A program made the translations under genes and the position numbers. The notes below the pieces were generated by a model that ran no database searches, had not been told where the DNA came from, and worked only from the letters and a program-made list of their open reading frames with translations. From Fimbriiglobus sp. (GTDB taxonomy: Bacteria > Planctomycetota > Planctomycetia > Gemmatales > Gemmataceae), in assembly GCA_025362195.1 (NCBI GenBank), contig JANYHV010000206.1, forward strand, positions 1 through 48,061: DNA of 48,061 bases, in the 5' to 3' direction. Below are positions 1-48,061 of the stretch, one piece after another; position 1 is the first letter of the stretch; the number at the start of each line of letters is the position of its first letter.

Positions 1-760
1 CGTCCACGCGGGAACTGTCGATCGCCTGCTCGGGGGCGAGGTAGTCGGCCGTGCCGAGGATCGCCCGCTCGTCCCCGGTCAGCGTCAGGCCGGCCGCCCC
101 GCCGACGAGCACGATGCCCAGGTCGAGGAGCTTGCACTGGCCGTCGCGGTCGAGGAGGACGTTGGCCGGCTTCACGTCCCGGTGGACGAGGTCGGCGTCG
201 GCCGCGCACTGCAACGCGAGGGCGACCTGGTACCCGACCCGGGCCGCCCACTCGGCCGGGAACGTGCCCCCCCGGGCGACGGCCGCCTGGAGGCTCACCC
301 CGTCGATGTGCTCCATGACCAAAAACGGCGACGCGGCCTCGGCGTCCACGTCGAACACGCGGACGATGTTCGGGTGGGCGAGGGCCGCCGCCGCGCGGGC
401 TTCCCGGGCGAACCGGGCCCGGGCCGTCGGGTCGGCGGCGAACTTGGCCCCGAGGACCTTCACCGCCACGACCCGGCCGGTGACCGCGTGCTCGGCCAGG
501 AAGACCTGGCCCATGCCCCCGCGGCCGAGGCGGTCGAGGAGCCGGTACGGGCCGACGTGGAACCCCCGCCACCGGCCCTGGGCCAGTTGCGCCGCCTGAA
601 ACCGGGTGAACGTGCCGTCCCCGACCAGGAAGTCCAGCAGCGCGGCCGGCGGCCCGGCGTCGGCGTGCGACGCCAGCGCCGCCCGGAGGCGCGGCTCCGC
701 GACGAGCCGGCTCGCGCGGATCACCTTGACCATGTCCAGGAGTGTGGCGGGCTTCGGCAT
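1..760 (-). CDS. Serine/threonine protein kinase (partial, runs off the window)
   Basis: Reverse-strand reading from the ATG at 760 gives MPKPATLLDMVKVIRASRLV... GPYRLLDRLGRGGMGQVFLAEH (glycine loop), VAVKVLG, HRDVKPANVLLDRDGQCKLLDLGI (HRD/DLG-like catalytic loops). Not in the ORF track because it is truncated. Confidence 0.9.
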   Translation of the reverse strand, partial: MPKPATLLDMVKVIRASRLVAEPRLRAALASHADAGPPAALLDFLVGDGTFTRFQAAQLAQGRWRGFHVGPYRLLDRLGRGGMGQVFLAEHAVTGRVVAVKVLGAKFAADPTARARFAREARAAAALAHPNIVRVFDVDAEAASPFLVMEHIDGVSLQAAVARGGTFPAEWAARVGYQVALALQCAADADLVHRDVKPANVLLDRDGQCKLLDLGIVLVGGAAGLTLTGDERAILGTADYLAPEQAIDSSRVD

Positions 761-979
761 GGTCGCCGGACGTACTCGGGGACGGACGGCCGCGGAGTGC
801 GGCGTTGGGAGAGGGTAGTACAGGTTGCGGGTTGACGGGGGCGGTGTCGGAATATCCGCCGCGAATTCCCGAAATCCCCGGCCGCGCGGCGAAACCGCGA
901 ACGGCGTGTCCTACGGTTCGGTAAGCCGGGGTCCGCCCCGGGGACTCCGCCGCCGTCACCCGCACGCTCCAGGGCTGCC

Positions 980-1546
980 ATGATCCGCTCGACCCTCCGG
1001 CCGACCCCCGCGACCCGCCCGGCCGCCGCGTCGGTCGAATTCGCCTTCTGCTTCATTTGGTTCCTGGTCCCGATGATGGTCGGCATCTGGGAGGTCGGCC
1101 GGGCCGTGCAGGTCCAGCAGATGGTGGCGACCGCCGCCCGGGAGGGTGCCCGGCTCGCGTCCCAGGGCCGCACGATCACCAGCGCCGGGGTCCAGACGGA
1201 CATCCGGGCGAGCATCCTGCCGGCCGCGAACACGACCTTCAAGCCGAACGTCAAGGCCGCCGTTATGCAGTCCCTGGCCGGGTCCGGGCTGTCCGGGTTG
1301 ACGTGGGCCGACGTGACCGTGAACTTCGCCTTCACCGACGGGAACATGGGCAACACCGACCCGTACCAGGGGACCAAGAACCAGTCGTTCAAGGTCGAGG
1401 TGATCGTCCAGTACAACGCCAAGGTCCGCATCGTCGAGTCGGGGTTGGCCGGGTTCGTCGGCGTGACCACGCTCCGCAGCACGACCCAGTGGCAGATGCT
1501 CATGGACGACCCGTTCACCGTCAACCCGAACGTCCCGGCCTGGTGA
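980..1546 (+). CDS. TadE-like pilus assembly protein
   Basis: N-terminal AAASVEFAFCFIWFLVPMMVGIWEVGRAVQVQQMVATAAREGARLAS matches the TadE-like hydrophobic N-terminus. Confidence 0.8.
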   Translation: MIRSTLRPTPATRPAAASVEFAFCFIWFLVPMMVGIWEVGRAVQVQQMVATAAREGARLASQGRTITSAGVQTDIRASILPAANTTFKPNVKAAVMQSLAGSGLSGLTWADVTVNFAFTDGNMGNTDPYQGTKNQSFKVEVIVQYNAKVRIVESGLAGFVGVTTLRSTTQWQMLMDDPFTVNPNVPAW

Positions 1547-1594
1547 CCGCCCCCGCTCCCGCCCGCCGCCCCCGACCCCTGTGGAGTTCCCCCG

Positions 1595-2182
1595 ATGCGC
1601 CTCGTCCGCCCTGCCAGATCTGCCCCGGCTTCGCCCGTTCGGGCGCTCCCCCGGACCCGCCGCCGGGGCGCGGCGGTCGTCGAGATGGCCTTCGTCCTGC
1701 CGATCTTCCTGATGTTCCTGTTCGGCATCTTCGAGTACGCGCGGTTCTTGATGATGACCCAGGTGCTGCACAACGCGGCCCGGGACGCGGCCCGGTGGGC
1801 CGTCGTCCGGAGTACCGCCCCGGAAGCGTTGATTTTCACGGTGGACACCGGCCCGCGGCTGGCGTTCGAGGCCCCCGTCGATCCCGCCCGGCCGATGTAC
1901 ACCGTGCCGTTCATCGAGGCCCGGCTGTACTCGCAGACCGTCGGCATCGAGCGGAACCTGACGAACATGAGCGTCCGCGTGTACGTGACCGACCCGACGA
2001 CACTGTACAGCGACCCGCCCGTGATCAAGCCGAAGCTGAACACGACCGGGTGGAACCAGGGCGCGTTCTCGGAGCGGTTGGCGGTCCAGGTCGTGGGCAA
2101 GTACTCGATGTTCACGCCGGGCATCCTGCTTTTCGGCACGACGAACGTGAACATCATCGCCATGATGGGCATCGAAAGTTAA
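1595..2182 (+). CDS. TadE-like pilus assembly protein
   Basis: RRGAAVVEMAFVLPIFLMFLFGIFEYARFLMMTQVLHNAARDAARWAVV is a classical TadE-like N-terminus. Confidence 0.85.
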   Translation: MRLVRPARSAPASPVRALPRTRRRGAAVVEMAFVLPIFLMFLFGIFEYARFLMMTQVLHNAARDAARWAVVRSTAPEALIFTVDTGPRLAFEAPVDPARPMYTVPFIEARLYSQTVGIERNLTNMSVRVYVTDPTTLYSDPPVIKPKLNTTGWNQGAFSERLAVQVVGKYSMFTPGILLFGTTNVNIIAMMGIES

Positions 2183-2234
2183 CCCCGCCGAGTCCGCCCT
2201 CCTTCTTCGTTACTTCCCGGGAGAGTCTTTCCCC

Positions 2235-5200
2235 ATGCGAACCCTGCCCCCCCCGCCCGCCCGCCGGGGCACCATCCTGCCCATGGTGGCGATGCTCCTG
2301 CCGTGCCTGTGCGCGATGACCGCGCTGGCCCTCGACTTGGGCCTGTTGGCCGTCTCCCGGACGACGTGTCAGAGCGCCGCGGACGCCGCCGCCCTCGTCG
2401 GCACGCGGACCCTGGACAACAAGCCGACGAGTATCAACAGCAACCAAGCCGCGGCCGCGGCCGCCGCGAACGCCGTCGTCGGCCTGGGCAATTTGGCCCA
2501 GAACGCGACCGTCCCGAACACGACGACCGTGCAGTTCGGCTTCTACAAGTACTACGACAGCACGACGACCCCGGCGTACAACCCGGCGCAGTTCAGCGTC
2601 GAGCAGTGGTACCCGGCGGCGTCCGCGCTGCCGGCCGGCGAGCGGTCCTGGACGGCCACCAAGGTGACCGTCACGGCCAACCAGGTCAGCCTGTTCAGCT
2701 ACGCCATGGGCGTGGCCAACTTGAAGAGCTACGCCGAGGCCGTCGCCGTGTTCCGCCCGCGGGACATCGCCATGACCCTGGACATGACCGGGTCGATGAA
2801 GTACGGGTGCATGGTCAAGGGCAACGAGAGCTACATGAGCTGCGACCCCCTGTACCCGCAGGCCGCCCACTGGTCCCGGTACCCCGGGTACCCGGCGAAC
2901 AACCCGAGTAACGGCACCAACGGCGCGACCCTGGCGAACCGGCACAACCCGTTCTTCACGACGGCGAACTACAACTTCGGCCAGGTGTACGCCCCGAACA
3001 ACTTCACCGTCAACAACGCCGGCGGCCCCCCGGCCGTCAAGGACTTCTACTACGACCCGGGTAACGTCGCCAGCCCGGCCAACCCCCTGACGACGCCGAA
3101 CGTCGCCAGCCTGCTCCCGGCCTTCCACCACTGGGACCCGACCCTGAGCAGCGTCAACTCGCCCGACACGTACATCGCGTCCAGCTACGGGTACTCGAAC
3201 TGGAGCGCGAACACGTCCGCGACGACGGCCAACACGTACAGCGTCTACCCGACGCCCGAGTTCTTCAAGGACCAGACCGATCCGCAAATGATCGGCGACC
3301 GGTACGCGCGGAAGCGCGGAGCGGAGCGGGTCACGACGCCCGACCCCGGCACCTGGGACCCGACGGCGGCCAACGGCGCGGCGTACACGCTGGCCGAGTA
3401 CCTCGGGTGGGCCAACCGGTACACCGGCGGCACGGTCGCCACGGCCACCAGTAACACCACCGGCTTCGGCCCGCCCGGCACGGCCAAGGGCCGGACGGAC
3501 GCCCCAGCCCTGACGACCAATACGAGTCTCGGCCGGTTAATCATCGCCCCGACGTACGCCGCCGATTGGAGCAACTTCCGCGACGCCACGTGGGAGCAGT
3601 ACGGGTACGACCTCGACGTGAACGCGTACGTCACCAACCGCCCGGCGGTCTGGGACCCTCGGACCGACCCGGTCACCCTGCCCCCCGCGGCGCGGGCCGT
3701 CACCGCCGGCCGGTTCAAGGGGTACACGATGGGGCCGGGCTACTGGGGCAAGAGCTTCTTCATGTGGCCGCCCGACCCGCGAACCCCGGCCGGCACGGCG
3801 GGAACGGCGGGCTACGTCCACGGGGACTGGCGGCGGCGCTTCTTCTTCAAGACCGACGCCGCGGCAAACGCCGCCATCGGCGCGAGCCAACTCGACCCGG
3901 CCATCGACAACGACCCGACTAACGGTGCCGCCGTGGACAACATTAACAAAGTCGTATTCCGCAACGGCACCGGCGCGACGCTGTTGCTGCCCGGCGCGAA
4001 CCAAATCAACTACCGGGCCGTGCTGGCGTGGATCAAGCAGCCGCCGATGTGCCTGCCGCCCAACCTGCGGGCTGGCCGCGTCGTCTACTACACGTCCGTC
4101 CCGGACGACGTGAACGTCACCGGTGTCTCGGACGTGGACAAGGACAAGGCCTTCTGGAAGACGTACATCGACTACGTCCTGAGCGACGATAACGTGTGCG
4201 CTTACGAAAACCGGGGCTGGCCCGAAGGCGGCACGCCGAACATCTTCCAGAACGCGATGGGCCAGTACGACATCGACGGGGTCGGCCTCACGCCCGCCGA
4301 CCAGGTCCCGTACATGAACTACATGGACAACCCGAGCCGGCCGCGGGCCAACTTCTGGTTCGGCCCGATCACCATGATGTCCATGATGAACGACTACAAC
4401 TCGTGGGCCGGGACGACCCACGAGACGCAGACGTGGCAGCTCAAGGCCGGGGTCAACTCGGTTCTCGACGACATCCGGAACAACCACCCGAACGACAACG
4501 TCGGCCTGAGCTACTTCTGCACCGGCCAGTACGGGGAAATCGCGGTCGCGTGCAGCCAGGACTTCGACCTGCTCAAGGCGTCGCTGTTCTACCCCAAGCC
4601 GCTCGTCGAGAGCGGCGAGGTCTGGACGAACACGGCCAAGGAGTTCCGCGCCTTCGACACGAACATGAACTGGCAGGGGTACGGCCTGGTGCAGAACGCC
4701 CAGAACGGCACCGACCCGAACACGGGCATGGCGACGTGCTTCAACATCCTGTCCCCGAGTACGACCGCGACCCCGACCCGGCCGCTCCTGCCGCCGGCCC
4801 CGTACGGGAACGCCGCTTCGCCCCGCCGCGGCCGCCGCGGGGCGTCCAAGATCGTCATGTTCGAGACCGACGGCGTGCCGAACGCGACGAGTACCACGGC
4901 CTACCAGACCCAGGGGTACAACTCGTACTACACCGTCAACGTCGGGGCTACGGCCACCGGCCAGGCGTGGACCTCGGCCGCCCCGCCGGCCCTGGCGATC
5001 GTCGATCAGATTCGCGCGCCGCTCGCCTCGACGACGGCCGGGAACAGCGGCCTCTCGACGGCCAGCAGCCCGGCCCGGGTCTACTCCATCGGCTTCGGCG
5101 ACCTGTTCGGCGTGGTCCCGGCCCCGTCGGCCGCGACCAACGCCCGGACCTTCCTACTCCAGGTCCAACAGCGCGGCGGCACCTCGGCCGCGGGCGACGC

Positions 5201-5315
5201 CGCCATCCCGCCGTACCAGATCATCACCGGGCCGTACCAGACCCGCATCGACTCGCTCAAGACGGCCTTCGAGCGCATCCTGCAGAGCGGCGTCCAGGTC
5301 ACGCTCATCCAGTAA
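2235..5315 (+). CDS. TadG-like protein with von Willebrand factor A-like segment (1026 aa)
   Basis: N-terminus RRGTILPMVAMLLPCLCAMTALALDLGLLAVSRTTCQSAADAAALVG (TadG-like); MIDAS-like DIAMTLDMTGSM. Same-strand cluster with two TadE-like genes. Confidence 0.8.
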   Translation: MRTLPPPPARRGTILPMVAMLLPCLCAMTALALDLGLLAVSRTTCQSAADAAALVGTRTLDNKPTSINSNQAAAAAAANAVVGLGNLAQNATVPNTTTVQFGFYKYYDSTTTPAYNPAQFSVEQWYPAASALPAGERSWTATKVTVTANQVSLFSYAMGVANLKSYAEAVAVFRPRDIAMTLDMTGSMKYGCMVKGNESYMSCDPLYPQAAHWSRYPGYPANNPSNGTNGATLANRHNPFFTTANYNFGQVYAPNNFTVNNAGGPPAVKDFYYDPGNVASPANPLTTPNVASLLPAFHHWDPTLSSVNSPDTYIASSYGYSNWSANTSATTANTYSVYPTPEFFKDQTDPQMIGDRYARKRGAERVTTPDPGTWDPTAANGAAYTLAEYLGWANRYTGGTVATATSNTTGFGPPGTAKGRTDAPALTTNTSLGRLIIAPTYAADWSNFRDATWEQYGYDLDVNAYVTNRPAVWDPRTDPVTLPPAARAVTAGRFKGYTMGPGYWGKSFFMWPPDPRTPAGTAGTAGYVHGDWRRRFFFKTDAAANAAIGASQLDPAIDNDPTNGAAVDNINKVVFRNGTGATLLLPGANQINYRAVLAWIKQPPMCLPPNLRAGRVVYYTSVPDDVNVTGVSDVDKDKAFWKTYIDYVLSDDNVCAYENRGWPEGGTPNIFQNAMGQYDIDGVGLTPADQVPYMNYMDNPSRPRANFWFGPITMMSMMNDYNSWAGTTHETQTWQLKAGVNSVLDDIRNNHPNDNVGLSYFCTGQYGEIAVACSQDFDLLKASLFYPKPLVESGEVWTNTAKEFRAFDTNMNWQGYGLVQNAQNGTDPNTGMATCFNILSPSTTATPTRPLLPPAPYGNAASPRRGRRGASKIVMFETDGVPNATSTTAYQTQGYNSYYTVNVGATATGQAWTSAAPPALAIVDQIRAPLASTTAGNSGLSTASSPARVYSIGFGDLFGVVPAPSAATNARTFLLQVQQRGGTSAAGDAAIPPYQIITGPYQTRIDSLKTAFERILQSGVQVTLIQ

Positions 5316-5337
5316 CCCCTCGCCGACGGCGAGTTCG

Positions 5338-5394
5338 GCCGGCCGGCGCGACCCTCCCCCTGAAAGCGGGCGGGTCGCGCCGGCCGGCTTTTTT
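5338..5394 (+). terminator. Rho-independent terminator after the TadG-like gene
   Basis: Perfect 17-bp stem gccggccggcgcgaccc (5338-5354) / gggtcgcgccggccggc (5372-5388), followed by tttttt (5389-5394). Confidence 0.85.
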
Positions 5395-5481
5395 CGCCGG
5401 CCGCGGCGGCGTTCGTGTCCTAAAGATTCCTGCGCGGCCGCAACGGCGTTCGCCGCGCTTAACACTCGCCAGGGGCAGCCC

Positions 5482-6240
5482 GTGACTAGCGCCGCGACGT
5501 TCGACAACGTCGAGAAGACGTACAAGACGGGGCTGTTCGGCCGCGGCGGGGTGCCGGCCGTCCGCGGCGTGTCCCTGGACGTGCCGGCCGGCAGCGTGTT
5601 CGGCCTGCTCGGCCCGAACCGCGCCGGCAAGACGACGCTCATCAAGATGCTCCTGTCGCTGGCCGGGCCGACGGCCGGCCGCGTCACCCGCCTCGGCGAG
5701 CCGGTGGCCCGCCGGGGCACCCTGGCCCGCGTCGGGTACATGCACGAGAACCACGCCTTCCCGCGCTACCTGAGCGCCCGCGAGGTGCTGCACTTTTACG
5801 GCGGGCTGTCCGGGGTGCCGTCGGCCGACCTGCCCGGCCGCGCCGCCAAGCTCCTCGACCGCGTCGGCCTGACCGACCGCGACCGCGAGCCGATCCAGCG
5901 GTTCAGCAAGGGCATGGTCCAGCGGCTCGGCCTGGCCCAAGCCCTGATGAACGACCCCGACCTGCTCATCCTCGACGAGCCGACCGAGGGCCTCGACCTG
6001 GCCGGCCGGCAACTCCTGCGGGACGTGGTGGCCGAGAGCCGGGCGGCGAAGAAGACCGTCGTGCTCGTGTCGCACGTCCTCACCGAGGTCGAGGAGTTGT
6101 GCGACGAACTGGCCGTCGTCGTCGCCGGCAAGGTCGCCTACCGCGGAACCCTGACCGCCCTGATCGGGGCCGCCGGGTCGCCGCGGAAGTCGCTCGAAGC
6201 CGCGCTCCGCCCGCTCTACCTGCAAGGAGGCCGGCCGTGA
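5482..6240 (+). CDS. ABC transporter ATP-binding protein
   Basis: Walker A GPNRAGKTT, signature-like FSKGMVQRLGLAQAL, Walker B LLILDEPTEGLD, H-loop VLVSHVL. Confidence 0.93.
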   Translation: MTSAATFDNVEKTYKTGLFGRGGVPAVRGVSLDVPAGSVFGLLGPNRAGKTTLIKMLLSLAGPTAGRVTRLGEPVARRGTLARVGYMHENHAFPRYLSAREVLHFYGGLSGVPSADLPGRAAKLLDRVGLTDRDREPIQRFSKGMVQRLGLAQALMNDPDLLILDEPTEGLDLAGRQLLRDVVAESRAAKKTVVLVSHVLTEVEELCDELAVVVAGKVAYRGTLTALIGAAGSPRKSLEAALRPLYLQGGRP

Positions 6241-7301
6241 GCCTGCCCGCCGCGATTCGCACCGTGCGCTGGATGGTCCGGGACACGTTCCGCCAGGCCG
6301 TCTCGACCAAACTCGCCTGGGTCATGCTGGCCACGACGGCCGTGTGCACGGCGTTCTGCCTGAGCGTCGGCGTGACCGGGGACGACCGCCCGGCCGGGGA
6401 CCGGGACTTCCGCGGGATCGTCACCGCGCCCGAAGCGATCCGCCTCGGGTACGAGGCCGCGGCCGCCGCCGGCCGGCCCGACATCACCCCCGTCGAGGCC
6501 GAGAAACTGGGCCGCGAGCGGGCCGCCGCCGACGGCCTGCCGGTCGCCGGCGGGCACCTGTCGCTCGGCTTCGGCGCGGTCGTCGTGCCGATCGGCCGGA
6601 CCCGGGACGACTCGGTCCGGCAACTCCTGCTGATCCTCGTCGGCCTGGTCGGGGACACGATGGGCGTGCTCCTCGCGCTCCTCTGGACCGCCGGCTTCCT
6701 GCCGACGTTCCTCGAACCCCACTCGGCCACGGTCTTACTCGCCAAGCCGGCCCCGCGCTGGGCGCTGCTCGTGGGTAAGTACGCCGGCGTCTGCCTGTTC
6801 GTCGGCCTGAACGCGGTCGTGTTCATCGGCGGCACCTGGACGGCGTTGGGCCTCAAGACGGGCGTCTGGTACGCGTCGTACTGGCTGGCCGTGCCGCTGC
6901 TCGTGCTGAATTTCGGCATCTTCTACGCCGTGTCCGCGTTCCTCGCCGTCTGGACGCGGAGTACCGTCGCCGCCGCCTTCGGCACGCTGCTCTTCTGGGT
7001 GCTGTGCTGGGCGATGAACTACACGCACCACCACCTGCTCGCGTACCCGGTCCTGGAGTTGCAAGGGTCGTCGAACCTGGCGATGGAAGTGTCGTACTGG
7101 TTCCTGCCGAAGCCGTTCGACCTGGGCGCGGTCTTCTACGACGCGATGCGGGCCGAGGGCTTCACGGCGAAGCCCGAGGAACTGCGCATCCTCCAGGAGT
7201 CCGGCCGCTTCCACCCCGAACTGTCGCTCCTGGCCAGCGGGGCCTTCGCCGCCGGCACCCTCGCCGCCGCCGCCGTCGAGTTCGAGTTGACCGACTACTA
7301 A
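6237..7301 (+). CDS. ABC transporter permease
   Basis: GTG start overlaps the ATPase stop (gtga); aaggagg upstream; multiple hydrophobic TM segments. Confidence 0.85.
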   Translation: MSLPAAIRTVRWMVRDTFRQAVSTKLAWVMLATTAVCTAFCLSVGVTGDDRPAGDRDFRGIVTAPEAIRLGYEAAAAAGRPDITPVEAEKLGRERAAADGLPVAGGHLSLGFGAVVVPIGRTRDDSVRQLLLILVGLVGDTMGVLLALLWTAGFLPTFLEPHSATVLLAKPAPRWALLVGKYAGVCLFVGLNAVVFIGGTWTALGLKTGVWYASYWLAVPLLVLNFGIFYAVSAFLAVWTRSTVAAAFGTLLFWVLCWAMNYTHHHLLAYPVLELQGSSNLAMEVSYWFLPKPFDLGAVFYDAMRAEGFTAKPEELRILQESGRFHPELSLLASGAFAAGTLAAAAVEFELTDY

Positions 7302-7399
7302 CCCGCGTCGCGGTGCGGTTTCAACCCGCCGACGGCGAAGCGGGGCACCCGGACCACGCGGCCGCCCTCGCGGACGCCGCGGCGAGTACAATTCTCCCC

Positions 7400-8542
7400 A
7401 TGCCCACCCCCCTTCACGGCCAGTGTAAGACGCCCGGCGGTAAGCTCGTGGCGGTCGAGGTCCGCGTGGCCGACGGGCGGCTCGCCGGCGTCCGCGTGCG
7501 GGGGGACTTCTTCCTGCACCCCGAGGCGGCGACGGCGGCCACCCTCGACGCCATCGCTCACGCCCTGAACGGGCAGCCGGCGGCGCTCGAAGTCGGGGCG
7601 CTGGCGGCGCACGTGCGGGCGGCGGTCGAGTTCGGCGTCGAGTTGCTCGGCACGACGCCCGAGGCGATTGCCGTCGCCGTGCGGCGGGCCGTGACCGGGG
7701 ACGCGGACGCCGACCCGGTCGCCCCGGCCGACCACATCGGGCGGTTCACGACGGCCGAAATCGCGCGGTTCACGGCCGGGTGGGCGGACTACCCGTGGCG
7801 AGTCCTGCCGGAGCGGCCGCTGAGTCCGGCGATGAACGTCGCCCTCGACGAGGTGCTGACCGACCGGCTGGCGAAGGGCCTGGTGCCGCCGACGCTGCGG
7901 TTCTGGCGGTGGTCGGACCCGGCGGTGATTATCGGGCGGACGCAGTCGGTCGCCAACGAGGTCGATCTGGACGCGGCGGCGGCCCGGGGGGTGACCGTCG
8001 TCCGGCGGATGACCGGCGGCGGGGCGATGTTCTTGCAACCCCACGGGGCGATCACGTACTCCCTGTACCTGCCCGAGGCGGCGCTCGCAGGGTTTACGAT
8101 CCGCGCGAGTTACGAGGTGTGCGAGGCGTGGGTGATCGAGAGCCTGCGGGGCCTGGGCGTGGACGCGCACCACGTCCCGATCAACGACATCGCCTGCTCC
8201 GAGGGCAAGATCGGCGGGGCGGCCCAGGCCCGCCGGGGCGGGGTCGTCCTGCACCACACGACGATGGCCTACGACATGGACCCCGGCGAAATGGTGCAAG
8301 TGTTGCGCATCGGCCGGGAGAAGCTCAAGGGCAAGGGCACGGCGAGCGCGGCCAAGAGCGTCAGCCCGCTCGTCCGGCAAACCGGCCTGAGCCGCGACGC
8401 CATCGTCGAAGGCCTGCAATCGAGCTTCGTCGCCCGCTTCGGCGGCACCGCGTCGGCCCTGACGGCCGACGAGTTGGCCGCGGCGGACGCCCTCGTCGAG
8501 AGCAAGTACGGCGCGGCCGCCTGGACCCGCGAGTTCGAGTAA
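7400..8542 (+). CDS. Lipoate--protein ligase family protein
   Basis: PLSPAMNVALDEVL, LRFWRWSDPAVIIGRTQSVANEVDLDAAAARGVTVVRRMTGGGAMFLQPHGAITYSLYLP is typical of the LplA/LipB superfamily; N-terminal segment resembles the lipoate ligase accessory domain. Confidence 0.85.
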   Translation: MPTPLHGQCKTPGGKLVAVEVRVADGRLAGVRVRGDFFLHPEAATAATLDAIAHALNGQPAALEVGALAAHVRAAVEFGVELLGTTPEAIAVAVRRAVTGDADADPVAPADHIGRFTTAEIARFTAGWADYPWRVLPERPLSPAMNVALDEVLTDRLAKGLVPPTLRFWRWSDPAVIIGRTQSVANEVDLDAAAARGVTVVRRMTGGGAMFLQPHGAITYSLYLPEAALAGFTIRASYEVCEAWVIESLRGLGVDAHHVPINDIACSEGKIGGAAQARRGGVVLHHTTMAYDMDPGEMVQVLRIGREKLKGKGTASAAKSVSPLVRQTGLSRDAIVEGLQSSFVARFGGTASALTADELAAADALVESKYGAAAWTREFE

Positions 8543-8563
8543 CCCTCCCCCGGAGTGAGTGTC

Positions 8564-9934
8564 ATGCGCCTGTCACTGATCGCCCTGCTGGTCGTCGCCG
8601 GCCTCTTCGCCGGACCGGGCCGCGCGGCCGAGCCGTTCCCGCCGGTCACCCCGGAGGTACTGGGCGACGCGACGAAGTTCGGGGCGAACGTCCAGCGGAC
8701 GATGCGGCTGCTCGCCACGAGTACGGCGGCGAAGCGGAACCCCGTGCGCGTGCTGTTCTACGGCCAATCGATCACCGAGCAGAAGTGGGCCGACCTCGTC
8801 ACGGCCGACCTGAAGGCCCGCTTCCCGCACGCCGACCTGACCGTCGAGAACCGCGCCCTCGCCGGGTACTCGTCGCAACTGCTCGTCAAGACGGCCGAGA
8901 CGGACCTGTACCCGTTCACCCCGGACCTCGTGATCTTCCACGTCTACGGGTCGCACGACAAGTACGAGGACATCGTCCGCAGGATTGGGGAGCGCACGGG
9001 GGCGGAGGTGCTGCTGCAGAATGACCACGTCACGAAGCCGGGCGACCTGACCGAGGAGACCGACCCGGCGAAATTGCCGCCGGCCGGCAAGCACTGGGAC
9101 GCCTTCATGAACCAGAACTGGCTGCCGAGTTTGGCGAAAAAGTACGGCTGCGAGCTGTGCGACCAGCGGGCCACCTGGAAGCGCTACCTGACGGCCAACA
9201 AGCTCGCCCCCAAGGCGCTGTTGAGCGACGACGTCCACCTGAACGCCCACGGCGAGTTCCTGATGGCCGAGTGCGTCAAGGCGTACTTGCGCTACGACCC
9301 GAAGGCGAAGCCGGCGGCCGACGAGTACTTCACGACGCCAGACTTCTTGAGGAGCGGCCCGGTCGTCGTGCCGTTCCCCGGCACGCGCGTCGAGCTGGTG
9401 TTCGCGCCGGGGAAAACGGACCCCGTCGCGGTGACCGTCGATGGGGTCAAGCCGAGCGAGATTCCGGGGGCGTACACGTTCACGCGGGCGGTGGCCAAGG
9501 AGGGCGGCAAGTGGCCGGTCGTCGCCGGGATGCGGCCCACCGGCAAGCCGGTCGCCGAGGACTGGACGCTGGCGATGACCAAGGACGCGGCCGAACCGAA
9601 GCACTTCGCGTTCACGCTGACCGGCTCGGTCAGCGGCCCCGACGGCGAGGGCCGCACCGACGCCAAGTTCGTCTCGAAGTCCGGCCGCGTGACCATTGCC
9701 CCCGACGATTGGGGCGTCGAGTACGCGCTGGCGTTGCGCGGCATCAAGCCGGTGCCGGACAAGCTCACGGTGACGTTCCGGACCGTGTTTCAGGGGGCGG
9801 ATGTCGTCGGGCCGAAGCAGACCCTGGTGGCGGACGGCCTGTCGAACGGGCCGCACGAACTCCGGCTGACGGGGGCCAGCGAGGGGCTGGCCGGCGTGCG
9901 CGTCACCCGGCCGCCGCTCGGGCGGGCGAAGTGA
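8564..9934 (+). CDS. Secreted SGNH/GDSL-type hydrolase-like protein
   Basis: Signal peptide MRLSLIALLVVAGLFAGPGRAAE; block I VLFYGQSITEQ; terminal DDVHLNAHG (D-x-x-H). Confidence 0.75.
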   Translation: MRLSLIALLVVAGLFAGPGRAAEPFPPVTPEVLGDATKFGANVQRTMRLLATSTAAKRNPVRVLFYGQSITEQKWADLVTADLKARFPHADLTVENRALAGYSSQLLVKTAETDLYPFTPDLVIFHVYGSHDKYEDIVRRIGERTGAEVLLQNDHVTKPGDLTEETDPAKLPPAGKHWDAFMNQNWLPSLAKKYGCELCDQRATWKRYLTANKLAPKALLSDDVHLNAHGEFLMAECVKAYLRYDPKAKPAADEYFTTPDFLRSGPVVVPFPGTRVELVFAPGKTDPVAVTVDGVKPSEIPGAYTFTRAVAKEGGKWPVVAGMRPTGKPVAEDWTLAMTKDAAEPKHFAFTLTGSVSGPDGEGRTDAKFVSKSGRVTIAPDDWGVEYALALRGIKPVPDKLTVTFRTVFQGADVVGPKQTLVADGLSNGPHELRLTGASEGLAGVRVTRPPLGRAK

Positions 9935-9991
9935 CCGGCGGAATCTGCTACAATGCCCGACACGACTTCGTTCTTTTTGTGAGGGTTGACG

Positions 9992-10735
9992 ATGGCGGGG
10001 CACAGCCACTCGGCGAACATCGCCGTGCGCAAGGGCAAGCAGGACGCGTCGCGGGCGCGGGTGTTCAGCAAGCTCGCACGGTACATCATGATCGCCGCCA
10101 AGAACGGCGACGGGAACCCGGACACGAACCTCCGCCTGCGGTACGCCATCGACAAGGCCCGGCACGTCTCGATGCCCAAGGAAAAAATCGAGCGGGCCGT
10201 CAAGAAGGGCACCGGCGAACTCGAGGGCGAGAGCTACGAAGAAATTACCTACGAGGGCTACGGCCCCGGCGGCGTCGCCATCCTCGTCGAGACGCTCACC
10301 GACAACCGCAACCGCACCGGCGGCGAGATGCGCAGCACCTTCGAGAAACTCGGCGGGAACCTCGGCGCGATCGGCTGTGTCAGCTACATGTTCGACCGAA
10401 AAGGGCTGATTTTACTGAGTGCCAAGGCGTACAAGAACGAAGACGTGGTCATGGAAGCCGCGCTGAACGCCGGGGCCGAGGACTTCGAGCGGGACGGCGA
10501 CTCCTACGCGATCACGACTGATCCCGTGGCGTTCACCGCGGTCGTCGAGGCGCTCAAGGCGGCCGGGTTCGAGCCGACCGAGGCCGAGGTCAAACAGTTG
10601 CCCAAGGACTACGTCGATCTCGACCTCGAAGTCGGCAAGAAGCTGATGCGCCTGCTGGACGTGCTGGACGACAACGACGACTCGCAGAACGTCTACACGA
10701 ACGCCACCATCACGGCCGAAATGGCCGAGGGCTAA
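9992..10735 (+). CDS. YebC/PmpR family transcriptional regulator
   Basis: MAGHSHSANIAVRKGKQDASRARVFSKLARYIMIAAKNGDGNPDTNLRLRYAIDKAR... YEGYGPGGVAILVETLTDNRNRT is diagnostic of YebC. Confidence 0.95.
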   Translation: MAGHSHSANIAVRKGKQDASRARVFSKLARYIMIAAKNGDGNPDTNLRLRYAIDKARHVSMPKEKIERAVKKGTGELEGESYEEITYEGYGPGGVAILVETLTDNRNRTGGEMRSTFEKLGGNLGAIGCVSYMFDRKGLILLSAKAYKNEDVVMEAALNAGAEDFERDGDSYAITTDPVAFTAVVEALKAAGFEPTEAEVKQLPKDYVDLDLEVGKKLMRLLDVLDDNDDSQNVYTNATITAEMAEG

Positions 10736-10804
10736 GGCGAGCCAGGAGCGTCAGCGACTGGAGTTGTTAGCTCGGGTTCCGTTCCTCGGGGAGGTTTTAC
10801 GGCG

Positions 10805-11680
10805 GTGAGCGAATTGCTGCAGGCGGCCGGGTACGCGGCCATCGTCTACTTGCTCTTCAACTACCTCGTCACGTTCGGCAGCGGCCGGCCCCTGGTCGAG
10901 TGGATCAACCCCGGGCGGCGCTACCTGCCGGTCCTGGCCGTCACCCTGATCGCCGGCGCGTACGGCCTCCTCCGCATCGCCGCGCTCCGCAACCCCGGGA
11001 CGACCCAGGCGCAACTGCTGCTCCGCCTCGTCAGCGAGGAGAAGGCCCCGGCCGAGGTCGTCGGCGGCATGTCCATGCTCGTCTTCGCGGCGGCCATTCT
11101 GCTCCTCGCCGGGTGGTGCTTCTGGACCCTGCCCCGCGCCCCGCAGTGCTTCAACGCGAACCCGACCGACCTGGTCAAGGAGTACAACCGGGCGCTCAAG
11201 CACTACGTCCGGTGGAACGGCGGGCTGGACTTCGCCATCCTGTGCGAGGTCCGCAACGCCAAGCTCCAGGTGATCGCCACGGGCACGGCCGACCGGGAAA
11301 TCCTCAAGGGGCTGAACCGCCTGCCCGGCCTGCACACCGACCTGAAGGGCGAGCACACGGTCTCGGACGTGGCCGAGCAGAAGGCGATTTGGACCGACCT
11401 GGCGATGTCCGTGTTCACCAAGTGGCCGACGCTCAACGAGTGGCTGTACCCGTCCCGGCACGGCAAGAACGTGGCCGTCACGTTCGACCTGCGGTACGGG
11501 GCGATCTTCGCCGAAATGGTCGAGGAAGAGCCGGCCCCGCCGGGCGGGGACTCGATCGGCATCTTCCTGTTCGCGGTGGCGATGAACCAGTACGAAGTGA
11601 ACAACATGACCGCGATGCGCCATTTCGCCAACCTGTCGCAGGCCGTCCGCCACGTCCGCACCGGCGTGATGAAGGGCTGA
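10805..11680 (+). CDS. Membrane protein of unknown function
   Basis: 291-aa ORF with several N-terminal hydrophobic helices; no recognised domain. Confidence 0.65.
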   Translation: MSELLQAAGYAAIVYLLFNYLVTFGSGRPLVEWINPGRRYLPVLAVTLIAGAYGLLRIAALRNPGTTQAQLLLRLVSEEKAPAEVVGGMSMLVFAAAILLLAGWCFWTLPRAPQCFNANPTDLVKEYNRALKHYVRWNGGLDFAILCEVRNAKLQVIATGTADREILKGLNRLPGLHTDLKGEHTVSDVAEQKAIWTDLAMSVFTKWPTLNEWLYPSRHGKNVAVTFDLRYGAIFAEMVEEEPAPPGGDSIGIFLFAVAMNQYEVNNMTAMRHFANLSQAVRHVRTGVMKG

Positions 11681-11692
11681 CGCCGGCCGGGC

Positions 11693-11968
11693 CTACCGCC
11701 CGTTGGCGACGACGACGCGGTTGAGCAACTTGCGGTTGCGCACCCCGCTGCGCACGGTTTCTTGCGCGATCTGTTTGAGGTAGAAGGTCGAGACCGTGCC
11801 GGTCAGGGTCACGAACTCGTCCGTCGCGGTGACGAAGAGTCGCCGGACCTCGGGCAGCGGGCTGTTGGCCAGCAGGGCTTCCGGGGTCGGGGCGTGGACG
11901 TGGGGCAATTCCTGGAGAGCGGTCGCCATGACTTCTAACTCCTTCGGGCGAAGGTGCACCGTCATCAC
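11693..11968 (-). CDS. BON-domain-like small protein
   Basis: LFVTATDEFVTLTGTVSTFYLKQIAQETVRSGVRNRKLLNRVVV resembles a BON domain. Start may be the internal MATALQ. Confidence 0.6.
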   Translation of the reverse strand: MMTVHLRPKELEVMATALQELPHVHAPTPEALLANSPLPEVRRLFVTATDEFVTLTGTVSTFYLKQIAQETVRSGVRNRKLLNRVVVANGR

Positions 11969-12271
11969 GCGCTGTCAAGAAGTGGGGGGACTCTCGACCG
12001 GGAGAGGTTGTCGAGTCCGTCCGCCAGGTGACAGGGGGCCATCCGTGCCCGAGTGTTGATCGTAAAGGGGCGCTAGCCGTCCGTGCCAGAGAATTCCGGT
12101 AAGTTTGTCTCATTCCGCCCGGTGTCGCAAATAGGCTGCACGCCGCGTGCCAACTCCGCCCCCGTTCGCCGCCCGGCCGGGGCAACTTCGGCTTGCGTCG
12201 GGTTTCCCCGCCGCGTTAGACTGCCGGCCGCGGGACAGGGACGCCCGCGGGACCGATTGCAAGGATGTTTC

Positions 12272-13066
12272 GTGGCCGACAAGCTGACCCCGTTGATCCT
12301 CGACGCGTTGACCCTGGCCGCGACCGAACCGGCCGGGGTGCCGCTGTACGCCGGGAAGGCCGAGGCGGGGCTGTTCCCCACGGCCACCGCCGGCAAGACG
12401 GCCGCGCGGAAGGCCCTGGACGACGGGCTGATCCGCGTCGTCCGGCACGCCGGCACGCCGCCCCGCGAACTGCTGGCCGCGACCGACAAGGGCTTGCGGC
12501 TGCTCGCGGACGCGGCCTGCCCGAAGCAGGTTCTGGAAGACTTCGCCCGCATCCTCGAAGCCCGGGAGGCGCAGGTCGCGCACCTCGTGGCGAACTCGCA
12601 GCGGCTGGCCGACGCCGTCGCCGGCATGAAGGCGACGGTCGCCCTGCTCGCCCCGCGCCTGGCCGACCGGTCCCCCCCCGCCCACGCCCTGGAACCGGAC
12701 GCCCGCCCCTTACGGAACGGATCGACGATGAACGCTGCCACGAGTCGCTTGAACGGCACGGTAGCCGTCGCCGAGCCGGCGACCGACCTGGACGACCTCG
12801 GCGGGGCGATCCTGGCCCGCCTGTCCGACTGGTCGTCGTCCGCGGCTGTGGGCCAGGACTGCCCGCTGCCCGAGCTGTTCCGCTCGCTCTCGCTCCGGGC
12901 CGTCCCGCCCAGTCTGGGGACGTTCCACGACTGCATCCGCCGTCTGCACACGGACCACCGCGTCTACCTGCACCCGTGGACCGGCCCGCTGTACGCCCTG
13001 CCCGAGCCGACGACGGCCCTGCTCGTCGGCCACAACATCGCCTACTACGCCTCGCTTCGAAGTTAA
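12272..13066 (+). CDS. Hypothetical protein, probable winged-helix-like domains
   Basis: GTG start after aagga; VADKLTPLILDALTLAATEPAGVPLYAGKAEAGLFP...; C-terminal ILARLSDWSS... helical segment. Upstream of the P-loop ATPase on the same strand. Confidence 0.6.
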   Translation: MADKLTPLILDALTLAATEPAGVPLYAGKAEAGLFPTATAGKTAARKALDDGLIRVVRHAGTPPRELLAATDKGLRLLADAACPKQVLEDFARILEAREAQVAHLVANSQRLADAVAGMKATVALLAPRLADRSPPAHALEPDARPLRNGSTMNAATSRLNGTVAVAEPATDLDDLGGAILARLSDWSSSAAVGQDCPLPELFRSLSLRAVPPSLGTFHDCIRRLHTDHRVYLHPWTGPLYALPEPTTALLVGHNIAYYASLRS

Positions 13067-13067
13067 C

Positions 13068-13232
13068 GGCTCCGCCGCAGGCGCGTTAGCCCGACGCGCT
13101 AGCGAGGGACGCAAGGGTTCGTTCACAAAGTTCGCGGGAAACGGCCGTACCGTCAACGCCCCGAACGTCGTCCACGACCTTTGCGTCCCTCGCTAGCGCG
13201 TCGGGCTAACCCGAGTCGCCTGCGGCGGAGCC
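13068..13232. repeat. Palindromic intergenic element family 1, copy A
   Basis: ggctccgccgcaggcgcgttagcccgacgcgctagcgagggacgcaa ... tttgcgtccctcgctagcgcgtcgggctaacccgagtcgcctgcggcggagcc. Confidence 0.92.
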
Positions 13233-13280
13233 TCCGAAATGACCGCTTGACTTTGACCGCCACCCGATGGGAAGGACCCC

Positions 13281-15566
13281 ATGAACCTGATCGCCATCTC
13301 GGCCGACGCGCCGCACGCCCTGAGTCCCCACGCCCGGGACAGCCTGAAGCGGGCCGGCAACCCGTTCCGCAACTACTTCGCCCGCAACCCGGACGACGAC
13401 ATCTGCACGCGGTACCACGTGCCCGAACTGTACGCCGCCGAGCGCGACCTGCTGCACGCCATCATCGACCTGTACCGCTACGACCCCATGACGCACAGCG
13501 AAGTCGTGCCGATCCTCGGCAACAAGGGGGCCGGCAAGACGCACCTGCTGCACAGCATCAAGCACGGCAGCGGCGGCGCGTGGCAACTCCTCGTCACGCC
13601 CGGCGTGTACCAGAAGGAGTCGGACTTCCTCGAATACCTGCTGTTCCAGATCCTCGACACGCTGCTGGGCGGCGGCAAGCAGAAGAGCGTCCGGCCGATG
13701 GACGTGGTCGGGCAACTGCTCGTTCGCACGCACCTCGCCGCGGCGCTGCAAGCCCTGTCGCCCGACGAGAAGGTCGAGCTGTTCCCGCCGCCGTGCATCG
13801 GCAAGTGGGCGCGGCGGTTGGGCCTCGGGGCGACGCAGGCCGGGGAGCGCGCCGACTGGCTGGCCGAGCAACTGCTGGGCAAGGCCGAGTTCGCCCGCGC
13901 CCCGATGCCGATGGCGCAGGCCCTGCACGAGGCCGGACTGCCGGCCGAGCGGGCGATGGAAATCCTGCTCGACCACGCGAAGAAGAGCGCCAGCCGGAAC
14001 ACCGCCGGGATCATGCGCCAGGCGATCATCGCCGGGTTCGGCCGGGCCACGCTGATGAAGGACGAGGCCGAACTCGCCAACTTCCTGACCTACGGCTTCG
14101 CGGAACTCGAATTCGGCGTCCGGCCCACGCGGCAAGACCTCGTGCTCGCGCTGTTCAAGGTGATGATGGACCTGTTCCGCGGCCTGAAGGTCCCCGTCGT
14201 CGTCGCCTTCGACCAGTTGGAAGACCTGCTCCTGGCCCGCCGGTCGGACGACGGCCACAAGATCGCCGAGGCCTTCTTCGCCGGCATCGTCCAGGTCATG
14301 CACCAGATCGACGGCCTGTGCTTCTTGATCTTCGCCGAGCGCGGCCTGTGGAACCGCTTCGTGCCCAGCCTCGACGGGTACATCCAGGACCGGTTGAACA
14401 ACCCCGTCCACGTGCCCAAGCTGGGCACCGTGAAGGCGATCCGCCTCGAAGCCCCGGCCGCGCCGCTGGTCCGCCGCGTCGTCGAAGCCCGCCTCCGCCC
14501 GGTCCTCGAAGAAGTGCCGGACGGCGCGACCCTGCCGGACGTCTACCCGTTCAGCGACGACCAGATTGAACGCATTGCGAAGTCCGAGCCGACCCTGCGG
14601 GACATGCTCCAGCAGTTCCGCCACCTGTTCGACCACGTCGTCTACGACGCGGCCGAGACGCACGCCGTCGTGCCCCGGCCGAACTCCGTCCACCGGGTCG
14701 AAGCCGACGCGGCGCACGAGGTCGAGTCGCCCGCGCACACCGGCAACCGCATCGCCCACGTGAGCGCGTACCCGTTCCCCGAGACGATCACGCCGGGCGA
14801 CAAGCAGAACCGCCTCGACGCCCTGCTGGGCAAGGACGCCGTGGTCCACGACGCCGGCAACGTGACCTTCAAGAACGTGTCCATCGTCGAGTCCCCGCCG
14901 GCGCTGATGGTGCCCGGGTCGATGGCCGGGTCGCTGCTCACGCCGACGGCGATGGGCGAGTTGTGGGACCAGGAGTTCCGCAGCGCCCGCCGCAAGCTCG
15001 AACCGGACGGCGCGCTCACCGGGGCGACCCGCGAACTGCAAGCCGCGCTGGGCACCTTCCTGAGCACCTGCCACGAGCACGGCGTCAAGGTGGGGGCGTG
15101 GCGGTTGCAGCACGTCGTCCCCGAGTGGCCGTTCGGCGACCACCCGACCTACGGGGCCGTGACCCTCGCCCACTGGGCCTGCAAGGACGGCCAGCCGTGG
15201 CGCGTGGCCATCGGCCTGTTCCTCGCCAAAGGCCCCGGCAAGCCGAAGGATTTGGAGATCAAACTGAGCGTCATGGACACCCAGCCGCAAGTCGTCGATC
15301 ACCTGATCCTGCTGCGGCCCGAGGACGACCTGACGCTGACCGGCAAGAGCAAGACGCTGTGGTCCGACGCGGAGCGCCGCGGCCAGCACGCCCGCCTGGA
15401 AGCGGTGTCGCTGGACAGCTACGCGACGATCTACGCCTTCCCGCGCTGGCTGAACGCCGTCCGCGAGTCGCTGCCCGAGGGAACGCCGCTGCCGAACCTG
15501 GCCGACCTGATGCAGGAGAAGGCCGAGCGCCTCCTGGAGCAAGTCTGCATGCCGGTGACGCAGTAG
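13281..15566 (+). CDS. P-loop ATPase (761 aa) of unknown function
   Basis: Walker A PILGNKGAGKTHLLHSIKHG; Walker B-like VPVVVAFDQLEDLLL; C-terminal ~280 aa unassigned. Confidence 0.8.
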   Translation: MNLIAISADAPHALSPHARDSLKRAGNPFRNYFARNPDDDICTRYHVPELYAAERDLLHAIIDLYRYDPMTHSEVVPILGNKGAGKTHLLHSIKHGSGGAWQLLVTPGVYQKESDFLEYLLFQILDTLLGGGKQKSVRPMDVVGQLLVRTHLAAALQALSPDEKVELFPPPCIGKWARRLGLGATQAGERADWLAEQLLGKAEFARAPMPMAQALHEAGLPAERAMEILLDHAKKSASRNTAGIMRQAIIAGFGRATLMKDEAELANFLTYGFAELEFGVRPTRQDLVLALFKVMMDLFRGLKVPVVVAFDQLEDLLLARRSDDGHKIAEAFFAGIVQVMHQIDGLCFLIFAERGLWNRFVPSLDGYIQDRLNNPVHVPKLGTVKAIRLEAPAAPLVRRVVEARLRPVLEEVPDGATLPDVYPFSDDQIERIAKSEPTLRDMLQQFRHLFDHVVYDAAETHAVVPRPNSVHRVEADAAHEVESPAHTGNRIAHVSAYPFPETITPGDKQNRLDALLGKDAVVHDAGNVTFKNVSIVESPPALMVPGSMAGSLLTPTAMGELWDQEFRSARRKLEPDGALTGATRELQAALGTFLSTCHEHGVKVGAWRLQHVVPEWPFGDHPTYGAVTLAHWACKDGQPWRVAIGLFLAKGPGKPKDLEIKLSVMDTQPQVVDHLILLRPEDDLTLTGKSKTLWSDAERRGQHARLEAVSLDSYATIYAFPRWLNAVRESLPEGTPLPNLADLMQEKAERLLEQVCMPVTQ

Positions 15567-15569
15567 CAG

Positions 15570-16619
15570 TTACGTAATCGTCACGCCGGCCGCGCCGGGG
15601 GTGATCTCGCCGAGGACGGTGCCGCCGTGCTTCAACACTTCGGCGACGGCCGTCGGGCGGCAGATGACGACGAAGCCGGTGCCCTGGTTGAACACGCGGT
15701 CCATTTCGGCGTCGGCGACGTTGCCGAGGCGTTGCAGCCAGGCGAACACCGGGGCCTGCGCCGGCCGGCGAATCATCGCGTGGCAGTCCGGCGGCAGCAC
15801 CCGGGCGACGTTGTCCGGCAGCCCGCCGCCGGTGACGTTCGCCAGCCCCGTGACCGCGTCCCCGCAGGCGTCGAGGATCGCGCGGACGACTTTGACGTAG
15901 ATCGCCGTCGGCGTCAGCAGCACCTCGCCGACCGTGCCGCCGAGTTCGGGCACGGCGTCCGCCACGGTCAAATTCGCCGCCTCGATGATCTTGCGGACCA
16001 GGCTGTAGCCGTTCGAGTGGACGCCGCTCGCCGGCAGGCCGACGAGCACGTCCCCCGGGCGAATACGCCGGCCGTCGATGACGCGGTCCTTCTCGACGAC
16101 GCCGGTGGCGAACCCGGCCAGGTCGAAGTCCCCCAGGGCGTAAAAGTCCGGCAGGATCGCCGTCTCCCCGCCGACCAGCGAGCACCCGGCCTGCAGGCAC
16201 CCTTCGCTGATGCCGAGCACCAGTTGCCGGGTCAACTCGGGGTCGTCTGCCGGCATGGCGATATAGTCGAGGAAGACGAGCGGTTCGCCGCCGGTGCAGA
16301 TCAGGTCGTTGACGGACATGGCGACGAGGTCGATGCCGACCGTGTCGAACTTGCCCGCCTGCCGCGCGAGTTTGAGCTTCGACCCGACGCCGTCGGTACA
16401 CGTGACGAGGATGGGGTGCGTGTACCGGCCGTCCGGGTTGAAGTCGAACAGCGACGCGAACCCGCCCGACCCCTTGCCCCCGGCCCGCGGCGGGAACGGC
16501 GGCGGGACGACCCGGGTCGCGTCCCAGGTGCGGGCGAGCAGCGGCTGAATCCCCGCCATCGTCGCGGCGTACTTGGCCAGGTCGAGGCCGGCCCGCTCGT
16601 AAGTCCAGGGCTTGCTCAT
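15570..16619 (-). CDS. purM: Phosphoribosylformylglycinamidine cyclo-ligase
   Basis: ILVTCTDGVGSKLKLA, DLVAMSVNDLICTGGEPLVFLDYIA, GCSLVGGETAILPDFY, VGLPASGVHSNGYSLVRKI, ANVTGGGLPDNVARVLP are PurM motifs. Confidence 0.95.
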   Translation of the reverse strand: MSKPWTYERAGLDLAKYAATMAGIQPLLARTWDATRVVPPPFPPRAGGKGSGGFASLFDFNPDGRYTHPILVTCTDGVGSKLKLARQAGKFDTVGIDLVAMSVNDLICTGGEPLVFLDYIAMPADDPELTRQLVLGISEGCLQAGCSLVGGETAILPDFYALGDFDLAGFATGVVEKDRVIDGRRIRPGDVLVGLPASGVHSNGYSLVRKIIEAANLTVADAVPELGGTVGEVLLTPTAIYVKVVRAILDACGDAVTGLANVTGGGLPDNVARVLPPDCHAMIRRPAQAPVFAWLQRLGNVADAEMDRVFNQGTGFVVICRPTAVAEVLKHGGTVLGEITPGAAGVTIT

Positions 16620-16881
16620 GGTGACGGCTCGGGTTGTGAGGTGGTTCCAAGAGTCAAGGTATCTCCCCGGTCGTTGGTCGCCAGACTCCAGATGAACGGT
16701 GGTGGGTCAACCTGCTGGTTCTCCTGAGAAAGCGGATGAGTCTTGCGCTTATGCGGGTCTTGCCGACTTTTCGGTTGACGGCGCGAATCGCGTTGCTATG
16801 CTTGCGTGCCAGCTCCCTACAATAGATAGGTAGCTAAGTTAAGAGTCAAAAGACGGAGTTTTCCGGTACTGGAGGGTCGGT

Positions 16882-17430
16882 ATGAACCCAACCAAACGAG
16901 TGCGTTCCGCGTCGCAAAGTCAACTGAACGCTTACGTTGAGTCATGGCAAAGCGACCACCATGATGCGATGAACTGTGCTGATTGGGAAGATGTAATAGA
17001 TGTTGGAATATCAGTCTTCAACTTGCTTCGCGGTCAAGACAAGTTTCAGCGTGAGATGATATTTCGTGGAATCGTAGGGTATTCCGTTGCCGACAGCACG
17101 ATCTTTAGAGATCGCTTGGCTTCTTGGCTTCAAACCACTCGATCCGTCCTAGCGACGCAAATTATTCCGTTGGAGCGAGACTACTCGGTGAATGGGGCGA
17201 ATGAATTACGCGCACAAGCTTCGGAAGCGACTGAATACTTGGCAGGCTGGACTACGCCAACGGTTTCGGCTGCCTTGGGATTACGAGACTGTCAACTCGA
17301 CGACACGGCCGCGACCGAGTTCGACCGCATCTTAGCGAACGCCAAGGTTCACCCGACGCCGATGCCTTCGGGTCCGCCGATGCAAGAATCGTCCCTCGAA
17401 AACTTCCGCAGTCGTCCGAAATCGGCGTAA
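16882..17430 (+). CDS. Hypothetical protein in a low-GC patch
   Basis: 182-aa ORF with ATG start, visibly lower GC than its surroundings; no recognised domain. Confidence 0.55.
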   Translation: MNPTKRVRSASQSQLNAYVESWQSDHHDAMNCADWEDVIDVGISVFNLLRGQDKFQREMIFRGIVGYSVADSTIFRDRLASWLQTTRSVLATQIIPLERDYSVNGANELRAQASEATEYLAGWTTPTVSAALGLRDCQLDDTAATEFDRILANAKVHPTPMPSGPPMQESSLENFRSRPKSA

Positions 17431-17487
17431 CCCTCACGACCTTGCCCGGGACCTCCGGGTAAGGTCGAGTCGTTTCAAGGGTTCCTC

Positions 17488-18012
17488 ATGGCCGACCGAT
17501 TGACCGCACTCCCGTATACACCCGACATGGTGGACGAAGTTCGTCACTTCGACTTTGGTGTCGAGGCGTACCACCGGGAGATTGCCGACTGGCTCGTGAA
17601 CGGCGTGAGTGAAGCGATGTCCTACGGCACCAAGGTTTGGCTTTACGGCAACCCGTCCGGCGACATCGTCGGCTTCGGGTCGCTGGGAGAGTCGAACTGG
17701 AGCTACCCGGACAAGAAATCGCCCCGCGTCAAAGTCGCCATCATCCCCGCCCTCGGACTGCGGCGAGAGTTTTGGCGCTGCCCGAAGGACGCCGAACAGG
17801 GTCAACGGTATTCGTCCCAAATCCTCGACCACTTGATCGCCCTGGCACCCCAGTTACCGAGTCGCCCGTCGGCTCTCGGTCTGTACGTCTACCCGGCAAA
17901 CGTGTGGGCCATCAGGCTCTACGAGCGGCACCACTTTCAACGCTTCCACACCCGGGCCAGGCGCGACGAAACGGGCGACTTCTACCACGGCTACGTCCGA
18001 GACATTTCTTAA
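17488..18012 (+). CDS. GNAT family N-acetyltransferase-like protein
   Basis: DIVGFGSLGESNW..., SALGLYVYPANVWAIRLYERHHFQRF resembles the acetyl-CoA binding/C-terminal GNAT motif. Confidence 0.75.
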   Translation: MADRLTALPYTPDMVDEVRHFDFGVEAYHREIADWLVNGVSEAMSYGTKVWLYGNPSGDIVGFGSLGESNWSYPDKKSPRVKVAIIPALGLRREFWRCPKDAEQGQRYSSQILDHLIALAPQLPSRPSALGLYVYPANVWAIRLYERHHFQRFHTRARRDETGDFYHGYVRDIS

Positions 18013-18053
18013 GCCCGCGGCGCGGAGAGACCCTGTCTGCGATACCCGACACC

Positions 18054-18785
18054 CTACCGGCGGGCGGGGGCGAGGAGCTTCGCGGCGTCTTCGGGGTGGT
18101 CGAAGATGTACCGGCTGGGGCCGGAGAAGAAGAGCAGGAGTTGCTCCGCGCCTTGCTCGGCCATGCGCGGCGCGGCCGGGCCGACGATCCGCAGCATTGC
18201 GGCCGTCGCCTTGCTGTCGGTCTGGATGTAGATCGTCGTGGCCGGGTCGAATGTCGCCGCCTCGCCGGTGTCCCCGGTCGCCTTGCGCGGGCACTTCAAA
18301 ATCGCCACGGCCTTGATCGAGACGACCGGCAGGACGGTCGCCGGCTTGACCTTGCCGGTCGCGTACCAGACGACCCCGTCGGCGAACTTGGCGACCGCCC
18401 GCCAGGCGACCTCGCTGCCCGCGTCGTCTTTGTACACGAACTCCCCGCTCCCCCGATCGACGATCTCGGCGCACGGCACGTTGAGCCGCCGCCAGGCCAG
18501 CGACGCGCGGTCGGGGTGGTCGAGGAACCAGTCGTAGATCGCGGGCTGGGCGAAGAACGACTCCTCGGCGTGCTTCGCGCTGATCGTCGGGGCGCGCATG
18601 ACGCTCCGCACCGGCTCGCGGAACTTGGCGTCGATGGCGTCGAGGAACGCGGCCGGCGGGTTGGCCGGGACGGCGAGCGGTTTGGCCGCCGGCTTCGCCT
18701 CTTGCGCGAACGCCGTGGCGGCCGGCCCGAGGACCACCGCCGCGGCGGCTTGCACGACGAACGAGCGGCGGGACAGCATCGGCAA
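18054..18785 (-). CDS. Hypothetical exported protein
   Basis: Tat-like signal MPMLSRRSFVVQAAAAVVLGPAATAFAQE. Confidence 0.65.
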   Translation of the reverse strand: MPMLSRRSFVVQAAAAVVLGPAATAFAQEAKPAAKPLAVPANPPAAFLDAIDAKFREPVRSVMRAPTISAKHAEESFFAQPAIYDWFLDHPDRASLAWRRLNVPCAEIVDRGSGEFVYKDDAGSEVAWRAVAKFADGVVWYATGKVKPATVLPVVSIKAVAILKCPRKATGDTGEAATFDPATTIYIQTDSKATAAMLRIVGPAAPRMAEQGAEQLLLFFSGPSRYIFDHPEDAAKLLAPARR

Positions 18786-18943
18786 ACCTCCGCAATGGGG
18801 ACGACTTGACTATCGTCCGCAGGCTGCCGGGGCGGTGAACAATTCCCCAACCGTCCGGCCCGCCGATTCGCGTAGACACGGCGGGCGGCGGGGCGGTATG
18901 CTCGCGGCCTTCGCGGATTCACCCTCGCTTCGGGGCCGGCGGC

Positions 18944-19921
18944 ATGACCGAACTCTCTCTGGTGACGGGCGGGGCGGGCTTCATCGGCTCGCACCTCGTC
19001 GAAGCCCTCCTGCACGCCGGGCACGCCGTCCGCGTGTTCGACGACTTCAGCACCGGCCTGCGGCAGAACCTCCGCCACCTGAACCGCTTCGGCAACGCCC
19101 TCGACATCGTCGAAGGCTCGATCACCGACCCGGCGGCGACGGCCAAGGCCCTCCGCGACGTGGGCGTGATTTACCACCTGGCCGCGCTCGCCAGCGTCGC
19201 CCGGAGCGTCGAGAACCCGGCCGCGACCCACGCCGCGTGCGTCACCGGCACGCTCAACTTGCTCGACGCGGCCCGCAAGGTCGGCGTCCGCCGGGTCGTG
19301 TACGCGGCGAGTTCGAGCGCCTACGGCGGCACGACCCAGCCCGGCGGCCAGCGGGAGGACCAACTCCCGGCCGCCAAGTCCCCCTACGCCGCGGCCAAAC
19401 TGGCCGGCGAACTGTACATGCAGGCGTTCGCCGCGACCTACGGCCTGGAAACGGTGCGGCTGCGGTTCTTCAACATCTTCGGCCCCCGCCAGCGGAGCGA
19501 CAGCCCGTACTCCGGCGTGATCGCGCTGTTCGCCGCGATGATGGCCCGCGGCGACCTGCCGACGGTCCACGGCGACGGCCTGCAGAGCCGCGACTTCACC
19601 TACGTGACCAACGCCGTGCAGGCGCTCCGCCGCGCGGCCGAGGTGCCGGACGTGAGCGGCAACGTGTACAACGTCGGCACCGGCCGCAGTGTGACCGTCC
19701 GCGACCTCGTGGCCGCGCTCAACGACGTGCTCGAAACCGACCTGGAACCGACCTACGGTGCCCCCCGCACCGGGGACGTGAAGTTCTCCCGGGCCGACGT
19801 CCACCGGACGATGACCGACCTCGGGTACGCCCCGAAGGTGACGTTCGAGGACGGCCTCCGCAAGACGGTCGCCTGGTACCTCGAAACCAGCGGCGCGTTC
19901 CGCACCCTGTCCCGCGTGTAA
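18944..19921 (+). CDS. NAD-dependent epimerase/dehydratase
   Basis: VTGGAGFIGSHLVEALLHAG (Rossmann GxxGxxG), YAASSSAYGG, SPYAAAKLAGE (YxxxK). Confidence 0.93.
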   Translation: MTELSLVTGGAGFIGSHLVEALLHAGHAVRVFDDFSTGLRQNLRHLNRFGNALDIVEGSITDPAATAKALRDVGVIYHLAALASVARSVENPAATHAACVTGTLNLLDAARKVGVRRVVYAASSSAYGGTTQPGGQREDQLPAAKSPYAAAKLAGELYMQAFAATYGLETVRLRFFNIFGPRQRSDSPYSGVIALFAAMMARGDLPTVHGDGLQSRDFTYVTNAVQALRRAAEVPDVSGNVYNVGTGRSVTVRDLVAALNDVLETDLEPTYGAPRTGDVKFSRADVHRTMTDLGYAPKVTFEDGLRKTVAWYLETSGAFRTLSRV

Positions 19922-19941
19922 GCCGGTTCCCGACTGCCTTC

Positions 19942-20109
19942 GGCTCCGCCGCAGGCGACTCTTGTTAGCCCGACGCGCTAGCGAGGGTCGAGCGGTCGAG
20001 GGGAGTGTTCGGGGTCATCGACGGTACGGTCCTCGCCTACCAACACCGTCAACGACCGTTCGACCCTCGCTAGCGCGTCGGGCTAACAAGAGTCGCCTGC
20101 GGCGGAGCC
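19942..20109. repeat. Palindromic intergenic element family 1, copy B
   Basis: ggctccgccgcaggcgactcttgttagcccgacgcgctagcgagggtcgagcggtcg ... cgaccgttcgaccctcgctagcgcgtcgggctaacaagagtcgcctgcggcggagcc. Confidence 0.93.
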
Positions 20110-20179
20110 AAAAACGACAGGCAAAATTGCCCGGCGGTTGATCCCTGAAACCCGTGTCACCCGCGGCCGGTTGTCCCGC

Positions 20180-21124
20180 TCACGCCAGCGTTTTGTACCA
20201 CGCGATCGTGCGGCGGAGGCCCTCCTCGAACGTCACCGCGGGGTCGTACCCGAGGGCGGCGCGGATGCGGTCGATCTTGGCCAGCGAGAAGCGCACGTCG
20301 CCGGTCCGGGCGTCGGCGTGCTTCGGCGCGATGGCGGTGCCGAGGACGCGGTTGAGCGCCGCGACCAGGTCGAGGACCGTCACGCCGTGGCCGGTGCCGA
20401 CGTTGAAGACCTGCCCGGACACGCCGGGCGTGCTGCCGGCTTTGAGCAGGGCCTGGACGCAGTCGGCGACGGCGACGAAGTCGCGGACTTGCAGGCCGTC
20501 GCCGTGGACGACGGGGGTTTTCCCGGCCGTGAGCAGGCCGGTGAAGATGGCGATCACGCCGGAGTACGGGCTGTCCGCGCGCTGGCGGGGGCCGAAGATG
20601 TTGAAGAACCGCAGCCGCACGGTTTCCAGGCCGTAACTCGCGGCGAACGCTTCCAGGTAGTTCTCCCCGGCGAGCTTCGCCGCGGCGTATGGCGACAGCG
20701 GGTTCAGCGGCGTCTCTTCGCCCTGGCCGGCCGGGTCGGACGCCATTCCGTAGGCGCTCGAACTGGCGGCGTAGACGACCCGCGTCACCCCGTGCAGCCG
20801 GGCCGCGTTCAGGACGTTCAGCGTGCCGGTGGCGCAGACGGCGTGGCAGGCGACGGGGTCTTCGAGGCTCTTGGCCACGCTGGCCATCGCGGCCAGGTGG
20901 TAGACGACCCGCACCCCGGCGACGGCCCGGGCCACGGCGTCCGGGTCGGTCACACTCCCGCTCACGATTTCGACGTGCCCCGGCGTGTGGTGGGCCAGGT
21001 TGCCGCGGTCGCCGGTGCTGAAGTCGTCGAGGACGCGGACGGCGTGCCCGGCGGCGACGAGGCCGTCCACGAGGTGCGAGCCGATGAAGCCGCCGCCGCC
21101 GGTGACCAGACAATTCGGGGACAT
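20180..21124 (-). CDS. NAD-dependent epimerase/dehydratase (paralogue of 18944..19921)
   Basis: MSPNCLVTGGGGFIGSHLVDGLVAAGHAVRVLDDFSTGDRGNL..., SPYAAAKLAGENYLEAFAASYGLETVRLRFFNIFGPRQRADSPYSGVIA; closely parallels the neighbouring epimerase. Confidence 0.93.
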   Translation of the reverse strand: MSPNCLVTGGGGFIGSHLVDGLVAAGHAVRVLDDFSTGDRGNLAHHTPGHVEIVSGSVTDPDAVARAVAGVRVVYHLAAMASVAKSLEDPVACHAVCATGTLNVLNAARLHGVTRVVYAASSSAYGMASDPAGQGEETPLNPLSPYAAAKLAGENYLEAFAASYGLETVRLRFFNIFGPRQRADSPYSGVIAIFTGLLTAGKTPVVHGDGLQVRDFVAVADCVQALLKAGSTPGVSGQVFNVGTGHGVTVLDLVAALNRVLGTAIAPKHADARTGDVRFSLAKIDRIRAALGYDPAVTFEEGLRRTIAWYKTLA

Positions 21125-21312
21125 TGGGAAGACCTGAACCAGGGGAGTGCGTGACGGGTTAACGTAGTCCGCGGCCCGCCCGGGTGCAACGCGCGGAAAG
21201 TCGGCGTTGACAGGACCGGGGATTGCGGGCAAAGTCCGGACCGCGATGGACCGGGGTCTTTCGGCCCGACGGTCCGGGGGGGATTTTGCCGACTGTTTTA
21301 GAGGACTCGACG

Positions 21313-21921
21313 ATGTTCCGACAACGCCTCGCGGCCTGGGTCTTGACCGCCGCCACCGCCGCCGCCGCCTTCGGGGGTAGCGCCGCGCCGCTGTCCGCCG
21401 GTCTGCTGCCCGTCAGCGTGTCCGTCACGCCGGAATCGGGCAAGTTCCGCTGGACGTACGCCATCGTGCTGCCGACCGACTCGCAACTGCAGAGCGGCAA
21501 CTACTTCACGATCTACGACTTCAAAGGGTTCAACGCCGGGTCGGTCGTCGCCCCGGACGGGTGGACGTTCACGACCGACAACGTCGGCCCGACGCCGGTC
21601 CTGGTCACGCCGACCGACGACGCGACGGTGCCGAACCTGAGCTTCAAGTACGCCGGCCCGACGATCGACGCCGGGCAGACGGGCCTGGGCAACTTCTGGG
21701 CCGTGTCGGACTTCGGCCTGAAGACGGACTCGTTCTTCACGGCGCAAACCAACCGCACGTCGGACGGCAAGGTGGACACGAACATCACGACCACGAACGT
21801 GCCGGTGCCGAGCGGCGGGACCGTGCCGCCGGGCGTGCCCGAGCCGACGACGCTGCTCCTGGCCGGCCTCGGCCTGCCGTGCGTGGCCCTGCTCCGGCGG
21901 GCCCGCCGGACCCCGGCCTGA
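21313..21921 (+). CDS. PEP-CTERM sorting domain-containing protein
   Basis: Signal peptide plus C-terminal VPEPTTLLLAGLGLPCVALLRRARRTPA. Confidence 0.88.
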   Translation: MFRQRLAAWVLTAATAAAAFGGSAAPLSAGLLPVSVSVTPESGKFRWTYAIVLPTDSQLQSGNYFTIYDFKGFNAGSVVAPDGWTFTTDNVGPTPVLVTPTDDATVPNLSFKYAGPTIDAGQTGLGNFWAVSDFGLKTDSFFTAQTNRTSDGKVDTNITTTNVPVPSGGTVPPGVPEPTTLLLAGLGLPCVALLRRARRTPA

Positions 21922-22053
21922 GCCGGCCCGAACTTGAGCTTGACGGAAAAGTTTCCGCCGGTTATCCGGCGGAAGCCCGACACCGAGCCGAGTCGTCTGC
22001 CCCACGCGACGCCCCGGCCTGACCCGACCCGTTCCCCGAGAAGGACTACCAGT

Positions 22054-22668
22054 ATGAAGCGAATCCTGGGCATTGCGGCGGGCCTGATGCTCGCCGCCTT
22101 CGGCGGGCAGCGCGCCGCCGCCGGCCTGCTCCCGATCAGCGTGGCCGTGACCCCCGAGGTCGGCAACTTCCGCTGGACGTACGCGATCGTCCTGCCGACC
22201 GACATGAAGCTGCAGAGCGGCAACTTCTTCACCGTGTACGACTTCAACGGGTACGTCCCGGGCAGCGCCGAGGCCCCGACCGGGTGGGCGCTGAGCGTGA
22301 GCAAGAACGGCCCGACGCCGGACCGCCTGAACCCGCAGGACGACCCGCTCCTGGACAACCTGACGTGGAAGTACAGCGGCCCGACGATCGAGTCCGGGCA
22401 GATCGGCCTGGGCAACTTCTGGGCACTGTCGAAGTTCAGCACCGAGGGCAACTCGTTCCTCACGGCGGGCACCCTGCGGACCTCGGACGGCAAGTCCGAC
22501 AACAACATCACGAGTACCGTCGTCCCCATCGGGCCGGGCGGAACGCCGGGCGGCGGCGGCGGCGGCGGGACGCCCCCCCCGGGCGTGCCCGAGCCGACGA
22601 CCCTCGTGCTGGCCGGCCTCGGCCTGCCGCTCGTCGGCCTGGCCCGCCGCCTCCGCCGCCGGGCCTAA
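22054..22668 (+). CDS. PEP-CTERM sorting domain-containing protein (tandem paralogue)
   Basis: MKRILGIAAGLMLAAFGGQRAAAGLLPISVAVTPEVGNFRWTYAIVLPTD... VPEPTTLVLAGLGLPLVGLARRLRRRA. Confidence 0.88.
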   Translation: MKRILGIAAGLMLAAFGGQRAAAGLLPISVAVTPEVGNFRWTYAIVLPTDMKLQSGNFFTVYDFNGYVPGSAEAPTGWALSVSKNGPTPDRLNPQDDPLLDNLTWKYSGPTIESGQIGLGNFWALSKFSTEGNSFLTAGTLRTSDGKSDNNITSTVVPIGPGGTPGGGGGGGTPPPGVPEPTTLVLAGLGLPLVGLARRLRRRA

Positions 22669-22683
22669 GCGACACCGAACCAA

Positions 22684-22726
22684 AACGACAACGCCGCCGG
22701 GGATATCCCGCGGCGGCGTTGTCGTT
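22684..22726. terminator. Probable bidirectional terminator hairpin between convergent genes
   Basis: Perfect 16-bp inverted repeat aacgacaacgccgccg (22684-22699) / cggcggcgttgtcgtt (22711-22726); no long T tract. Confidence 0.6.
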
Positions 22727-22745
22727 GAGTGCGCCGCGGCCCGGG

Positions 22746-23321
22746 TTACGGCTTCTTGATCGACACGAGGGTCATGTTCGCGGTGCTCACCATGCCCATG
22801 ATCTTGGCCTTCGACTCCAGCTTGACGAGCATGTTCGGCACGTCGTCGGACATCCACATCTTGGCCTCCATCTCGGTGCCGCCGACGTTCGTCTTCGTCG
22901 TCGTCCACTTGGTCTTGTACTCGACGCCGTCGATCTTGACGGTCTCGGTGCCCTGCTCGACGAGGCCCTCCGGCTTGTCGAAGTGGTCCTTGCCGCGGCC
23001 GGCCGGGAGTTCGACGACCTTCTTGACCTCGACCTTCTGGGCCGGCGTTTTGAACTCCATGCCGGCGGTCGTGACGGTCGTCACCATCTCGACGGTCGCC
23101 CCTTCGGCAGTCATCTCGGTGAGCGTGTACGTGAGGCTCGCGTCCGACTTGGTCGCGCCCGACTCGGTGACCATTTTGACGGTCACGACGGTGCCGACCT
23201 TCTGGCCCGCCCACGTCTTGTACGCGGGGTTGTCGATCGTCTCGGCCCGCGCCGGGGACGCGACGGCCAGGGCGACCACGACGGCCGCCGCGGCGGAAAT
23301 GGGGAACAGGATTCGACGCAT
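22746..23321 (-). CDS. Hypothetical exported protein
   Basis: Signal peptide MRRILFPISAAAAVVVALAVASPARAE and a lysine-rich mature chain; start chosen at the internal Met. Confidence 0.7.
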   Translation of the reverse strand: MRRILFPISAAAAVVVALAVASPARAETIDNPAYKTWAGQKVGTVVTVKMVTESGATKSDASLTYTLTEMTAEGATVEMVTTVTTAGMEFKTPAQKVEVKKVVELPAGRGKDHFDKPEGLVEQGTETVKIDGVEYKTKWTTTKTNVGGTEMEAKMWMSDDVPNMLVKLESKAKIMGMVSTANMTLVSIKKP

Positions 23322-23418
23322 GAAACGACTCCTTGACCGAACCAACCGGGTCCGCAGTTTCGGGCGACGCCCGGCCGGGGCCGAACGTCCCGCCAGTCTA
23401 CTGCGCCCCGCCCCGCCC

Positions 23419-23588
23419 GGCCCCGCCGCAGGCGAGTCTTGTTAGCCCGACGCGCGAGCGAGGGACACAACGGTTCGTCGGCAAGGTTGGAGTCAGCGGC
23501 TGTTCGGTCGGCGACAGCCCACGCCGCCCACGAACCGTGGTGTCCCTCACTCGCGCGTCGGGCTAACAAGACTCGCCTACGGCGGAGC
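23419..23588. repeat. Palindromic intergenic element family 1, copy C
   Basis: ggccccgccgcaggcgagtcttgttagcccgacgcgcgagcgagggacacaacggttcgt ... acgaaccgtggtgtccctcactcgcgcgtcgggctaacaagactcgcctacggcggagc. Confidence 0.92.
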
Positions 23589-23647
23589 GGAAGACCAGGT
23601 CTGCCTGCATCGGTCAGTCGCCGGGGACTCGGCCCTGGCGGCTCAAG

Positions 23648-24202
23648 TTAGCGGATTTCGAACGGAGTCGTCACCAGGATCGCGTCGCGCTTCTCGGTCT
23701 TCTCGTCGGTCTTCGGCACCGCCTTGGCCGGGGTGACGAGTCGAATTTTGGCCACCACTTTGACCTCGTAGAACCCGGCCGGGAAGCCGACGAACGGCAC
23801 CTCGGCCCCCTTCTTAGCGTTCGCCTTCGGGTCCCACCGCGTGGCAGTGTCGAAGCGGAACTCGCCCGTCTCGTCGTCGCCCGTCCCCCTGAACTCGACC
23901 GCCTTGCCGGCGACCGGAACTTCCTTCGCGTCGAGGGGGGTGACGGACAAGACCAGAATCGTGTCGTCGAAGGAGACGCGTGGTTCCGCGCCGCCGTCGA
24001 ACTTGATCCTGTCGAGCTTGCCGAAGGCCGAGACGTGGGAGAATTTCGGACGCGGGTCGTCCTGCGGCACGACGAACGGACACGACTGGCCCGTCGTCGG
24101 TTCGACTCCCCACAACAGGCCGTCGGCCGGCGGCGTGAGGACCTGGTCGCCGTTCGGACAAGTCATCCCCGCGATCAAACTCAAGGCCACGAGCAGGCGC
24201 AT
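23648..24202 (-). CDS. Hypothetical protein
   Basis: 184-aa ORF with hydrophobic N-terminus MRLLVALSLIAGMTC; no recognised domain. Confidence 0.6.
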   Translation of the reverse strand: MRLLVALSLIAGMTCPNGDQVLTPPADGLLWGVEPTTGQSCPFVVPQDDPRPKFSHVSAFGKLDRIKFDGGAEPRVSFDDTILVLSVTPLDAKEVPVAGKAVEFRGTGDDETGEFRFDTATRWDPKANAKKGAEVPFVGFPAGFYEVKVVAKIRLVTPAKAVPKTDEKTEKRDAILVTTPFEIR

Positions 24203-24339
24203 GACAACTTTCTCTTAACGAACCCGCTCCCCGACCGAGCGGCCGGAGGTGTCCGACAGTCTCGCCGGTGCGCGCGAACAAAGCCAGCGAGAAAGCCCGG
24301 TCGGCTCCCTCGCTGGCTCGTCGATTCTGCACTCCCGGA

Positions 24340-25956
24340 TTACGCCACCAGGAGCGCCATGCGGGCGACGTTGGCGACGGCCTGGTCGATTATCGACGTG
24401 AGGGCCGTGTGAATCTCCTTGGCGTCGTAGATCGTCAGGCCGTCCTTCTGCACGTTCAACGCCCCGGTCTGGGCGATCGTCGTCAGCTTCTCGACGAGCG
24501 CCGCCTTGTCGTTCTTGCCGTCCAGAAGGGGCACGAGGTGGCGGTCGAGGTCGTTCAGGCGGACGACCTCGTGCCGGCGGTTGGTCACCATCGGGGCCTT
24601 GCCGGCCTGGAGGCGGGCCAGCGGGGTCGCGGTCGGCTTGTCGCCGGGCTGCTTGGCGAAGTTGATCGGCATGCCGTGCAGTTCGACCAGGTCCGACCCC
24701 ATGTAGCAGTTCAACAGGCCGATGGCGATGACCTGGATGTCCTCGACGGCCTGCTTCGGGTCGGCCGGGTCGCCGCCGATGAGTTCGCGGGCCTGCTTGC
24801 GGAGCTGCTCGAACGGCAGGGTCGCCGGGTAGGTGCCGGCCAGCACCTGCATGCACGCCTTCAACAGCGGCCGGTTGGTCCCCATGCTCATGCCGGCGGG
24901 GGACTTGTACGACACCGTGTCCTCGGTCTTGACCGGCACGTCGGCGAGCGGCGCGCCCGCGGCATCGACGGCTTTGGCCGCGCTGGCGACGTGCAGGACC
25001 CGCAGGCTCTCGGGGTTGACGGCCCAGTTCGGCTGGACGCGGTCGAGGCAAATCAGCGTCTCGCGGAACATGCGGTTCCGCAGGAAGTCCATGTACTGCT
25101 CGGCCTGGACCTGGTCGGTGGCGAGCATCCGCAAGGTCTTCTCGATGTCCGGGCCGAAGTTCCCGGTGACCATCGTGCCGACCCGGGCCTCGCCGAGGTA
25201 CTTCAGGCCGTGCGCCTTGGCCCGGTCGGCGAACTGGTGGAAGTACAGCGGCTGGTTGTTCTCTTCGAGGTGCTCGTGGTACAGGTAGTGGTCGGCCTGG
25301 TGCCGCAGGGTTTCGAGTTCGCTTTTCAACAGGACCGCGTAGGCCGACCCGTCCTGCTTGACCGACTGGGCGAGGAAGTCCAACAGGGCGCGGGCCTGCT
25401 GGGTGCGGAGTTGGGCGGTGTTGAAGCGGGCCGAGTGGTACCGCATCATGTCCCGGATCATGCCCCGGAGGTGCCACCCGGGGTACGTGTTGTAGCTGAT
25501 GTACGCGACGCCGTTCGGGGTCATCTGCTTGGCGCAGATCTCGTACACCTTGTCCTGGACGTTCTGCGGCACCCAGCTGAACACGCCGTGGCAGATGACG
25601 TAGTCGAACATGCCGTAGGACGCGTCCACGTCGAGGATGCTGGCCGTTTTGAGGGTCAGGTTTTTGAGGCCGAACTCCTTGACGATGGCCTGGCCGTCCT
25701 TGATCTGGCGGTCGGACAGGTCGATGCCGATGAACTCGGAGTCGGGCAGCATGTCGGCCATCGGGATCAGGTTGCCCCCGGCGGCGCAGCCCAATTCGAG
25801 GACGCGGCACCGCTGCACCGGGGTCGGCCGCATGCCGAACAGGGTGCCGATCGTGAACAGGCGGCTCGGGTGCGTCTGGGCGAACGGGTGGCTCTCGTAG
25901 GGCACCTCGTCGTAGCTGTTCACGTCAACGGGGGGGGCCGCGAGAGTTTCCGCCAT
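24340..25956 (-). CDS. Class I SAM-dependent methyltransferase with methyltransferase regulatory-type domain
   Basis: VLELGCAAGGNLIPMADMLPDSEFIGIDLSDRQI (motif I/II), FDYVICHGVFSWVP, then a ~300-aa C-terminal region typical of regulatory-domain methyltransferases. Confidence 0.85.
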   Translation of the reverse strand: MAETLAAPPVDVNSYDEVPYESHPFAQTHPSRLFTIGTLFGMRPTPVQRCRVLELGCAAGGNLIPMADMLPDSEFIGIDLSDRQIKDGQAIVKEFGLKNLTLKTASILDVDASYGMFDYVICHGVFSWVPQNVQDKVYEICAKQMTPNGVAYISYNTYPGWHLRGMIRDMMRYHSARFNTAQLRTQQARALLDFLAQSVKQDGSAYAVLLKSELETLRHQADHYLYHEHLEENNQPLYFHQFADRAKAHGLKYLGEARVGTMVTGNFGPDIEKTLRMLATDQVQAEQYMDFLRNRMFRETLICLDRVQPNWAVNPESLRVLHVASAAKAVDAAGAPLADVPVKTEDTVSYKSPAGMSMGTNRPLLKACMQVLAGTYPATLPFEQLRKQARELIGGDPADPKQAVEDIQVIAIGLLNCYMGSDLVELHGMPINFAKQPGDKPTATPLARLQAGKAPMVTNRRHEVVRLNDLDRHLVPLLDGKNDKAALVEKLTTIAQTGALNVQKDGLTIYDAKEIHTALTSIIDQAVANVARMALLVA

Positions 25957-26169
25957 GTGAAACGTCCTGTCTGGGCCGGGGTCCGGCCACGGGGGTGCGA
26001 AGAGTCAGCCGTATACTGTCCGTCGCCGCGAGGGGTGCGTCAAGCCGGCAAAAATCGGAACGCCGACCAATTTCGGCACGCCGGCCGCGCCGGAATTACC
26101 CTTTCGCCGGCGGACGGTCCTAAAGATAAGACGGACGGGCGGTGAAACCGTTTCGCCCGCCCCCGCCAG

Positions 26170-27081
26170 ATGTGGTTGGCCCCCAGTCCCGACGAGCGGA
26201 TCCGCGTGGCGACCCCCGACGACGAACTGCCCCCGGACGCGACCCCGCCCGACGCCCTCGGCCCGGCCCGGCCGCTGATCGCCGCGGCCCTCGCCCTCGG
26301 CCCGGCCATGCTCGCCGCCGGGGACGCCCGCGGGGCGCACGAGGTGTACGACTGCGCCGCGCGGTTGGTCCTGGCCGCTTTGCCGGTGGCCGCCCCGCTG
26401 CACGCCGCGACGGTCGCCGCCCTGGAGGCCGCGGAGTTCGAGCCGGACCCGACGGCCCGCGCCGAGACCCTGCAAACCCTCTTCCTCGACGCCGCCGGCG
26501 ACCCGTTCGCCGCGCCCGACGACGCGACCGACGACCCGGACGAGGGCGGCCCGCTCGACCGGGCGCACGGGGCCATCGGCAAGGCGATCTCGCTCGGCGC
26601 GCCGGCGTTCAACCTGGGCAACCACCGCGGGTGCTGCGAGGTGTACGCCGCGACCGCCCGGCTGATCGTCGCCGCGGCCACCCCGGCCCCGGTCCGCGAG
26701 CGCCTCGAGCGCGCCCTCGCCGAGACGGCCGGCGTGGCCGACGAGCGCAAGAAAGCGTGGGTGTTACGGGACGCCCTAGACGACGTGCTGACGCTCTCCG
26801 CCAGCCGGGCCAAGCCGCGGATCACGGCCCGGGACGTGCGGGTGCTGATTTCGATGGCCGTGCAGATCGGGGCACCGGCGTACAACCTGGGCGACCACCG
26901 CGGGTGCTACGAGGTGTACGCGACGACGGCCCGGCTGATCCTGCAAGTCGCCCCGGACGCGGAGCGCGAGCGGGAGGTGATCCGCACGGCGCTGCAAACG
27001 GCCGCGGTCGTGACCGACGCGACCGAGCAAGCGTGGGTCCTCCGCCGCGCCTTCGACGCCATCCTGAGCAACGCCGAGTAA
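26170..27081 (+). CDS. Hypothetical protein with three internal ~90-aa repeats
   Basis: Repeat cores GDARGAHEVYDCAARLVLAA, GNHRGCCEVYAATARLIVAA, GDHRGCYEVYATTARLILQV. Confidence 0.75.
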   Translation: MWLAPSPDERIRVATPDDELPPDATPPDALGPARPLIAAALALGPAMLAAGDARGAHEVYDCAARLVLAALPVAAPLHAATVAALEAAEFEPDPTARAETLQTLFLDAAGDPFAAPDDATDDPDEGGPLDRAHGAIGKAISLGAPAFNLGNHRGCCEVYAATARLIVAAATPAPVRERLERALAETAGVADERKKAWVLRDALDDVLTLSASRAKPRITARDVRVLISMAVQIGAPAYNLGDHRGCYEVYATTARLILQVAPDAEREREVIRTALQTAAVVTDATEQAWVLRRAFDAILSNAE

Positions 27082-27224
27082 CGCAGGCGAGTCTTGTTAG
27101 CCCCACGCGCGAGTGAGGGACGCGCGATGTCACTGCCCGTGGTCAGCTTAAGCCGCCACCGACTCTGTCATGGCGCGTCCCTCGCTCGCGCGTCGGGCTA
27201 ACAAGACTCGCCTGCGGCGGAGCC
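27082..27224. repeat. Palindromic intergenic element family 1, copy D (left end shortened)
   Basis: cgcaggcgagtcttgttagccccacgcgcgagtgagggacgcgcgatg ... catggcgcgtccctcgctcgcgcgtcgggctaacaagactcgcctgcggcggagcc; begins directly after the stop codon at 27081. Confidence 0.9.
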
Positions 27225-27247
27225 GAAAACCTCGGCGGGACTCCGGG

Positions 27248-28288
27248 TTAGTAGTCGGACGGGTTCGGCTCGCCGCCGCTGCGGGTGACGAGGACGGCCA
27301 TCGCCGCCGGGCTGATGCTGGCCCGGACGAACCGGACCGCGCCGTCGCCGAACAGGAACAGGCACCCGCCGGTGTGGAAGCTGTACGCCTCGTTGTTGTT
27401 GTTGCAGTTGATCATGCACGGCCCGCCGGCGGTCAGGCCGTCGGCCGTGAACCCGTCCACCCAGTACTCGTTGTCCGGGTCGGCCCACCCGGCCCCGCTG
27501 GACCGCTGGGGCGCGACCTGGGCCTTGCTCAGCACGTACCGCGTCGGCCGGCCGGCGTCCTCGGTCCACAGGACCGTGTTCGACGACCCGTCGCTGATGC
27601 CGAGGATCGTCTGCTTCGGGCGGGCGTTGTAGAAGGCCGGGGACAGGCCGGTCGAGAAGCTCGAAATCGTGCTCATCGGCAGGATCGCCCCCGAGTACTG
27701 CGTCGAGTCGGTGCCCGCGACGTACCCGGCCGGGGCCGGGATCAGGTTCAACGGCGGGGTGAACAGCCGCTGGTTGATGCCGTTCACCACGGCGTAGTCC
27801 GACGCGGCCAGGCCCGGCGCGAGCCACGCCCCGTTGTTCCGGTCGGGCTGGCCGCCGGTCGGCGTGGACGGGCAGATGAACGCCTTGGCCGCGATGCTCG
27901 CCACCGGCATGTTCTCGGCCGAGTTGAACGTCCGGTCGAACCGGTACAGGCGGTACATGTTTTCGAGTTCGAGGTACGGCAGCAGGACCGTGCCCGGGCC
28001 GTGCTGGATTTGGCCGGACGCGAGCGCCGGGGTGTTGAACTCGGTCACCGGGAAGTTCGGCGCGGAGTCGATGCGGGCCGGCGGCAGCCACCCGTTGGCC
28101 GACTCGAAGTTGTGGATCGCCAGGCCGATCTGCTTCATGTTGTTCGTGCAACTGATGCGCGCGGCGGCCTCCCGCACCTTCTGCACGGCGGGCAGCAGCA
28201 GCCCGATCAGGATCGCGATGATGGCAATCACGACCAACAATTCGATCAGCGTGAACCCCGCGCGGGGGCCGCGCACGTGCTTCGTCAT
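27248..28288 (-). CDS. DUF1559 domain-containing prepilin-type protein
   Basis: GFTLIELLVVIAIIAILIGLLLPAVQKVREAAARISCTNNMKQIGLAIHNFES, planctomycete DUF1559 hallmark. Confidence 0.95.
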   Translation of the reverse strand: MTKHVRGPRAGFTLIELLVVIAIIAILIGLLLPAVQKVREAAARISCTNNMKQIGLAIHNFESANGWLPPARIDSAPNFPVTEFNTPALASGQIQHGPGTVLLPYLELENMYRLYRFDRTFNSAENMPVASIAAKAFICPSTPTGGQPDRNNGAWLAPGLAASDYAVVNGINQRLFTPPLNLIPAPAGYVAGTDSTQYSGAILPMSTISSFSTGLSPAFYNARPKQTILGISDGSSNTVLWTEDAGRPTRYVLSKAQVAPQRSSGAGWADPDNEYWVDGFTADGLTAGGPCMINCNNNNEAYSFHTGGCLFLFGDGAVRFVRASISPAAMAVLVTRSGGEPNPSDY

Positions 28289-28345
28289 GGGAACTCTCCG
28301 GGAAAAAAGGGGACGGGCGATGAAGAAACGGAACGAACGGGCGGC

Positions 28346-28804
28346 CTACTTGGCCGCCTTGAGAGGCGGGCCTTCAAGTTTGAACGGATCAAGGGCGGTC
28401 GCGGCGGCTTTGACCGTGGCGGTCAGCCCCGACGTTTCGCCGCGGTGGTACTTCGCCGGCACCTGGGCGGCGAGCTTCTTCGACTGGTCGCCCCCGTCGT
28501 CGGCCCCGGCCGTCTCGACCGCGAAGGCGACGGCGACGCGGAAATCGCCGGCCGGGCTGCCGTCGTCCGGCACGTAGCTCGTGAGCTTGAACTTGCCCTC
28601 GGCGTCCGTCTTGGCGTGCGGCGGGTACCCGACCGCGTGGCCCGGGTCGGTGGCGTGGAACGCGACATCGACGCCCTTGAGCGGCTGGCCGTTGTACAGG
28701 ATTTGCCCGGTCACCGGGTACGTCTTCAACTGGCCGTCGCCGCCGCACCCGGCGAAGCCGAGCGAGAGAACCGACAGGGCGACCGCCCCGAACATTGCGC
28801 GCAT
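28346..28804 (-). CDS. Lipoprotein-like, carboxypeptidase-regulatory-like protein
   Basis: Lipobox-like LGFAGCGGDG; PVTGQILYNGQPLKGVDVAFHATDP... TDAEGKFKLTSYVPDDGSPAGDFRVAVAF. Confidence 0.75.
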   Translation of the reverse strand: MRAMFGAVALSVLSLGFAGCGGDGQLKTYPVTGQILYNGQPLKGVDVAFHATDPGHAVGYPPHAKTDAEGKFKLTSYVPDDGSPAGDFRVAVAFAVETAGADDGGDQSKKLAAQVPAKYHRGETSGLTATVKAAATALDPFKLEGPPLKAAK

Positions 28805-29091
28805 GACTGACCTCGGAAGGGCCGGCGAACGGCCGGCGACAACCGAGTATTAGCGGGCGGCGGAGGGGCGGGAAAGGCTACGAAATGCAGAACGCCGTAT
28901 CTTCACGGCGTCTTCGTGGGACGTTCATAAACGGCGGCCCGGGCTGGCGAATCGGGGCCGTCTGTCAACGGTAAGGTAGCCTGCCCGTATCGCTCGGATT
29001 CGCCCCGAATGGCATTTTCGGCTCGCCCCGGGGGTTCTACTCCCCGACCCGGTAGAATTCCGATGCGTCGGCAGTCGGAGGACCGTGGGCG

Positions 29092-29832
29092 ATGAGCGCG
29101 TTGACCGGAGAACTCCTCGGGTGCGGCCGCACGAGCCGGAGGCCGTCGGTTTGGGTGATGCGTTTCGCCAGCGTTGCCGACCGACTGGTCGCAGCGCACG
29201 GGGTGCCCGCCCTCGGCAACTTCCGCGACCCGGTCCGCGAGATTTTTTACATCCTCCTGTCCGCGAAAACGACCGACAACCAGTACCGCCGCACCTTCCA
29301 GGCCCTCACGGCCAGATTTCCGTCGCTTTCCGACCTGGCGAGGGCCGAGGTCGCGGACATACTTTCTTGTATCGCGTCGGGCGGGCTGGCGAACAAAAAG
29401 GCGTCCCAAATCCAACGGGCCGCGGCCGCACTCATCGCCGCGGGGGGGCCGAAACCCGGTCGGCGGCTCCGCAAGATGGCCCCCGCAGAAGTCTTCGCCT
29501 TCCTCACTCGGCTCCCCGGCGTCGGACCGAAGTCTGCGCTCTGCGTCATGATGTACAGCCTGGACGCGGACGTCTTCCCGGTCGATGTCAACGTTCAACG
29601 GATCGCGGCGCGCATGGGAGCCATCCCGCAGGGACTGAAGCACTACCAGGCCCAGCAGCAGTTGCCCCCCCTCATCCCGGCGGGCAGGAGCCGCGAGCTT
29701 CACATTGCGATGGTGGTTCACGGGCGGACGACCTGTTTGCCGAGAAAGCCCAGGTGTGCGAGTTGCGGGATCGTCGAGTTTTGTCGATACGGTCGGAGGG
29801 CGACGGGTGCGCAAGGGGAGCGTGATGGCTAA
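29092..29832 (+). CDS. HhH-GPD / endonuclease III-like DNA glycosylase
   Basis: LLSAKTTDNQYRRTF, HhH LPGVGPKSALCVMM, FPVDVNVQRIAARMG with candidate catalytic Asp, FeS cluster CLPRKPRCASCGIVEFC (C-x6-C-x2-C-x5-C). Confidence 0.88.
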   Translation: MSALTGELLGCGRTSRRPSVWVMRFASVADRLVAAHGVPALGNFRDPVREIFYILLSAKTTDNQYRRTFQALTARFPSLSDLARAEVADILSCIASGGLANKKASQIQRAAAALIAAGGPKPGRRLRKMAPAEVFAFLTRLPGVGPKSALCVMMYSLDADVFPVDVNVQRIAARMGAIPQGLKHYQAQQQLPPLIPAGRSRELHIAMVVHGRTTCLPRKPRCASCGIVEFCRYGRRATGAQGERDG

Positions 29833-31915
29833 AGCGAAGGAGCGGGCGCAGGGGCGGCCGGTCGCAATCGACCTGTTTTGCGGGGCCGGGGGCATGTCCC
29901 TCGGGTTCGAGCAAGCGGGGTTCGACGTGCTCCTCGGCGTCGATGTGGACGGCCACCACGTCGCCGTTCACGAGCGGAACTTCCCGTACGGCAAGTCGCT
30001 GTGCCGGTCGGTCGCGGAGCTGACGGGCCGCGACCTGATCGCGGCCCTGGGCGGGCGGGCGGACGTGGACCTCGTCTTCGGCGGGCCGCCCTGTCAGGGC
30101 TTCAGCACGATGGGCGTCCGGGACGCGAAAGACCCGCGCAACACGCTGGTCCGGCAGTTCGTCCGGATCGTCGGCGAGGTGATGCCGAAGGCGTTCGTCA
30201 TGGAGAACGTGCCCGGGATGCTGACCGGGGAAACGAAGCCCGTCCTCGCCGACGCCGTCGAGTACCTCCGCCGCGCCGGGTACCGCGTCGTCTCCCCCGC
30301 GCGGGTTCTCGACGCCAGTGCTTTCGGCGTCCCGCAAAAGCGGAAGCGGCTCATCCTCATGGGCCTGCGCGACGACCTCGCTGGGGTTCTCGAATACCCG
30401 ACGGCGGCGGCGACCGGTCAGCCGGCCCGACCGACCGTTTGGGAAGCGATCGGCGACCTGCCGGACGTGGACGCCGACGAAGAATTGTTCGAGCACAACG
30501 ACGCCCGGTACGACCGCGTGCCGGCGACGCCTTACGCCCGCGTCCTGCGCGGCCTCGACCCCGACCCGTCCGATTTCTCCTACCCGCGGCTGTGGAACCG
30601 GGCCGTGTGTACCGGTTGTCTGAGGGTGCGGCACACGCCGAAGGCGGTCGCACTGTACGCGGCGACGCCCCCCGGGACGATGGCGTTGCCGTGCTTCTGC
30701 GTCCGTCGGTCCCACGGAGTCGCACTGTACGCGGCGACGCCCCCCGGGACGATGGTGCCGGGCCACAAGTTGCCCCGGCTCGACCCGGCCGGCATCGCCC
30801 CGACGTTGCGGGCCGGGAGCGACTCGGCCCACGGCTCGTACACCGCCCCGCGGCCCGTCCACCCCGACAAGCCCCGGTGCATCACCGCCCGGGAGGCGGC
30901 CCGCCTGCACGGGTTCCCCGACTGGTTCTCGCTGTACCCGCTTAAGTGGCACGCCTACCGCCAAATCGGCAACGCGGTCTGCCCGCCGGTTGCGAAAGCC
31001 ATCGGCCGGCAAGTCCTCGCGGCGCTCGGGGTGACTCCGACCAAGCCGAAGTTGTCCGTCGCGTTGAGCGACGCCTTCGCACTGCCGGAGGACCGCCCGC
31101 GGACCCTCAAGCGAATCCCGCAAATGGCCCACTTCCCCCCCGTGATCGCGCACCTGTTCGAGGCCGCGTTCGACGCGAAGCGGCAAAAGCTCTCCAGGGG
31201 ACCGTTCACGTTCGCGGACGTCCAGGGGGCGATCGCGGCGACGAACGCGAACCTGCCGTGGACGCGCGCCGACACGTTCGTGCCGGAGATCGCCCGCAGC
31301 CGAAACGTCCGCCGCATTCTGGAATCGTGCCTGACGCGGGGGTTCACCGTTCGACAAGTGACCGACGGGCACGCCATCGGCGAGTTCGTCCCGGTCGGGC
31401 ACCCCGAAGGGATCGACGAGAAGGGCTTCCTCCGGGTGAGTAGTCGAGCACTCGGCGACGCCGTCGCCCTCGACCTGACCGACCGCGTCCGGCTCGGCGA
31501 TCCGGAAACCCTCTTCGCCGCCCTCGAAGTCGCCGAGGTGGTCGCCGGGCTTTGGGGGGATCGGTCCGTCCGCGTTCGCTTCGAGCCGTCCGAGTACGGC
31601 GGCCCGGGCACCGCGTCGTTGCTCTACCAATCGGCGACCCCGAGCGGCCCCGTCGGACGGGGCTGTGCGGTCGCTTTCAAACTCGGGAACGTGCCGAATC
31701 GTGCCCGGCTCAGTCGCATCGCCAAGGCGACTCATCGCGACGAACTGATCGCCCTGATCCCGATCACGACGAAGCACGTGCTCGCCACTCGGCTCGAAGG
31801 GTGTTTGACGGTGCCGACGGAAGCCGGACGCCTCGTGTTCGACGTGTCGCGTTTCGACCCGGCTTCCAAGCCCAAAGCGAAAGGGATTTCCCGTGCCCAG
31901 CCGTCGCTCTTCTGA
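29825..31915 (+). CDS. DNA (cytosine-5-)-methyltransferase with long C-terminal extension
   Basis: IDLFCGAGGMSLGFEQAGF (motif I), VFGGPPCQGFSTMG (PCQ, motif IV), AFVMENVPGM (ENV, motif VI), FGVPQKRKRLILMG (VIII), YRQIGNAVCPPVAKAIGRQVLAAL (X); then ~290 further residues. Confidence 0.95.
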   Translation: MAKAKERAQGRPVAIDLFCGAGGMSLGFEQAGFDVLLGVDVDGHHVAVHERNFPYGKSLCRSVAELTGRDLIAALGGRADVDLVFGGPPCQGFSTMGVRDAKDPRNTLVRQFVRIVGEVMPKAFVMENVPGMLTGETKPVLADAVEYLRRAGYRVVSPARVLDASAFGVPQKRKRLILMGLRDDLAGVLEYPTAAATGQPARPTVWEAIGDLPDVDADEELFEHNDARYDRVPATPYARVLRGLDPDPSDFSYPRLWNRAVCTGCLRVRHTPKAVALYAATPPGTMALPCFCVRRSHGVALYAATPPGTMVPGHKLPRLDPAGIAPTLRAGSDSAHGSYTAPRPVHPDKPRCITAREAARLHGFPDWFSLYPLKWHAYRQIGNAVCPPVAKAIGRQVLAALGVTPTKPKLSVALSDAFALPEDRPRTLKRIPQMAHFPPVIAHLFEAAFDAKRQKLSRGPFTFADVQGAIAATNANLPWTRADTFVPEIARSRNVRRILESCLTRGFTVRQVTDGHAIGEFVPVGHPEGIDEKGFLRVSSRALGDAVALDLTDRVRLGDPETLFAALEVAEVVAGLWGDRSVRVRFEPSEYGGPGTASLLYQSATPSGPVGRGCAVAFKLGNVPNRARLSRIAKATHRDELIALIPITTKHVLATRLEGCLTVPTEAGRLVFDVSRFDPASKPKAKGISRAQPSLF
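30647..30755 (+). repeat. 37-bp direct repeat inside the methyltransferase gene (period 72 bp)
   Basis: gtcgcactgtacgcggcgacgccccccgggacgatgg at 30647-30683 and identically at 30719-30755. Confidence 0.95.
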
Positions 31916-32735
31916 CCGACCCCCGACGGCGGCCAAAAAGGCCAACCGGTACGGCGCACTCCTGCTGCGGATTTTCACCGCCCACTACCGGCCCGGCGCG
32001 ACGAAATTCGAGTTCGCGCGGACCGAGCTCGAGACCGCGGCCGGCGAGTTGAAAATCGCCCTCCCGAAGAACCTCGGCGACCTGATTTACAGCTTCCGAT
32101 TCCGCACCGTACTTCCGGCGGAGATCGTCCAGACCGCCACGCCAGGATACGAGTGGGTGATCGAACTGGCGGGGCATGCGCGGTACCGCATGTCGCTTTT
32201 GAAAGAGAACCGCGTCGTCCCGAGCGACAACAAGTACGAGATCAAAATTCCCGACGCCGTCCCCGAAATCGTTGCCCGGTACGCGCTCGGCGACGAGCAA
32301 GCCCTCCTGGCTAAAGTCCGCTACAACCGGCTCATCGACATCTTCCTGCGCGTGACCGCGTACTCGCTCCAGAACCACCTGCGGACGACTGTGCCCGAGA
32401 TGGGTCAAATCGAAACCGACGAAATTTACGTAGCCGTCAGGAACACCGGGCAACAGTTCGTCGTGCCCGTCCAGGCCAAAGGCGGGACGGATCAAATCGG
32501 CATCGTTCAGGTGCGTCAGGACCTCGCCCTGTGCCGCCACAAGTTCCCCCACCTCACCCCCCGGCCGGTGGCCGTGCAGTTCAAACGCGACGAGACCGGC
32601 GAGGTCATCGTGATGTTCGAGCTGGTCGAAGCCGGCGACGAGTTGAAAGTCCTCGACGAGAAGCACTATCGGCTCGTCCCCGCAAGCCAAATCAGTGCCG
32701 ACGACTTGAAGAAAATGGCCGACGCGTCCGATTGA
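31893..32735 (+). CDS. Candidate restriction endonuclease-like protein
   Basis: Overlaps the methyltransferase 3' end by 23 bp; QIETDEIYVAVRNTGQQFVVPVQAKGGTDQIGIVQVRQDL resembles a PD-(D/E)xK-type core with QAK. Function inferred mainly from context. Confidence 0.55.
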   Translation: MPSRRSSDRPPTAAKKANRYGALLLRIFTAHYRPGATKFEFARTELETAAGELKIALPKNLGDLIYSFRFRTVLPAEIVQTATPGYEWVIELAGHARYRMSLLKENRVVPSDNKYEIKIPDAVPEIVARYALGDEQALLAKVRYNRLIDIFLRVTAYSLQNHLRTTVPEMGQIETDEIYVAVRNTGQQFVVPVQAKGGTDQIGIVQVRQDLALCRHKFPHLTPRPVAVQFKRDETGEVIVMFELVEAGDELKVLDEKHYRLVPASQISADDLKKMADASD

Positions 32736-32805
32736 GTCCTAGCCGCGGTTGGAACTACCAACACGCGGTGCCACGCGGGTTCGCGGCCGGTCGTCGCCGC
32801 GCGGC

Positions 32806-35271
32806 TCACTGGTTGAACAGGAAGGCTTTGCTGTTCAGGAGTGCCCAGAGGATGTTTTCGTAGGCGACTTTCTTCGCTTTCTCGTGCTTGGCGAGGTGCT
32901 CCAGGGCCAGCGTCCGTTGCTCCGGCGACGGGGCCTTGCCGACGGCCAGCAGGAAGAGTTCGTCGAGCTTCACCGCGTCGGGGCGGGGGTCGCGGCTCAG
33001 GCGGTCGGCGCGGCCGGCGGCGCGGCCGATCTTGTCCTGCACCTCCTGGCTGTTCAACAGGTGCAGGGTCATCGCCAGGCTCGCCTCGTTGACCCGCTCG
33101 CACTCGCACGCGCTGATCCGCTGCGGCCGGCCCAACACGTCGAGGAAGTACGACGCGAACGACTCGTCCGGGAGCATGATCGCCCGGCTCGGCGCGTTCT
33201 TGTCCTTCGGCAACCCGCTGAAGTCCGACGGGCTTTGCGTCACCTGGCAGACCGCGTCGAACACCACCTCGGCCGTCAACCGCTTCGGGTAGTACCGGGC
33301 GTAGCTCTGCTTGTCGCTCGTGTTGAACTCGTTCGGCGCGGAACTCAACTGGTACGTCTGGCTCTTGCAGATCGTGCGGATCAAGGCCTTCAGGCTGTAC
33401 TTGTTGGCGACCAGGTCGGCGGCCAGGGCGTCGAGCAGCGCGGGGTTCGACGGCGGGTTGGTGACCCGCATGTCGTCGAGCGGATCGACCACGCCGCGGC
33501 CGAAGAAGTGCGCCCAGTACCGGTTGGCCACGGCCTTGGCGAAGTACGGGTTCTTGGGGTCGGTCATCCAGTCGGCGAGGAGTTCGCGCGGGTCGTCGTC
33601 CCCGGCGATGACCTTCGGGTCGGCGTCGAGCGGCTTGGTCGGGGCGACCTTGCCGGTCCGCTTGTTCGACACGCTGCCGCTGGACTTGGTGTAGACGACG
33701 ATCGGCCGGGACTGCTGGTTCGGCACCTGCCGGCCGGGCGTCGTCACGTCCTTCTTGCCGACCCGGCCGAAGAACGCCGCTAAGCCCCAGTAGTCGTCCT
33801 GGGTCCACTTCTCGTACGGGTGGTGGTGGCACTGGGCGCACGCCAGCCGCTGGCCGAGGAAGACCTGGCTCACGTCGTCCACGAACTGCTCGGGCGTCGT
33901 CACCTCCTTGAACCAAACCGTCGGCGGGGACTTGGCCTCGTCGCCGATGGCGCAGACGATCTCGCGGGCGAACTCGTTGTACGGCTTGTCCGCCGCGACC
34001 GCCTCGCGGATCCAGGCGTGGAAGCTGAACGTGCCCGACGCCCGCTGGGCCTCGCCGCGCCGCTTGACGCGGAGCACGTCGGCCCACTTGTTGGCGAAGA
34101 AGTACGCGTACTCCGGGGTTTCGAGCAGTTTGTCAACGAGCTTGTCGCGCTTCGCCGGGTCCTTGTCGGCCGCGAACGCCATCACGACTTCGGCGGTCGG
34201 CAGCGTCCCGGTGATGTCGAGCGCGGCCCGGCGGACGTACTGCTCGTCCGTGCAAACCCCCGACGGCGCGATGTTCAGTTCGCGCCACTTCTTGGCGGTG
34301 AACGGATCGACGACGGTTTTGGGCGTGAAGGTGAACTCGACCGCGGTGCCCGGCCGGGGAACGACGGCCTGGAAAACGTTGACCAGGCCCGAGAAGCGGA
34401 CCATGACGGCCGCCTGCCCGGTGGTCGTGAGGGTGTTGACGAGGCCGGTCTCGCTCACCGTGGCGACCTCGGTCTCGTTGCTCTCGTACTGCGCCCGCCG
34501 GGTCACGTCCTCGACGCGGCCGTCCGAGTAGTGGGCGTGGACGGCGAGCTGTTGGCGGGCGCTGCGGTCGATGACGCGGGTCTCGGGGAACACCGTGACC
34601 TTGACGATCGTCGGGTCGGTCGGCAGGCCGTAGGGCGTGCCGGACGCGACCCAGCGGCGGAGCACCTTGTACTCTTCGCTGCCGACTTCGGTCTTCTTGC
34701 CGCCGCCGTGCGGGACTTGCCCGGTCGTCTTCAAGAGGAACAGCGACCGGTCCGGGGCCGAGGGCAGCATCCGCCGGCCGCGCGACTCCTTGACCAGCGT
34801 GGCGTAGTCGAGTTCCGGGTCGTACCCGAGGAGCGACAGGCGGAAGCCGTTCTGCCCCTGAATCTTGCCGTGGCAGCCGCCGCTGTTGCAGCTCAGCTTC
34901 GTCAAGATCGGCTCGACGGTGTTGGTGAAGTTGATCGGCTCGAAGGTCTCCAGCCCGGCGACGGTGACTGGCACCTTGACCGCCTTGCCCTGGAAGGTGG
35001 CGGTGACTTCCGTGCTGCCGTTGGCCAGCGGGAACACCCGGCCGGCGGCGTCGATGCGGACGACCTTGGGGTCGGCGACGGTGTACGCGACGGCGGCCGT
35101 GAGGTCGAGTTCGCGCGGCCCGTCGAGGCCGGTGACGAGCAACTGCGGGGCGTCGTCGCTGCCGCGGACGGCGATTTTGGCGGGGAACGGCACGAGGGCG
35201 GTGACGGCCGCCCGCAGGGGCGTCGTCAGGGTGGCCGCCGCGAGGGCGGCCACGAGGGCGAGAGAGCGCAT
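32806..35271 (-). CDS. DUF1549/DUF1553 domain-containing protein with Ig-like and cytochrome-like N-terminal part
   Basis: SCNSGGCHGKIQGQNGFRLSLLGYDPELDY; LACAQCHHHPYEKWTQDDYWGLAAFFGRV; NRYWAHFFGRGVVDPLDDMRVTNPPSNPALLDALA. Confidence 0.92.
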   Translation of the reverse strand: MRSLALVAALAAATLTTPLRAAVTALVPFPAKIAVRGSDDAPQLLVTGLDGPRELDLTAAVAYTVADPKVVRIDAAGRVFPLANGSTEVTATFQGKAVKVPVTVAGLETFEPINFTNTVEPILTKLSCNSGGCHGKIQGQNGFRLSLLGYDPELDYATLVKESRGRRMLPSAPDRSLFLLKTTGQVPHGGGKKTEVGSEEYKVLRRWVASGTPYGLPTDPTIVKVTVFPETRVIDRSARQQLAVHAHYSDGRVEDVTRRAQYESNETEVATVSETGLVNTLTTTGQAAVMVRFSGLVNVFQAVVPRPGTAVEFTFTPKTVVDPFTAKKWRELNIAPSGVCTDEQYVRRAALDITGTLPTAEVVMAFAADKDPAKRDKLVDKLLETPEYAYFFANKWADVLRVKRRGEAQRASGTFSFHAWIREAVAADKPYNEFAREIVCAIGDEAKSPPTVWFKEVTTPEQFVDDVSQVFLGQRLACAQCHHHPYEKWTQDDYWGLAAFFGRVGKKDVTTPGRQVPNQQSRPIVVYTKSSGSVSNKRTGKVAPTKPLDADPKVIAGDDDPRELLADWMTDPKNPYFAKAVANRYWAHFFGRGVVDPLDDMRVTNPPSNPALLDALAADLVANKYSLKALIRTICKSQTYQLSSAPNEFNTSDKQSYARYYPKRLTAEVVFDAVCQVTQSPSDFSGLPKDKNAPSRAIMLPDESFASYFLDVLGRPQRISACECERVNEASLAMTLHLLNSQEVQDKIGRAAGRADRLSRDPRPDAVKLDELFLLAVGKAPSPEQRTLALEHLAKHEKAKKVAYENILWALLNSKAFLFNQ

Positions 35272-35366
35272 CAAAAATCCCCAGAGAAGCGGGGGCACGG
35301 CGGGTAGGACTTGCAGTCTAACGCAAGCGCGCGGCGTTGTCGAAGGGAAATGCCGCGAAGTGCGTC

Positions 35367-35440
35367 GGCGAGCCAAGAGCGTCAGCGACTGGAGATCAGC
35401 GACCGGCGAATCAGGTGCGTCAGCGACCGGAGATCAGCGA
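35367..35440. repeat. Family 2 palindrome half-element plus second degenerate unit
   Basis: ggcgagccaagagcgtcagcgactggagatcagcgacc...gtgcgtcagcgaccggagatcagcga. Confidence 0.8.
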
Positions 35441-35523
35441 TACCGGGGAATTCCATTTGCAAATCGTCTCGACTAAAGGTAGCCCTGTATTAACTCCCTC
35501 GGCTGGCTCGTCCGGCCGAGTAA

Positions 35524-35553
35524 CGAAGCCGACTCCGCAAGGAGCCGGCTTCG
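35524..35553 (+). promoter_or_regulatory. Stable GNRA-type hairpin in the leader of the NYN gene
   Basis: cgaagccgactcc (35524-35536), gcaa loop, ggagccggcttcg (35541-35553), followed by cctgtttctt; 26 nt before the ATG at 35580. Confidence 0.6.
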
Positions 35554-35579
35554 CCTGTTTCTTGGGCCATACTTCGCCC

Positions 35580-36212
35580 ATGAAAACCAACTTTTCCATC
35601 GACGGGTTCAACCTCTACTACGGCTCGCTCAAGGGCACGACTTTCCGCTGGCTCGACCTCGTCCAACTCTGCCAAAAGTGCTTCCCGGGCGACGAAGTCC
35701 ACCGCGTCCGGTACTTCACGGCCTGCGTGAAACCCACCCCGTCGAACCCGCTTCAAGCCGTGCGGCAGCAGGTCTACCTCCGGGCGCTGCGGACACTTCC
35801 GCCCGTCCAAATCCACCTGGGTAAATTCCTGATCAAGAAAGTCACCTTGCCGCTTTCAGCCCCCGTGCCGGGCGAGCCGGATAAGGCCGAAGTTATGCGA
35901 TCTGAGGAGAAAGGGTCCGACGTGAACCTGGCCAGTTACCTGTTGTTGGACGCCTTCGACGCCGACTTCCAGAAGGCCGTGGTGGTGACGAACGACTCGG
36001 ACTTGGTGACGCCCGTGAGGATCGTTCGAGAGCGGTTCGACAAACCCGTGGTCGTACTCTTCCCGTGCCGCCGGTCGCAAGACCCGAGCTACGACTTGAG
36101 CCAGGTCGCGTCGGCGTCGCCCCGCCTTCACGACTCGGAGTTGGCCGCGTCGCAGTTCCCGGCGGACATGCGCGACGCGAAAGGGCCGTTTCACAAGCCC
36201 CCGCAGTGGTAA
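35580..36212 (+). CDS. NYN domain-containing protein (putative PIN-like RNase)
   Basis: FSIDGFNLYYGSLKG, EEKGSDVNLASYLLLDAF, AVVVTNDSDLVTPVRIVRE are NYN/LabA-type acidic motifs. Confidence 0.88.
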   Translation: MKTNFSIDGFNLYYGSLKGTTFRWLDLVQLCQKCFPGDEVHRVRYFTACVKPTPSNPLQAVRQQVYLRALRTLPPVQIHLGKFLIKKVTLPLSAPVPGEPDKAEVMRSEEKGSDVNLASYLLLDAFDADFQKAVVVTNDSDLVTPVRIVRERFDKPVVVLFPCRRSQDPSYDLSQVASASPRLHDSELAASQFPADMRDAKGPFHKPPQW

Positions 36213-36271
36213 TCGGCACCGGGCGTGAGTTCCCGACGCCGCGGACGCCCGGCAATTCACAGACGCACGGT

Positions 36272-36299
36272 CTCCAGTCGCTGACGCTCCTGGCTCGCC
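36272..36299. repeat. Family 2 palindrome half-element (inverted relative to 35367)
   Basis: ctccagtcgctgacgctcctggctcgcc is the reverse complement of ggcgagccaagagcgtcagcgactggag with one mismatch. Confidence 0.85.
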
Positions 36300-36306
36300 G
36301 GCGCTT

Positions 36307-37044
36307 TCACCAGTACATCTGGTGCGTCGGCTTGATGACCAACTCGGGGACGTGGACCGACGGCGGCAGGTTGCACACGTACAGGATTGCGTCGGCCACG
36401 TCTTCGGGCCTCAGGATCGCGGCCCGGTGGGCGTCCGTCACGGCCGTCGGGCGGTGGGCCAGGATCGGCGTGTCGATCTCGCCGGGGCAGACGTTGCTCA
36501 CGCGGATGCCCGAGTCCTTTTCCTCGTTGGCCAGCACCAGGCCCATGCCGCCCATGCCGAACTTCGCGGCGACGTACGCGGCCCCGCCCAGGGGGTTGGC
36601 CCGCTTCCCGGCCACGCTAACGACGTTCACGATCACGCCGTCCTTGCGGTCCAGCATCTGCGGGAGTACGGCGTGCGTGCAGTAGAACGCGCCGTCCAGG
36701 TTGGCGCGGATCATCGCGTCCCACGTCTCGGGGGTGAGTTCGCGCATCGTCCGGGCCTTCAGGTTGGCCCCGGCGTTGTTGACGAGGATGTCCACCCGGC
36801 CGAACCGCGCGGTCGCGGCGGCGATCAGGGCCTGGCACTGGGCGGCGACGGACACGTCCGTCGGGAAACTGAGGAGCCGTCCGCCGCCGTCCAGGTCCCG
36901 TTCGGCGGCGGCGAGCTTGGCCGCGTCCCGGCCGGCGATGGCCACGTTGGCCCCGGCGGCCAGGAACGCCCGGGCCGTGGCCAGGCCGACGCCCGACCCG
37001 CCGCCGGTGACGACCGCCGTTTTCCCGCTCAGTCTGGTGAACAT
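36307..37044 (-). CDS. SDR family oxidoreductase
   Basis: KTAVVTGGGSGVGLATARAF (TGxxxGxG), VDILVNNAGANLKA (NNAG), GGAAYVAAKFGM (YxxxK). Confidence 0.92.
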   Translation of the reverse strand: MFTRLSGKTAVVTGGGSGVGLATARAFLAAGANVAIAGRDAAKLAAAERDLDGGGRLLSFPTDVSVAAQCQALIAAATARFGRVDILVNNAGANLKARTMRELTPETWDAMIRANLDGAFYCTHAVLPQMLDRKDGVIVNVVSVAGKRANPLGGAAYVAAKFGMGGMGLVLANEEKDSGIRVSNVCPGEIDTPILAHRPTAVTDAHRAAILRPEDVADAILYVCNLPPSVHVPELVIKPTHQMYW

Positions 37045-37139
37045 CGGTTGACCCCGCCCCGCTTTGTCGAATAATGCCGGATGCCGCCGGGTCATGGTAC
37101 GGCCCGGCGTCCCGACCGCACCGAACCGAAGGATTGACG

Positions 37140-38256
37140 ATGAACAGCGACCTGCGCCGCCGGACCGAAGACCTCACCGCCAGGCTGGCCCAACTCCGGG
37201 GGTCACTTTGACTCGGACGGCAAAACCTTAGCCCGCGACCAACTCGACGCCAAGCAGGGCGAACCCGGCTTCTGGGACAACCAGGAGCGGGCGAAATCGA
37301 CCATCACGCAAATCAAGCAGTTGAACGCCATTTTGAAGCCCTACGAGGGGCTGAAGCGGGCCGAGGCCGACCTCGCCGCGATGGCCGAACTGGCCGCCGA
37401 GGACGCCTCGTTCGAGGCCGAAATCGAGCCGGTCCTGGCCGCGGCCGAGCAGGACCTGAACGCCTTCGAGTTGAAGGCCATGATGTCCGGCAAGCAGGAC
37501 GGCGCGAACGCCGTCGTCACGATCAAGCCGGGCGCGGGCGGGACCGAGGCGTGCGACTGGACGGCCATGCTGTACCGCATGTACGTCCGGTGGGCGCAGG
37601 CGCACGGGTTCAAGATCGAGGACGTGGACGAAGAAGCCAACATCGAAGCCGGTTTGCAGTACGTGACGTTTAAGTTGGTCGGCGAGTACGCCTACGGGTA
37701 CATGCAGAGCGAGATCGGCGTCCACCGGCTCGTCCGCATCAGCCCGTTCGGCGACGGGGGCACCCGCCAGACGAGCTTCGCGGCCGTGGACGTGATGCCC
37801 GAACTCGACGACACCATCGTCATCGAGGTGAACGAAAAAGAACTCATCATGCAGACCTTCTGCTCCGGCGGCCCCGGCGGCCAGCACCAGAACAAAACCC
37901 AGTCCGGCGTCCGGCTCATCCACAAGTCCGGCGTCCGCGGCGAGAGCCGGACCGAGCGCAGCCAGCCCAAGAACTACAACAACGCCCTCGCGCTGTTGAA
38001 GTCCCGGTTGTACGCCATCGAGGAGCAGAAGCGCCTCGGGGACATCGCCAACCGGTACGACGCGAAGGGCGAAATCGCCTTCGGCAGCCAGATCCGCAGC
38101 TACGTCATGCAGCCGTACACGCTGGTCCGGGACGAGCGCGAGGGGGTCGAAGTCAAGTCCCCGGCGATCATGGCCACCCTGGACGGCGACCTGGACGAGT
38201 TCATGCAGGCGTACTTGCGGCACAAGACGGCGAAGCTGAACAAGGTCAAAAAGTAA
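37140..38256 (+). CDS. prfB: Peptide chain release factor 2 with programmed +1 frameshift: join(37140..37208,37210..38256)
   Basis: MNSDLRRRTEDLTARLAQLRGSL then CGGGGGTCACTTTGAC with in-frame TGA at 37209-37211; downstream frame has SPF (LVRISPFGDGG) and GGQ (CSGGPGGQHQNKTQSGV). Confidence 0.95.
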
Positions 38257-38318
38257 CCGCCCCGGTCGCGTGCCCCCGGCAACGGGGGCACCGGCCTCGC
38301 CCGACCCGGAGACCCGCG

Positions 38319-39161
38319 ATGGCCGAAGACACCCCGCTCCGCGACGAGGATTTCGACGACGACAAGGACCGGCCGCGCCGCCGCCGGCGACCCCGGGACG
38401 ACGACGACGATGCCGACGACCGGCCGCGCAAGAAGGCGGGCGGGTCGAACACGGGCGTGATCGTCGGGATCGTGATCGGCGTGCTCGCGCTGACGATGTG
38501 CGCCTGCGTGCCGGTCATGATCGGCCTGTTGTTGCCGGCGGTGCAGAAAGTCCGCGAGTCGGCGGCCCGAATGAGCAGCCAGAACAACATGAAGGTGATC
38601 GGCCTGGCGATGCACAACCAGGAGTCGGCCACGGGGTCGTTCCAGGGGCCGTTCGCCCCGGGCGCGACCAACCAGGACCACAGCTTCCGCGTCGGCCTGT
38701 TGCCGTTCATGGAGCAGGACGGGCTGTACCGGCAAATCGACCTGACGCAGCCGTGGGACGGCGTCAAGAATGCGCCGCTCACGAGTACGTCGATCAAGGA
38801 CTTCCTCGACCCGGCCAACCCCGCCTCGGTCGGCACGGCGACCCCGTACCGAATGTTCGTCGGCCCCGGGGCGATGTTCGACGGCACGGCCAAGATGCCG
38901 TCGGTGACGAGTATCACGGACGGCATGTCGAACACGATCATGGCCGTGGCGGCGACGCAAACGGTGCCGTGGGCCAAGCCGCAAGAACTGCCCTACGGCC
39001 CCGGCATCGCCCTCCCGCCGCTGGGCAGCACGCCGGCGGCCGACGGGTTCAACGCCCTGATGGCCGACGGCTCGGTCCGGTACATCCGCAAAACGATCCC
39101 GACCGCCGACCTGCGCAGCCTGATCGAAAAAGCCGACGGCCGTGTGGTCAACATCCCGTAG
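38319..39161 (+). CDS. DUF1559-like protein lacking a prepilin signal, with acidic/basic low-complexity N-terminus
   Basis: DDDKDRPRRRRRPRDDDDDADDRPRKKAGG, one TM, then LLLPAVQKVRESAARMSSQNNMKVIGLAMHNQES and C-terminal FNALMADGSVRYI. Confidence 0.88.
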   Translation: MAEDTPLRDEDFDDDKDRPRRRRRPRDDDDDADDRPRKKAGGSNTGVIVGIVIGVLALTMCACVPVMIGLLLPAVQKVRESAARMSSQNNMKVIGLAMHNQESATGSFQGPFAPGATNQDHSFRVGLLPFMEQDGLYRQIDLTQPWDGVKNAPLTSTSIKDFLDPANPASVGTATPYRMFVGPGAMFDGTAKMPSVTSITDGMSNTIMAVAATQTVPWAKPQELPYGPGIALPPLGSTPAADGFNALMADGSVRYIRKTIPTADLRSLIEKADGRVVNIP

Positions 39162-39208
39162 TCGGGAATTGCGGATTGCGGAGTGGGGATTGCGAATTTC
39201 CAGCGGCA

Positions 39209-39865
39209 TTACGCCGGCGTGCCGGGGGCGAGGCCGGGGAGGCGTTCGCGGAAGAAGGTCAGGGGCAGGCCGGCCGGCTGGTGGGTGTACTGCAGGCGGA
39301 CGCACGGCACTCCCGCGAGAGCCTCGCGGAGTTCCCAGGCTTCGCTGGAGGTCAACTCGCTCAGGTCGGTGATCGACACCTCGGCCACCGGCTGGCGGGC
39401 GCACACCGCCGGGCCGTGGGCGCGCCAATCGACCGCCGGGCAGCGGACGACCTCGACGAACCCGCGGCGGAAGTTGCACTCGGCCGGACTCGTCAGCATC
39501 AGCCCGGCCATCGCCGAACTCGCGTCCCGGACTTGCAGGCGCATCAGTTGCGGGCAGGCTTCGAGCGTCCAGAGCAGGCGGTTCACGTGGAACGGCGTGA
39601 GCAGGCGGCGCTCCAGCCGGGCCAGGCGCGAGAAGTCGGCGTCGGCCGGGGTCAGGCGGGCGAGGTCGCACTGCACGCGGATCAACTCGGCCCGGGCCGC
39701 CCACGACTCCTCACCGGTCGCCCCGACGCCCGGCACGGTCGCCCCGAACGTGGCCGCGTTCTCGTCCAGCCAGTCGGCCGCGACGAGCCGGGGCAAGTCG
39801 TCGGCCGGGGCCGCAACGATCGTCCGCAGCAGGGCTTCCCAGTCGTCGTGCAGGGCGGTACTCAC
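39209..39865 (-). CDS. TIGR02996 domain-containing protein
   Basis: GTG start; STALHDDWEALLRTIVAAPADDLPRLVAADWLDENA. Confidence 0.82.
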   Translation of the reverse strand: MSTALHDDWEALLRTIVAAPADDLPRLVAADWLDENAATFGATVPGVGATGEESWAARAELIRVQCDLARLTPADADFSRLARLERRLLTPFHVNRLLWTLEACPQLMRLQVRDASSAMAGLMLTSPAECNFRRGFVEVVRCPAVDWRAHGPAVCARQPVAEVSITDLSELTSSEAWELREALAGVPCVRLQYTHQPAGLPLTFFRERLPGLAPGTPA

Positions 39866-40608
39866 TCGGCGGCGTCCAGCCGGTAGCCCCGCGAATTGCC
39901 GTTGTACGCCGACGACACGACGGCCCGGCTCTCGGTCCCGGCGTACTCGCGGAACTCGCTCGGCAGGACCGTCACGCGGACGACGCTCCGCAGCCCCGGC
40001 TTGACCAGCCCGGCGTGGACGGCGGCCGTGCCCAGGTGGCTGTCCAGGGTGTACGGGTTGCCGCCCCACAAGGCCCCGTCGGTCCGGCCGACGACCTCGT
40101 ACAGGAAGGTCCGGCCGTCCACGTCGCTCGACAGGTCGGACAGGTGCCCGGGGTCGGGGCGGATGCCGAGCAGGTCGGCCCGCAAGTGCCGCAGGTTGGC
40201 CCGCACGGCCAGCGCCTCGTCGAGCTTGCCCAGCCGGGTGTACGACTCCTGAACCGCGCGCAGGCCGTCGAACAGGCCGTGCAGGGTCGGGGCGAGTTCG
40301 CGGGTGGCGGCGATTTCGAGGTCGCGGACCTCGTCCTCGGCCCGCCGGCGGATCGCCCGCGCCTCGTCCTCGGCGGCGGCCCGCACCCGGTCGCCCCGGG
40401 TCACCAGGGTCTCGCGGACGGTCCGGGCGGCCGTCTCGGCCTCGGCGATGAGGGCGCGGGCCTCGGGCGGCAGGTCGTCGTCCGAAGCGTACAGGGAGGC
40501 TTCGCGGTCGGTGTCGGTCGTCACGGGCGCAGACCCTCCGGGGTACGGGCGGGACTCCCCCAGGTTTCGTGCCGCCTCGCCGAGGAGGCCGATGAGCGTT
40601 TCGAACAT
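39862..40608 (-). CDS. LCCL domain-containing protein with coiled-coil N-terminus
   Basis: VVGRTDGALWGGNPYTLDSHLGTAAVHAGLVKPG... YAGTESRAVVSSAYNGNSRGYRL matches LCCL features; overlaps the next gene by 4 bp. Confidence 0.75.
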   Translation of the reverse strand: MFETLIGLLGEAARNLGESRPYPGGSAPVTTDTDREASLYASDDDLPPEARALIAEAETAARTVRETLVTRGDRVRAAAEDEARAIRRRAEDEVRDLEIAATRELAPTLHGLFDGLRAVQESYTRLGKLDEALAVRANLRHLRADLLGIRPDPGHLSDLSSDVDGRTFLYEVVGRTDGALWGGNPYTLDSHLGTAAVHAGLVKPGLRSVVRVTVLPSEFREYAGTESRAVVSSAYNGNSRGYRLDAAE

Positions 40609-40696
40609 GGCACGCCCGGGGGTCCGCGGTGATAGAATGAGTTCAGCGACGGTCAACCAGGTTGGCCGCCGCGAAACAGTCCCGTAGGGCGTACCC

Positions 40697-41134
40697 ATGA
40701 CTCCGGAAACTCGTCCCCCCACTGTCGCCGACAATCTTGCATTTGGCAAGGGGGTTGTGCTGTACGACGGCGATTGCGGGTTCTGTCAGCAGTCCGTCCG
40801 CCTCCTCAAGGGCCTCGACTGGTTCCGCACCCTGCACTTCCAGAGTGCCCGGGACGTGGCCAACCTGCCGGCCAGTGACGTGCCCCTGGACGCGGGCAAA
40901 ATGCTCGACGAGATGCACGTCCTGACCCCCGACCGGGGCACGGCCCACGCCGGGTTCGCCGCCTTCCGGTGGATCGCCTGGCGGCTCCCCCTGACGGCCC
41001 CGCTCGCGCCCTTGATGTACCTCCCAGGTGTCCTGTGGGCCGGCACCCGCGCCTACCGGTGGGTCGCCCGCAACCGCTTCAACCTCGTCCCGTGCGCGAA
41101 CAACGCCTGCGCCGTCCCGCTGGCCAAGAAGTAG
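40697..41134 (+). CDS. DCC family thiol-disulfide oxidoreductase-like (DUF393)
   Basis: VVLYDGDCGFCQQSVRLLKGLDW ... AAFRWIAWRLPL ... LPGVLWAGTRAYRWVARNR. Confidence 0.9.
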   Translation: MTPETRPPTVADNLAFGKGVVLYDGDCGFCQQSVRLLKGLDWFRTLHFQSARDVANLPASDVPLDAGKMLDEMHVLTPDRGTAHAGFAAFRWIAWRLPLTAPLAPLMYLPGVLWAGTRAYRWVARNRFNLVPCANNACAVPLAKK

Positions 41135-41174
41135 AGCGGGGCGTGTCGTTGATCCCGTCGAACGCCAGGTTTTC

Positions 41175-41334
41175 GGCTCCGCCGCAGGCGCGTTAGCCCG
41201 ACGCGCTAGCGAGGGTGGACCGGTCGAGGGCAAGGTTGGTGATCGACGACCGTACCATCCACGACTCCGAACATCGTCAACGACCCATCGACCCTCGCTA
41301 GCGCGTCGGGCTAACGTTCGCCTGCGGCGGAGCC
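41175..41334. repeat. Palindromic intergenic element family 1, copy E
   Basis: ggctccgccgcaggcgcgttagcccgacgcgctagcgagggtggaccggtcg ... cgacccatcgaccctcgctagcgcgtcgggctaacgttcgcctgcggcggagcc. Confidence 0.92.
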
Positions 41335-41336
41335 AC

Positions 41337-42641
41337 CTACGCCGCCCGGGCCGGCACGCCGGTCTCGGCGTCGGCCTCGGCGTCCGGCGTCGGGTCGGGT
41401 TCGTTCGCGGGGACGGCCGGGGGGTTGAAGGCGAGCAGGAACAGCGCGAACGTGGCGACGCAGATCGCCAGCGGCGTCGCCCAGACGGCCGTCCAGTCGG
41501 TGACCCCGTCCACGCGGTTCGCGGCGATCAGTTGGCCGGCCAGCAGGTTGCCCACGCCGACGCCGAACCCGCCGGACACGAACGACACTAGCGCCTGCGT
41601 CCCGGCGGCGATGTCCGGGGTCGCCAGCCGCTTCAAGTAGGTCTGCGCGACGACGTAAAAGAAGGCGAAACTCCAGCCGTGCATCGGCACCGCGACCAGC
41701 ACGATGGCGGTCGCGTCCCCGGAATACATGACGACCGCCCGCAGCAGGAACCCGCCCAGGCCGAGCAGCATCAGCGGCTTGAGGAAGCGGACCGGGTGCA
41801 GCCACGGGATGGCGAACATGCACCCGACTTCGACGACCTGGCCGAGCGTCATCAGGCTCTCCGGCCGCGGCACGCCCAGGTCGATCAGCGTGCGGTGGAT
41901 GTACACGGCGTAGAACTGGTTCGTCAGGGACGCCAGGAACGCCGCGACGAGGAAGACGACGAACGCCCGGTTCTTCAACAGCCGCAACGCCGGTAGCAAC
42001 TTGGCGTCCCGGCTCAACGGCGGGGTCGCCGGCAGGGTCAGCGCGAACAGGCCGAAGGCGGCGGCACTGCCCGCGGCCAGCCACAGCGGTTGCGCCGAGA
42101 TCGGCTTCAACGTCAGGGCCAGCAGGTTGCCGACGACGACCCAGCCGATGGTGCCGAACATGCGCGTGTGCGAGTACCCGGCCCCGCCGGACGGGTGGTG
42201 CCGGTGGACGATGACGTTCGACAGCGTCAGCGACAGTTGCAGGAAGAAGCAGTAGACCAGCAGCAGCGCGAACAGCACGAAAAAGGTGACCCGCACGGCG
42301 TCGGCTTGCGCCTGGCCCGTCGCGGCGGCGATGACTTCGGCCCGGGCGTCGCACCAACCGGCGGCGAGCGCGAGCAGCAGGGCCGAGGCGAACGCGCCGA
42401 TCGTGACGACGCGGTCGGCCCGGAACCAGCGGTCGGCGAGCGGGCCGATGGCGACCGGCGCGACCATGCCGGCGATGGCGAAGGTCGTGTACGTCCAGCT
42501 CACCTGCACGGGCGAGAAGTTCAGCCCGCCCTCGGCGACCGGCGCGAGCAGGTAGGCCGCGAGGGTGACGGCCCACGCGCCGAGCGAGAAGTACAGCAGG
42601 AACATCATCCCGGCCAGCCGAACCCGCACGTCCCGAAGCAT
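41337..42641 (-). CDS. MFS transporter, nucleoside:H+ symporter-like
   Basis: MLRDVRVRLAGMMFLLYFSLGAWAVTLAAYL and ~12 hydrophobic segments. Confidence 0.82.
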   Translation of the reverse strand: MLRDVRVRLAGMMFLLYFSLGAWAVTLAAYLLAPVAEGGLNFSPVQVSWTYTTFAIAGMVAPVAIGPLADRWFRADRVVTIGAFASALLLALAAGWCDARAEVIAAATGQAQADAVRVTFFVLFALLLVYCFFLQLSLTLSNVIVHRHHPSGGAGYSHTRMFGTIGWVVVGNLLALTLKPISAQPLWLAAGSAAAFGLFALTLPATPPLSRDAKLLPALRLLKNRAFVVFLVAAFLASLTNQFYAVYIHRTLIDLGVPRPESLMTLGQVVEVGCMFAIPWLHPVRFLKPLMLLGLGGFLLRAVVMYSGDATAIVLVAVPMHGWSFAFFYVVAQTYLKRLATPDIAAGTQALVSFVSGGFGVGVGNLLAGQLIAANRVDGVTDWTAVWATPLAICVATFALFLLAFNPPAVPANEPDPTPDAEADAETGVPARAA

Positions 42642-42676
42642 CGCCGGCGTCCTCACGGTGAGCCGCAATTCTAGTA

Positions 42677-42877
42677 AGAATTCTCACCGCAGAGGGCACA
42701 TGAGGGCGCGGAGAAAGGCCAAAGGCGAGAAAGGCGAGAAAGGCACTAAACTGTGCCAAACCCAAAACAACCTCCCGCAAAGTCGCCAAGAAGCAAAAGT
42801 AAGCAGAAGTCCGGTTTTAGCTCTCCTCGGTTTTTGCCTTTCTCATGTGCTCTCGTGCCCTCTGCAGTAAAACTCTT
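42677..42877. repeat. AT-richer imperfect inverted-repeat element
   Basis: Left aagaattctcaccgcagagggcacatgagggcgcggagaaaggccaaagg; right arm reverse complement ctaagagttttactgcagagggcacgagagcacatgagaaaggcaaaaac. Confidence 0.75.
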
Positions 42878-42907
42878 AGCGACGCCCCCCGACACTGGTG
42901 ACCCCCG

Positions 42908-44137
42908 ATGAGTGACCCCTGGTTCCAGACTCTGTTCGCGGCGCGCATCGGCGGGGCCGCTTACGGCAAGGGCACCGAGATTTACAAGTTCGAGAAGATC
43001 AAGCGGGCCAAGCGGCAAGCCCTCGCCGAACACCCCGAACGGCGGCTGCTCGACTTCGGCATCGGCGAGAACGACGACCTGGCGGCCGAGGGCGTCCGCG
43101 CGCGGCTCAAGGTCGAAGTCGATCGCGTCGAGAACCGCGGGTACGCCGACAACGGCATCGCCGCGTACAAGGAGGCCGCCGCCGCGTTCATGCAGCGACA
43201 GTTCGGCGTGACGCTGGACCCGGTGACCGAGGTCTGCCACTGCATCGGCTCGAAGCCGGCCTACGCGATGCTCCCGGCCTGCTTCATCGACCCCGGCGAC
43301 GTGACGCTGATGACCGTGCCCGGCTACCCGGTCGCGGCGACGCACACCCGGTACTACGGCGGCGAAGTCCACCGCCTGCCGCTGCTCGAAGCCAACGGCT
43401 TCTTCCCCGACCTCGCCGGCATCCCCGCGGACGTGGCGAAGCGCGCGAAGTTGCTCGTGCTGAACTACCCCAACAGCCCGACGGGGGCGGTGGCGACGCG
43501 CGAGTTCTACCAGCGGGCGATCGAGTTCGCGCACACGCACCAAGTCGTCATCGTCGTGGACGCGGCGCACATCTTGTTGAGTTACGACGCCCCGCCGCTG
43601 AGCTTCCTGGAAATCGACGGGGCGAAAGAAGTCGGCGTCGAGGTCCACTCGATGTCCAAGGGCTTCAACATGATCGGCTGGCGGATGGGCTTCGTCGCCG
43701 GGCACCCGAAGATCGTGCAGGCCTACGCCGACGTGAAGGACAACTCGGACTCGGGCCAGTTCATGGCCGTGCAAGTCGCCGCCGCGCACGCCCTGGGCGA
43801 CCCGTCCATCCCCACGGCGATTCGAGCGAAGTACCAGCGGCGGCTGCAAAAGCTCGTCGCCGCGCTGAACGCCGTCGGGTTCACGGCCACAATGCCGGGC
43901 GGCACGTACTTCCTCTACGTCAAGTCCCCGACGGGCGCGGGCGACCTGACCTTCGCCAACGGCGAGGTGGCGTCGCAGTACCTGATCCGCGACCAGTCCG
44001 TCTGCTGCGTGCCGTGGGACGACGCCGGGAACTACCTCCGCTTCAGCGTGACGTACACGGCGGCGACCGAAGCCGACGAGGACGACCTGATGCGCGAGAC
44101 GGTCGCCCGACTGCGCGGCATGGCGCTGCGGTTCTAA
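42908..44137 (+). CDS. dapL: LL-diaminopimelate aminotransferase
   Basis: Fold-type I PLP enzyme: VLNYPNSPTGAVAT, VDAAHILLSYD, HSMSKGFNMIGWRMGFVAG; GIGENDDLA and YADNGIAAYKEAAA typical of LL-DAP-AT. Confidence 0.87.
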   Translation: MSDPWFQTLFAARIGGAAYGKGTEIYKFEKIKRAKRQALAEHPERRLLDFGIGENDDLAAEGVRARLKVEVDRVENRGYADNGIAAYKEAAAAFMQRQFGVTLDPVTEVCHCIGSKPAYAMLPACFIDPGDVTLMTVPGYPVAATHTRYYGGEVHRLPLLEANGFFPDLAGIPADVAKRAKLLVLNYPNSPTGAVATREFYQRAIEFAHTHQVVIVVDAAHILLSYDAPPLSFLEIDGAKEVGVEVHSMSKGFNMIGWRMGFVAGHPKIVQAYADVKDNSDSGQFMAVQVAAAHALGDPSIPTAIRAKYQRRLQKLVAALNAVGFTATMPGGTYFLYVKSPTGAGDLTFANGEVASQYLIRDQSVCCVPWDDAGNYLRFSVTYTAATEADEDDLMRETVARLRGMALRF

Positions 44138-44139
44138 AC

Positions 44140-44211
44140 GGCGCGCCAAGAGCGTCAGCGCCCGGAGTCCTTCGCGTCAAGAACTCCGGGCGCTGACGCT
44201 TCCGGCTCGCC
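44140..44211. repeat. Intact family 2 palindrome (29-bp arms, 14-nt loop)
   Basis: ggcgcgccaagagcgtcagcgcccggagt / ccttcgcgtcaaga / actccgggcgctgacgcttccggctcgcc. Confidence 0.88.
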
Positions 44212-44249
44212 AGTTTTGACCCGCGGCCGCGGCCCGACTATCATTCGCC

Positions 44250-44834
44250 ATGCCCCCGCCGCCCGCCTACGTCAAACGCTTCCGCATGGAGGCGGCGCTG
44301 CGCGGCCTCGACCCGCGGGTGCCGCGGCTGCCGGCCGGGTTCTTCTGGCTCGCCTGGCGGCCGGACCTGTGCGAGGTTCACGCGCAGGTCAAGTTCCGCT
44401 GCTTCGTCGGCGAACCGGACACGGTCCTGTTCCCGACGCTCGGCGACCTCGACGGCTGCCGGGCGTTGATGCGACTGATCGCCAGCCGGCCGAGCTTCTG
44501 CCCGGGGGCCACCTGGTTGGTCGCCCGGCACGACGCCGTGGTCGGCACGGTGCAGGGGTTGGCGGACGCGTCGAAGTTCGGGGCGATCCAGAACCTCGGG
44601 GTCGTGGCCGACTTCCGCGGGCTGGGCCTGGGCGAGGCCCTGCTAGCGCGGGCGCTGGCCGGGTTCGCCGCGGCGGGGATGCGGCACGCGATGCTGGAAG
44701 TGACCGCGGCCAACGGTCCGGCGGTGAAGCTGTACCGCCGCGCCGGCTTTCGCGGTGTGCAAACCCTGTACAAACCCGTACCGGTAACAGAACCGGCCGC
44801 GGACGAACTCGCGGCCGCCCGCCCGCACCCTTAG
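44250..44834 (+). CDS. GNAT family N-acetyltransferase
   Basis: IQNLGVVADFRGLGLGEALLARALAGFAAAGMRHAMLEVTAANGPAVKLYRRAGFRGVQTLYK. Confidence 0.9.
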   Translation: MPPPPAYVKRFRMEAALRGLDPRVPRLPAGFFWLAWRPDLCEVHAQVKFRCFVGEPDTVLFPTLGDLDGCRALMRLIASRPSFCPGATWLVARHDAVVGTVQGLADASKFGAIQNLGVVADFRGLGLGEALLARALAGFAAAGMRHAMLEVTAANGPAVKLYRRAGFRGVQTLYKPVPVTEPAADELAAARPHP

Positions 44835-44836
44835 TC

Positions 44837-46090
44837 ATGGACGCCGCCCCCGTGCCCGAACCGACGACCGCCCACCACACCTACGCCAACGGCCTGACGC
44901 TCCTCGCCGAGCGGATGGACCACGTGCGCTCCGCCACCTTCGCCTTCATGGTGCCGGCCGGGTTCACCCGCGAAGCCCCGACGCAACTCGGCCTGGCGTC
45001 GGTGTTGGCCGAACTGCTCACCCGCGGCGCGGGGACCCACGGCAGCCAGGAGTTGATGACGGCCCTGGACAACCTGGGCACCGACCGCAACGAGAGCGTC
45101 GGCCCGTTCAACCTCGTGATGGCCGCCGGGACGCTGGGCCGGAACGTGCCCGCCGCGCTCGAGCTGTACGCCGACATCCTCCGCCGGCCGCACCTGCCCG
45201 AGGACGAGTTGGGGCCGGTCCAGGAACTGCTCACCGAGGACATCCTGGGCCTCGAAGATTCCCCGCAAGACCTCGTCATGTTGGAGTTGAAGAAGCGGTA
45301 CTACCCGTCGCCGTTCAACCGCAACCGGTTCGGCGTCGCCGAGCAGATCAAGGCGCTGACGATCGAGGACCTCCGCGCGTACTTCGCCGCGAACGTCCAC
45401 GCCGGCGGGGCGATCCTGTCGGTCGCCGGGGCCGTCGATTTCGCCGCCCTGCGCGACCAGGTCGGCGAACTCTTCGGCGACTGGCCCGGCCGCCCGACGA
45501 CGCCCCTCGAACCCGCCCCGCACACGCCCGAATCGGTCCACCTGACCCGCGACACGCAGCAGACGCAGATTGCGCTGGCGATCCCGAGCGCCCCGTTCAC
45601 CGACCCCGACTACTACGCCGCGCGCGGGGCCGTCGGCGTGCTGTCCGGGGGCATGAGCGCCCGCCTGTTCACGGAGATCCGGGAGAAGCGCGGCCTGTGC
45701 TACTCCGTCTACGCCAGCCACGACACGGTCAAGGACCGCGCCGCCGTCGTCTGCTACGCCGGCACCCGCACCGACCGCGCGCAAGAAACGCTCGACGTGC
45801 TGATCGCCGAGTTGAAGCGGCTCCGCGACGGCGTGACCGTCGAAGAACTCGACCGCCTCAAGGCGAGCCTGAAAACGTCCCTGGTGATGCAGCAGGAATC
45901 GACCGGCGCGCGGGCGAGTGCGATGGCCAGCGACTGGTTCTACCTCGGCCGCGTCCGCACTCTGGACGAGACCCAGGCCGCCGTCAACGGCGTCGATGAG
46001 GCGGCCATCCTGAAGTACCTCGACCGCTTCCCGGTGAAAGACCCGACCGTCGTCACGCTCGGGCCGAAGGCCCTCGACGTGCCGATCTAA
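44837..46090 (+). CDS. M16 family peptidase homologue, apparently lacking the HxxEH zinc motif
   Basis: M16 fold features (ANGLTLLAERMDHVRSATFAFMVPAG; REKRGLCYSVYA) but LASVLAELLTRG where HFLEHM is expected. Confidence 0.87.
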   Translation: MDAAPVPEPTTAHHTYANGLTLLAERMDHVRSATFAFMVPAGFTREAPTQLGLASVLAELLTRGAGTHGSQELMTALDNLGTDRNESVGPFNLVMAAGTLGRNVPAALELYADILRRPHLPEDELGPVQELLTEDILGLEDSPQDLVMLELKKRYYPSPFNRNRFGVAEQIKALTIEDLRAYFAANVHAGGAILSVAGAVDFAALRDQVGELFGDWPGRPTTPLEPAPHTPESVHLTRDTQQTQIALAIPSAPFTDPDYYAARGAVGVLSGGMSARLFTEIREKRGLCYSVYASHDTVKDRAAVVCYAGTRTDRAQETLDVLIAELKRLRDGVTVEELDRLKASLKTSLVMQQESTGARASAMASDWFYLGRVRTLDETQAAVNGVDEAAILKYLDRFPVKDPTVVTLGPKALDVPI

Positions 46091-46256
46091 GCTCCGCCGC
46101 AGGCGACTCTTGTTAGCCCGACGCGCTGGCGAGGGTCGCGCGGTCGAGGAGAATGTCGATGAACGACGACCTTACTGTCAACGACCCCGTACCTCGCCAA
46201 CGACCGTTCGACCCTCGCTAGCGCGTCGGGCTAACAAGATTCGCCTGCGGCGGAGC
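46091..46256. repeat. Palindromic intergenic element family 1, copy F
   Basis: gctccgccgcaggcgactcttgttagcccgacgcgctggcgagggtcgcgcggtcg ... cgaccgttcgaccctcgctagcgcgtcgggctaacaagattcgcctgcggcggagc; begins directly after the stop codon. Confidence 0.93.
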
Positions 46257-46293
46257 ACAAATCACGACCATCAAATCCCAAAGGACTTCTGCC

Positions 46294-47523
46294 ATGCCTT
46301 TCCACACCCACCGCCTGCCCAACGGCCTGCAACTCATCGGCGAGACGTTGCCGACGGCCCGGTCCGCGTCGTGCGGGTTCTTCGTCGTCACCGGGTCGCG
46401 GGACGAGGTCGGCCCCGAGTCCGGCGTGTCGCACTTCCTCGAACACATGATGTTCAAGGGCACGCCCCGCCGCACGGCGCTGGAAGTGAACCTCGACTTC
46501 GACCGCATCGGGGCCAACTACAACGCCTACACCAGCGAAGAGACGACGGTCTACTACGCCTCCTTGTTGCCCGAGTACCTGCCCAAGGGCATCGACATCC
46601 TGGCGGACATCCTGCGGCCGAGCCTGCGCGACGAGGACTTCACGACCGAGAAGCAGGTGATCCTCGAAGAGATCAAGATGTACGAGGACAGCCCCGGGTC
46701 GATGGCCTGGGACCACGCCAAGCAGATCTACTTCGGCAACCACCCGCTGGGCAACTCGATCCTCGGCACGACAGAGAGCATCGCCGCCCTGACCCGCGAC
46801 CAAATGCACGCCTACTTCGAGCGGCGGTACGCTCCGGGGAACGTCGTCGTCGCGGCGTCCGGGAACTTCGACTGGGCCGAGTTCGTGGAGCTCGTCGGGG
46901 CGAAGTGCGGGCACTGGGCGGACGTGGCGACCGGCCGCGTGAACACCACCGACAAGGCCGGCACGCCGGGGTCGCACTACGTCACCAAGGCGAGCGCGAC
47001 GCAGCAGCACTTCCTGCTGATGAACCGCGGCCCGTCGGCCGAGAACCTCACCCGGTACGCCGGGTCGGTCCTGGCGACGGCCATCGGCGACGACTCCGGC
47101 AGCCGCATGTATTGGGACCTCGTCGACCCGGGCCTCGTCGAGAGCGCCGGGGCGATGACCGACCAGGCCCAGGGCACCGGGCTGGCCGTGGCGTCGTTCT
47201 CGTCGGACCCCGAAAAGGCCCCGGAAAACCTCGCCATCGTCCGCCGCATCCTGACCGACGTGCAGGCGAACGGCATCACGGCCGACGAGTTGACGCAGGC
47301 GAAGAACAAGATCGCCAGCCGGATCGTGCGGGGCAACGAGCGGCCGATGGGCCGGATGCGGTCGATCGCCGGGGCGTGGATTTACAACCGCGAGTACGCC
47401 GACGTGGACACCGAACTCGCCCGGTTCGACGCGGTGACCCTGGGCAGCGTCCGCGGCTACCTCGACGAGTACCCGCTGAACACCCCCACCGTCGTCGGCT
47501 ACGGCCCCCTGACGGGGGCGTAA
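46294..47523 (+). CDS. M16 family metallopeptidase, zinc-binding subunit
   Basis: GVSHFLEHMMFKGTPRRT (HxxEH) with downstream TEKQVILEEIKMYEDSP. Confidence 0.93.
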   Translation: MPFHTHRLPNGLQLIGETLPTARSASCGFFVVTGSRDEVGPESGVSHFLEHMMFKGTPRRTALEVNLDFDRIGANYNAYTSEETTVYYASLLPEYLPKGIDILADILRPSLRDEDFTTEKQVILEEIKMYEDSPGSMAWDHAKQIYFGNHPLGNSILGTTESIAALTRDQMHAYFERRYAPGNVVVAASGNFDWAEFVELVGAKCGHWADVATGRVNTTDKAGTPGSHYVTKASATQQHFLLMNRGPSAENLTRYAGSVLATAIGDDSGSRMYWDLVDPGLVESAGAMTDQAQGTGLAVASFSSDPEKAPENLAIVRRILTDVQANGITADELTQAKNKIASRIVRGNERPMGRMRSIAGAWIYNREYADVDTELARFDAVTLGSVRGYLDEYPLNTPTVVGYGPLTGA

Positions 47524-47535
47524 GGGGAATCACCC

Positions 47536-47922
47536 TCATTCTTCGTCGCTATCTACGGGTTTAATATTTACGAATGGCAACTCACAGAGCCCAGTTGCAC
47601 ACGCAAGAAGTTTGACTAGTGATTTTGTATGACTTGCAAGAAGATGTTGAATTTCGGGAGCGTGTTGATACGTGGAACAATTGCCGAGCATTACGACGAT
47701 CGCGGCACAATCAGCTATCGTCAGCTCCACAGTTATATTGTACTTCGTGGGCGAGTCGCCATACGGCTCGTCAAAAACTGTTATATCAATCCCGCCTTTG
47801 GCACTAGAAGTTACGCAGTCATTATAGCCATGTTTAGTTTCCGCCTGTATCGAAAAATTCCTCACGACATCTGTGAATTTACTAGTTCGGCCAAGGACCG
47901 ATGAGTATCGCCAGATATGCAT
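47536..47922 (-). CDS. Hypothetical protein in a low-GC patch
   Basis: 128-aa ORF in visibly AT-richer DNA; no recognised domain; competing short ORFs on the other strand. Confidence 0.4.
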   Translation of the reverse strand: MHIWRYSSVLGRTSKFTDVVRNFSIQAETKHGYNDCVTSSAKGGIDITVFDEPYGDSPTKYNITVELTIADCAAIVVMLGNCSTYQHAPEIQHLLASHTKSLVKLLACATGLCELPFVNIKPVDSDEE

Positions 47923-48061
47923 ATGTACTTTCGTAGCCGAATTTTACAGTACTGGACGCTGAATTGTACCTAGCACATGTAAATGGGTAGAGCGCTGAAA
48001 TTCTGAAGAAAGTCCGCTAGCCGCTTCGTTTTAGTAGCCAACTCGACGCCGCTCGCGCCGT

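What the first reader, a model, noticed from the sequence alone, without database searches (positions are those of the whole stretch)
29092..32735. Overlapping glycosylase / C5-methyltransferase / candidate endonuclease cassette
Seen: three same-strand ORFs overlapping by 8 bp (29825-29832) and 23 bp (31893-31915): an HhH-GPD FeS glycosylase, a C5-cytosine methyltransferase with canonical motifs, and a protein of unknown family placed where a cognate restriction enzyme would be. Established: 5mC deamination gives T:G mismatches, and some RM systems carry linked mismatch-repair enzymes (Vsr, or Mig-type HhH glycosylases). Inference: this is an RM or modification-dependent defence cassette with built-in repair.
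Basis: partly seen in the sequence, partly recalled or inferred. Interest (0 to 1): 0.78.

Follow-up and report, generated by a model that had tools for sequence, protein, structure and literature searches.

The report
Restriction-modification cassette with linked glycosylase
Three overlapping genes form a bacterial DNA-defence unit that marks its own DNA with 5-methylcytosine, probably cuts unmarked DNA, and carries a DNA-repair glycosylase in the position where related units carry the Vsr repair enzyme; the kind of system is known, but this glycosylase branch and the extra domain on the methylase appear new.

Summary
The window holds glycosylase (29092-29832), C5-methyltransferase (29825-31915) and a third gene (31893-32735), on one strand with overlaps. 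The third gene is a Type II restriction-endonuclease homologue: PADLOC REase_II 8e-111, a confident model with a PD-(D/E)XK-like core, and a conserved E-x-D-E...Q-x-K motif. The order glycosylase-methylase-endonuclease recurs in five other Gemmataceae genomes without shared flanks, so it is one cassette.

The key comparison uses relatives of the endonuclease. When its partner is an amino-methylase, no repair gene is linked (0/7 dereplicated loci). When the partner is a C5-methylase, 22/27 have one: Vsr in 15, an HhH glycosylase in 7, never both (Fisher p=1.5e-4, not corrected for phylogeny). Glycosylases of this branch are also fused to C5-methylases in single ORFs in two other Planctomycetota genomes.

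New relative to known systems: the glycosylase belongs to a separate EndoIII-side clade with a catalytic lysine, unlike Mig.MthI (tyrosine). The methylase also carries a C-terminal extension whose N-terminal part resembles that of a second REase family and which lacks a conserved nuclease site. Substrate specificity, recognition site and activity are inferred, not shown.

The parts
29092..29832 (+). HhH-GPD FeS DNA glycosylase (246 aa), EndoIII-side clade; predicted bifunctional (catalytic Lys147, Asp165)
   Evidence: Pfam HhH-GPD 2.5e-14; tree and active-site columns; orthologues next to C5-methylase in 5 other genomes
29530..29586 (+). HhH-GPD active site: LPGVGPK147S ... FPVD165
   Evidence: alignment columns compared with E. 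coli Nth, MutY and Mig
29734..29784 (+). 4Fe-4S cysteine cluster C-x6-C-x2-C-x5-C (aa 215-231)
   Evidence: sequence; EndIII_4Fe-2S 0.004
29825..31114 (+). C5-cytosine methyltransferase catalytic part (aa 1-430), motifs DLFCGAGGMSLGF, GPPCQGFS, MENVPG, VPQKRKRL, QIGNAVCPP
   Evidence: Pfam DNA_methylase 8.5e-62; PADLOC MTase_II PDLC03326 6e-131
31115..31912 (+). C-terminal extension of the methylase (MTC); N-part ~31115-31423 resembles the N-terminus of a second REase family; C-part ~31424-31912 is faster evolving with no conserved nuclease site
   Evidence: present in all 7 HhH-linked methylases, absent from the Vsr-linked ones; hhalign to REase R' 92% prob, E 5e-7 over 108 columns; model pLDDT 60
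30647..30755 (+). in-frame 72-bp (24-aa) insertion in the target-recognition region, bounded by an exact 37-bp direct repeat (30647-30683 and 30719-30755); absent from the relatives
31893..32735 (+). Type II restriction endonuclease homologue (280 aa)
   Evidence: PADLOC REase_II PDLC03404 8e-111; AlphaFold2 pLDDT 85; fold hits among PD-(D/E)XK nucleases
32412..32480 (+). predicted nuclease active site: E174-x-D176-E177 ... Q194-A-K196
   Evidence: E174, E177, Q194 and K196 invariant and D176 nearly invariant in 27 aligned sequences; EVDSLY..EAK at the same place in divergent REase P0001
29825..29832 (+). 8-bp overlap of glycosylase stop and methylase start
31893..31915 (+). 23-bp overlap of methylase end and endonuclease start

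Best explanation
A Type II restriction-modification system with its own base-excision repair enzyme. The C5-methyltransferase marks a recognition site in host DNA with 5-methylcytosine, and the third protein cuts DNA in which that site is unmarked. Deamination of 5mC leaves T:G mismatches (and U:G at unmethylated or methylase-deaminated C) at exactly those sites. The HhH glycosylase, encoded by an overlapping gene upstream, removes the T or U and, having the EndoIII-type lysine, probably nicks the abasic site to start repair. It takes the role that Vsr plays in the related systems. Shown by computation: gene families, order, conservation, PD-(D/E)XK-like core and conserved motif of the endonuclease, and linkage of repair genes to C5 but not amino-methylases. 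Inferred: activities, T:G/U:G substrate, recognition site, and the role of the methylase's C-terminal extension (most likely an REase-derived, catalytically dead DNA-binding or partner-binding domain).
For: Third ORF is PADLOC REase_II, 8e-111, full length; confident model (pLDDT 85) with PD-(D/E)XK nucleases (AdnAB, Cas4-like ACE1, BsaXI) among the best fold hits; motif conserved in 27 aligned sequences. Same trio in 6 of 6 Gemmataceae loci where this endonuclease has a C5 partner, flanking genes not shared. Linkage test over dereplicated loci: C5 partner 15 Vsr + 7 HhH + 5 none, amino partner 0 of 7, never both repair genes, p=1.5e-4; amino-methylase identified by Pfam N6_N4_Mtase in 4 representatives. 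Paracoccus plasmid p12374 has vsr - C5-methylase - endonuclease in the same order. Window genome has no Vsr, though 20 of 95 Gemmataceae genomes do. Single-ORF fusions of this glycosylase branch with a C5-methylase in G701 and G137. A planctomycete relative of the methylase (L033) is instead next to a Mig-type glycosylase. Purifying selection on all three genes.
Against: No activity, site or methylation data exist. Fold hits for the endonuclease are weak in E-value (best 5e-3, none below 1e-3). Loci in the linkage test are not phylogenetically independent: the HhH-linked methylases form one clade. Five C5 loci have no linked repair gene. One orthologous glycosylase (L083) has no methylase beside it. 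The window's methylase carries an unusual 24-aa insertion in its recognition region and could be altered or inactive.
Confidence: 0.8

Rival explanations
1. The glycosylase is a general or housekeeping EndoIII-type repair enzyme that happens to lie beside an ordinary R-M pair.
For: It keeps the EndoIII catalytic Lys and Asp, and its nearest solved structures are EndoIII proteins. One copy (L083) stands without a methylase.
Against: Clear orthologues (E<1e-90) occur in only 7 of 95 Gemmataceae genomes, six of them in the trio. They form a clade apart from E. coli Nth and from other Gemmataceae EndoIII-like genes. Overlapping genes, repeated linkage in different flanks, and two fusions to C5-methylases argue against coincidence.
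Confidence: 0.08
2. The glycosylase is an effector of restriction: it excises a base from foreign DNA (5mC or another modified base, or an unmethylated base as PabI-type restriction glycosylases do) and so helps destroy it.
For: Restriction glycosylases with AP-lyase activity exist (PabI family, PMC10273834). A catalytic Lys for strand cleavage is present, and plant 5mC glycosylase ROS1 is among the weaker sequence relatives.
Against: A 5mC-excising enzyme would attack host DNA methylated by its own partner, most clearly in the fusions. A dedicated endonuclease is already present. In the sister systems the same position holds Vsr, a repair enzyme. PabI enzymes have a different fold.
Confidence: 0.07
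3. The cassette is no longer a working R-M system: the methylase with its 24-aa insertion is changed in specificity or inactive and the cassette is decaying.
For: The insertion in the recognition region is unique to the window. Truncated endonuclease remnants exist in two other Gemmataceae genomes, so decay does happen in this family.
Against: All three ORFs are intact, all catalytic motifs are present, and the insertion is in frame. The dN/dS values are low between other family members, though they do not test the window's own recent history.
Confidence: 0.05

Closest known systems
vsr-linked C5 R-M systems of the same endonuclease family (e.g. Paracoccus plasmid p12374: vsr - C5 MTase - endonuclease)
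   Same: Same endonuclease family (about 55% identity), C5-methylase partner, repair gene directly upstream in the same order and strand.
   Different: Repair gene is Vsr (PD-(D/E)XK-like mismatch endonuclease), not an HhH glycosylase; methylase belongs to another clade and lacks the C-terminal extension.
MthTI R-M system with Mig.MthI on Methanothermobacter plasmid pFV1
   Same: C5-methylase and endonuclease linked to an HhH FeS glycosylase; annotated there as thymine/uracil-DNA glycosylase.
   Different: Mig belongs to the Mig/MutY-side clade with Tyr at the lyase-Lys position; the window glycosylase is on the EndoIII side with Lys. The pFV1 endonuclease is annotated as NgoPII family, and gene order and strands differ.
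Amino-methylase R-M systems with the same endonuclease family (L018, L027, L028, L030, L031, L130, L131)
   Same: Same endonuclease family adjacent to a methylase.
   Different: Methylase is Pfam N6_N4_Mtase type, and no Vsr or HhH gene is linked.
CCGCGG R-M systems (Eco29kI with m5C, DraR1 with m4C; PMC10855626)
   Same: Precedent for one endonuclease family paired with either a C5 or an N4 methylase.
   Different: Those endonucleases are GIY-YIG, not PD-(D/E)XK-like; no linked glycosylase is reported in the passages read.
PabI-family restriction glycosylases (PMC10273834)
   Same: A glycosylase/AP lyase inside an R-M system.
   Different: There the glycosylase is itself the restriction enzyme, of another fold; here a separate endonuclease is present.

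Membership tests
Type II restriction-modification system | Methyltransferase gene adjacent to a restriction endonuclease gene | tested here: met
   MTase_II 6e-131 and REase_II 8e-111 in adjacent overlapping genes; pairing conserved
Type II restriction-modification system | Endonuclease cuts the unmethylated site and methylation protects | not testable with these tools
   needs purified proteins or phage/plasmid restriction assays
PD-(D/E)XK nuclease superfamily (third ORF) | alpha/beta core with catalytic D/E ... (D/E/Q)-x-K on adjacent strands | tested here: met
   predicted helix-strand order, E174/D176/E177 on one strand and Q194-x-K196 on the next; fold hits prob 0.7-0.9 to PD-(D/E)XK nucleases but E about 5e-3 or weaker
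C5-cytosine DNA methyltransferase | Conserved catalytic motifs including PCQ and ENV and the motif-X end | tested here: met
   Pfam DNA_methylase 8.5e-62, motifs read in the sequence
HhH-GPD DNA glycosylase superfamily | HhH-GPD fold with catalytic Asp; FeS cluster in the EndoIII/MutY branch | tested here: met
   Pfam 2.5e-14, Asp165, C-x6-C-x2-C-x5-C
Mig.MthI-type thymine-DNA glycosylase | Member of the Mig clade with Tyr in place of the lyase Lys | tested here: not met
   Lys147 present; lies outside the 100/100 Mig/MutY branch; only 53 bits to the PADLOC HhH model against 108 for L033
Endonuclease III (nth equivalog) | Score above the NCBIfam equivalog cut-off; groups with Nth | tested here: not met
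   85.9 bits against cut-off 211.7; separate clade from E. coli Nth and other Gemmataceae EndoIII-like genes
Vsr mismatch endonuclease | Vsr domain (PF03852) | tested here: not met
   glycosylase has no Vsr match; no Vsr in the window genome
T:G mismatch repair partner of a C5-methylase (role, not family) | Excises T or U opposite G at the methylated site | not testable with these tools
   role inferred from linkage and fusions

The most novel reading that the evidence does not exclude
In Planctomycetota an EndoIII-side HhH glycosylase branch has evolved as a dedicated partner of C5-methyltransferases, to the point of fusion into single proteins, so that methylation and repair of its deamination products act as one enzyme or complex; in the Gemmataceae form, a dead restriction-enzyme-like domain on the methylase holds methylase, glycosylase and endonuclease on the same site.
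Probability: 0.3. Interest if true: 0.72.

Novelty: new variant of a known kind. Interest (0 to 1): 0.56.

Why it matters
It shows one restriction-endonuclease family paired with three protective methylases: amino-methylase without repair, C5-methylase with Vsr, and C5-methylase with an HhH glycosylase. That natural comparison suggests the repair gene tracks the mutational cost of 5-methylcytosine rather than restriction itself. It adds a repair branch separate from Vsr and Mig, with natural glycosylase-methylase fusions that make a coupling of methylation and repair directly testable in laboratory strains.

Tried and rejected
Viral contigs searched with the methylase extension and with the glycosylase: no relatives, although the endonuclease has 20 there. 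Plasmids: none for the extension; for the glycosylase only EndoIII/MutY-like genes at about 30% identity. Annotated phages: no endonuclease relative. The extension was first suspected to be a direct paralogue of the endonuclease: direct profile comparison did not support this (hhalign prob 0.3-2%); only its N-terminal part matches a second REase family R' (P0001), and R' in turn matches the endonuclease (prob 71%, E 4e-5). A similar order of predicted helices and strands and weak fold hits to tRNA-splicing endonucleases are suggestive only, as the model has pLDDT 60. Recognition site: a lead to the CCGCGG systems was rejected because R.DraR1 is GIY-YIG. The 72-bp feature in the methylase was first read as a plain tandem duplication; its spacer is not similar to the preceding sequence (6 of 36 bases), so it is an insertion bounded by a repeat. 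A search for further fusions with L084 found none in 294 genomes, but it missed L146 of G137, whose genome is in its list, so it is not exhaustive.
Full report
Observation. The first is an HhH-GPD FeS glycosylase (Pfam 2.5e-14). The second is a C5-cytosine methyltransferase starting at the ATG at 29825 (Pfam 8.5e-62; PADLOC MTase_II 6e-131 over aa 10-428). The third has no Pfam or NCBIfam family but matches the PADLOC REase_II profile PDLC03404 at 8e-111 over its full length. The methylase has an extra C-terminal region, aa 431-696, called MTC here, with no Pfam match.

Endonuclease. Relatives were found in GTDB genomes, IMG/VR contigs and 64 plasmid records. An alignment of 27 sequences has invariant E174, E177, Q194 and K196, with D176 nearly invariant. 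The AlphaFold2 model has mean pLDDT 85. Its best fold hits include PD-(D/E)XK nucleases (AdnAB, Cas4-like ACE1, BsaXI, with EndoMS further down), though with E-values of 5e-3 or weaker. The motif lies on adjacent predicted strands, as expected for this superfamily. A divergent REase beside a related methylase (P0001 in L033) has EVDSLY...EAK at the same place. The third ORF therefore very likely is the cognate endonuclease; cutting has not been shown.

The cassette. Glycosylase, methylase with MTC, and endonuclease occur in the same order and strand in L013, L014, L064, L065 and L066, all of the same family as the window, with overlapping or tightly packed junctions; in L066 MTC is cut to its first ~103 aa. 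None of nine proteins encoded around the window cassette has a match in the sequence held around the others, and two other genomes of the window's genus lack both glycosylase and endonuclease, which fits a sporadic, mobile unit. In the closest pair (L013/L014) dN/dS is 0.09 for the glycosylase, 0.08 for the methylase catalytic part, 0.13 for the N-part of MTC, 0.34 for its C-part and 0.07 for the endonuclease (synonymous distances are above 1 and so rough).

What the repair gene tracks. The endonuclease family is found with two kinds of methylase. Eight loci have an N6_N4-type amino-methylase directly upstream (Pfam for four of them, the others by similarity), and two more are in Gemmataceae (L130, L131). 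After merging loci with endonucleases at least 85% identical and keeping those with enough upstream sequence, 0 of 7 amino-methylase loci have Vsr or an HhH gene, whereas of 27 C5 loci 15 have Vsr, 7 an HhH gene and 5 neither; none has both (Fisher p=1.5e-4). One of the seven HhH loci, L033, has the divergent REase R' rather than the endonuclease itself. Within Gemmataceae, 6 of 6 C5 loci have the glycosylase and 2 of 2 amino loci do not. The loci are not independent: HhH-linked methylases form a single clade (100/100). On Paracoccus plasmid p12374 the order is vsr - methylase - endonuclease, which is the window's order with Vsr in the glycosylase's place. The window genome itself has no Vsr.

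The glycosylase branch. It keeps the EndoIII lyase lysine (K147) and catalytic Asp (D165). In trees it lies on the EndoIII side, separate from E. coli Nth and from other Gemmataceae EndoIII-like genes, and far from the branch that holds Mig.MthI, Mig-like plasmid genes and MutY. The Mig-like genes beside C5-methylases on Thermus, Caldicellulosiruptor and Natronobeatus plasmids and on pFV1 show that HhH repair genes joined C5-methylases elsewhere too. Clear orthologues (E<1e-90) of the window glycosylase are in 7 of 95 Gemmataceae genomes; six are in the trio and one stands alone. In G701 (L084) and G137 (L146) a glycosylase of this branch and a C5-methylase form one uninterrupted ORF of 569 and 617 aa (Pfam finds both domains). 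The two place at different forks of the branch; L146 has Tyr instead of Lys. G701 is a genome with 7% contamination and the contig is short, so that case is the weaker one.

The methylase extension. MTC occurs in all seven HhH-linked methylases and in none of the Vsr-linked ones. Its first ~108 columns match the N-terminus of REase family R' (92% probability, E 5e-7), and R' matches the endonuclease over 214 columns (71%, E 4e-5). The low-confidence model (pLDDT 60) shows a similar order of elements to the endonuclease, but a direct profile match is lacking. No acidic/lysine motif is conserved. The likely reading is an REase-derived domain without nuclease activity, whose N-part is under stronger constraint; its function is unknown and my assignment (DNA or partner binding) is a guess.

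Mechanism and rivals. Established knowledge: 5mC deaminates to T, giving T:G mismatches at methylated sites, and Vsr repairs these (PMC12907096; PMC8011034). With the linkage above, the glycosylase is best explained as the base-excision counterpart of Vsr. A 5mC-excising role would make it attack its own partner's product, which is hard to reconcile with the fusions. A housekeeping role does not fit its patchy distribution. Neither is excluded without an enzyme assay.

Novelty. R-M systems with linked T:G repair are known (Vsr; Mig in MthTI). New here, as far as the searched collections and papers show, are the separate glycosylase branch, its fusions to C5-methylases and the REase-like extension. 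The paper search covers only open-licence papers, and REBASE itself could not be searched.

Noticed in passing
window 30647-30755: Exact 37-bp direct repeat bounding a 72-bp in-frame insertion in the methylase recognition region, absent from the relatives; real change or assembly error not settled.
   Followed up: partly
window 35436-36212: NYN-domain gene (Pfam 1.6e-5; PADLOC HEC-09 2e-39) 2.7 kb downstream; an NYN gene also lies about 1.5 kb upstream of vsr on Paracoccus plasmid p12374. No link shown.
   Followed up: no
L146 (G137) 2976-8473: Glycosylase-C5-methylase fusion lies next to genes matching PADLOC CARF6, Pfam ORC-CDC6-like ATPase and HD-CE, possibly one larger defence locus.
   Followed up: partly
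L033 6378-7271, L054 1-906, L057 5900-6427: A second REase family R' accompanies the same methylases: alone in L033, together with Vsr, methylase and the first REase in L054, and broken in pieces in L057.
   Followed up: partly
L132 (G591) and L133 (G665): Solitary endonuclease remnants lacking the N-terminal part, in two Gemmataceae genomes, grouping with the window's endonuclease.
   Followed up: partly
L083 6776-7558 (G453): Stand-alone copy of the glycosylase beside an HTH gene, with no methylase or endonuclease nearby.
   Followed up: partly
L142 3271-6862 (G094): Glycosylase relative next to an SNF2-type helicase with PADLOC DpdE/ZorD matches and an unknown 402-aa protein.
   Followed up: partly
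L056 (plasmid NZ_OQ821088) 2737-4789: The same R-M pair, without a repair gene, on a small mobilizable ColRNAI plasmid that also carries Tn4401.
   Followed up: no
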